NCBI GenBank assembly: GCA_945889495.1
Contig: CAMDBU010000059.1
Span: 1-32,809 of the forward strand
Source of the DNA: Syntrophobacter sp. SbD2
GTDB lineage: Bacteria; Desulfobacterota; Binatia; UBA9968
Length of the DNA: 32,809 bases
Direction of reading: 5' to 3'
Shown: in pieces, positions 1 through 32,809 of the stretch
Position numbering within the stretch: position 1 is the stretch's first letter
Layout: every line of letters begins with the position of its first letter
Program-made: the position numbers and the translations under genes
Notes under the pieces: generated by a model
What the model was told of the DNA's origin: nothing
Database searches by the model: none
What the model saw: the letters and a program-made list of their open reading frames with translations, nothing else

Positions 1-204
1 CAACTGTTCGAGCTTTTTGGGAGCCACGATGGGACGGTCCATGCTACAAAACGGTCTCCAAGGACCGAGGGGCGAACGGCCTGTCCCATCCTGTTTCGTG
101 TTAAACAATGTGCATACAGACACTTCAATTTCATTATACAAGGGGGCGATCTCGTCGCCGCAAATATGATCGTTGATATGGCCGTCGGCATCGATAATTT
201 GCAT
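1..204 (-). CDS. Amidohydrolase-like protein, N-terminal part (runs off left edge)
   Basis: An open frame on the minus strand starts at ATG 204-202 and stays open for 68 codons to the window edge, so only the N-terminus is seen. The start follows a good ribosome-binding site (AAGGAG, plus positions 213-218) with 8 nt spacing. The protein begins MQIIDADGHINDH. The D-A-D-G-H pattern matches the first metal-binding strand of TIM-barrel amidohydrolases of the ACMSD-like group, and it parallels the start of the complete amidohydrolase at 30419-31555 (ISADDHID). If so it would be a cytoplasmic metal-dependent hydrolase or decarboxylase; the substrate cannot be told. It is divergent from a secreted binding-protein gene, so the two may be functionally linked. 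The ORF and its start are well supported; the family rests on a short motif. Confidence 0.7.
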   Translation of the reverse strand, partial: MQIIDADGHINDHICGDEIAPLYNEIEVSVCTLFNTKQDGTGRSPLGPWRPFCSMDRPIVAPKKLEQL

Positions 205-212
205 GGTGGTAG

Positions 213-218
213 CTCCTT
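213..218 (-). promoter_or_regulatory. Ribosome-binding site of the left-edge amidohydrolase-like gene
   Basis: AAGGAG on the minus strand lies 8 nt before ATG 204-202. It fixes the start of a gene that is otherwise cut off by the window edge. Confidence 0.6.
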
Positions 219-251
219 AGCGGTCAGCGTTCAGCCGTCAGAAGTCAGCAG
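219..251. repeat. TCAGC-type degenerate simple repeat (copy 1)
   Basis: The stretch is built of imperfect repeats of GGTCAGC, GTTCAGC and GTCAG. Similar stretches occur at 5395-5428 and 13257-13282, always in intergenic DNA. Confidence 0.5.
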
Positions 252-332
252 GGAATCTACGCTGTTTTACCGGCGCTTTGCAATCTTTTCGCCGCTTCTG
301 CTATGGTCGCGGGACTTAGTGAATTGCCGCTC

Positions 333-1295
333 ATGCTCCGATTGTCACTGATACTTTTGCTGCTTCTCGGCTCAACTGCGCCGGTCTCGGCCCAGAGCCA
401 TGATAAGGCGATCATCGCCCACACCAGCGAGAGCATCAGTTTGGCGCCGCTCCTGTTCGGCATCGAAAAAGGTTTTTACCGCAAGGAAGGCGTCGATTTG
501 GATTTCCGTATCCTGCGCACCGATCTGGCTAGCGCGGCCATGGTCGGCAGCCGGGAAGTGGACTACATGTATTCCGCCGGCACGGCGCTGCGGGTAGCCG
601 CGCGCGGCTTGCCGATCAAAGTAGTCGCCTACACGCTGAAAAATATTCTTTTCTATTTGATGGCCCAGCCGAGCATCAAGACGATCCCAGAGCTCAGGGG
701 CAAGAAAATCGCCGTGGCGCTGCCGTCGGACACCGGCGGACTGGCGACCAAGGCAACGCTCAAGGCTTTTGGCCTCGATCCAGAAAAGGATGTTACTTAC
801 ATCGCCATCGGCGCGGCGTCGACTCGGCTCGCCGCCATGGAAGCGCGCTCCATCGAAGCGTCGATCATGCCGGTGCCGTGGAATATTCGCATGAAGCAGA
901 GCGGTTTCACTGAGCTCGCCTTCGCTGGCAATCATCTCAAGGAACCGCTCACCGGTTTTTCCACCAGCGTCGAAAAGCTCGATAAAAATCCCCAACAGGT
1001 GCGCCGGGTATTGCGCGGCTACCTGCGCTCCCTGCGGGCGTTTCGCCAGGATAAAAAAGACGCGGCGGAGTTCATCGCCCGGCGTTTTCGTCTCGATCTC
1101 GCGGTGGCCGAAGAGTCCTACCGGATCGTTTTGCAATCGCTCAGCGACGACGGCACCATCAGCCAGACGAGCTTGCAGGAATTCATCGAGCAAGTGCGCA
1201 AGGAGCCGGGGATAAAGAAGCAAGTGACGGTCAACGACTTGGTCGACTTTCGAATTCTACACGAAGCCGCGAAAGAGATTGACGGCAAGTCCTAA
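333..1295 (+). CDS. ABC transporter substrate-binding protein, NMT1/SsuA-like
   Basis: A 320-residue exported binding protein. I chose ATG 333 over the upstream ATG at 303 because it gives a clean signal peptide: a short positive start, a run of leucines from about residue 5, and a cleavage site near AQS around residue 21. The mature part has the periplasmic-binding type 2 fold signature of NMT1/THI5-like proteins: LAPLLFGIEKGFYRKEGVDL near the N-terminus, a central 'ELRGKKIAVALPSDTGG' segment, and 'GLDPEKDVTYIAIG' before the second lobe. It should bind a small organic ligand outside the inner membrane for an ABC importer. No permease or ATPase gene is nearby. It is divergent from the amidohydrolase-like gene at the left edge. 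The ligand is unknown; related proteins are often labelled nitrate, sulfonate, taurine or thiamine-precursor binding without proof. Confidence 0.88.
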   Translation: MLRLSLILLLLLGSTAPVSAQSHDKAIIAHTSESISLAPLLFGIEKGFYRKEGVDLDFRILRTDLASAAMVGSREVDYMYSAGTALRVAARGLPIKVVAYTLKNILFYLMAQPSIKTIPELRGKKIAVALPSDTGGLATKATLKAFGLDPEKDVTYIAIGAASTRLAAMEARSIEASIMPVPWNIRMKQSGFTELAFAGNHLKEPLTGFSTSVEKLDKNPQQVRRVLRGYLRSLRAFRQDKKDAAEFIARRFRLDLAVAEESYRIVLQSLSDDGTISQTSLQEFIEQVRKEPGIKKQVTVNDLVDFRILHEAAKEIDGKS

Positions 1296-1341
1296 TTCGC
1301 AGTAGATCAATGCAATGTCAGTATGAGGGGGGACTTCTCAA

Positions 1342-1776
1342 GTGGAATGGCTATTTCAAACAACCGATACTTTGGCGTTTCTATTTCTTCGTTTTGGATT
1401 GGCGGTGACGTTTTTCATGCATGGGACGCAGCATGCCTTCGGCTGGCATGGCGGCAAGGGCGCCAAGTCGCAGGTCACCGGCTGGCGCGATAAGTACGGC
1501 ATCCCGCTGCCGATGGGTATCTTGGCCCTGGTGATCGAGCTGTCAACGGTGGTGTGCATGGCGATCGGCTTTTTCGTCCGGCCGGTGGCGCTGGGTTTGG
1601 CGGGGTTTATGCTGTTCGCGACCTTTCTGAGCCACTGGGAGCATGGTTTTTTTCTCGCTTCAGCGCCGGGCAAAGGCAGTGGCATTGAGTACACCATGGC
1701 GTTGACGCTGATGGCCTTGACGATCACAGTCGGCGGCGCCGGTGCGCTGTCGGTGGACATCATGTTGGGCCGGTAG
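1342..1776 (+). CDS. DoxX family membrane protein
   Basis: A 144-residue membrane protein starting at GTG 1342, which follows a strong purine-rich ribosome-binding site (GAGGGGGG, about 1326-1333). Four hydrophobic segments are visible at about residues 10-28, 55-75, 80-98 and 115-138. The conserved 'RFGLAVTFFMHGTQHAFGW' start and a glycine-rich loop are typical of DoxX/YphA proteins (about 130-150 residues). DoxX relatives include a subunit of archaeal thiosulfate:quinone oxidoreductase and proteins linked to redox homeostasis; most bacterial members have no defined reaction. The gene lies 46 bp after the binding-protein gene on the same strand and could share its transcript. A candidate terminator follows at 1807-1840. 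Confidence 0.88.
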   Translation: MEWLFQTTDTLAFLFLRFGLAVTFFMHGTQHAFGWHGGKGAKSQVTGWRDKYGIPLPMGILALVIELSTVVCMAIGFFVRPVALGLAGFMLFATFLSHWEHGFFLASAPGKGSGIEYTMALTLMALTITVGGAGALSVDIMLGR

Positions 1777-1806
1777 GGTTCCGGTTTTGCTCGGGGCTTC
1801 GATGAC

Positions 1807-1840
1807 GGTCGCGTTGCCGGTTCACAGCGCGACCATTTTT
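1807..1840 (+). terminator. Candidate rho-independent terminator after DoxX gene
   Basis: A 7-bp G/C-rich stem, GGTCGCG (1807-1813) with CGCGACC (1828-1834), encloses a 14-nt loop and is followed directly by ATTTTT. It lies 31 bp after the DoxX stop. The loop is long for a terminator, so this is a moderate call. Confidence 0.45.
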
Positions 1841-1896
1841 CTCGCCCAGTAGTTTTTCCATTCCCAGGGACTCCCAGGCAGGTTACAATCTTCGGT

Positions 1897-2613
1897 ATGG
1901 CGACTAAAGGCGTCACCGAATTGGCTTCCTTCGAGCGCTGCCGCAGCTGCACTGCGGAGCTCAGTCCCGGCCGCGAGACCTGTCCCGCCTGCGGCACATT
2001 GGTGCCGCGCTCACCCAGTAACACCCCAGCCAAACCCCGTTGGTCGACCGGCCGAAAGATCAGTCACGCCATCATCTTCGCGCTTCTAGTGCTGGTTGCT
2101 AACATGTACCGCCCTTACGTCGAGCCTTATTTGAGGCTCATGTGGCCGCCGTGGCTGGCGCCCTACGTCGGCGAAGCGATGAGCCGCGTGGAAGCGAACA
2201 AATATGCCATCGCCATGCTCGGCGCGCCGGTGAGTCATAGCCGCTTCGTGCGCGGTGGTTTGCGCCGGTTCGATGAGGAATCGGCATCGGCGCAGTTTCG
2301 CGTCGCCGTTAGTGGCGCCAGCGGTAATGGCACGCTGCAAGCAGCCCTCGCCAAAATCGATGGCATATGGGCGTTTTCCCAACTGCGCTTGACCCTTAAT
2401 GGCAACGGCAAGGTTGTCGATCTCCTAGACCTCGCCGACCAGCCGGCGCGCACCGCGATTGAAACCGATCGCAAGGTTTATTTGGTTCCACTGGGCGATG
2501 TCGACCAAGAGGCGGTCGGGTTAACAGAGTTGCCGGAATTTTACCGCAAGAAGTTCAATCTCGAAATCAAACTGCTCCCGCCCATCGCCATCGAAGAAAA
2601 GGCATGGGATTGA
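1897..2613 (+). CDS. Zinc-ribbon, single-TM, Coa1-like protein; 5' part of a split chimeric gene
   Basis: The 238-residue product has a zinc ribbon at about residues 15-32 (CRSC and CPAC pairs) and one membrane helix at about 54-71 (AIIFALLVLVANMY). A region at about 95-175 resembles Coa1/Tim21-type domains ('AIAMLGAPV', 'FRVAVSGASGNGTLQAALAKIDGIW'). The last 45 residues ('VYLVPLGDVDQEAV...KKFNLEIKLLPP') look like the beginning of an archaemetzincin (M54) domain. The frame ends at TGA 2611-2613, yet the next ORF continues in exactly the same frame with what reads as the next part of that domain. I therefore infer one ancestral gene, 1897-4065, interrupted by a single in-frame stop. The product would be a membrane-anchored protein with a cytoplasmic zinc ribbon; its role is unknown. 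Domain names come from recalled patterns, not a search. Confidence 0.7.
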   Translation: MATKGVTELASFERCRSCTAELSPGRETCPACGTLVPRSPSNTPAKPRWSTGRKISHAIIFALLVLVANMYRPYVEPYLRLMWPPWLAPYVGEAMSRVEANKYAIAMLGAPVSHSRFVRGGLRRFDEESASAQFRVAVSGASGNGTLQAALAKIDGIWAFSQLRLTLNGNGKVVDLLDLADQPARTAIETDRKVYLVPLGDVDQEAVGLTELPEFYRKKFNLEIKLLPPIAIEEKAWD

Positions 2614-2619
2614 AAGCGC

Positions 2620-2635
2620 CGGCAATTGATTGCCG
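2620..2635 (+). other. Perfect hairpin 6 nt after the in-frame TGA
   Basis: CGGCAA (2620-2625) and TTGCCG (2630-2635) form a perfect 6-bp stem around the 4-nt loop TTGA. It begins six bases after TGA 2611-2613, inside the region where the two halves of the chimeric gene join in frame. It could affect termination, readthrough or reinitiation, or be chance. As a bacterial selenocysteine (SECIS) element it is poor: the stem is short, the loop is close to the UGA, and there is no G in the first two loop bases. Confidence 0.5.
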
Positions 2636-2640
2636 AGGAG
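2635..2640 (+). promoter_or_regulatory. Possible reinitiation ribosome-binding site for the 3' half of the split gene
   Basis: GAGGAG ends 12 nt before ATG 2653, the first ATG after the in-frame TGA. The spacing is long but usable, so the downstream half could be translated separately. The same bases also encode Glu-Glu in the continuous frame, so the site may be fortuitous. Confidence 0.35.
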
Positions 2641-2652
2641 TTGGTCGATCTC

Positions 2653-4065
2653 ATGCGGCGCCGTTTGCCGCACTTGGCCAAGGATTCCAAAGCGGTGCTC
2701 ATCGGCGTCACTCGCGAGGATATGTATTATCGCAAGGGTAATTGGAACTTCGCGTATAATTTTTGGTGGGACCAGGCCGGTTTGGTATCGAGCCATCGAT
2801 TAGACGAGGAATCGTCCTCACCGGCGGCAAAACAACGGGTGAAGTCAAGAGTTCGCAAGATAACCAGCCGAGTGGTCGGCACTCTTGTTTACGACCTACC
2901 GCGCAGCGAGGATCCGACGAGTGTCTTGGCAAAAGAGCTTTACGGTTCGTTTAGCGCCGATCTGATGTCGGACGAATTCGACGGACTCGGCTCGCTGGCG
3001 GTGATCGATGGTTTCACTCGCTCCCATTGGCTGCCGGCGTTCACGCCGACGGTCACACCGGCGGCGGTCAATGTTGACGCCAAGCTTGTCGACGGCGGTT
3101 ATCCCTGTCTCTTGGTGCGGCGTGACCGGAGTTCCGGTTCGCCAGCGACGAGTTGGCAGGCAAAAGTCACCAAGTGTTTGCCGCAAACCTATACGGATGT
3201 CGAAGTCGATGAATTGGAAATCGATCTGCGCAGCGGTTTGTTGATGACCCGTGAAACTGATTTGTTTCTCGGCGGCGCCCCACCGATTGCGGCGACGCGC
3301 TGTTTTCGCTCATGGGAAAGCCGCATTCGCACCTTCGGCTATAATCGAGGCATGTCCTGGGATATCTACCCAATTGGCAGTCGCAATCCGTACACCTATA
3401 TCGACGTGATTCTTTGCGATCGAAGAGAGATTCATTTTGAGCGTATTTCAGAGGGTACGGATTACGCCAACGCGCTCTACGAACATAAAGGTACCGCAAC
3501 ACCGTTCCTGGGCGCCCGTTTCGGCTGGACCGGCAACGGTTGGGACCTGGGCCGGTCCGATGGCACGCATATGTATTTTCCTGAATCCTACAATGCTAAG
3601 CGCGCCGTCGATGGAGGGCTCGTCGCTTTCACCGGTGCTAAAGGCGAAGTGGTCACGCTGCAGCGAGACAAGCTGCGCAACCTGCGCCAGCTCTCGACTG
3701 CCGACGGTCGGGAGATGCACTTCGAATACGATGCATTGAATCGCATCTCCAAGGCGACTGATAATCGTGGCCGAAGCGCCGAATACCAGTATGATATGGC
3801 GGCTCGGTTGGTCAAAGCAAAGACTCATGCTGCCGACCGGCGCTACACCTATACGGGTATGTACTTGGAATCGATGCTGGAAAATGGCCAGCGCCTTTTC
3901 CAGTTGCGTTACCATCAGGGACGGGTTCTTGAGCTTATCCTAGCCAGCGGCCAGAGCTACAAGTTGCGTTATGATCCTGATCCGCGCCAGGCTGACCCGG
4001 TGCAAATCTATCTCATCAGCCCAGACGGCAAAACTGAGAAATTCACCATTCCGCCGAAAAAATAA
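2653..4065 (+). CDS. RHS/YD-repeat protein with archaemetzincin-like N-terminus; 3' part of the split gene
   Basis: I chose ATG 2653 because GAGGAG lies upstream; TTG 2626 is the alternative. The frame is the same as the gene before the TGA. The N-terminal ~100 residues ('AVLIGVTREDMYYRKGNWNF', 'AGLVSSHRLDEES', 'GTLVYDLPRSEDPTSVL') resemble an archaemetzincin fold, but the HExxHxxGxxHC zinc site is absent, so it is probably not a protease. The rest is an RHS-type region: an aromatic-rich pre-repeat domain ('DLFLGGAPPIAATRCFRSW', 'ARFGWTGNGWDLGRSDG') followed by YD-like repeats ('GREMHFEYDALNRISKATDNRGRSAEYQYD'). It stops after only a few repeats and carries no recognisable toxin tip, unlike large polymorphic RHS toxins. 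Without the upstream half it has no signal or membrane anchor. The RHS assignment is firm; the archaemetzincin-like part is moderate. Confidence 0.75.
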   Translation: MRRRLPHLAKDSKAVLIGVTREDMYYRKGNWNFAYNFWWDQAGLVSSHRLDEESSSPAAKQRVKSRVRKITSRVVGTLVYDLPRSEDPTSVLAKELYGSFSADLMSDEFDGLGSLAVIDGFTRSHWLPAFTPTVTPAAVNVDAKLVDGGYPCLLVRRDRSSGSPATSWQAKVTKCLPQTYTDVEVDELEIDLRSGLLMTRETDLFLGGAPPIAATRCFRSWESRIRTFGYNRGMSWDIYPIGSRNPYTYIDVILCDRREIHFERISEGTDYANALYEHKGTATPFLGARFGWTGNGWDLGRSDGTHMYFPESYNAKRAVDGGLVAFTGAKGEVVTLQRDKLRNLRQLSTADGREMHFEYDALNRISKATDNRGRSAEYQYDMAARLVKAKTHAADRRYTYTGMYLESMLENGQRLFQLRYHQGRVLELILASGQSYKLRYDPDPRQADPVQIYLISPDGKTEKFTIPPKK

Positions 4066-4128
4066 TATTTGACGATTCGATTATCTGAGAGAATTCGCAG
4101 CGCGCGCCACGAATCGATGGTCTTGTGC

Positions 4129-4614
4129 CTACTGCAATTTCCTCTGCAACTCTTCGGTCAACTGGGCGAGTTCGCGGTCGGCGGGATTGATCTCCAGGGC
4201 GCCGCCGAATTCCTCCAGCGCTTTTTGAATCATGCCTTTGGTCAGATAGACCCGGCCGAGATTGATGTAGGGGAAATGGCGCGGCTCGTAGCATTTGGCG
4301 TTTTTCGCCCGCTCGAGCCAAGGAATGGCGTCGTCGAGCTTTTGCTGTTGCATGAGATACACGCCGATGTCGTTGTAGGGGTTGCCGAACTCGGGGTCGA
4401 GCTCGATGGCGATCTCGCATTGGGCGATGGCTTCGTTCAACCGGCCCTTAAAGCTGTAGGCCCAGCCGAGGTAGGTATGGGCGTCGGCGGTGGGATAGAG
4501 CGCGATGGATTCTTTGTAGAGCCGGATGGCGTCGTCGAACTCTTCCGCCATCTGCAGCTTCATCGCCTCGCCGATCAGTTCGATGGCGCGCTCTTGGTCT
4601 TTGGTGGTGGCCAT
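4129..4614 (-). CDS. Tetratricopeptide repeat protein
   Basis: A 161-residue protein made almost entirely of about four TPR units (roughly residues 8-41, 45-75, 78-110 and 114-146). The typical small/large residue pattern is clear: 'AIRLYKESIALYP', 'YLGWAYSFKGRLNEAIAQCEIAIELDP', 'YINLGRVYLTKGMIQKALEEFGGALEINP'. There is no signal peptide or other domain, so it is probably a soluble protein-binding scaffold in the cytoplasm. Its partner cannot be deduced. It starts 37 bp after the SDR gene on the same strand, so the two may share a transcript, and it is convergent with the RHS gene. Confidence 0.85.
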   Translation of the reverse strand: MATTKDQERAIELIGEAMKLQMAEEFDDAIRLYKESIALYPTADAHTYLGWAYSFKGRLNEAIAQCEIAIELDPEFGNPYNDIGVYLMQQQKLDDAIPWLERAKNAKCYEPRHFPYINLGRVYLTKGMIQKALEEFGGALEINPADRELAQLTEELQRKLQ

Positions 4615-4651
4615 ATTCGTCCGCTAGCTTACTCTGTTGCCGCTAGTTTAT

Positions 4652-5386
4652 TCAAACTCCCCAGCCGCCGCTCAACTGAATATTGGCGCCGTTGACGTAG
4701 CGCGCTTCTTCGGACAGCAGGTAGCGCACCGCCGCCACCGCGTCGCCGACGCTGCCGACATAGCCGGCGGGAATGGTTTTTACCATGCGCTCCAATTCTT
4801 CCTTTGGCGCGCTGCCCGAGTCGATAAATCCGGGCGCGACGCAGTTCATGGTGATGCCGTCGGCGGCGACGAGCTTGGCGTAGGAGCGCGACAGCGCCAG
4901 CAGGCCGACCTTGGCGATGTAATGGGCGGTTAACTGGGGTTGGGCGATCAACTGCTCAGCGTTGGCCATGGTGAAGGACACGATGCGGCCCCACTTCTGC
5001 GCTTTCATAATCGGCAGCACCGCCTGGGTCAAGTAAAAAACCGGGTGGAGATTGTTGTCGAACATGTCATGCCAGCCGGCGTTGGTTTCTTGCAACAGCG
5101 GGACGCGATGGTACGGACCGGCGCCGTTGATCAAGGCGTCGATGCGGCCGAATTCGCCATGCACGCGCTGAACTAATTCGACGGCAGCCTCGGCCGTGGA
5201 AACATCGCATTGCAGCGCCAGGCCGCGGGCGCCGGTCTGATTGATGCTGTCGATAACTTCGTCGGCTTCCCGAGCGCTGGTGCGATAGCAAATCGCCACG
5301 CTCCAGCCTTGACTGGCCAAGTCCAGGGCGATGGCGCGGCCGATACCTTTGGCGCCGCCGGTGATCAGTGCGACTGTGGTGGTCAT
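4652..5386 (-). CDS. SDR family oxidoreductase (FabG-like) with altered catalytic Tyr
   Basis: A 244-residue classical short-chain dehydrogenase. The NAD(P)-binding glycine motif TGGAKGIG (residues 9-16), the 'NGAG' motif (87-90) and the C-terminal 'YVNGANIQLSGGWGV' are intact. The catalytic segment is unusual. The expected YxxxK reads H155-Y156-I-A-K159, so His occupies the place of the catalytic Tyr with a Tyr next to it. The expected Ser is Met140, with Ser137 and Thr139 close by. The codons read CAT TAC ATC GCC AAG (plus positions 4924-4910). Either Tyr156 takes over with a shifted geometry, or the protein is a poor or non-redox member. No good ribosome-binding site is visible before ATG 5386. 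A pathway cannot be assigned. Confidence 0.85.
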   Translation of the reverse strand: MTTTVALITGGAKGIGRAIALDLASQGWSVAICYRTSAREADEVIDSINQTGARGLALQCDVSTAEAAVELVQRVHGEFGRIDALINGAGPYHRVPLLQETNAGWHDMFDNNLHPVFYLTQAVLPIMKAQKWGRIVSFTMANAEQLIAQPQLTAHYIAKVGLLALSRSYAKLVAADGITMNCVAPGFIDSGSAPKEELERMVKTIPAGYVGSVGDAVAAVRYLLSEEARYVNGANIQLSGGWGV

Positions 5387-5394
5387 TGGAAGTT

Positions 5395-5428
5395 AGGAGT
5401 CAGTAGTCAGAAGCCAGAAATCAGTAGG
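5395..5428. repeat. TCAGC-type degenerate simple repeat (copy 2)
   Basis: Repeats of AGTCAG, AGCCAG and ATCAG lie between the SDR and DNA polymerase genes. They occupy the place where the SDR gene's ribosome-binding site should be. Confidence 0.5.
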
Positions 5429-5438
5429 TGTTACCGGC

Positions 5439-7721
5439 TTACTCCGGCTCCTGAAGACTCAGTTCTGGTTCCTGGATACTGGCCGAGTCTCCTTCGACCC
5501 AGGGTTTAAATTTTTCGTAAAGCTCGGCCAACTTGGCTTGGTAGTGCTCGACGTTTTCGTCGGGATTTTTCCCGTCCCATTCCGACGCCAGTTTACAGTT
5601 GGCGCTGATTTTTACTTTGGCTTTGTTCCCAGTCACGTAGTAAGCGATCTGATCGCCGGCCTGGTAGGGGCGCTCGGCTTTGACCGCGAGCTCATAGGGC
5701 GCGGCGGCGTTGCGCTTTTTGGCTCTGACCTTGGCCTGATAGTTTTCCAGGGAATCTTGCAGGGTCTCGGTTTTCGCCAGCCAGGAAATATCTCGGCGGT
5801 GATGGGCGATGTCATCGGCGTAGCGCTGGTAGAGCGCGGCGATTTTTTCTTTCTCACCCTTGAGTAGGAGCGTCAACATTTCTTCCAGCCATTCGCGTTG
5901 GAATAGTTCCAAGCCGCGCGAGCGCAGGCCCGAGCCTTTGATGCGCAATCGGCCCTGTTCGTCGAGCAAGGCGTAGTTTTTCATTTTATAACTGAACATG
6001 GCCGGGTAGCGGCCGTCCAGTTCGAGCTCGATGCCCTTGGGCAAAATCTCGCCGAGATCGTCGATCAACTTTTCTTCGTCGCTGGCGGTTCTGACATTAT
6101 CCGGCGGCACGAAATAGATGCCGTCGGTGTCGACCTCGATGATCTTGGCGTCTTTCTCCTTCAACCAGGCGACCGCGGATTGGATCAGCTCGCGCCCTTT
6201 GGCGGTTACCTGATTGGCGGCGCTGAAGTCGTTGAAGTGGGCCATCTGAAAACCCAAATAGCCGTAGAAGGAATTGATCAGGATTTTAAACGTCGACTGC
6301 AGGGCGTTGAAATAAATCCGCCCTTCCTCGTCCTTGGCGTCGCGGGCGAGCTCCTTGGCCTTGACACGAAACGTCCGCAGGTCGCTCAACAATCCGGGAA
6401 AGACGCCGATCTCGTCCTTCTTGGGCAGGTATTTATACACCAGCATGATCGACGGATAGAGCGAGGTGACGTCGCAGTGGAGCACATGATTGGCCGTGCC
6501 CTGAAACTCCATGTTGGTAAAACCGCCGACCACGCTGCCGACTTCGTCGGGATAGGGCACCGAGTGGCGCTGGTGCAAATACTCGCGCAGAAACAGCGCG
6601 TCGATCTTGGTGGCGTTGCCGCGCAGTGGAATGTTCTGGTAGCTGAACGGAAATATCTGCGCCTCGACGAAATAGCTCGGCGAAAGAATCTCCGAGATCG
6701 CCCGGGTCTCGCGCACGTCGTCGAGCGCGTAGCGAAACAAGGTGTCGGGATCATGGTCGAAATACCAGCTGACTTTGTCGCCCGGCACATAGGTGCGGTC
6801 GCCGGCGGCGACGCCGAAATGGCGAGCGATGTCTTTCAAGCCGAAACTCCCCAGCTCGCGGGTGGCGACGTCGTAGTGCTGGGCGAGAATCCAGGTGTCG
6901 ACGATATGGCGGCCGAAGATTTCATATTTCCTATAAGTAATCGTCCGCTCGGCCACCTGCATGCGCGATGCCCGGCCGCTGAGCCGTGAGCCGTCGCGGC
7001 CGAAAGCGAGGGCGACTTTGTGGCGCTTGGCGCGGGCTTCGATATATTCCAGATCGAAGCGAAAAATATTATGCCCCTCGATGACGTCGGGGTCGCGCTC
7101 TCGAATTTCCTTGACCAGCTCGCGCAGCATGTCGGCTTCGCTGAACTCTTTCCCCGAGATCAAACGCTCCCAGCCGCTGGAGTCCGACAGGGCGATGGCG
7201 GTGATCCGGTCGGTTTCCCGCGCCGCGCTGGGAAAATTGAAACCGCTCTGGCAGTAGGTCTCGATGTCGAGCTGCAGGCGCTTCAACTCGCGGAAAGTCA
7301 TGCCGAGAAACTGGGTCCGGCCCGACAGCAGCAAAAATTGATGCAGCGGATCGCTGAAATACCAGTAGGGCGCGTCGCCAGCGGACGGCGTCTTGCCGGT
7401 CTTTTTTTGCAAATAGGTCTTGGCGCTGTCCAACTGTTTCAAGTCGGCGAATGTTACTAACCGGTTAAAGGCGCCGCTGCCGGCGAGCTTTTCGATTTGC
7501 GCCTCGCCGCTCCAGCTGCTGAGCGGCTCGTCGCCTTCGAGCAGCATCAAGGGGCGGAAGGCGGCGCTTTCGCTGCGCACCCGGTCGCCGTCGCGGAAAA
7601 AGATTTTCACGCTGGCGTCGCCGTCGACCTCGTAGGCAATCGCTGCCGGCGTCGTGTCATGGCCGAACAGGACTTCGTTTTTTTGAAACAGCGGGAGCAG
7701 TTGTTGCCGTTGGGCTTGCAT
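5439..7721 (-). CDS. Family B DNA polymerase with 3'-5' exonuclease domain
   Basis: A 760-residue B-family DNA polymerase with all core motifs. The exonuclease domain has Exo I D152-I-E154, Exo II 'GHNIFRFDLEY' (N218, D223) and Exo III Y331-ALDD335. The polymerase domain has motif A 'CDVTSLYPS' (D417), motif B 'KILINSFYGYLG' (K479, N483, Y486, G487) and motif C 'VDTDG' (D531, D533). It should therefore be a proofreading template-directed polymerase. It is about the length of E. coli Pol II (783 residues). Bacterial members of this family usually serve damage tolerance or replication restart rather than bulk replication; which role applies here is not shown. It is divergent from the PAC2 gene across about 145 bp. 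The gene name polB would be a guess. Confidence 0.92.
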   Translation of the reverse strand: MQAQRQQLLPLFQKNEVLFGHDTTPAAIAYEVDGDASVKIFFRDGDRVRSESAAFRPLMLLEGDEPLSSWSGEAQIEKLAGSGAFNRLVTFADLKQLDSAKTYLQKKTGKTPSAGDAPYWYFSDPLHQFLLLSGRTQFLGMTFRELKRLQLDIETYCQSGFNFPSAARETDRITAIALSDSSGWERLISGKEFSEADMLRELVKEIRERDPDVIEGHNIFRFDLEYIEARAKRHKVALAFGRDGSRLSGRASRMQVAERTITYRKYEIFGRHIVDTWILAQHYDVATRELGSFGLKDIARHFGVAAGDRTYVPGDKVSWYFDHDPDTLFRYALDDVRETRAISEILSPSYFVEAQIFPFSYQNIPLRGNATKIDALFLREYLHQRHSVPYPDEVGSVVGGFTNMEFQGTANHVLHCDVTSLYPSIMLVYKYLPKKDEIGVFPGLLSDLRTFRVKAKELARDAKDEEGRIYFNALQSTFKILINSFYGYLGFQMAHFNDFSAANQVTAKGRELIQSAVAWLKEKDAKIIEVDTDGIYFVPPDNVRTASDEEKLIDDLGEILPKGIELELDGRYPAMFSYKMKNYALLDEQGRLRIKGSGLRSRGLELFQREWLEEMLTLLLKGEKEKIAALYQRYADDIAHHRRDISWLAKTETLQDSLENYQAKVRAKKRNAAAPYELAVKAERPYQAGDQIAYYVTGNKAKVKISANCKLASEWDGKNPDENVEHYQAKLAELYEKFKPWVEGDSASIQEPELSLQEPE

Positions 7722-7866
7722 AAGATCAGCGCCGACTATAGCAAACCGTCGAGGTTTCTCCTAGTCGCTTGAGTTCGCTCGGCCGCCGCCATGGCGACAA
7801 AATTTATTGCGCCGAGCGCTTTTCTCTGGAGCGTTTAGGCCGGGATATGGTAAATTAACGGCAGTT

Positions 7867-8646
7867 ATGGACCCACTTAGTTTCGATAGCCGGCCGACCT
7901 TGCAGCGGCCGACCCTGGTGCTGGCGTTTGCCGGTTGGAGCGACGCCGGGGCGTCGGCGACCACCGCGCTGCGCTATCTGGTCGACAATCTGATGGGCAA
8001 GAAGTTCGCCAGCATCGATCCCGAAGAGTTCTACGATTTCTACCGCCAGCGGCCGGTGGTGCGCCTCAATGACGCTAAGGTGCGCGAGATCCATTGGCCG
8101 TCCTTCGATTTTTACCATGGCGCGGGCATCGGCCTGGAGAAGGATTTTATTTTCGGCATCGGCGCCGAGCCTCATCTGCGCTGGCGGACTTTCACCGAAA
8201 CCATGCTCCGTTTCGCCCGCGAGTGCGACGCCGAAATGATCGTCACCCTGGGCGCCTATCTCGACGAGGTATTGTACACCCGGCCGGTGCCGCTGACCGG
8301 CTACTCCACCGATCCCAAGCTGATGGACGAGCTCGACCTGACGCCGTCGCGCTACCAAGGCCCCACCGGCATCGTTGGTGTGCTCACCGACGCCTGCCGC
8401 CAGAATAACGTCGCCAACTTGAGCCTCTGGGCGTCGCTGCCACATTATTTAAACGTCTCGCCCAATCCGCGTGGCAGCTTGGCCTTGTTACTGCGCATGA
8501 ACCAATGGCTCGGCCTGCGCGTCGACACCACGCCGATGGAACGCGCCGCCGCCGATTTCCAAGCCAAGATCAATGAAGCCGTCAACGCCGACGCCAAACT
8601 TTCCGCTTACGTCCGTGAGTTGAAGAAACGTGAATTCGAGCAATGA
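7867..8646 (+). CDS. PAC2 family protein (proteasome-assembly-chaperone-like)
   Basis: A 259-residue protein of the PAC2 (DUF75) family. I chose ATG 7867 (MDPLSF) over an upstream ATG at 7807 because similarity to the family begins there. Family features include 'LVLAFAGWSDAGASATTALRYL' near the N-terminus, 'FIFGIGAEPHLRWRTF', 'IVTLGAYLDEVLYTRPVPLTGY' and 'GPTGIVGVLTDACR'. In eukaryotes and archaea, members help assemble proteasomes; bacterial versions occur with and without proteasomes and have no settled function. No proteasome gene is in view. The stop overlaps the start of the glycosyltransferase gene (ATGA, 8643-8646), so the two are translationally coupled. Confidence 0.87.
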   Translation: MDPLSFDSRPTLQRPTLVLAFAGWSDAGASATTALRYLVDNLMGKKFASIDPEEFYDFYRQRPVVRLNDAKVREIHWPSFDFYHGAGIGLEKDFIFGIGAEPHLRWRTFTETMLRFARECDAEMIVTLGAYLDEVLYTRPVPLTGYSTDPKLMDELDLTPSRYQGPTGIVGVLTDACRQNNVANLSLWASLPHYLNVSPNPRGSLALLLRMNQWLGLRVDTTPMERAAADFQAKINEAVNADAKLSAYVRELKKREFEQ

Positions 8647-9353
8647 AACTTTCCGTGTTGGTGCCGGTCTACAACGAGGAGCGCACGTTGGAAGAAGTGG
8701 TTCGCCGCGTCTGCGCTTTTCCGATGGCCAAGGAGATCATCCTGGTCGACGACGGTTCGCGGGATAAGAGCCGCGAGATTCTCACCCGCTTGCAGGCGGC
8801 CAACCAGCAAGCCAACGACCCGCTCAATCAAATTAAAATTTTCTTTCAGCCGCACAACCAGGGCAAAGGCGCGGCGCTGCGAACCGCGCTCAGCCATGTG
8901 ACCGGCGAGATCGTGTTGGTGCAGGATGCCGATCTGGAATACGATCCCGCCGACTATCCGGCGTTGATCGCGCCGATCGCCAAGGGGCAGGCCGATGTGG
9001 TCTACGGCACGCGCTTTGCCGGCGGCGGCGCGCACCGGGTGTTTTTCTTTTGGCACTCCATGGGCAACCGGTTCTTGACCCTGTTGTCGAACATGCTGTC
9101 GAATCTCAACCTGTCCGATATGGAAGTCGGCTACAAAGTTTTTCGCGCCGAAGTTTTAAAAGATGTTGTCCTCGAATCCAACCGCTTCGGCTTCGAGCCC
9201 GAGATCACCATGAAGCTCGCCAAGAAGCGCTGCCGGTTCTACGAAGTGCCGATCTCCTACCATGGCCGCACCTACGAAGAGGGCAAGAAGATCACCTGGA
9301 AGGATGGCGTCGCGGCGCTGTATTATATGATTCGGTTCCGGTTTTCGGATTAA
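8643..9353 (+). CDS. Glycosyltransferase family 2 (dolichyl/polyprenyl-phosphate mannose synthase-like)
   Basis: A 236-residue GT-A fold glycosyltransferase. Motifs are 'VPVYNEERTLEEVV' (7-20), the nucleotide-sugar pocket 'ILVDDGSRDKS' (D36, D37), and the metal-binding 'QDADLEYDP' (D95, D97). The later 'YGTRF', 'DMEVGYKVFRAEV' and 'RFGFEPEITMKLAKK' segments are typical of Dpm1/DPMS-like enzymes that move a sugar from a nucleotide donor to a polyprenyl phosphate. It has no C-terminal membrane helices, so it would act at the cytoplasmic face. It overlaps the PAC2 gene by 4 bp. A mannose-1-phosphate guanylyltransferase gene about 5 kb away could supply GDP-mannose; that link is inference. Confidence 0.88.
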   Translation: MKLSVLVPVYNEERTLEEVVRRVCAFPMAKEIILVDDGSRDKSREILTRLQAANQQANDPLNQIKIFFQPHNQGKGAALRTALSHVTGEIVLVQDADLEYDPADYPALIAPIAKGQADVVYGTRFAGGGAHRVFFFWHSMGNRFLTLLSNMLSNLNLSDMEVGYKVFRAEVLKDVVLESNRFGFEPEITMKLAKKRCRFYEVPISYHGRTYEEGKKITWKDGVAALYYMIRFRFSD

Positions 9354-9361
9354 GAAATTTT

Positions 9362-9589
9362 AACCACGAAAAACCCAGCGCGGCGAAGCCGCAACCAAAG
9401 AAAAAGAAGAAATTACACCGCAGAGACACAGAGTTCGCAGAGTTCGGAAAGTATCTTAATCAGAGTCTCTTGCCTCCGCGACCTCGGCGTCTCTGCGGTG
9501 AGTCTTCCGGAAAATTTGCGCAAGCCGCGCAAATTGTCATGGATAGTAGTACGAAAATGGGTTTCCTAAATTTCGTGATTTTCGTGGTT
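9362..9589. repeat. Nested inverted repeats filling an intergenic gap
   Basis: The gap between convergent genes holds nested inverted repeats. The outer arms are AACCACGAAAA (9362-9372) and TTTTCGTGGTT (9579-9589), 11 bp perfect. The inner arms are CACCGCAGAGAC (9416-9427) and GTCTCTGCGGTG (9489-9500), 12 bp perfect and extending imperfectly to about 30 bp. A separate perfect 9-bp hairpin lies between them: AATTTGCGC (9513-9521) and GCGCAAATT (9527-9535), loop AAGCC. The inner arm recurs near 14245-14354 and 31660-31727. Confidence 0.85.
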
Positions 9590-9593
9590 GCCT

Positions 9594-10544
9594 TTATCCC
9601 CGCGCCCCCTCGTTCCACAGTTCATCCATGTAATCGCGCAATGCTTCCTTAAGCGGGAATTTCGGCGTGTAGCCGAGCTCGGCTTGGCTGAAGCTGATGT
9701 CCATGGGCAGGCTACGGCTCTTGTCGGCCACCGTGGTGCCGCTGACTTTCACTTCCAGCTTGGGCGCGACTTCGCGTACCACTTGGGCCAATTGCTCGGC
9801 GCCATGCACCGCGCCGGTGCCGGCGTTGTAGATGCGCTGTTTGGGATTCTGCGCCTGACAGGCGAGCAGCAGCGCCAGGCCGACATCCTTGCCGTAGACA
9901 TATTCGTTGGGGCCGTAGGTCTTGGCGTCAATCGTGATCGGCTCGCCTTTGATCATCGCCAGCGCCAGGTCGCGCATGACTATGCCGACGGTGGAGCCGC
10001 CGACGTAAAAGCCGCGGCCGAACACGCCGCCTGGTCGGATGATGATGGTGTCCAATTTGTACATGCTGGTGTAGGCGTGGATCAGGTGTTCGGAGCAGAC
10101 CTTGGTGGTGGCGTAGAGATTGTGACCGCCGATGGGGTGGAGTTCTTTAACCACGTTGTCGGTGATCTTGCCGCGTTCGTAGACGCCGAAGGTGCTGACG
10201 TAGACCACTCGGCGCAGTTTTCTCAAGCGCGCCGCTTCTAGAATGTTTATCGTTCCCAGAATGTTGTTGGTGGCGCCGGTGTAAGAGTTTTCTTGCACCT
10301 TGCCGCCGATCAACCCGGCGCTGTGGACCATGGTGTCGACGTTGAATTTCTCAAGTGCGGTCAGCAGCGCCGGCAGGTCGAGCATGTTGGCCGCGACGAC
10401 ATCGGCTTTACCCTGGCCGACGACTTTGGCGATGTAATCGCGATTGGGCGAGAGATCGAAGAGCACGACTTTATGGCCGGCGTCGACCATCTGCCGCGCC
10501 GCGTGGGCGCCGATCAGTCCGGCGCCGGTGATGAGAACGTTCAT
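9594..10544 (-). CDS. NAD-dependent epimerase/dehydratase (extended SDR)
   Basis: A 316-residue extended SDR. I chose ATG 10544 because the Rossmann motif starts at once (MNVLITGAGLIGAH, G7-x-G9-x2-G12) and a strong ribosome-binding site (GGAGGT) lies about 6-7 nt upstream; the longer frame to 10664 has no supporting similarity. Ser117/Thr118 ('YVSTFGVYERG') and Y144-A-T-T-K148 complete the active site. A C-terminal substrate domain follows ('VYGKDVGLALLLACQ', 'YNAGTG'). Such enzymes use bound NAD(H) to epimerise or dehydrate nucleotide sugars, or to oxidise related substrates. The substrate cannot be read from the sequence. It converges with the GT2 gene across the nested repeats. Confidence 0.88.
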   Translation of the reverse strand: MNVLITGAGLIGAHAARQMVDAGHKVVLFDLSPNRDYIAKVVGQGKADVVAANMLDLPALLTALEKFNVDTMVHSAGLIGGKVQENSYTGATNNILGTINILEAARLRKLRRVVYVSTFGVYERGKITDNVVKELHPIGGHNLYATTKVCSEHLIHAYTSMYKLDTIIIRPGGVFGRGFYVGGSTVGIVMRDLALAMIKGEPITIDAKTYGPNEYVYGKDVGLALLLACQAQNPKQRIYNAGTGAVHGAEQLAQVVREVAPKLEVKVSGTTVADKSRSLPMDISFSQAELGYTPKFPLKEALRDYMDELWNEGARG

Positions 10545-10550
10545 GATTTT

Positions 10551-10556
10551 ACCTCC
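10551..10556 (-). promoter_or_regulatory. Ribosome-binding site deciding the epimerase start
   Basis: GGAGGT on the minus strand sits just before ATG 10544. It supports the short form of the protein over the longer open frame. Confidence 0.65.
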
Positions 10557-10744
10557 AAGGACAAAATAAAAAGCTACATTAAGTGGGCGCGATGGAGCTG
10601 TCAATCTGCGCGGAGCGGTTTGCATGCGCTTTGGGGCAATTATAAATTGCCTCACGAACACCAACGGGCTGGTGGAGCTTGCCGCGCTCGTGTCACGGGC
10701 ATGCGGCTAATGCGAACGATCGTTGGTTGGTAGAGGGACTATTC

Positions 10745-11728
10745 ATGAAGACAGTAATTTTAGCGCTTTGCTTGAGCCTATCGCTCTGGTCTGCCAACGG
10801 TTTCGCCCAACTCGGCAAACTCACAGTGAGCTACAGCTCCATCGCGGCGGCCAATTTGCCACTGTGGCTGGCCAAGGATGCCGGCCTGTTCGCCAAGAAC
10901 GGGCTCGACGTCCAGTTGGTTTATATTCGTGGCGGCACCACGGTCATGATGACGCTGTTGTCGATGGAGACGCCGATCAGCCAGACCGGCGGCTCATCGA
11001 TCGTTAGCGCTAACCTGCGCGGCGCCGATGTGGTGATGATCGCCGGTGGCAACGCGACCACCGATTGGTGGCTGCTCAGCCGACCGGAGATCAAAACCGG
11101 AGAACAGCTGCGCGGCGGCGCGGTGGGCATCGCGGTGTTCGGCGGAAGCTCGGAGATCTTCGCGCGCTTGGCGCTGAAAAAGTTGGGACTAACGGCGATG
11201 AAGGACTTGGCGCTGCTCCAGATCGGCGGCATGGCCGAGCGGCTGAGCGCCTTGGAAAGCGGCCGGGTGAAGGCGGTGATCCTGCCGCCACCGGATGCCT
11301 TCATCGCCCAGAAGCGGGGCTTCAACACCTTGGCCCATGTGGCGCAGCCGTTTCAAACCTCAACTCTGGCGAGCTCGCGTCGCTATATTCGCGAACAGCC
11401 GGAGACCGTCAGACGCTTCGTCAAAGCGCAGATCGAGGCGGTGCATCGCATGAAAGTGGACCGTGACCTCGGTCTGAAAATTCTCGCCAAGTACAGCGGC
11501 GCGCAGGACCGGGAGATTGTCGAGAAGAGCTACGACTTCCAAGCGAGCGACGACAAACTCTCGCCCAAGCAGTATCCGACGTTGGAGGGGATTCGCAATA
11601 TTCTCGACGCCCTCGCGCCGGCTGAGCCCAAAGCCAAAACGGCGAAGCCGGAAGACTTCGTCGACGTGAGCTTTATCCGCGAGCTTGACCAGAGCGGCTA
11701 TATCGACGGGCTGTACAAAAAGAAGTGA
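10745..11728 (+). CDS. ABC transporter substrate-binding protein, NMT1/SsuA-like
   Basis: A 327-residue exported binding protein. ATG 10745 follows AGAGGG (10732-10737, 7 nt spacing) and opens a clean signal peptide (MKTVILALCLSLSLWSANG, cleavage after FA near residue 21). The mature protein begins 'LGKLTVSYSSIAAANLPLWLAKDAGLFAKNGLDV', the usual first lobe of this family, and continues with 'ADVVMIAGGNATTDWWLLSRPEI', 'GIAVFGGSSEIFARLALKK' and 'LGLTAMKDLALLQIGG'. It would capture a small ligand in the periplasm. It is one of six such genes in the window without permease or ATPase genes, and it converges with another member at 11741-12709 (12 bp between stops). The ligand is unknown. Confidence 0.87.
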   Translation: MKTVILALCLSLSLWSANGFAQLGKLTVSYSSIAAANLPLWLAKDAGLFAKNGLDVQLVYIRGGTTVMMTLLSMETPISQTGGSSIVSANLRGADVVMIAGGNATTDWWLLSRPEIKTGEQLRGGAVGIAVFGGSSEIFARLALKKLGLTAMKDLALLQIGGMAERLSALESGRVKAVILPPPDAFIAQKRGFNTLAHVAQPFQTSTLASSRRYIREQPETVRRFVKAQIEAVHRMKVDRDLGLKILAKYSGAQDREIVEKSYDFQASDDKLSPKQYPTLEGIRNILDALAPAEPKAKTAKPEDFVDVSFIRELDQSGYIDGLYKKK

Positions 11729-11740
11729 GCGCCGGCCATC

Positions 11741-12709
11741 CTATTTGATGCCGAGCTCCTGGTTCACTTCGCGCTGCAAGCTGAAATCGAAAATCTTTGC
11801 CGCCGCCACCGGCTCCTTGAGTTTCAACACGTCGACTTCGGCGCGGAGAAAATCATCCACTTCCTTGTCGGTGGGTAGGCCATTGGTGGTGAAGGCCGGG
11901 CGGGCGAGCTTGTAGGATTCCAGCGCCACGGCCATTTCCACATTCAAATATTTCGCCAGCACTTCGGCGGTGCCCCGTTCGTTTTCCAACAGATAACGGT
12001 GCGCCCGGGCGCGGGCGCGCAGGATGCGTTTGACCAGGTCGCGCTTCTCACGCACGAGCTTTTCGGTGAAGGCCAGGCCGTTTTGCAGGTTGGGCAGGTC
12101 GTCGAGAGTGCTGCCGTGGATGCGCAGCTTGAATTTATCGCGGGCGAGAATCACCGTCGGCGGCGACAGGGCGGCCAAGTGAATCGTGCCGCTGATCAGG
12201 CTTTGCAATTGCGCCGGCACATCGCCGCCGATCACCATAGTGATGTCTTTGTCGGTGTCGAGGCCGGCCCTGTGCAACAGGCGTAGACCGGCCAAGTGCT
12301 GGGCGCCACCGAAGGTGGTGGTGCCGAAGGTTTTGCCTTTGAGCTCGGCCAAGGATTTGATATCCGGCTTGGTCACCAGCCAGAAGAGATTTTTCTTGAG
12401 GCTCTGGGACATCACCTTGACCGGCAGTTCGCTGCGCTCCATGGCGCGGATCACCGTGCCGACGTTGTTCACCGCATGGGCATCGCCGCTGAGCAGCGCG
12501 GTGACGCCGATGTTGCCGCGCACCTGAACGACATCCGCCAGCAGTCCTTCTTGGCGGAAGAATCCGCGCTCCTGGCCGATGTAGAGATCCACCGAGGCGA
12601 TGCTCCGGCTCGGGTAGGTGATGACGATGCGATCGAGCGGTGTCTGGGCCTGTGCCGCGGCGCCGGTGGCGAACGCGAACCAAGCGAGCATGGCGAATGT
12701 AAGTTTCAT
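11741..12709 (-). CDS. ABC transporter substrate-binding protein, NMT1/SsuA-like
   Basis: A 322-residue exported binding protein. ATG 12709 is preceded by GGGAG and gives a signal peptide (MKLTFAMLAWFAFATGAAAQ). The frame is open to 12748, but that adds only an atypical extension. Family features are 'IVITYPSRSIASVDLYIGQERGFFRQEGLLADVVQV', 'SLAELKGKTFGTTTFGGAQH' and 'GLDTDKDITMVIGGDVPAQLQSLISG', with a C-terminal half full of Arg/Lys-rich helices ('VKRILRARARAHRYLLENERG'). It should work in the periplasm as the ligand receptor of an ABC importer, or as an orphan receptor. It converges with the paralogous gene at 10745. The ligand is unknown. Confidence 0.87.
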   Translation of the reverse strand: MKLTFAMLAWFAFATGAAAQAQTPLDRIVITYPSRSIASVDLYIGQERGFFRQEGLLADVVQVRGNIGVTALLSGDAHAVNNVGTVIRAMERSELPVKVMSQSLKKNLFWLVTKPDIKSLAELKGKTFGTTTFGGAQHLAGLRLLHRAGLDTDKDITMVIGGDVPAQLQSLISGTIHLAALSPPTVILARDKFKLRIHGSTLDDLPNLQNGLAFTEKLVREKRDLVKRILRARARAHRYLLENERGTAEVLAKYLNVEMAVALESYKLARPAFTTNGLPTDKEVDDFLRAEVDVLKLKEPVAAAKIFDFSLQREVNQELGIK

Positions 12710-12777
12710 TTGGCTCCCGATATTTAGTGGAAAAGTCCTGGATGTCAACCGAGCTTAGGGTGCCAGCGCGGCGTCTC

Positions 12778-12807
12778 TTGAAACCACCGCGGAAGTTACA
12801 GTATACA
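12778..12807 (+). promoter_or_regulatory. Candidate sigma-70-type promoter of the VOC gene
   Basis: TTGAAA (12778-12783) and TATACA (12802-12807) are separated by 18 bp. They lie 25 bp before the start codon and just before the ribosome-binding site. Both boxes are close to consensus. It is a prediction from sequence only. Confidence 0.45.
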
Positions 12808-12816
12808 AAGGGAAAC

Positions 12817-12824
12817 AAGGAGGA
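12817..12824 (+). promoter_or_regulatory. Strong ribosome-binding site of the VOC gene
   Basis: AAGGAGGA lies 8 nt before ATG 12833. It is a near-perfect Shine-Dalgarno sequence and fixes this start. Confidence 0.65.
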
Positions 12825-12832
12825 TAGTTCCC

Positions 12833-13252
12833 ATGAAAGTAAAGCAAATTTATCATATCAGCTTGCCCTGCAACGACCTCGAACGCGGCGTTAAGTTCTA
12901 CACCGATGTCTTGGGCATGAAATGCACCAAGATCGGCTACGACACCGAGAGCGGCGGTCTTTACAAAGACAAGTACGGCATGTTCCCCAACATCGCCCGG
13001 CTGTTTATGGAAGACGGCATGTGTTTGGTGCTGTTCCAGCGGCCGGAAGAAATTGACCGGGGTGACTTTGACGAGGGCACGTCCCACTTGGCGCTGGAAG
13101 TCAGCCCGGAGGACTTCGAGAAAGCCAACGACGAACTCACCAAGGCCGGCGTACGAGTGACCATCGATAAGCCGGTGGTGCGGCCGACGGGCAAGGCGAT
13201 CTACTTCTACGATACGGAGCAGAATTACATTCAGCTTTGGTCGAGACCGTAG
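12833..13252 (+). CDS. VOC family (glyoxalase/dioxygenase fold) protein
   Basis: A 139-residue protein with two beta-alpha-beta-beta-beta units of the vicinal-oxygen-chelate fold. The first begins 'IYHISLPCNDLERGVKFYTDVLGMK' (His8). The second begins at about residue 84 ('SHLALEVSPEDFEKANDELTKAGV', His85) and ends 'IYFYDTEQNYIQLWS', with Gln134 where many members have a metal-binding Glu. It would be a small cytosolic metalloenzyme such as a lyase, isomerase, dioxygenase or resistance protein. The reaction cannot be told from the fold. It has its own promoter-like sequence and a good terminator at 13314-13366, so it appears to be a single-gene unit. Confidence 0.87.
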   Translation: MKVKQIYHISLPCNDLERGVKFYTDVLGMKCTKIGYDTESGGLYKDKYGMFPNIARLFMEDGMCLVLFQRPEEIDRGDFDEGTSHLALEVSPEDFEKANDELTKAGVRVTIDKPVVRPTGKAIYFYDTEQNYIQLWSRP

Positions 13253-13256
13253 CGGT

Positions 13257-13282
13257 AGCGGTCAGCAATCAGCGGTCAGCCC
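13257..13282. repeat. TCAGC-type degenerate simple repeat (copy 3)
   Basis: CGGTCAGCAATCAGCGGTCAGC lies between the VOC stop codon and its terminator. Three TCAGC units are exact. Confidence 0.55.
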
Positions 13283-13313
13283 TCGGATCGATCGCTGAAG
13301 TCTTAGGCAGTTT

Positions 13314-13366
13314 CATTCCCCGAGTTTCCTGAAGAAATCTTCAGGGGGCTCGGGGAATGTCTTTTT
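13314..13366 (+). terminator. Rho-independent terminator of the VOC gene, overlapping the end of the facing gene
   Basis: CATTCCCCGAG (13314-13324) pairs perfectly with CTCGGGGAATG (13349-13359). Inside it, CCTGAAGA (13328-13335) pairs with TCTTCAGG (13338-13345), with TTT/GGG wobble between. The sequence then runs TGTCTTTTT, a T tract on the plus strand only. The hairpin includes the stop codon and last codons of the facing tRNA methyltransferase gene. Confidence 0.7.
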
Positions 13367-14162
13367 GGCCGTCGGCGAGTCTTTTCGCTGAGGTTAAAAA
13401 GCCGGTATGGGCGACCATGCGGTGCTGCGGCCGGGCGCTCATGCCTTTGAAGTGCCAGAAGCGCATCATGGTTTCGCTGGTCTCGATGCAGGCGAAGCGT
13501 TTGTCGTCGCGCAGGGCGTCGACGAGATTTTTCACTTGCAGCACGGTCGGCAAGTAGCAGAGCAAAATGCCGCCGGGGCGGAGCACCTTCCAGGCTCTCT
13601 CAATCACATGCCAAGGTTCGGGTAAGTCCAAAACCACCCGGTCGATGTCGGTTTCATCCAGGTCGGTACCGACGTTGCCGAGCTTGATCGTCCAGTTGGG
13701 CGATGGGCCGAAGTAGCGTGAAACGTTTTGCTGTGCCATTTCGGAAAAATCCTCGCGCAGCTCGTAGGAGATGAGCCGCCCCTCGCTGCCGATGGCGCGC
13801 AAGAGCGCCATGCTCAGCGCGCCGGCGCCGACACCGGCCTCGACCACCCGCGCGCCGGGAAACAGATCGGCCCAAATCAAAATCGGCCCGATGTCCTTGG
13901 GATAAATCACTTGCGCGGTGCGCGGCAGATTCGGAATCAGCTGCGGCAGGCTCGGCCGAAAAACCAAAAACGGCTCGTTCATCGACGAGCGCACGACGAT
14001 GCCTTCGTCATGGCCGAGAATGTCTTCGACGGCGATCTTGCCGCCGCGGATAGCGATGGGCCGACGCTGATCGAGGCGCGCAAGATATTCCCGTTCCTTG
14101 CGGTCGAGCAAGATCACCGGTTCGTCGGCGGCCAAGGGGCCTCTGCGATAGTTGTTGTCCAT
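13341..14162 (-). CDS. trmI: tRNA (adenine-58-N1)-methyltransferase, TrmI type
   Basis: A 273-residue class I SAM-dependent methyltransferase of the TrmI/Trm61 family, which methylates N1 of A58 in the tRNA T-loop. The N-terminal ~75 residues form the small beta domain ('DEPVILLDRKEREYLARL', 'VEDILGHDEG'). Then come 'IYPKDIGPILIWADLFPGA', the SAM motif 'VVEAGVGAGALSMALLRAIG', the acidic 'SYELREDF', and the family signature 'VVLDLPEPWHVIERAWKVLRPGG' followed by 'LCYLPTVLQV'. Bacterial TrmI is a homotetramer and acts in the cytoplasm. Length is normal. Its last codons lie in the hairpin that terminates the facing VOC gene. Confidence 0.9.
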   Translation of the reverse strand: MDNNYRRGPLAADEPVILLDRKEREYLARLDQRRPIAIRGGKIAVEDILGHDEGIVVRSSMNEPFLVFRPSLPQLIPNLPRTAQVIYPKDIGPILIWADLFPGARVVEAGVGAGALSMALLRAIGSEGRLISYELREDFSEMAQQNVSRYFGPSPNWTIKLGNVGTDLDETDIDRVVLDLPEPWHVIERAWKVLRPGGILLCYLPTVLQVKNLVDALRDDKRFACIETSETMMRFWHFKGMSARPQHRMVAHTGFLTSAKRLADGQKDIPRAP

Positions 14163-14244
14163 GTTTGTGTTATTGGTGATTTAGCAGTTGGAGTTTCAAT
14201 GTTAGCGTTATGGCTGGTGTCGCCCTAAGCGGAACTCGGAATAT

Positions 14245-14354
14245 CTCTCGCAAAGACGCTAAGCTCGCAAAGGTCGGAGGTCAAGGATCAAAAAGTTCTT
14301 AAGAGAACTTATTTTTTTCTCTCCGAACTTTGCGTCTTGGCGCCTTTGCGAGAG
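14245..14354. repeat. Long imperfect inverted repeat between trmI and the guanylyltransferase gene
   Basis: CTCTCGCAAAG (14245-14255) and CTTTGCGAGAG (14344-14354) are perfect 11-bp arms. The pairing continues imperfectly inward to about 33 bp ('GCAAAGGTCGGAG' against 'CTCCGAACTTTGC'). The arms share the CGCAAAG/CGCAGAG theme of the repeats at 9416-9500 and 31660-31727. The centre holds a smaller hairpin with flanking A and T tracts (see 14290-14318). Confidence 0.8.
14290..14318 (-). terminator. Candidate bidirectional terminator after the guanylyltransferase gene
   Basis: AAGTTCT (14293-14299) and AGAACTT (14304-14310) form a 7-bp stem with loop TAAG. A's lie on the left and T's on the right, so either strand gives a stem followed by a T run. 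The nearest upstream gene on the minus strand is the guanylyltransferase, which ends at 14372. The stem is A/T-rich, hence moderate confidence. Confidence 0.4.
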
Positions 14355-14371
14355 GCAAATCCGATTCCGCT

Positions 14372-15481
14372 TCACTTGATCGTGTAGCTGCCCATGCCTT
14401 GGCGGTGCAGTTCGTCGACGATGTCGCGCACTTCTTGGGAGCGGTTCAAATCGCCAATCAGGATCGCGTCGGGAGTATCGACGACGACGGCGTTGTCGAT
14501 GCCCAACAGCACCACCAGCCGGTCGGGGGAATGGATCAGACAATTTTTCGAGCCGATCTGAACCCAGCGACCGTTGCCGGCGTTGCCATGGGCGTCCTTG
14601 CCCATCATGCGATGCACCGCCGACCAGCTGCCGACATCGCTCCAGCCGAAGTCGGCTTCGACGGTGACGACTTTGCCCTCGGCGCCGGCCTTTTCCAGCA
14701 CCGCGAAGTCGATGGAGATGCTCGGCATCTTGCCATACTCGCGGCCGATGACCCGCTTCAATGCCGGGCTTGGGTTGCCTAAGGATTTTCCCTTGGCCGC
14801 TGTACCGATGCGGCTGAGGGCGGCGCCGATCTCGGGCTGATAGCGCTGCAACAGTTCCAGCAGTAACGACGCTTTCCAGACGAAGATGCCGCTGTTCCAC
14901 AGGGAACCTTGGCGGATTAATTTTTTCGCTGCCGCTTCATTGGGCTTTTCGGTAAATTTTTTGACCTGGAAGGCGCCGGCGCCAGGCGAGAGCTCGGCGC
15001 TCTTCATGATGTAGCCGTAGCCGGTTTCCGGATAGTCGGGGCGGATGCCGATGGTGACCAGCCGGTCATGTTTTTTCGCCAGCGTGATGGCCGCCTTGAG
15101 CGTGCGCTGAAAACCTTTGATGTCGGTCACCCAATGATCGGCGGGCAGCACGACCATGATGCCGTTGGGATCGCGGCGCAGCACTTCCAGCGCCGCCAAG
15201 CCGATGCAGGGCGCGGTGTTTTTGCCGAGCGGCTCGGCGAGAAAATTATTCTTCGCCAGCGCCGGTAGCTCTTTTTTGAGCGCGCCGACCTGTTCGGCGA
15301 CAGTGACCACGAGAGTCTGGTCGCGGCCGCCGAGGCCGTAGACCCGCTCGGCGGTTTCGTCGATGAGGCTTTTGCGGCTCAGGATTTTTAACAACTGTTT
15401 AGGCCGCTGGGCGCGGCTGAGCGGCCAAAAGCGCGTGCCTTTGCCGCCGGCGATGATGATGTTGAAGCAATGTTTTTCCAT
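14372..15481 (-). CDS. manC: Mannose-1-phosphate guanylyltransferase
   Basis: A 369-residue nucleotidyltransferase that makes GDP-mannose from mannose-1-phosphate and GTP. I chose ATG 15481 because the pyrophosphorylase signature follows at once: 'IIIAGGKGTRFWPLSRAQRPKQLLKI' (residues 8-33, with G12-G-K-G-T-R17). The longer open frame to 15655 has no family similarity. Other features are 'VVLPADHWV', 'GIRPDYPETGYGYI', 'FTEKPNEAAAKKLIRQGSLWNSGIFVWK' and 'FGWSDVGSWSAVHRM'. The C-terminal phosphomannose isomerase domain of two-domain ManC proteins is missing, which is common in single-function members. The product would supply GDP-mannose for surface glycans. It is divergent from the RluA-type gene over only 47 bp. 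Confidence 0.9.
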   Translation of the reverse strand: MEKHCFNIIIAGGKGTRFWPLSRAQRPKQLLKILSRKSLIDETAERVYGLGGRDQTLVVTVAEQVGALKKELPALAKNNFLAEPLGKNTAPCIGLAALEVLRRDPNGIMVVLPADHWVTDIKGFQRTLKAAITLAKKHDRLVTIGIRPDYPETGYGYIMKSAELSPGAGAFQVKKFTEKPNEAAAKKLIRQGSLWNSGIFVWKASLLLELLQRYQPEIGAALSRIGTAAKGKSLGNPSPALKRVIGREYGKMPSISIDFAVLEKAGAEGKVVTVEADFGWSDVGSWSAVHRMMGKDAHGNAGNGRWVQIGSKNCLIHSPDRLVVLLGIDNAVVVDTPDAILIGDLNRSQEVRDIVDELHRQGMGSYTIK

Positions 15482-15528
15482 TTTGTCGTCGATTTGCTGA
15501 GCGTGGCGGTTAGTGTACGGTAGGCGCC

Positions 15529-16494
15529 ATGGGCGATCAAGCAGAGGGAGAAAACAAATCTTGGCGGGTGCCCGACGGCGTGGCGGCGCTCCGTCTGGAC
15601 GGATTCCTGCGCCAATGTTTGCCCCATTTGTCGCGCCAGGAAGTCGAGCGCGCAATCGCCGAGCATTGGTTTCGCGTCAATGGCCGCGCCGCGCGTAAGG
15701 GCGAGCGCGTTAGCGGCGGCGACCAAGTTGACTTTGTCGGGCCGGCGCAGCTGCTCGCGTCAGCGCCGCCACCGGCGCCGCAGCTTGAGATCGCGATCGT
15801 TTACGAGGACCAAGCGCTCCTCGCCGTCGACAAGCCGGCGGGTTTGCCGACCCATGGCTTCTCCGGCCGGGATGGCGCGACGCTGGCGAATTTTCTCGCC
15901 GCCCAGCGGCCGGAGATTTTGAACATCGGCGCCAATCGCTGGGAGCCCGGGCTGGTGCACCGTCTCGATATCGAGACTTCCGGCGTCGTGCTGATCGCCA
16001 AGACCCAGGCGGCGTTCGACACGCTGCGCCAACAGTTTCGCCAGCGCGAGGTCAAGAAGCTTTACTTAGCCTTGGTTTGGGGCGAGCCACTGGAACGCGG
16101 CACCATCGAGCTGGCGCTGGCCCATGATCGCGGCGACCGCCGCCGCATGGTCGCCGTGCGCGATCCCGAGCGCAGCACCGACCGGCGGGTGTGGCGCGCC
16201 GTCAGCCATTATCGCGTCGTCGCCAGTGGCCATGGCACAAGTTTACTGGAAGTCGAGATGGAGACCGGCGTGACGCACCAGATTCGCGTCCATCTATCGT
16301 CCAACGGCTATCCGATTGTCGGTGACACTCTTTACGGCGCGGATTATCCGGAGCGGTTCGGCCTGGCGCGTCATTTCTTGCATGCCCGCAGTCTGACCCT
16401 ACGCCATCCGGTGAGCGGACTGCCGTTGACGGTCAGCGCCGAACTCGCGCCCGAGCTGCGCGAGGTTTTACAGCGAATTAAGATGCCAATTTAG
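15529..16494 (+). CDS. RluA family 23S rRNA/tRNA pseudouridine synthase
   Basis: A 321-residue RNA pseudouridine synthase. An S4 RNA-binding domain lies at about residues 20-75 ('RLDGFLRQCLPHLSRQEVERAI'). The catalytic domain contains 'LLAVDKPAGLPTH' and the RluA signature 'GLVHRLDIETSGVVLIAKT' with catalytic Asp147. Later segments are 'KLYLALVWGEP', 'ETGVTHQIRVHLSSNGYPIVGDTLYG' and 'HARSLTLRHPVSGLPL'. It isomerises specific uridines in RNA in the cytoplasm. RluC and RluD are the nearest well-known types by domain order, but the exact target base cannot be told. Its stop overlaps the stop of the convergent zinc-finger gene by 4 bp. Confidence 0.9.
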   Translation: MGDQAEGENKSWRVPDGVAALRLDGFLRQCLPHLSRQEVERAIAEHWFRVNGRAARKGERVSGGDQVDFVGPAQLLASAPPPAPQLEIAIVYEDQALLAVDKPAGLPTHGFSGRDGATLANFLAAQRPEILNIGANRWEPGLVHRLDIETSGVVLIAKTQAAFDTLRQQFRQREVKKLYLALVWGEPLERGTIELALAHDRGDRRRMVAVRDPERSTDRRVWRAVSHYRVVASGHGTSLLEVEMETGVTHQIRVHLSSNGYPIVGDTLYGADYPERFGLARHFLHARSLTLRHPVSGLPLTVSAELAPELREVLQRIKMPI

Positions 16495-16856
16495 GCGACC
16501 ACGGGTGCGGCTTTGATGCCTTTGGCCTTGGCGCAGGCGCCGCAGAAGTTGTTGGCGGTGACGGCTTCTTCCATCCAGCCGTCGTCGAGGTTGTGGCAGA
16601 TTTTCTTGCACTCGAAGCAAATGTAGTACAGGCCGTCGATGCTTTTGTTGATCTTCTCCCGGTTGAGCACTCGGCCGCGCAGCTTGTCGATGCGAATGCC
16701 CAGTAGCTCTTCGTAGTTTTTCTTTATCTTGCGCCGGCCGGCTTCGTCACTTGGTAAATCTTCGTCCTCGGACTCGTCATGGGTGCCGTCGTCAATGTAA
16801 TCGTGCGAACGATCCTTGGCTGGCCGTCCCGCGGTTTTCTTCTTGGTTCGTGGCAT
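16491..16856 (-). CDS. Small conserved zinc-finger-like protein of unknown function
   Basis: A 121-residue protein that I do not recognise. It has a basic N-terminus (MPRTKKKTAGRPAKDRSH), an acidic stretch at about residues 22-40, a helical middle ('KIKKNYEELLGIRIDKLRGRV'), and a C-terminal half with cysteine pairs ('YICFECKKICHN' and 'NFCGACAK') that could bind one zinc ion. The charged start and zinc site suggest nucleic-acid or protein binding, which is inference. I prefer ATG 16856 (GGAG 11 nt upstream) over GTG 16868. It overlaps the RluA-type gene tail to tail. Confidence 0.65.
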   Translation of the reverse strand: MPRTKKKTAGRPAKDRSHDYIDDGTHDESEDEDLPSDEAGRRKIKKNYEELLGIRIDKLRGRVLNREKINKSIDGLYYICFECKKICHNLDDGWMEEAVTANNFCGACAKAKGIKAAPVVA

Positions 16857-17172
16857 TGGGCTTAGCACTCCGTGCGAAATTGGTCCTGGCGGCGATCAGT
16901 AAACGGGACTATTTCATAATGAACGGTGGTCAGGTTGTCAATAGTGAAGTCGGAAAGCAGCCAATTAAGTTTGCCCATTGGGTATCGAGCGCCGGCCGGC
17001 TGGTGAAAAGTTTGGCGGGTGTCTCCAACCTTGGGTCTCGAAGGAGTCTGAACCGGAGCCCGATTGGAGAAATTGCGACTTACCGTTTGCCGGGGAGAGC
17101 CCGATTGCAGTAGGTTTATGGTCGCTACGCTCCCTGGAGGTTGCTCACGGCGCGTCGGAAAGAAATCGTTTC
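16857..17172. other. 316-bp gap without a recognisable gene
   Basis: The region lies between the divergent zinc-finger and molybdoenzyme genes. Short frames are open on the plus strand (for example from ATG 16919), but their translations resemble nothing I know and have no ribosome-binding site. I see no tRNA, no terminator and no convincing promoter pair. It presumably holds the promoters for both flanking genes. Confidence 0.5.
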
Positions 17173-19548
17173 ATGATCGAAAAACATCACAGCTATTGCG
17201 CCATGTGTATTTCGCGCTGCGGCGTTATCGCGACTGTCGATGACGGCGTGCTGAAAAGCGTCAACGCCGATCCCGCCCATCCGAATGGTTGTATCTGTGT
17301 CAAAGGCACGGCCGCGGCGGAAATCGTTTACTCTCCCGATAGACTCCGCTTTCCAATGAAGCGCACCCGACCCAAAGGGGATAATGATCCCGGCTGGGTG
17401 CGCATTTCGTGGGACGAGGCGATGGCAACGATCGCCTCGCGGTTGCTGGAGGTCAAAGCCAAATATGGCCCGGAGTCGGTCGTGTTCGGCATGGGCACTC
17501 CTTCGGCGAGCGGTATCTCCGACGCGGCGCGCTGGCTGGATCGCTTAACCAATACGTTCGGCAGCCCAAACGGCTTGTCACCCCTTTATGTCTGTAACTG
17601 GAATCGCGAGTGGGGATCGCACTATACCTACGGCGTTGCGACGCCACGGCCGGATTATGACAACTCCGGCTGTATATTGCTCTGGGGGTTTAACCCTTAC
17701 GCCTCGTGGCCGGCGGCGGCGGCGCGCGTCAGCGCGGCGAAAGCGCGCGGGGCAAAGCTCATCGTCATCGATCCGCGCCAATCGAATATGGCGGAGAAGG
17801 CCGACCTCTGGCTCCAGGTTCGTCCGGGAAGTGACGGCATCCTCGCGCTCGCTATGATTCATGTCATGGCGGAGGAAAATCTCATTGATACAGCCTTCGT
17901 GCGCCAGTGGACCAACGGGCCTTTTCTGGTCAGAAACGATAACCAACAGCTTCTCACTACCCGCGATATTTCCGCCGACGGCGATGCGGATACGTTCTTT
18001 GTTTGGGATGAATGCGGTAACAGTCTGGTGAGCTATCGCGCCGATGGCGGTTATGCAGGGAATGACGTAGTGCCGGCCTTGTCAGGTTCTCACGCCGTTA
18101 CGCTCATCGATGGCCAGGTTGTCGAGTGCCGGCCAGCCTTGGCTCATCTCGCGCAAATTGCCGAGGTCTATGCGCCCGAGCAAACCGAGGAATTCACTGG
18201 GGTGCCGGCCCAAGAGGTGCGCCGCGCCGTGCGCCTGTTCAGCGCCGAAAAGCCGTCTTGCTATTACAGTTGGAACGGCATCGAACAACATAGCGACGCA
18301 ACCCAAACCAACCGCGCCTTGTGTATTTTTTACGCGCTCACCGGTCAATTCGACGAGCGCGGCAGCAATATCATTTTACCGATGCCTCAGCTGCGCGCTC
18401 CCGGCGCTCCAGAATTTGTCTCTAAAGACGTTGCGGCACGCCGGCTTGGCCGCGCCGAGTATCCGCTCGGTTCGCCCGGTCATGGAGCGACGATTCAACC
18501 TGAGCATGTCTATCGCGCGATTTTAACCGGAGAACCTTATCCAGTGAAGGCGCTGCTCAGTTTCGGCGGTGATCTATTGCTCGCCCAGGCGGGAGTGGCC
18601 CAAGGCGAAGCAGCGCTCAAAACTCTCGACTTCTATGCGCATGTGGACATGTTTACCAACCCGAGCGCGACCTTCGCCGATCTGTTGTTGCCCGCGTCGA
18701 CTTGCTGGGAGCATGAAGGTCTCATGCCGGGATTCGTGACCGCGGAAGAAACCGCGAGTTGGGTTCAGCTGCGGCCGGCGGTGGTCGGAGCGCTGCATGA
18801 ATCGCGCGCCGACTTGGAAATCATCTTCGAGCTGGCAACTCGTCTGGGTTTGGGCGAGCATTTTTTCAACGGCGATATCGGCGCCGCGTTGAACTGGCAT
18901 CTGGCGCCAACGGGGTTGAGCGTAGAAAAATTGCGCGAGCAACGGATGGGCGTCCGTGCGCCAGGTCAGATGGGGTATCGAAAGTATGCCGAACTCGACG
19001 AACAGACTGGCCGCCCCAGGGGCTTTCACACGCCGACGCGCAAGCTGGAAATATTTTCTAGCAGATTCGCCCAGGCCGGATACCCGCCGCTTCCTGGGAT
19101 GCCCATTCACGGTGACGGCGATCACCATCGACCAGGGACAGCGGACGAATATCCATTGATCCTGACATCTTTCCGGCTGGTACAGTTTTGCGATCAGCAG
19201 CATCGCAACATTCCACGCCTACGTAAGCAGGTGCGCGAACCTTTGCTGGAAATCAATCCGCTAACCGCGGCAGGGTTGGGTATTAACGAAAACGACGGGG
19301 TTGTGTTGGAAACAACAACTGGAAAAATTCGTCTCAAGGCAAAGTTTAATCGAGGCCTCCACGCGAAAGTCGTGGCGACTCAGTACGGCTGGTGGCAAGG
19401 CTGCGAAGCGCTCGGACTCCCCGGCTACGATCCGCTGTCGCCCGACGGCGCCAACATCAATTTGATTATACCGTTCGACCGGCGCGACCCCATCAGCGGC
19501 GCAGTGCCGCACCGTTCGCAGCACTGCCGGGTGCGTAAGGAGAATTGA
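17173..19548 (+). CDS. Molybdopterin-dependent oxidoreductase (DMSO reductase superfamily)
   Basis: A 791-residue catalytic subunit. I chose ATG 17173 because the [4Fe-4S] site begins directly: C9-x2-C12-x3-C16 and C42 in 'CICVKG'. Cys141 in 'YVCNWNREWGSHYTYG' is at the place expected for the molybdenum ligand (Sec140 in E. coli formate dehydrogenase H). The molybdopterin-binding regions ('GCILLWGFNPYASWPAAAARV', 'KLIVIDPRQSNMAEKADLWLQVRPGSDG') and the C-terminal cofactor domain ('PLLEINPLTAAGLGINENDGVVLET', ending 'HRSQHCRV') are present. It has no Tat signal, so it should be cytoplasmic. No iron-sulfur or membrane partner subunit is adjacent, which is unusual for a respiratory enzyme. The substrate is unknown; thiosulfate/polysulfide reductase, acetylene hydratase and formate dehydrogenase relatives share this layout. 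Confidence 0.88.
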   Translation: MIEKHHSYCAMCISRCGVIATVDDGVLKSVNADPAHPNGCICVKGTAAAEIVYSPDRLRFPMKRTRPKGDNDPGWVRISWDEAMATIASRLLEVKAKYGPESVVFGMGTPSASGISDAARWLDRLTNTFGSPNGLSPLYVCNWNREWGSHYTYGVATPRPDYDNSGCILLWGFNPYASWPAAAARVSAAKARGAKLIVIDPRQSNMAEKADLWLQVRPGSDGILALAMIHVMAEENLIDTAFVRQWTNGPFLVRNDNQQLLTTRDISADGDADTFFVWDECGNSLVSYRADGGYAGNDVVPALSGSHAVTLIDGQVVECRPALAHLAQIAEVYAPEQTEEFTGVPAQEVRRAVRLFSAEKPSCYYSWNGIEQHSDATQTNRALCIFYALTGQFDERGSNIILPMPQLRAPGAPEFVSKDVAARRLGRAEYPLGSPGHGATIQPEHVYRAILTGEPYPVKALLSFGGDLLLAQAGVAQGEAALKTLDFYAHVDMFTNPSATFADLLLPASTCWEHEGLMPGFVTAEETASWVQLRPAVVGALHESRADLEIIFELATRLGLGEHFFNGDIGAALNWHLAPTGLSVEKLREQRMGVRAPGQMGYRKYAELDEQTGRPRGFHTPTRKLEIFSSRFAQAGYPPLPGMPIHGDGDHHRPGTADEYPLILTSFRLVQFCDQQHRNIPRLRKQVREPLLEINPLTAAGLGINENDGVVLETTTGKIRLKAKFNRGLHAKVVATQYGWWQGCEALGLPGYDPLSPDGANINLIIPFDRRDPISGAVPHRSQHCRVRKEN

Positions 19549-19549
19549 C

Positions 19550-19684
19550 TTGCGATCTGCAATAGGAAAGCTTGGTTGTATCAGTGACGTCGCTGCTGCC
19601 ACCCGGTACTTGGCCTGCGAAGCTGGACGTAATGTGACCGGCCAACTGATTACGGTCGACGGCGGGTGCACGATCGGTGAGTGA
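19550..19684 (+). pseudogene. 3' remnant of a short-chain dehydrogenase gene
   Basis: One base after the molybdoenzyme stop, a 44-codon frame runs to TGA 19682-19684. It reads 'LRSAIGKLGCISDVAAATRYL' continuing 'ACEAGRNVTGQLITVDGGCTIGE'. This is the classic C-terminal end of a classical SDR: 'GRLG.peDVA.a..fLas' followed by 'TGq.i.VDGG'. The Rossmann motif and active site are missing, and no other frame upstream carries them because that DNA encodes the intact C-terminus of the molybdoenzyme. It is most likely a remnant left when the upstream part was replaced by deletion or insertion. It has no start codon with a ribosome-binding site. Confidence 0.75.
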
Positions 19685-19748
19685 AGAGCCTAAAATGGCG
19701 GACTGGCCGCAGTCTCAATAATCTCTGCGGCGACGGTGGTGGATGGGA

Positions 19749-20501
19749 TCACGTATCTGCGCGATCGCTCAACCGGAGATCCTCTTCTTTGAGTTTTCTC
19801 GCGTAGTAACGCCAGATCCAGGAATCGTTAAACGTAGATCCGAGGTCGGGAAGTTTTTCGATATCTTCAGGCGAGATGTCCGGCGCGCTACGGCCGGTTT
19901 GAGCTGCTTGCAGCGTAGCTTTAGCCAATATGTTGAAGTTCAAAGCGCGCACCGTGGCTTCTTCCACCGTCTTTCCGGTAACGGTAATCCCGTGACCTTT
20001 CATCAGGCAAAGCGATTTCTCACCCATGATTTCTATCATGGGAGCGGCGAGTTCAGGCCGTGTCACAAGATAGGACCGCGGAAACACCGGGATACCCTCT
20101 AAGGCCATGCGCATGGCGGGTATATTAAACGCGCCAAAGATGGGACGGAACTTCAATTCCGTGATGCCGCAAATGAGCGCTTCCGGCGGGTGAGCGTGAA
20201 TGACACAACCTACCGTGGGGCGCATTTTATAGATCTCACCATGAATGGGCAGTTCGTTCGGTGCCTGGTATTGTTCGCTCTTGTGCGGCCCCTTGCCGTC
20301 AAAGTCTACCCTTTGTATGGCATCCACCGTGGTATAGCGCACGCCGTCCTCTTGCGGGCTCCGGCAGCGAATCCATATGTCTTCTGAATCGGCGATCCGA
20401 GCGCTGACGTGACCGGTGATTCTGTCCACCATGCCCTCCATGGCTAACATGCGGCATGAAAGCATAATCTTTTCTCTTAGTTCTTCAGTAGGATCGGCCA
20501 T
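19749..20501 (-). CDS. Class II aldolase/adducin family protein
   Basis: A 250-residue protein of the zinc-dependent class II aldolase/epimerase/decarboxylase family (fuculose-1-phosphate aldolase-like). Expected residues are in place: Glu83 in 'PNELPIHGEIY' as candidate catalytic acid, the zinc ligands His102 and His104 in 'VIHAHPPEA', and His170 in 'CLMKGHGITVTGKTVEEA'. The N-terminus has 'LAMEGMVDRITGHVSARI', typical of the family. Length is normal. It would cleave or decarboxylate a small hydroxy-acid or sugar phosphate in the cytoplasm; the substrate is open. It is convergent with the molybdoenzyme and the SDR remnant. If that SDR was once whole, the three may have served one catabolic route; this is inference. 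Confidence 0.85.
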   Translation of the reverse strand: MADPTEELREKIMLSCRMLAMEGMVDRITGHVSARIADSEDIWIRCRSPQEDGVRYTTVDAIQRVDFDGKGPHKSEQYQAPNELPIHGEIYKMRPTVGCVIHAHPPEALICGITELKFRPIFGAFNIPAMRMALEGIPVFPRSYLVTRPELAAPMIEIMGEKSLCLMKGHGITVTGKTVEEATVRALNFNILAKATLQAAQTGRSAPDISPEDIEKLPDLGSTFNDSWIWRYYARKLKEEDLRLSDRADT

Positions 20502-20548
20502 CGGTTTTCAATCCATTTCGCGGTTAAGATGGGGTTCGCAGGTTTTGA

Positions 20549-20887
20549 CTAACCGCCGATGATTTCGTTTAGACCTTCAACGATCTGGGCGATTTCTTCC
20601 GGCGATGCGCTGCCGATCACTTTGCCGATCCGTTCAACCGCCAATGTTCGTATCTGGCTGATTTTGACCCAAGATTGTTTCGGAAGCCTTCTCGAGTGAA
20701 GTTCAAGGGTCAACGGAAAGCTGGCTCGCTGGGGCTGACTCGTGAGTGCGACCGCGATGACCGTTCCGGAGCGATCATTGAAAACATCATGGCTTAGAAT
20801 CAAGACCGGTCGTAGTCCTGCTTGTTCGCGGCCCCGGACCGGATTCAAATCAGCCCAGCGAATCTCGCCCCTCAGTATTCGGGCCAT
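20549..20887 (-). CDS. mazF: Type II toxin, MazF/PemK family endoribonuclease
   Basis: A 112-residue MazF/PemK-type toxin. Diagnostic features are '[33 protein letters not shown]' at the N-terminus, with the conserved Arg and RPVLILS core, then 'VIAVALTSQ' and '[21 protein letters not shown]'. Family members cut single-stranded mRNA at short specific sites and arrest translation. The start ATG 20887 lies inside the end of the upstream antitoxin gene (16-bp overlap) behind a GAAGGA ribosome-binding site, so toxin synthesis is coupled to the antitoxin. The cut site cannot be predicted. Confidence 0.92.
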
Positions 20888-21114
20888 TCCTTCAGTTCCT
20901 CGGAAAGCCCTTCCTCGGCCAAGGCTTTTTCAAAGGCCGGATCGAGTTTCGCGCACTCTTGGGCCAAACGGCTTTTTTCGATCCTCGAGAGTTTTTCGGC
21001 AACCGCTTCTTCGATGGCCTGGCTGCGATTGGGGAACACTTGTTTGCGCACCAGTTTGTCGAGGCGGTCGAGGGTCGATTCGTCGAGCGAGATTGCCACT
21101 TTTGCTCTTGCCAT
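20872..21114 (-). CDS. Ribbon-helix-helix antitoxin of the MazF-type toxin
   Basis: An 80-residue antitoxin. Residues 5-45 ('[38 protein letters not shown]') form a ribbon-helix-helix DNA-binding domain of the CopG/MetJ type. The acidic tail ('[23 protein letters not shown]') is the likely toxin-binding segment. It has a strong ribosome-binding site (GGAGGT) and a palindrome directly upstream (21128-21150) that should be its operator. It precedes and overlaps the toxin gene, as is usual for this class. The antitoxin family differs from the AbrB-like MazE of E. coli; RHH antitoxins are common partners of MazF toxins. Confidence 0.88.
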
Positions 21115-21127
21115 GGGTACCTCCAGC

Positions 21128-21150
21128 GAGTATGACGATAGTTCATACTC
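21128..21150 (-). promoter_or_regulatory. Palindromic operator candidate of the MazF-type operon
   Basis: GAGTATGA (21128-21135) and TCATACTC (21143-21150) are perfect 8-bp inverted arms with a 7-bp spacer. They lie 14 bp before the antitoxin start. Ribbon-helix-helix antitoxins bind such palindromes and repress their own promoter. Direct sequence evidence is strong; the function is inferred. Confidence 0.6.
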
Positions 21151-21183
21151 TAATGTCGGTCAATAGACTAAAGAAGGGAATAT

Positions 21184-21963
21184 ATGTTCGAAGTCGCGGA
21201 AGCATACGAAGCGATGATGGGGCGGTGGAGCCGGCAGTTGGCGCCGTTATTCGTGGAGTTCGTCGGGGTTCGGGATGGCGACACGGTGCTCGATGCGGGA
21301 TGCGGCACGGGATCGCTGTCGGCGGCGCTGGCCAGAATGACGAAAGCGTCAAAGATTGTCGGCGTCGATCCTGCCGGCGGTTTTATCGAATACGCCCGAA
21401 CCCAAATTGCCGATCCGCGGGTCACCTTTGAGGTTGGCGACGCGCAAAACCTTCCTTACTCGGACGCATCTTTCGACCGCTGCATGGCACTACTCGCGGT
21501 TGACTACATCCCGGATGTGCGCAGGGCCACGCTGGAAATGCGTCGCGTCACCAAAACAGCGGGGGTCGTGGCAACCGCCATGTGGGACCGTAGTGGCGCT
21601 AATGAGCTTGACAGCTGCTTTTGGCATGCCGCGGCGGCGATCGATCCGACCGCGAAAGGGTCTTCTGGGAGACGGGGATCGTACGGTTCTGCCGAAGCGC
21701 TCTCAGATCTCTGGATCGGTGCTGGTTTGATAGACATCGAAGTGGCTGGTGTGACAATGCCCTGTCATCTCTCTTCGTTTGATCAGTTGTGGCAGCCTTA
21801 TTTAAGGAGCCAAGGCGCTACGGGCGCTTTCATGGCGGGTCTTTCGGCAGATCGTCGTGAAGCGTTAAGAGAAGCCATGCGGCAGAATGTCTTGGGCGAT
21901 GGCCCCGACGGGCGGTTTACACTTCAGGCGAAAGCATGGGCAGTGCGCGGCGTCGTGTCTTAG
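21184..21963 (+). CDS. Class I SAM-dependent methyltransferase (Methyltransf_11/UbiE-like)
   Basis: A 259-residue methyltransferase. The SAM-binding motif I is 'DTVLDAGCGTGSLSAALA' (Asp37 to Gly43), followed by an acidic motif 'IVGVDPAGGFIEYAR', 'VTFEVGDAQNLPYSDASFDRCMALLAVDYI' and the post-motif 'VTKTAGVVATAMWDRSG'. The N-terminal 'AYEAMMGRWSRQLAPLFVEFV' is common in small-molecule methyltransferases. The acceptor is unknown. It is divergent from the MazF-type operon and 75 bp upstream of a second methyltransferase gene on the same strand, so the two may act on the same compound. Confidence 0.87.
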   Translation: MFEVAEAYEAMMGRWSRQLAPLFVEFVGVRDGDTVLDAGCGTGSLSAALARMTKASKIVGVDPAGGFIEYARTQIADPRVTFEVGDAQNLPYSDASFDRCMALLAVDYIPDVRRATLEMRRVTKTAGVVATAMWDRSGANELDSCFWHAAAAIDPTAKGSSGRRGSYGSAEALSDLWIGAGLIDIEVAGVTMPCHLSSFDQLWQPYLRSQGATGAFMAGLSADRREALREAMRQNVLGDGPDGRFTLQAKAWAVRGVVS

Positions 21964-22038
21964 AAAGGTGACGGTCTCGTTCGTTTGAGTAGCCGGATCG
22001 CCCAATAAGTTCGAGTTCAAAAGAAAGGAACATGATCC

Positions 22039-23028
22039 GTGAAAAATTTCGGCCACGCTAAATCGATGATCGACCTATTTAGCCGCTACATACCGACACG
22101 GGCGATCTATATCGCGGCCAAGCTCGGTCTGGCCGACCAGATCGGCGATGATGGAGCGAACGCGAGCGCTCTGGCCAAAAAACTCAACGTCAATCCAGAC
22201 GCTCTGTATCGGGTCATGCGCGTGCTCGCCGGGATCGGAGTGCTGCGTGAAGACGACAACGAGCGGTTTTTCGTGACGCCGTTCGGCGATACCCTGCGGC
22301 AGAACTCCCCCCAATCGGTGCGCGACTATGCCATCTACAGTCACGAGTTCATCTACGAAAGGTTTGGCAAAATCATGGACAGCGTCCGCACCGGAGAACC
22401 GGTGATCGGCGATTTTTTCGCCCATCTGCGCGCTAACCCCGAGCAACAAGCGATCTTTCTAGCCGGTAGCGGTAACAAGTCGCGCGTCGAAACTGCGGCC
22501 ATTATTGCCGCTTACGATTTTGCTCCATGTGGAAGAGTTATCGATGTCGGCGGCGGCAACGGTTCCTTCTTATCCGGTGTGATGACGGCCTGCGAACAGC
22601 TCTCTGCGGTGTTGTTCGACCAAAGCGCGGCCATTGAAGCGGCGCAGGCAGGCCGCGGCGGACCATTGCCCCGATGTGAATTTGTCGCGGGAAACTTTTT
22701 CGAATTCGTGTCGTCGGGAGGCGACACGTATATTCTAAAGCGCGTACTTGACGACTGGCCCGACGAGAAGGTGCTGCTGATTCTCCAGAATTGTCGCCAG
22801 GCGATGAAAAGCGAGAGCCGTCTGCTGGTCATCGAGCCATTGATGGGCCGGCCCAACGAGATGACTCCCGGACATTTCGCTGACATGAATTTCCTCGTGA
22901 CGTTCAAAGGCGGCAGGATTCGCACCGAGCAGGAACATTTTAAGTTGCTTGGGCATGCAGGTTTTCGCCTAGAAAAGACGATACCGACCGATTCGGAAGT
23001 ATCTGTGCTGGAGGCTTTCGCGGTTTAA
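22039..23028 (+). CDS. O-methyltransferase, winged-helix plus SAM domain (plant/CrtF-type)
   Basis: A 329-residue methyltransferase starting at GTG 22039, with an AAAGGA ribosome-binding site 9 nt upstream; a nearby ATG at 22032 is out of frame. Residues 10-85 form a winged-helix dimerisation domain ('IPTRAIYIAAKLGLADQI', 'ALAKKLNVNPDALYRVMRVLAGIGVL'). The SAM domain has 'RVIDVGGGNGSFLSGV' (167-182), 'VLFDQSAAIEAA', 'FVAGNFFEFVSSGGDTYILKRVLDDWPDEKVLLIL' and 'GGRIRTEQEHFKLLGHAGF'. This layout is shared by hydroxyneurosporene, hydroxyindole and natural-product O-methyltransferases, usually acting on phenolic or enolic hydroxyls. The substrate is unknown. It probably shares a transcript with the preceding methyltransferase. 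Confidence 0.9.
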   Translation: MKNFGHAKSMIDLFSRYIPTRAIYIAAKLGLADQIGDDGANASALAKKLNVNPDALYRVMRVLAGIGVLREDDNERFFVTPFGDTLRQNSPQSVRDYAIYSHEFIYERFGKIMDSVRTGEPVIGDFFAHLRANPEQQAIFLAGSGNKSRVETAAIIAAYDFAPCGRVIDVGGGNGSFLSGVMTACEQLSAVLFDQSAAIEAAQAGRGGPLPRCEFVAGNFFEFVSSGGDTYILKRVLDDWPDEKVLLILQNCRQAMKSESRLLVIEPLMGRPNEMTPGHFADMNFLVTFKGGRIRTEQEHFKLLGHAGFRLEKTIPTDSEVSVLEAFAV

Positions 23029-23062
23029 ATTTCGGAAATTTAAGTGCGCTTAGGAGGTAAAC

Positions 23063-23470
23063 ATGAAAATCGACGGCGGCTGCCATTGCGGCAAGATAAC
23101 TTACAGCGCGGAAGTCGATCCGGACAAGGTCGGCATCTGCCATTGCACCGATTGCCAGACTCTGTCGGGGAGCGCGTTTCGGGTGAGCGTGGGCGCGACC
23201 AAGGAGAATTTTCACCCGCAAGGCGATATCAAGATTTATATCAAGACCGCCGAGAGTGGCGGCAAGCGCGCTCAAGGATTTTGTCCCGACTGCGGCACGG
23301 CGATCTACGCGACCGCGGCGACCGACCCGCAAGTGTTCAACATCCGCGTCGGTACGGTGCGCCAGCGCGCCGAGTTGCGGCCAAGATCACAGGGCTGGTA
23401 CCGATCAGCGCAAAGTTGGGTCAACGATCTGGCGTCGATTCCGCGCTTCGCCAAACAGAAGATTCGCTGA
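23063..23470 (+). CDS. GFA family (glutathione-dependent formaldehyde-activating enzyme-like) zinc protein
   Basis: A 135-residue protein with all the zinc cysteines of the GFA/Mss4 fold: C7-H-C9, C26-H-C28-x2-C31 and C74-x2-C77. The 'GGCHCGKITYSAEV' and 'CHCTDCQTLSGSAFRVSVG' segments are diagnostic. AGGAGG lies 5 nt before ATG 23063. The founding enzyme speeds the joining of formaldehyde and glutathione, but most relatives, including probably this one, have untested functions. The C-terminus ends in 'WVNDLASIPRFAKQKI', usual for the family. It lies 34 bp after the O-methyltransferase gene on the same strand. Confidence 0.88.
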   Translation: MKIDGGCHCGKITYSAEVDPDKVGICHCTDCQTLSGSAFRVSVGATKENFHPQGDIKIYIKTAESGGKRAQGFCPDCGTAIYATAATDPQVFNIRVGTVRQRAELRPRSQGWYRSAQSWVNDLASIPRFAKQKIR

Positions 23471-23504
23471 CGGTGGGTGGTGCCGGCGCCGTAGCATTCC
23501 TGGA

Positions 23505-23939
23505 ATGAGAAAAATGTCGCTAGAGAGTTTTAGAACCGATAAGTTCTATTCGCGAATCGTCAACGCAGTCGATGCCGAATTGGCACGCCAAAACTTTGTC
23601 ACTCCCATCGGCGTGTTCGTCTCGATGGGACTGCTTGAGCGGCGCGATTTGGAAAATTGGCGGGCCGGACGGATTCCGTACTTGGAGCAAGTCATCACGT
23701 GCAATCTTGCCAAGACGAGCCGCATCCTGCGGCTCCTGCGCTTCCACGCCCATGACTTGAATCTCAAGCCTTCCCATACGGTCTACTTGCGTCGAACCGC
23801 CAGTGGGAAAATCCCGCTGCGCTTCTCAAAGTCTGGAGTGAGAAATATCGAAGAAGCTTACGCAAGGCATTTTGTCAGGCAGGGGAAAATTACAACTCTC
23901 GATGCGCTCACCGAACATCAATCGGGCGGCGCAGGTTGA
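23505..23939 (+). CDS. Conserved hypothetical protein (PYLE-type small helical protein)
   Basis: A 144-residue protein without a domain name that I can give. I recall similar proteins with the same core: 'VDAELARQNFVTPIGVFVSMGLL', 'DLENWRAGRIPYLEQVITCNLAKTSRILRLLRFHA', 'LKPSHTVYLRR' and 'IPLRFSKSGVRNIEEAYARHFV'. It has no signal peptide, membrane helix or cysteine motif and is rich in Arg. Its start is ATG 23505 or ATG 23514; neither has a good ribosome-binding site. It follows the GFA gene by 34 bp on the same strand. The longer frame to 23256 overlaps the GFA gene and is not coding there. Confidence 0.65.
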   Translation: MRKMSLESFRTDKFYSRIVNAVDAELARQNFVTPIGVFVSMGLLERRDLENWRAGRIPYLEQVITCNLAKTSRILRLLRFHAHDLNLKPSHTVYLRRTASGKIPLRFSKSGVRNIEEAYARHFVRQGKITTLDALTEHQSGGAG

Positions 23940-23962
23940 GGTAAATGACGTGGCGGGACGCG

Positions 23963-24535
23963 CTAAGCCCAAAGGTCGCTAATCTGGAACGATAGACCGG
24001 GGAATATCGCAGGCGTAAATAGATCGCTGCTCTGAGCCTGACTCGCGAGATCGTATTGCCCGCCGGCAAGGGTGTAGGCTTCGAGCGTTTGTTTGTCCGG
24101 ATCGATGAGCCAGTAGTGAGGGATGGCATACTTGGCGTATAACTGGGCCTTGGCTTGACGGTCGTTGGCATGGGATGTCGGTGAGAGAATCTCGACGACT
24201 AGCGTCGGTGCCCCCTCGACGCCGCGCTGAGTGACGACTTGGCTACGGTCGTTGGCGATGAAGATCAGATCGGGTTGGACCACGGTCGTGTTGGCGAGGA
24301 TGAGATCGGTCGGGGCTAGCAGGAGTCGGCCACTTCGACTAGCAAGAACATGGATGGACAATATTCGGTACAGATTGCCCAAAGCGATTTGATGTTTGGT
24401 AGCAGGCGCTGGTGTCACGGAAAGTTCTCCGTCAAGAATTTCGTAGCGATTGCGATCGTTGGGCAAGGCGCAGTAATCGTCGTAGGTGAGAACGATCTTT
24501 CCCGGCGCGATTAGTGGTGACAGATTGGCTGACAT
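23963..24535 (-). CDS. Uma2 family (DUF820) PD-(D/E)xK nuclease-like protein
   Basis: A 190-residue Uma2 protein. Features in order: 'LTYDDYCALPNDRNRYEILDGELSVTPAP', then 'ALGNLYRILSIHV', 'VVQPDLIFIANDR' (Asp of the PD motif), 'APTLVVEILSPTSHANDRQAKAQLYAKYAIPHYWLIDPDKQTLEAY' (the E-x-S/T and D-x-x-K parts of the restriction-endonuclease-like core). The fold predicts a metal-dependent nuclease in the cytoplasm, but activity is shown for few members. Such genes are multicopy in many soil and cyanobacterial genomes and often sit alone in accessory DNA, as here. It is convergent with the conserved hypothetical gene. Confidence 0.9.
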   Translation of the reverse strand: MSANLSPLIAPGKIVLTYDDYCALPNDRNRYEILDGELSVTPAPATKHQIALGNLYRILSIHVLASRSGRLLLAPTDLILANTTVVQPDLIFIANDRSQVVTQRGVEGAPTLVVEILSPTSHANDRQAKAQLYAKYAIPHYWLIDPDKQTLEAYTLAGGQYDLASQAQSSDLFTPAIFPGLSFQISDLWA

Positions 24536-24625
24536 AGTGATTACTTTTGGTTGTTGCCTTGTCCCTGGCCCATAGGTTGTAGCAAGGGGTTCGGCTTGTC
24601 AAGATCGATATACGGAGGGTGAGAA

Positions 24626-25573
24626 ATGATCCAAGTGCTTGTCACGTTCGCCATTGTGGCATTGCTCCAGTCGGCGGTTTACGGCGCCGAGAAGATCCGC
24701 ATCGGCTTCCCGGAGTTCAACTCGTCGACGTTTACCCTGCCGATGGCGCACCTCAAAGGCTTCTTTCATGAGGAAGGGCTGCAAGCCGAGCTGATTCGCA
24801 TCCGTTCGGCCATCGCCTTGCCGGCGCTGACCAGCGCTGAGATCGATTACCACACCGTGGTGGCGCCGGCGGTGACCGCGGCGTTGCGTGGCATTCTGGT
24901 GCGCGTGGTTGCTTGCTTCACTCCGGGGCTGACTACGGCGATCATCGCGCGGCCGGAGATCAAAACCGTGCAAGAGCTCAAAGGCAAGGTTATCGGCCTT
25001 AACAGCATCGGCGGCGGCTTGGAAAGCACGGTGCGGATTATGCTCAAGCATTACGGCCTCGATCCTGACAAGGATGTGAAGTTTCTCGCCACCGGCGGCA
25101 TCGACACGCGTTTCGCGGCGTTGAAACAGGGCTTGACCCACGCGACGGCAGGTTCGACGCCGGCCGATTATCTCGGCAAGAAGTTTGGCTATGTCGTTCT
25201 GGCGCGGGCCTACGATCTGTTTAGCTATCCCAACACCGGATTGGTCGCCAGCGTGAAGAGCATTAAAGAGAATCCCGACCGGCTCAAGCGCGTTATCAAA
25301 GCCGGCATCAAAGCCAACCGCTACATCCTGCAAAACCGCGAAGGCACGATCCAAGTGATGATGCAGTGGATGCGCATCGACCGGGATACGGCGGTGGCGA
25401 CTTATGATGGTTCGCTGAAGTCCTTCAATGACGATGGCGCGGTGTCCGACGCCGGCCTGCGCATCGCCATCGACGAATCGCGCAAGGCGATCAATATGAC
25501 CCGCGAAGTGGCGTTCAGCGAGGTGGCGGATTTCGCCATGTTGCGCGAAGCGCAGCGGGAGCTGAGCAAATGA
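24626..25573 (+). CDS. ABC transporter substrate-binding protein, NMT1/SsuA-like (first of a tandem pair)
   Basis: A 315-residue exported binding protein. ATG 24626 follows GGAGGGTGAGAA. The signal peptide is short (MIQVLVTFAIVALLQSAVYG, cleavage near 20-21). The mature protein has 'KIRIGFPEFNSSTFTLPMAHLKGFFHEEGL', 'EIDYHTVVAPAVTAALRG', 'RPEIKTVQELKGKVIGLNS' and 'HYGLDPDKDVKFLATGG', then 'GIKANRYILQNREGTIQVM'. It should bind a small ligand in the periplasm. The next gene encodes a clear paralogue along its full length, so the pair arose by tandem duplication. No transporter subunits are nearby. The ligand is unknown. Confidence 0.88.
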   Translation: MIQVLVTFAIVALLQSAVYGAEKIRIGFPEFNSSTFTLPMAHLKGFFHEEGLQAELIRIRSAIALPALTSAEIDYHTVVAPAVTAALRGILVRVVACFTPGLTTAIIARPEIKTVQELKGKVIGLNSIGGGLESTVRIMLKHYGLDPDKDVKFLATGGIDTRFAALKQGLTHATAGSTPADYLGKKFGYVVLARAYDLFSYPNTGLVASVKSIKENPDRLKRVIKAGIKANRYILQNREGTIQVMMQWMRIDRDTAVATYDGSLKSFNDDGAVSDAGLRIAIDESRKAINMTREVAFSEVADFAMLREAQRELSK

Positions 25574-25604
25574 TTTTGGATTGCCGATTTTGGATTTTGG
25601 ATTG
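25574..25604 (+). repeat. Short direct repeats between tandem binding-protein genes
   Basis: The 37-bp gap between the paired genes is made of repeats of GATTTTGGATT and TTTTGGATT separated by a GCC. They look like slippage-derived simple repeats. They lie just before the ribosome-binding site of the second gene. Confidence 0.6.
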
Positions 25605-25610
25605 AGGAAG

Positions 25611-26576
25611 ATGGCCCGTATGCGGATGGCACTAATTATATTCGCAGCACTTCTGTTTCAGCCGTCATTGCACGCCGCCGACAGGATCCGCATCTCCATG
25701 ACCGGCTTTGCCGGGCAGTTCATGACCTTTCCGCTGGCGCAGAAGCGTGGGTTTCTAAGAGAGGAAGGTTTTGACGCTGAGATCATTCGCATCGCGGCGG
25801 CGGCGACGCGGCCGGCGCTGACCAACGGCGATATCGATTATTCGACCGGGATTGGCGGGACCTCGATCAATGCGGCGCTCAGCGGTGTGCCGATTCGCGT
25901 GGTCGCCTGCTTTGTGCCGGTGCCGGTGCTCGGCCTGGTGGCGCGGCCGGAGTTCAAAACCATTCAATCGCTCAGAGGCAAGACGGTGGCGATTCTAATT
26001 CCCGGCGGTGTGGCTCATTTCGCCGCCCGCGCCATGCTCAAGCATGGTGGCCTCGATCCAGAAAAGGAAGTTAAGTACATCGCCTCCGGGCCGCCCGATG
26101 CTCGCTATGCGGCATTGACTCAGGGATTAGTTGAAGCGGCGATTCTCGGGCCGCCGCTCGATTTCGAGGCGCGCAAGCAGGGTTACAACATTCTCTCGCG
26201 CGCCGATGAGGTGATGGTTCTCCCCGAGACCGGCTTGGTCGCCGCGGTTAAGAAGATCCAAGAGAAGCCCGATGAGATCAAACGGGTGATTCGCGCCGGC
26301 ATCAAAGCCAACCGCTACATCCGCGCCAACCGCGATGGCACGGTGCAGTTCTTGACCGAGTGGTTGAAACTCAACCGCGAAGCCGCCGCGGCGACCTACG
26401 ACAGCGTGGTGCGGGTCTACAATGAAGATGTCGGCATCTGTGACAAAGGCCTGCGCTCGATCACCGAGGAGACTAAAAAGGCCATGAAGTTGAGCCGCGA
26501 TGTGCCTTACGGCGAGGTCGCCGAACTGGGGATTTTTCGCGAGGCGCAGCGGGAGTTGAACAATCAACCCCGGTAG
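25611..26576 (+). CDS. ABC transporter substrate-binding protein, NMT1/SsuA-like (second of a tandem pair)
   Basis: A 321-residue exported binding protein. ATG 25611 gives a signal peptide (MARMRMALIIFAALLFQPS, cleavage near HA-AD); GAGG at 25604-25607 also suits ATG 25620, so the exact start is uncertain. It aligns with the preceding protein throughout: 'IRISMTGFAGQFMTFPLAQKRGFLREEGF', 'RPEFKTIQSLRGKTVAIL', 'HGGLDPEKEVKYIASG', 'VIRAGIKANRYIRANRDGTVQFL' and 'EVAELGIFREAQRELNN'. The binding-pocket loops differ between the two copies (for example 'LNSIGGG' against 'LIPGGVA'), which suggests different ligands. It is probably co-transcribed with the first copy. Confidence 0.88.
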   Translation: MARMRMALIIFAALLFQPSLHAADRIRISMTGFAGQFMTFPLAQKRGFLREEGFDAEIIRIAAAATRPALTNGDIDYSTGIGGTSINAALSGVPIRVVACFVPVPVLGLVARPEFKTIQSLRGKTVAILIPGGVAHFAARAMLKHGGLDPEKEVKYIASGPPDARYAALTQGLVEAAILGPPLDFEARKQGYNILSRADEVMVLPETGLVAAVKKIQEKPDEIKRVIRAGIKANRYIRANRDGTVQFLTEWLKLNREAAAATYDSVVRVYNEDVGICDKGLRSITEETKKAMKLSRDVPYGEVAELGIFREAQRELNNQPR

Positions 26577-26582
26577 TTGCGA

Positions 26583-27005
26583 TTAGGGTTCCTTTAACGG
26601 CAGTACCGCGACACGAAGCTCAGCACGTAGCAATTCGAAATCGATCGTATTGGAAGTAACTACGGTCGCACCATGGCGCCGTGCTGTGAGGGCGATTAGG
26701 GCGTCGTTTTGAAACTCCCGTCGCTTGTTAATGTCCCAATCTTGTTTGTCGCCTATGATGCGCACGAGGCGTCCAGCTTCCCACCAGTCGGTAGCCGTGG
26801 GTTCCCAGCGGACGGTTGCAAGTGCAAAAAGTTGGGCGACGAGGCGTTGGGCGTCGCGATCTCGCGCGCCGCGGCGAAGCTCCGACAAGACGACGGCTGA
26901 ATGGCGGATGATGAAAGCGCGCCGAAGATTCTCAAGTGACTCTTGGTGGAGACCGCGCTCCCAATGATCGATATAAACATTGGTGTCTAAGATAGCCGCT
27001 GCCAT
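26583..27005 (-). CDS. vapC: VapC-type PIN-domain toxin
   Basis: A 140-residue PIN-domain ribonuclease. The acidic metal-binding residues are all visible: Asp7 in 'ILDTNVYIDHW', Glu42 in 'VVLSELRRG', Asp101 in 'FQNDALIALTARRHG' and Asp122 in 'VVTSNTIDFELL'. VapC toxins cut specific tRNA or rRNA loops when freed from the antitoxin. The gene starts one base after the stop of the upstream antitoxin gene, typical for vapBC operons. The target RNA is unknown. The length and residues are intact, so it is probably functional. Confidence 0.9.
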   Translation of the reverse strand: MAAAILDTNVYIDHWERGLHQESLENLRRAFIIRHSAVVLSELRRGARDRDAQRLVAQLFALATVRWEPTATDWWEAGRLVRIIGDKQDWDINKRREFQNDALIALTARRHGATVVTSNTIDFELLRAELRVAVLPLKEP

Positions 27006-27006
27006 C

Positions 27007-27210
27007 TCACGACCGCTCCAGACTCCCGGACCGGAGCGACCGTTGGGTTTTTTTCATGAACTCCCAGAAATCCTCCATCTCGGCGACCCGTTCGACGGAT
27101 AAGCGAATGACTTCAGCATCGGTCTTTACGCCGAGAGCTTTTTTCGCCCGCCTCAGCACGCGTTCGTCGACAACATATGATTTGCGCTTGGGTTTTGCTG
27201 GTTCCGCCAT
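27007..27210 (-). CDS. vapB: VapB-type antitoxin of the PIN-domain toxin
   Basis: A 67-residue antitoxin. The middle ('SYVVDERVLRRAKKALGVKTDAEVIRLSVERV') looks like a ribbon-helix-helix DNA-binding domain, and the C-terminal tail ('EDFWEFMKKTQRSLRSGSLERS') should wrap the toxin. A GGAGG ribbosome-binding site precedes ATG 27210 at a short 4-nt spacing. A near-consensus promoter lies upstream (27243-27271). The pair is translationally linked, with 1 bp between stop and start. Confidence 0.8.
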   Translation of the reverse strand: MAEPAKPKRKSYVVDERVLRRAKKALGVKTDAEVIRLSVERVAEMEDFWEFMKKTQRSLRSGSLERS

Positions 27211-27242
27211 CTTGCCTCCGACGCTTGAAGGAATTTTTTCAT

Positions 27243-27271
27243 ATCATAGGAGCAAATATGCTACGTATCAA
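27243..27271 (-). promoter_or_regulatory. Near-consensus sigma-70 promoter of the vapBC operon
   Basis: On the minus strand, TTGATA (27271-27266) and TATGAT (27248-27243) are separated by exactly 17 bp. They lie 32 bp before the antitoxin start. The spacer and -10 region also contain CATAT/ATATG inverted arms (about 27239-27259), a possible antitoxin-binding site. This is the best promoter match I saw in the window. Confidence 0.65.
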
Positions 27272-27475
27272 GGTAAGTGTTTTTACGGTAAGCAGCGACA
27301 AATAGGGATGCGGCGGGGCGCGTACGATCCATGATGTTGAGCCACGAGGAGTGCGAGCCAGATAGCACGGCTTGACAGCAGGTGCGAGGTTCGACCAGTG
27401 TGGCCATCGGTTCTCGTGCATGGGGGTAGGCGATGGCGGCGACTGCTGAACTGGTCCGTATGGAAGGGGTTTACG

Positions 27476-28300
27476 ATGATCTCGAAGAACATTCTTAGAT
27501 TGATTGGGATAGGCGGATTTCTCCTACTGCTGGTGTTCGCCAAGCCGTTCGTGATCGTGCGCGCGGGTATGGTCGGGGTAGTTTATAGTTTCGGTTCCAT
27601 CGTCGGCCAGGTGGACGAGGGGTTTCATTTGATCTGGCCCTGGTGGTTCATTACTCACACCGACATCAAAGTGCAGCGCGCGGTGTTGGAAAAGCTGCCG
27701 TCATTTAGCGCCGAGACCCAGGATGTTTTCGTCAGAGCGAGCTTGAACTATCAGGTGTCGCCCAAGGCGGTGCAGACGCTGTTTCGCTCGGTGGGTCCGG
27801 ATTACTACCATGTCTTGATCGAGCCGCGGGTGGCGCAGAATTTCAAGGACGAGACGGTCAAGTACAAGAGCGTCGACATCGCGCCCAACCGCGAGAAAAT
27901 TCGCCAGGCGGTGCGCCAGCGGCTCGAAGCCGAGCTGTCGCCCTACTCGATTCACATCATCGACTTGCTGCTCGACAACGTCGACTTTAGCGCCGCCTTC
28001 AAACAATCCATCGAGAACAAGCAAATCGCCACGCAGAAGTCGCTTGAGCAAGAACAGCTCGTGTCGGCGGCGAAATTCGCCGCGCAGCAGCGGGTCGAGA
28101 CCGAAAAGGGCGAAGGCGAAGCCAAGTTGGCGCGGGCTGAGAAGGAAGCGCTGGCCAACCAAAGGTTGTCGGCGTCGCTGACGCCGTTGCTTGTGCAGCA
28201 CGAAATGATCCAGAAGCTATCGGACAAGATTCAATTGATGGTCGTGCCACAAGGTCAAAATTTATTGATGCAGATGCCGACGCTGGGCGCGACGAAGTAA
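27476..28300 (+). CDS. SPFH/band 7 (prohibitin-like) membrane protein
   Basis: A 274-residue prohibitin-type protein. I chose ATG 27476 because GGAAGGGG lies just upstream and the membrane helix follows at about residues 6-22 ('ILRLIGIGGFLLLLVFA'). The SPFH domain spans about 25-200 ('VRAGMVGVVYSFGSIVGQVDEGFHLIWPW', 'SAETQDVFVRASLNYQVSP', 'EAELSPYSIHIIDLLLDNVDFSAAFKQSIENKQIATQKSLEQEQ'). A charged helical stretch rich in Ala, Glu and Lys follows at about 195-235 and should form a coiled coil. Such proteins build ring scaffolds in the membrane that organise proteases or lipid domains. No FtsH or NfeD gene is nearby. The SDR gene starts 16 bp after its stop, so the two form an operon. Confidence 0.88.
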   Translation: MISKNILRLIGIGGFLLLLVFAKPFVIVRAGMVGVVYSFGSIVGQVDEGFHLIWPWWFITHTDIKVQRAVLEKLPSFSAETQDVFVRASLNYQVSPKAVQTLFRSVGPDYYHVLIEPRVAQNFKDETVKYKSVDIAPNREKIRQAVRQRLEAELSPYSIHIIDLLLDNVDFSAAFKQSIENKQIATQKSLEQEQLVSAAKFAAQQRVETEKGEGEAKLARAEKEALANQRLSASLTPLLVQHEMIQKLSDKIQLMVVPQGQNLLMQMPTLGATK

Positions 28301-28316
28301 CTGAAACGAGGAGTAG

Positions 28317-29105
28317 ATGGACTTAGGTTTGAAAGACAAGGTGGCGATCGTTTCGGGGGCGAGCGACGGTATCGGGCTGGTCACGGCGCGAAGCTTGGCG
28401 CGGGAAGGGGCGCGGGTGGTGATTTGCGCGCGGCGCGAGGCCAAGCTCTTCGAAGCTAGGGATGCGATCGCCAAGGAAACCGGCGCGGAAGTATTAGCCA
28501 TTCAATGCGATGTGCGGCGGCTGGATGACGTGCAACGTTTGGTGGCGCAGACGGTGCAAAAAATCGGCGCCATTCATATTCTCGTCAACAATGCCGGCAG
28601 CGTGCCGTCGATCAAGTTCACCGATGTCAGCGACGCCCAATGGTACGAATATCTGGAGCGCAAACTGATGGGCTACCTACGCATGGCGCGGGAGGTGGTG
28701 CCGCATATGCAACGGGCCGGTTGGGGACGGATCGTCAATGTCGCCGGCACGGCGGGCTGGGAGCCGAGCAATACGGCGATGGCCGTCGGTCTCAACAATG
28801 CCGCGGTGATGAACTGGACGAAATCGATGTCGTTGCAATACGCCAGCGACGGCATTTTGATCAACACGGTGGCGCCGGGTTCCATCGACACGCCGCGCCA
28901 AGTCGGCAACCGCCAGCGCGAATCGGAGGTCACCGGTAAGAGCGTCGAGGAATTGCGTAAGGCACGGGTGAAAGATATCCCGCTCGGCCGCCTCGGCCGG
29001 CCGGAAGAGGTGGCCAACTTGATCACTTTTCTCGCCTCAGATTGTTCGAGCTACATGACCGGCACTTGCGTGACCATCGACGGCGGCGTAGTCAGAGGGA
29101 TTTGA
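28317..29105 (+). CDS. SDR family protein lacking the catalytic Ser-Tyr-Lys residues
   Basis: A 262-residue classical SDR fold. The cofactor motifs are intact: 'VSGASDGIG' (12-20), 'CDV' (64-66), 'NNAG' (91-94) and the C-terminal 'YMTGTCVTIDGG'. The active site is not. Aligned on 'GRIVN' and 'AAVMNWTKS', the catalytic Ser is Gly144, Tyr is Val157 and Lys is Asn161. So it should bind NAD(P) but is unlikely to catalyse normal SDR redox chemistry; a regulatory, binding or different catalytic role is possible. GAGGAG lies 5-6 nt before ATG 28317. The SPFH gene ends 16 bp upstream, so both are probably made together. Confidence 0.88.
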   Translation: MDLGLKDKVAIVSGASDGIGLVTARSLAREGARVVICARREAKLFEARDAIAKETGAEVLAIQCDVRRLDDVQRLVAQTVQKIGAIHILVNNAGSVPSIKFTDVSDAQWYEYLERKLMGYLRMAREVVPHMQRAGWGRIVNVAGTAGWEPSNTAMAVGLNNAAVMNWTKSMSLQYASDGILINTVAPGSIDTPRQVGNRQRESEVTGKSVEELRKARVKDIPLGRLGRPEEVANLITFLASDCSSYMTGTCVTIDGGVVRGI

Positions 29106-29129
29106 CGGCGTGGTTCGAGTCGCCCAGTA

Positions 29130-30266
29130 TCATTGACTGCGCGGTTTGCCGGCGAGGGCGTCTTCGACGATTTTCAACGCCGGTTTCACGTCCATATATT
29201 CCGGTCCTTCGACGAAGAAATATTTTTTGTCCGGGCGGCGTCGTTGATCGATGGGGACTTTGTCCTTGGGAATGTCGAGACGCATGGAGTCGCGGTCGCC
29301 GTGGCTTTCCTGGTAGACGATCTGGCCGCGCCGGGATAGGAACCAGTTGATAAAGATTTTCGCCGCGTTGGGGTTGGGGGCGCGGTTGACCAGGGTGATG
29401 GCGCTGGCGCTGCCGCGCAACCGCGGCATCTCTTTCAGATCGTTGGGCCTGATGTACTCCACCGGCATGCCCTGTTTCTTCGCCCGGGTGACAAAGCCGT
29501 CGCGGCAGAAGGCGCAGATGGCGAACTTGCCGATGCCCAACCAATCGAGCGCCTGCTGGTGCTCGCGGCTCAACTGCACATCCATCTCGCCAAAAAATCG
29601 CCGAATGAACTCCGGCCCAAGGTCCGGATGATAATACACGTAGCGCAATTCACTGGCGCCGAAGCCGGGATCGCGGGCGTCGAGACTGACGATCTTACCT
29701 TTCCACTTGGGCTGCAAAACATCCCAATAGGATTTGAACTCGCTAGCTTTGGCTTGCTGGGTGTTGACCGATAGGGCGAAACCGGAAACGCTGCCTTCGT
29801 TGACGAAAATAAATTTGCGCTCGGCGTCGATGTAGAAATGCTTGCCTTCGAACCACAGGGAAGTGTCGAGGATCTCCGGCAGGAATAGTTGCGGCGCCAG
29901 CGCATCGAAGAGTTGGTTTTTATAAAAGCTATAGAGCGACGTCGGCCCGCCGAGATAAATATCGGCGAGATACTTGCCGGCGCGCCGCTCGGCCATCAAG
30001 CGCGGCGAAATGCGGTTGCTGTTGCCATGGATGAGGGTGACTTTGATGTCGGGAAAGGCGATCTGGAATTGCGCGAAGATGCCGGGATGGTAGGGACCGA
30101 TGGCGGCGTAGATGAAAATCTGCCCTTCCTTTTTCGCCGCTTGCAGGGTCGCGTCCCACTCAGCTTGCCAGGAAGCTTTCTCGGCGGCGCAAGCGGCACT
30201 GGCGGCAAGAAGTTGGATGGCGCTGAGGATTACGATTGACAGGGCATACTTGAGTTGCCTGAACAC
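29130..30266 (-). CDS. Extracellular solute-binding protein, iron/AfuA-type
   Basis: A 378-residue exported binding protein. GTG 30266 is chosen because AAGGAGA lies 5 nt upstream and a signal peptide follows (residues 1-25, 'LKYALSIVILSAIQLLAASA', cleavage at ACA-AEKAS). The longer open frame to 30632 overlaps the amidohydrolase gene and is non-coding there. The mature protein has 'WQAEWDATLQAAKKEGQIFIYA', 'FPDIKVTLIHGNSNRISPRLMAERRAGKYLADIYLGG', 'SYWDVLQPKWKGKIVSLDARDPG' and 'INWFLSRRGQIVYQE'. This is the Fe(III)/polyamine-type cluster, a different family from the five NMT1-like proteins here. No permease or ATPase is nearby. It sits downstream of an amidohydrolase gene on the same strand. 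Confidence 0.85.
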   Translation of the reverse strand: MFRQLKYALSIVILSAIQLLAASAACAAEKASWQAEWDATLQAAKKEGQIFIYAAIGPYHPGIFAQFQIAFPDIKVTLIHGNSNRISPRLMAERRAGKYLADIYLGGPTSLYSFYKNQLFDALAPQLFLPEILDTSLWFEGKHFYIDAERKFIFVNEGSVSGFALSVNTQQAKASEFKSYWDVLQPKWKGKIVSLDARDPGFGASELRYVYYHPDLGPEFIRRFFGEMDVQLSREHQQALDWLGIGKFAICAFCRDGFVTRAKKQGMPVEYIRPNDLKEMPRLRGSASAITLVNRAPNPNAAKIFINWFLSRRGQIVYQESHGDRDSMRLDIPKDKVPIDQRRRPDKKYFFVEGPEYMDVKPALKIVEDALAGKPRSQ

Positions 30267-30297
30267 AAGGTCTCCTTGCGAGCAGTGGAAACGAAGA

Positions 30298-30318
30298 GGG
30301 CGGGTCTGAGACCCGCCC
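30298..30318. repeat. Perfect G/C palindrome in the leader of the solute-binding-protein gene
   Basis: GGGCGGGTC (30298-30306) and GACCCGCCC (30310-30318) form a perfect 9-bp stem with a TGA loop. It starts 32 bp before the GTG start of the binding-protein gene, so it lies in the leader or promoter. Similar GGGCGGGTxxxxACCCGCCC palindromes occur as dispersed repeats in many genomes. There is no T tract after it, so it is not a typical terminator. Confidence 0.65.
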
Positions 30319-30418
30319 CTTGCTACAAGTTCCGATTCCTCTTTGTGCACTTTGCGTGGCTCAGTTCCTTCGCGTTCGCTCAGGACAAGCTCTGCGGTTA
30401 AAACTCCGAATCTGAATT

Positions 30419-31555
30419 TCAGTTCGCCAGGCCGTACAGCGACGCGGCGTTGTTGCGCAGGACTTTCTGCTTTACGTCGTCCGGCAAATGCGCCGAGTCC
30501 TTGGCGATGACATCCTTGGAGAACGGCCAGGTGCTGTCGGGGTGCGGATAGTCCGAGCCCCACATGATATGGCCGTCGCCGAAGAAGTCTACTAAGTGCA
30601 GGCCGACTAAATCGGTTTGGTAAGTCGCCCACACTTGGCGCTTAAAAATCTCGCTGGGCATGTTCTTGAGCGGGATCTCGGCGGCTTTGCGGCGCTCGAA
30701 CTGGCGTTTGTAGCGGTAGTCCATTTCCTGGACGACGAACGGGATCCAGCCGATGGCCGATTCGGCCAGGCAGAATTTCAGCTTGGGATGGCGCTCCAGG
30801 GTGCCGAAGTTGAACATGTTGACGAAGGGATTGAAGAACGAGGTGGCGCCGTTGCTGAGACCCATGTCGAAGACGCCCTGGCGCTCGCCCGGCTTGATCG
30901 AGTCGATGGTGGCGCGCACGGAATTCGTCTGGGTGCTGCCGCCGACGTGATAGGAGACGACGATGCCGGCCTCTTCGGCGGCGTCCCAGAAAATATCCCA
31001 GGGCTTCAAGTTCATTTCCAAGGTCACGTCGTTGACCAAAAAGTTGGCTTCCTTGAAACCCAGCTTGGCGACCCGGATGACTTCGTCGCGCGCCGCCGCG
31101 GCGTCGACGCTGGACAGCATGGCCACAGGATAGAAACGCTTGGGCGCGGTCTTGCCGAACTCCAAGGCCCAATCGTTGTAGGCGCTGATGGTGGCGTTGC
31201 GCAGCTCGGCGTCGCCCACCTGCATGGCGATGATCGGTGGGAACATCAAGGACGCTTCGACGCCGTCGCGGTCCATGTCGGTTAAACGTTTGGCCGTCGT
31301 CGTCGGCCGGTAGGCCTCGCCGACGCCGCCGCGATCGAGGGCGAGATAGGTGCGGCTGGTGCGCGCGAACCAGCGCTCGCCGCGATGGTCGCCCCAGGTC
31401 TCGCCGTCGCACACCCAATACTCGCCCTTGTCACCGCGGTCCTCGACGCGCGGCGCGCGCTCGCGTAAAGCGGCGGGAAAACGCGCCGTCCATAGGTCGC
31501 GCGGTAAATATCCCAAATCGATATGATCGTCGGCGGAAATCATCTGGTAAATCAT
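30419..31555 (-). CDS. Amidohydrolase family protein (ACMSD-like TIM barrel)
   Basis: A 378-residue metal-dependent hydrolase or decarboxylase. ATG 31555 follows AAAGGAGAA. Metal-site features are the N-terminal 'SADDHIDL' (D9-D10-H11), 'VVSYHVGGS' in mid-barrel and 'HIMWGSDYPHPDSTWP' near the C-terminus with its conserved Asp. Other typical segments are 'DMDRDGVEASLMFPPI', 'YNDWALEFGKTAPKRFYPVAML' and 'LERHPKLKFCLAESAIGWIPFVV'. Members include aminocarboxymuconate-semialdehyde decarboxylase, gamma-resorcylate decarboxylase and many uncharacterised proteins common in soil bacteria. The substrate is unknown; an aromatic or carboxylic acid is likely from the family. The following gene on the strand encodes a solute-binding protein, which may deliver a related compound. 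Confidence 0.88.
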   Translation of the reverse strand: MIYQMISADDHIDLGYLPRDLWTARFPAALRERAPRVEDRGDKGEYWVCDGETWGDHRGERWFARTSRTYLALDRGGVGEAYRPTTTAKRLTDMDRDGVEASLMFPPIIAMQVGDAELRNATISAYNDWALEFGKTAPKRFYPVAMLSSVDAAAARDEVIRVAKLGFKEANFLVNDVTLEMNLKPWDIFWDAAEEAGIVVSYHVGGSTQTNSVRATIDSIKPGERQGVFDMGLSNGATSFFNPFVNMFNFGTLERHPKLKFCLAESAIGWIPFVVQEMDYRYKRQFERRKAAEIPLKNMPSEIFKRQVWATYQTDLVGLHLVDFFGDGHIMWGSDYPHPDSTWPFSKDVIAKDSAHLPDDVKQKVLRNNAASLYGLAN

Positions 31556-31659
31556 CGTCGGTTCTCCTTTAATAACGGGTGGTCGAAAGTTTTATCGGAT
31601 AGCGCCGATAATCACGCCAATGGCCGGTCTCTGTCAAGTCGCGGTGGGAGTCCATGGTG

Positions 31660-31727
31660 TCACCGCAGAGGCACCGAGAACGCCGAGGGAAAATTTTTTC
31701 TCTGCGAACTCCGCGCCTCTGCGGTGA
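31660..31727. repeat. Inverted repeat of the CACCGCAGAG family
   Basis: TCACCGCAGAGGC (31660-31672) pairs perfectly with GCCTCTGCGGTGA (31715-31727). The pairing extends imperfectly to the central GAAAATTTTTTC. The arm shares CACCGCAGAG with the inner repeat at 9416-9500. It fills the gap between the LOG-family gene and the amidohydrolase gene. Confidence 0.8.
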
Positions 31728-31751
31728 ACTAATCTTTTCGGTTTATTCCGG

Positions 31752-32678
31752 TCACTCGACGCCGTTGATGGCGTCGATCATTTGGCGTAGGCGGAAGAAG
31801 TCCTCGCGGTTAAAACGCACCAGCAGACGGTGCAGGTGCAGCGTGTCGGGATCTTCGGCTTCGCCGCATAGCGGCTCGGTCTGGCTAATCTTGCCTTCGG
31901 TCAAGATATCGGCGAAGTCGCGGTTGAGCCGGTCGATCAGCGCCGGCGCGGGTGGATGGTTCAAGCGGATCACCAGATCCTGCTTGACGAAACGGTAGGA
32001 GTGAAAATTGCGGTAAAAGCCGGTGATCTCCTCGGTCGCGGCTTGCGCGCGGGTGAGGATTTTGAAAAATTTCATTTCGCGCTCGACGATATAGCCGCGG
32101 CTGACCACATCGTCGCGCAGGAACTCTCGCCAGCGCGACCAGTAGGTGCCTTGCGGCAGGTCCATTAGGATGATCGGCACCACTTGGCTCTTGCCGGTCT
32201 GCGCCAAGGTGATCGATTCCAAAAGCTCATCGTGGGTGCCGAAGCCGCCAGGGAAAATCACCACCGCGTCCGCTTCTTTGACGGACATGAGTTTGCGGGT
32301 GAAGAAGAAGTGGAAATCCATCAGCTTGGGATCGTTGAGAATGAACGGATTGGCCGCCTGCACCGACGGCAATTTGATATTGACGCCAAAGCTCTTGTCC
32401 CGCCCGGCGCCCTCATGACCGGCTTGCATGATCCCCGGACCGGCGCCGGTGATGACCATCAACCCGGCTTGGGCCAGCTCCTGAGCGACGCTGCGTGCCA
32501 GATGGTAATAAGGATCGTGTTCCGGCACCCGGGTGGAGCCGAAGATGCTCACCTTACGGATATGGCGGTAGGGTGCGAAGATTCTAAACGCGTGGCGTAG
32601 CTCCTGCATGGCGCGGTGTAAGATTTTCACGTCGCCACGGCTAGCGCCGTCGTTGGAAAGCTGTCGTAGCAACGTCAA
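31752..32678 (-). CDS. LOG family protein (TIGR00730-like Rossmann fold)
   Basis: A 308-residue LOG-family protein. The family motif PGGFGTHDE (143-151) is intact, as are 'VSIFGSTRVPEHDPYY' and 'GLMVITGAGPGIMQAGHEGAGR' (73-93). LOG enzymes cleave nucleoside monophosphates to free base and ribose 5-phosphate; in plants and some bacteria this yields cytokinins. The protein is longer than the ~190-residue core because of an N-terminal helical segment ('DVKILHRAMQELRHAFRIFAPY') and a C-terminal tail, a layout seen in other bacterial members. The frame has only TTG (32678 or 32672) as a start before a stop at 32690-32688; the first downstream ATG would delete part of the N-terminal helices. The start is therefore uncertain. 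Confidence 0.85.
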   Translation of the reverse strand: MTLLRQLSNDGASRGDVKILHRAMQELRHAFRIFAPYRHIRKVSIFGSTRVPEHDPYYHLARSVAQELAQAGLMVITGAGPGIMQAGHEGAGRDKSFGVNIKLPSVQAANPFILNDPKLMDFHFFFTRKLMSVKEADAVVIFPGGFGTHDELLESITLAQTGKSQVVPIILMDLPQGTYWSRWREFLRDDVVSRGYIVEREMKFFKILTRAQAATEEITGFYRNFHSYRFVKQDLVIRLNHPPAPALIDRLNRDFADILTEGKISQTEPLCGEAEDPDTLHLHRLLVRFNREDFFRLRQMIDAINGVE

Positions 32679-32809
32679 TCTGTCATGTTAACGGCAAGGC
32701 GAAAATGTCAGGTCGGTTTGTTGGTAGCAGCCTCCAAGGTAGAAATCGGACCGTAGCGGAACCCCTGCTTCTTAGCTGGCGTTCGGTATAGGCCAAGTGT
32801 GTGCGTCGT

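What the first reader, a model, noticed from the sequence alone, without database searches (positions are those of the whole stretch)
2600..2660. In-frame TGA splits a chimeric gene, with a perfect hairpin 6 nt downstream
The frame from 1897 stops at TGA 2611-2613, and the next ORF continues in exactly the same frame to 4065. The residues on either side (…LPPIAIEEKAWD, stop, KRRQLIAEELVDLM…) read as neighbouring parts of one archaemetzincin-like domain. A perfect hairpin, CGGCAA/TTGCCG, begins 6 nt after the TGA, and GAGGAG precedes an ATG at 2653. Options are a sequencing error, a recent nonsense mutation (for example CGA to TGA), programmed readthrough, or a real split into two coupled proteins. 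Selenocysteine is unlikely because the stem is short and no Cys-type site is expected there.
Basis: partly seen in the sequence, partly recalled or inferred. Interest (0 to 1): 0.6.

Follow-up and report, generated by a model that had tools for sequence, protein, structure and literature searches.

The report
Stop codon breaks one bacterial gene
A single stop codon interrupts an otherwise intact, rare and fast-changing bacterial gene; it looks like an ordinary recent mutation or a sequence error and not a special decoding signal, even though the same bacterium appears to read this codon as selenocysteine elsewhere.

Summary
In detail: TGA 2611-2613 ends an ORF starting at 1897, the same frame stays open to 4065, and CGGCAA-TTGA-TTGCCG starts 6 nt downstream. 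It is one gene with one stop. The syntenic orthologue in a same-genus genome is one unbroken 721-aa ORF, 51% identical end to end. A Terriglobia relative with the same archaemetzincin-like + RHS layout is also unbroken. In a search of 395 genomes of the phylum only the window's copy has an internal stop (37 of 37 other places have none). The site is a variable column: 30 informative rows, no Cys, no Trp.

The genome has selA, selB, selD and tRNA-Sec, and its SelD has an in-frame TGA. The hairpin is not kept in relatives and forms in only some folds.

The frame after the stop shows no extra decay: 36 unique changes against 36 in the sister. So the stop is recent, an error, or tolerated by leaky readthrough. 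Best reading: a recent nonsense mutation (or base error) in an accessory gene. Reads would decide.

The parts
1897..2613 (+). 5' part of the gene: zinc-ribbon motif, one membrane segment, Coa1-like domain, start of the archaemetzincin-like domain; ends at the TGA
   Evidence: ORF 238 aa; Pfam Coa1 E 1.8e-7 at residues 89-178; Zn_Ribbon_1 E 2.1e-4 (below its cut-off). The membrane segment is read from the sequence by eye
2611..2613 (+). in-frame TGA; the orthologue has Leu (CTC), the two Terriglobia relatives have Glu (GAG)
2614..4065 (+). 3' part in the same frame: rest of the archaemetzincin-like domain, DUF6531-like stretch and RHS repeat
   Evidence: RHS_repeat E 5.3e-11; YD_repeat_2x E 1.3e-6; archmetzin E 1.1e-5 (profile 46-131, below its cut-off); DUF6531 E 0.0037, below its cut-off
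2620..2635 (+). CGGCAA-TTGA-TTGCCG hairpin; probably coincidental, it lies in codons for the conserved stretch RRQLIA
   Evidence: formed in one of three folds; not present in the orthologue
2602..2656 (+). predicted larger stem-loop, arms 2602-2613 and 2645-2656, enclosing the hairpin
   Evidence: z -2.75 for 2596-2670; not formed in the other two folds of that call and not kept in relatives
1342..1776 (+). DoxX-family gene directly upstream; the same neighbour precedes the orthologue
   Evidence: 84% identity in the same-genus genome

Best explanation
1897-4065 is a single gene for a membrane-anchored zinc-ribbon / Coa1-like / degenerate archaemetzincin-like / RHS-repeat protein. In this genome it carries one recent nonsense mutation (TGA) at a variable codon inside the archaemetzincin-like domain. 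The main product would be a 238-aa fragment holding the membrane segment and only the first part of the domain. A small amount of full-length protein may still be made, because UGA is the leakiest stop and this codon position tolerates many residues. The hairpin plays no required part. Shown: one gene in relatives, one stop here, a variable site, no further breaks, no acceleration after the stop. Inferred: that the TGA is real and recent, and its effect on the product.
For: Orthologue in G001, same neighbour gene DoxX, unbroken over 721 aa, 51% identity. Unbroken 765-aa relative L035. 0 of 37 other places in the phylum search carry an internal stop; by their match ranges 35 of the 37 reach the site's column. 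Site column in 30 informative rows: P8 E6 V5 R4 and one each of L, S, T, K, Q, I, A. Gene is accessory: domain found in 2 of 148 class genomes, both of this genus, of which 5 genomes were searched (one only 67% complete). Fast evolving: 49-53% identity against 84% for DoxX. No decay after the stop: changes unique to the window 36, to the sister 36, of 452 columns, with L035 as outgroup. TGA is a normal stop here (of 200 open stretches of at least 350 codons 69 end in TGA, 70 in TAA, 58 in TAG, 3 run off an end; antisense shadows included).
Against: A base error in the assembly would look the same. The lack of decay is also what tolerated or regulated readthrough predicts. Only one close orthologue was found, so the timing cannot be set; dS to it is saturated (2.9 for the 5' part, not computable for the 3' part), and the outgroup is distant, so the rate test has little power.
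Confidence: 0.55

Rival explanations
1. Base-calling, consensus or strain-mixture error in the assembled genome; the living bacterium has a sense codon there.
For: The genome is 239 contigs at 95.6% completeness and 2.7% contamination; no further break in 483 codons; no acceleration after the stop. A related Terriglobia MAG copy (L036) has its own frame break, a 1-nt insertion in a T run.
Against: Single-base substitutions are rarer than indels in most consensus sequence (recalled; the sequencing method here is unknown). 0 of 10 control same-frame ORF pairs from a 433-kb sample showed a Pfam domain across the stop, so there is no sign that such breaks are frequent here, though the control is small.
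Confidence: 0.27
2. Tolerated or regulatory readthrough: UGA lowers the dose of the full-length protein, which is still made and selected; the enclosing stem may help.
For: Same substitution counts as the sister after the stop; the Terriglobia pair is under purifying selection, dN/dS about 0.24 and 0.27; a variable residue column would accept many inserted residues; predicted stem containing the UGA, z -2.75 in one of three folds. In E. coli reporters TGA was the leakiest stop, mean 0.5-5.6% in minimal medium by temperature (PMC11126739, passages read); in-frame stops shared by bacterial orthologues with dN/dS below 1 are reported (PMC7918605, abstract and passages). Recalled and not checked: older E. 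coli work in which A after UGA, as here, favours readthrough.
Against: Among the genomes searched the stop is in this one alone; neither stem is kept in relatives; the following base is A, not the C described as inefficient for UGA (PMC5289835, abstract and start of the introduction); the one tRNA-Trp found has a normal 5-bp anticodon stem.
Confidence: 0.1
3. Two separate, translationally coupled proteins: the second starts at TTG 2626 or ATG 2653.
For: GAGGAG at 2635-2640; a terminating ribosome at the TGA would open the stem that holds ATG 2653 (inference).
Against: The break lies inside one domain; the homologues that span the site have one ORF across it; the GAGGAG encodes the conserved Glu-Glu and is GAAGAA in the sister; its spacing to ATG is 12 nt; the second protein would lack the membrane segment and the first part of the domain.
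Confidence: 0.06
4. Selenocysteine insertion at the TGA.
For: selA, selB, selD and tRNA-Sec are present and SelD has an in-frame TGA; there is a possible hairpin after the TGA.
Against: 0 of 30 informative homologue residues is Cys; no Cys near the site in the translation; the stem starts 6 nt after the TGA with a UUGA loop, and the stretch after the SelD TGA folds differently; no Rfam match in the window.
Confidence: 0.01

Closest known systems
Nonsense-interrupted bacterial genes / recent pseudogenes, including in-frame stops kept in functional genes (PMC7918605)
   Same: One in-frame stop aligned with sense codons in orthologues, good alignment on both sides
   Different: Here the stop was not found in a second genome, the criterion that paper used against artefacts
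Archaemetzincins (structures 3zvs, 4axq, 2x7m)
   Same: Weak profile matches (E 0.011-0.068) and a low-confidence model point to them; the stretch around the site aligns with typical family members
   Different: No HExxH motif in any of the four archaemetzincin-RHS proteins; joined to RHS repeats and, in the window's genus, to a zinc ribbon and Coa1-like domain
RHS/YD-repeat proteins
   Same: One RHS repeat above the Pfam cut-off
   Different: Very short repeat part, no toxin domain among the Pfam or NCBIfam matches, and an N-terminal membrane segment (by eye)
Bacterial selenoproteins (here SelD of the same genome)
   Same: In-frame TGA in a genome with Sec machinery
   Different: No Cys homologue and no matching stem-loop seen at this site

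Membership tests
Gene interrupted by a nonsense mutation | single stop aligned with a sense codon in an otherwise collinear orthologue | tested here: met
Gene interrupted by a nonsense mutation | stop is present in the organism's DNA and not an error | not testable with these tools
   no reads and no second strain
Gene interrupted by a nonsense mutation | relaxed selection after the stop | tested here: not met
   36 v 36 unique changes after the stop; expected if the stop is very recent
Selenoprotein | Sec machinery in the genome | tested here: met
   tRNA-Sec 73 bits, selB 411 bits, selA 615 bits, selD 383 bits, each over its cut-off
Selenoprotein | Cys or Sec at the site in homologues | tested here: not met
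   0 of 30 informative rows
Selenoprotein | SECIS-type stem-loop at the usual distance | tested here: inconclusive
   a hairpin is possible but forms in one of three folds; the SelD stretch folds differently, and its own signal was not mapped; no SECIS model was run beyond Rfam
Programmed stop readthrough | stop and stimulating structure kept in related genomes | tested here: not met
Programmed stop readthrough | full-length protein made | not testable with these tools
   needs expression data
Archaemetzincin | HEXXHXXGXXHCX4CXMX17CXXC zinc motif (PMC3427221, start of abstract seen in the listing) | tested here: not met
   no HExxH in the four archaemetzincin-RHS proteins; HExxHxxG present in 22 of 29 other loci
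Archaemetzincin | sequence match over the family cut-off | tested here: not met
   sister 30 bits against 145
RHS-repeat protein | RHS repeat over the Pfam cut-off | tested here: met
   43 bits against 22

The most novel reading that the evidence does not exclude
The UGA, held in the long stem 2602-2656, acts as a leaky valve: most ribosomes make a membrane-anchored 238-aa fragment, and a condition-dependent minority (cold, starvation) reads through to make the full archaemetzincin-like/RHS protein, with the variable residue position making the inserted amino acid harmless.
Probability: 0.05. Interest if true: 0.5.

Novelty: new member of a known kind. Interest (0 to 1): 0.15.

Why it matters
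Mostly as a caution: a TGA with a hairpin after it in a genome with selenocysteine machinery looks like recoding, but homologues show an ordinary variable residue there. The protein layout itself (zinc ribbon, Coa1-like, archaemetzincin-like domain without HExxH, RHS repeat), shared from the archaemetzincin-like domain onward with Terriglobia MAGs, may merit annotation; one paper search on the word archaemetzincin gave 24 papers, and none of the 15 listed titles names such a fusion, which is no proof that it is undescribed.

Tried and rejected
Selenocysteine: rejected on the residue column, not on machinery, which is present. A suppressor or unusual tRNA: one tRNA-Trp(CCA) found by pattern, normal 5-bp anticodon stem; a UCA pattern found two places, tRNA-Sec on C78 and one on C82 that was not examined further, against six for the reversed control pattern. 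The patterns could miss other tRNAs. Genome-wide TGA reassignment: rejected, TGA ends 69 of 200 long open stretches. Many other split genes: of 410 same-frame pairs with both sides at least 80 codons, 76 passed the codon score on both sides, the window's own site among them; of the other 75, 14 were inspected by eye and 10 of these scanned, 0 of 10 with a Pfam domain across the stop; the four not scanned looked like antisense shadows, and 61 were not inspected. The same screen did not list the SelD TGA, so it misses stops near a gene's start. Sec-type Mo enzymes by PF00384: 9 matches, none with a stop. Mobile or phage origin: the 3' part has no match in the phage records and the domain none in the viral contigs that tblastn confirmed. 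First genome-contig scan with the whole protein found nothing; the second, with the domain, gave two Terriglobia loci. Structure model of the domain was poor (mean pLDDT 46); its three best PDB hits were archaemetzincin chains but at TM 0.28-0.30 of the query, so it is weak support only. What stands behind DoxX in the other genus members: only a 37-residue DoxX-like end at a contig start in G002, with no match to this gene better than E 0.07 in the 1,617 bases held. Promoter and terminator scan of 1700-4300: three promoter-like and six terminator-like sites against 1.5 and 2.8 expected, no use made of them.

Full report
Observation. The ORF from ATG 1897 ends at TGA 2611-2613; the same frame is open from 2614 to TAA 4063-4065. 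The hairpin CGGCAA-TTGA-TTGCCG lies at 2620-2635. A perfect 6-bp hairpin (loop 3-8) starting 3-12 nt downstream is found at 1.8% of window positions, so it is not remarkable once the site was chosen for other reasons. Of three folds, 2596-2670 puts the TGA at the inner end of a 12-bp stem around that hairpin (z -2.75, 2 of 200 shuffles as good); 2611-2660 (z -2.02) and 2611-2710 (z -0.98) fold otherwise and do not form the hairpin.

One gene. The protein begins with a zinc-ribbon-like motif and what I read as one membrane segment, then a Coa1-like domain (Pfam E 1.8e-7), then an archaemetzincin-like domain and an RHS repeat (E 5.3e-11). A search of 58 genomes, the own one included, found full-length similarity in the own genome and in one other of the genus, G001; 9 of 58 had some match, the other seven partial (all seven in the RHS part, G014 also in the N-terminal part). 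The G001 copy is one ORF of 721 aa, 51% identical from end to end, behind the same DoxX gene. In Terriglobia MAGs (named by their record titles; whether the window's bacterium shares their phylum was not established), L035 has one ORF of 765 aa with the same domain and RHS layout; L036 has it with a frame break elsewhere, a 1-nt insertion in a T run. The TGA falls inside the archaemetzincin-like domain: the sister's match to that family covers residues 193-326 across the site, and the break would separate its first part from the rest.

The site. In 395 genomes of the phylum, drawn from a larger group, 34 have the domain at 38 places; only the window's place carries a stop. Aligning the 29 loci fetched (of the 37 other places) with the sister and two Terriglobia copies gives 30 rows with a residue at the site: P 8, E 6, V 5, R 4, and one each of L, S, T, K, Q, I, A; two rows do not reach it. 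There is no Cys and no Trp. The position follows a mostly Asp or Asn residue (His or Glu in a few) and precedes a mostly kept R-x-Q; it is itself free to vary.

Selenocysteine. It is there: tRNA-Sec (73 bits; anticodon TCA by ARAGORN), selB (411 bits), selA (615 bits) and selD (383 bits), the last three in a row on contig C26. SelD itself has an in-frame TGA within the match to the family, in ...KSAG-TGA-AAKLGPGD..., so the bacterium very probably does insert selenocysteine (inference; that this is the usual Sec/Cys place in SelD is recalled). The window's TGA differs: no Cys homologues and no Cys nearby, and a different fold after it, though the SelD signal itself was not mapped. No Rfam family reaches its threshold anywhere in the window.

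Readthrough otherwise. TGA is a common normal stop here (69 of 200 long open stretches). The one tRNA-Trp found has a normal 5-bp anticodon stem; a 4-bp stem raises UGA readthrough in E. coli, while mutations in the anticodon seem to be the main bacterial route (PMC13092985, passages read); a pattern for such an anticodon found only tRNA-Sec and one unexamined place, no more than the control. The base after the TGA is A, not the C named as inefficient for UGA termination (PMC5289835, abstract and start of the introduction); that A favours readthrough in E. coli is recalled and was not checked. Low readthrough is in any case to be expected: E. coli reporters with TGA gave means of 0.5-5.6% by temperature in minimal medium (PMC11126739, passages). 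Neither the hairpin nor the longer stem is kept in the relatives.

Age and selection. With L035 as outgroup, after the stop 36 residues are unique to the window and 36 to the sister (452 columns); before it, within the domain, 4 and 5 (47 columns). So there is no sign of decay after the stop; the outgroup is distant and the power low. In the Terriglobia pair the gene is under purifying selection (dN 0.055, dS 0.235; after L036's break 0.085 and 0.312). Between the window and G001 the gene is far less conserved than DoxX (49-53% against 84%), and its domain was found in 2 of 148 class genomes. An accessory, quickly changing gene is where a recent nonsense mutation is easily carried.

Background. 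In a 433-kb sample of the genome, window included, I looked for other genes cut by one stop: 0 of 10 scanned same-frame pairs had a Pfam domain across the stop; they were ordinary neighbours such as the two tryptophan synthase subunits. This is a small control chosen by eye (10 of 75 other scored pairs), and the screen did not list the SelD TGA, which lies near a gene's start; but it gives no hint of frequent TGA splits.

Verdict. An ordinary single-stop interruption of one gene: recent nonsense mutation 0.55, base error 0.27, tolerated or regulated readthrough 0.10, two proteins 0.06, selenocysteine 0.01. [quoted passage not shown] The four archaemetzincin-RHS proteins lack HExxH, so the domain is probably not a working protease (inference).

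Noticed in passing
G000 contig C26, L066:13803-18241: selA-selB-selD run; SelD carries an in-frame TGA at L066:17246, so this bacterium probably makes a selenium-containing SelD.
   Followed up: partly
L036:5809-5830: The Terriglobia relative L036 has its own frame break in the same gene family, a 1-nt insertion in a T run compared with L035; error, mutation or slippage.
   Followed up: partly
window 1897-4065; L003; L035; L036: Four proteins join an archaemetzincin-like domain without HExxH to an RHS part; the layout is shared by the window's genus and Terriglobia MAGs, and I know of no name for it.
   Followed up: partly
window 2602-2656: Near-palindromic 12-bp stem whose left arm ends exactly with the TGA; it has two G-U pairs, one of them at the first base of the TGA.
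   Followed up: partly
window 303-1295, 10679-11728, 24626-25573, 25581-26576, 11741-12748 (-): Several NMT1/THI5-like substrate-binding protein genes in one window, with similar ones on the G001 contig (Pfam for the first only; similarity of the others to the same G001 places by tblastn).
   Followed up: no
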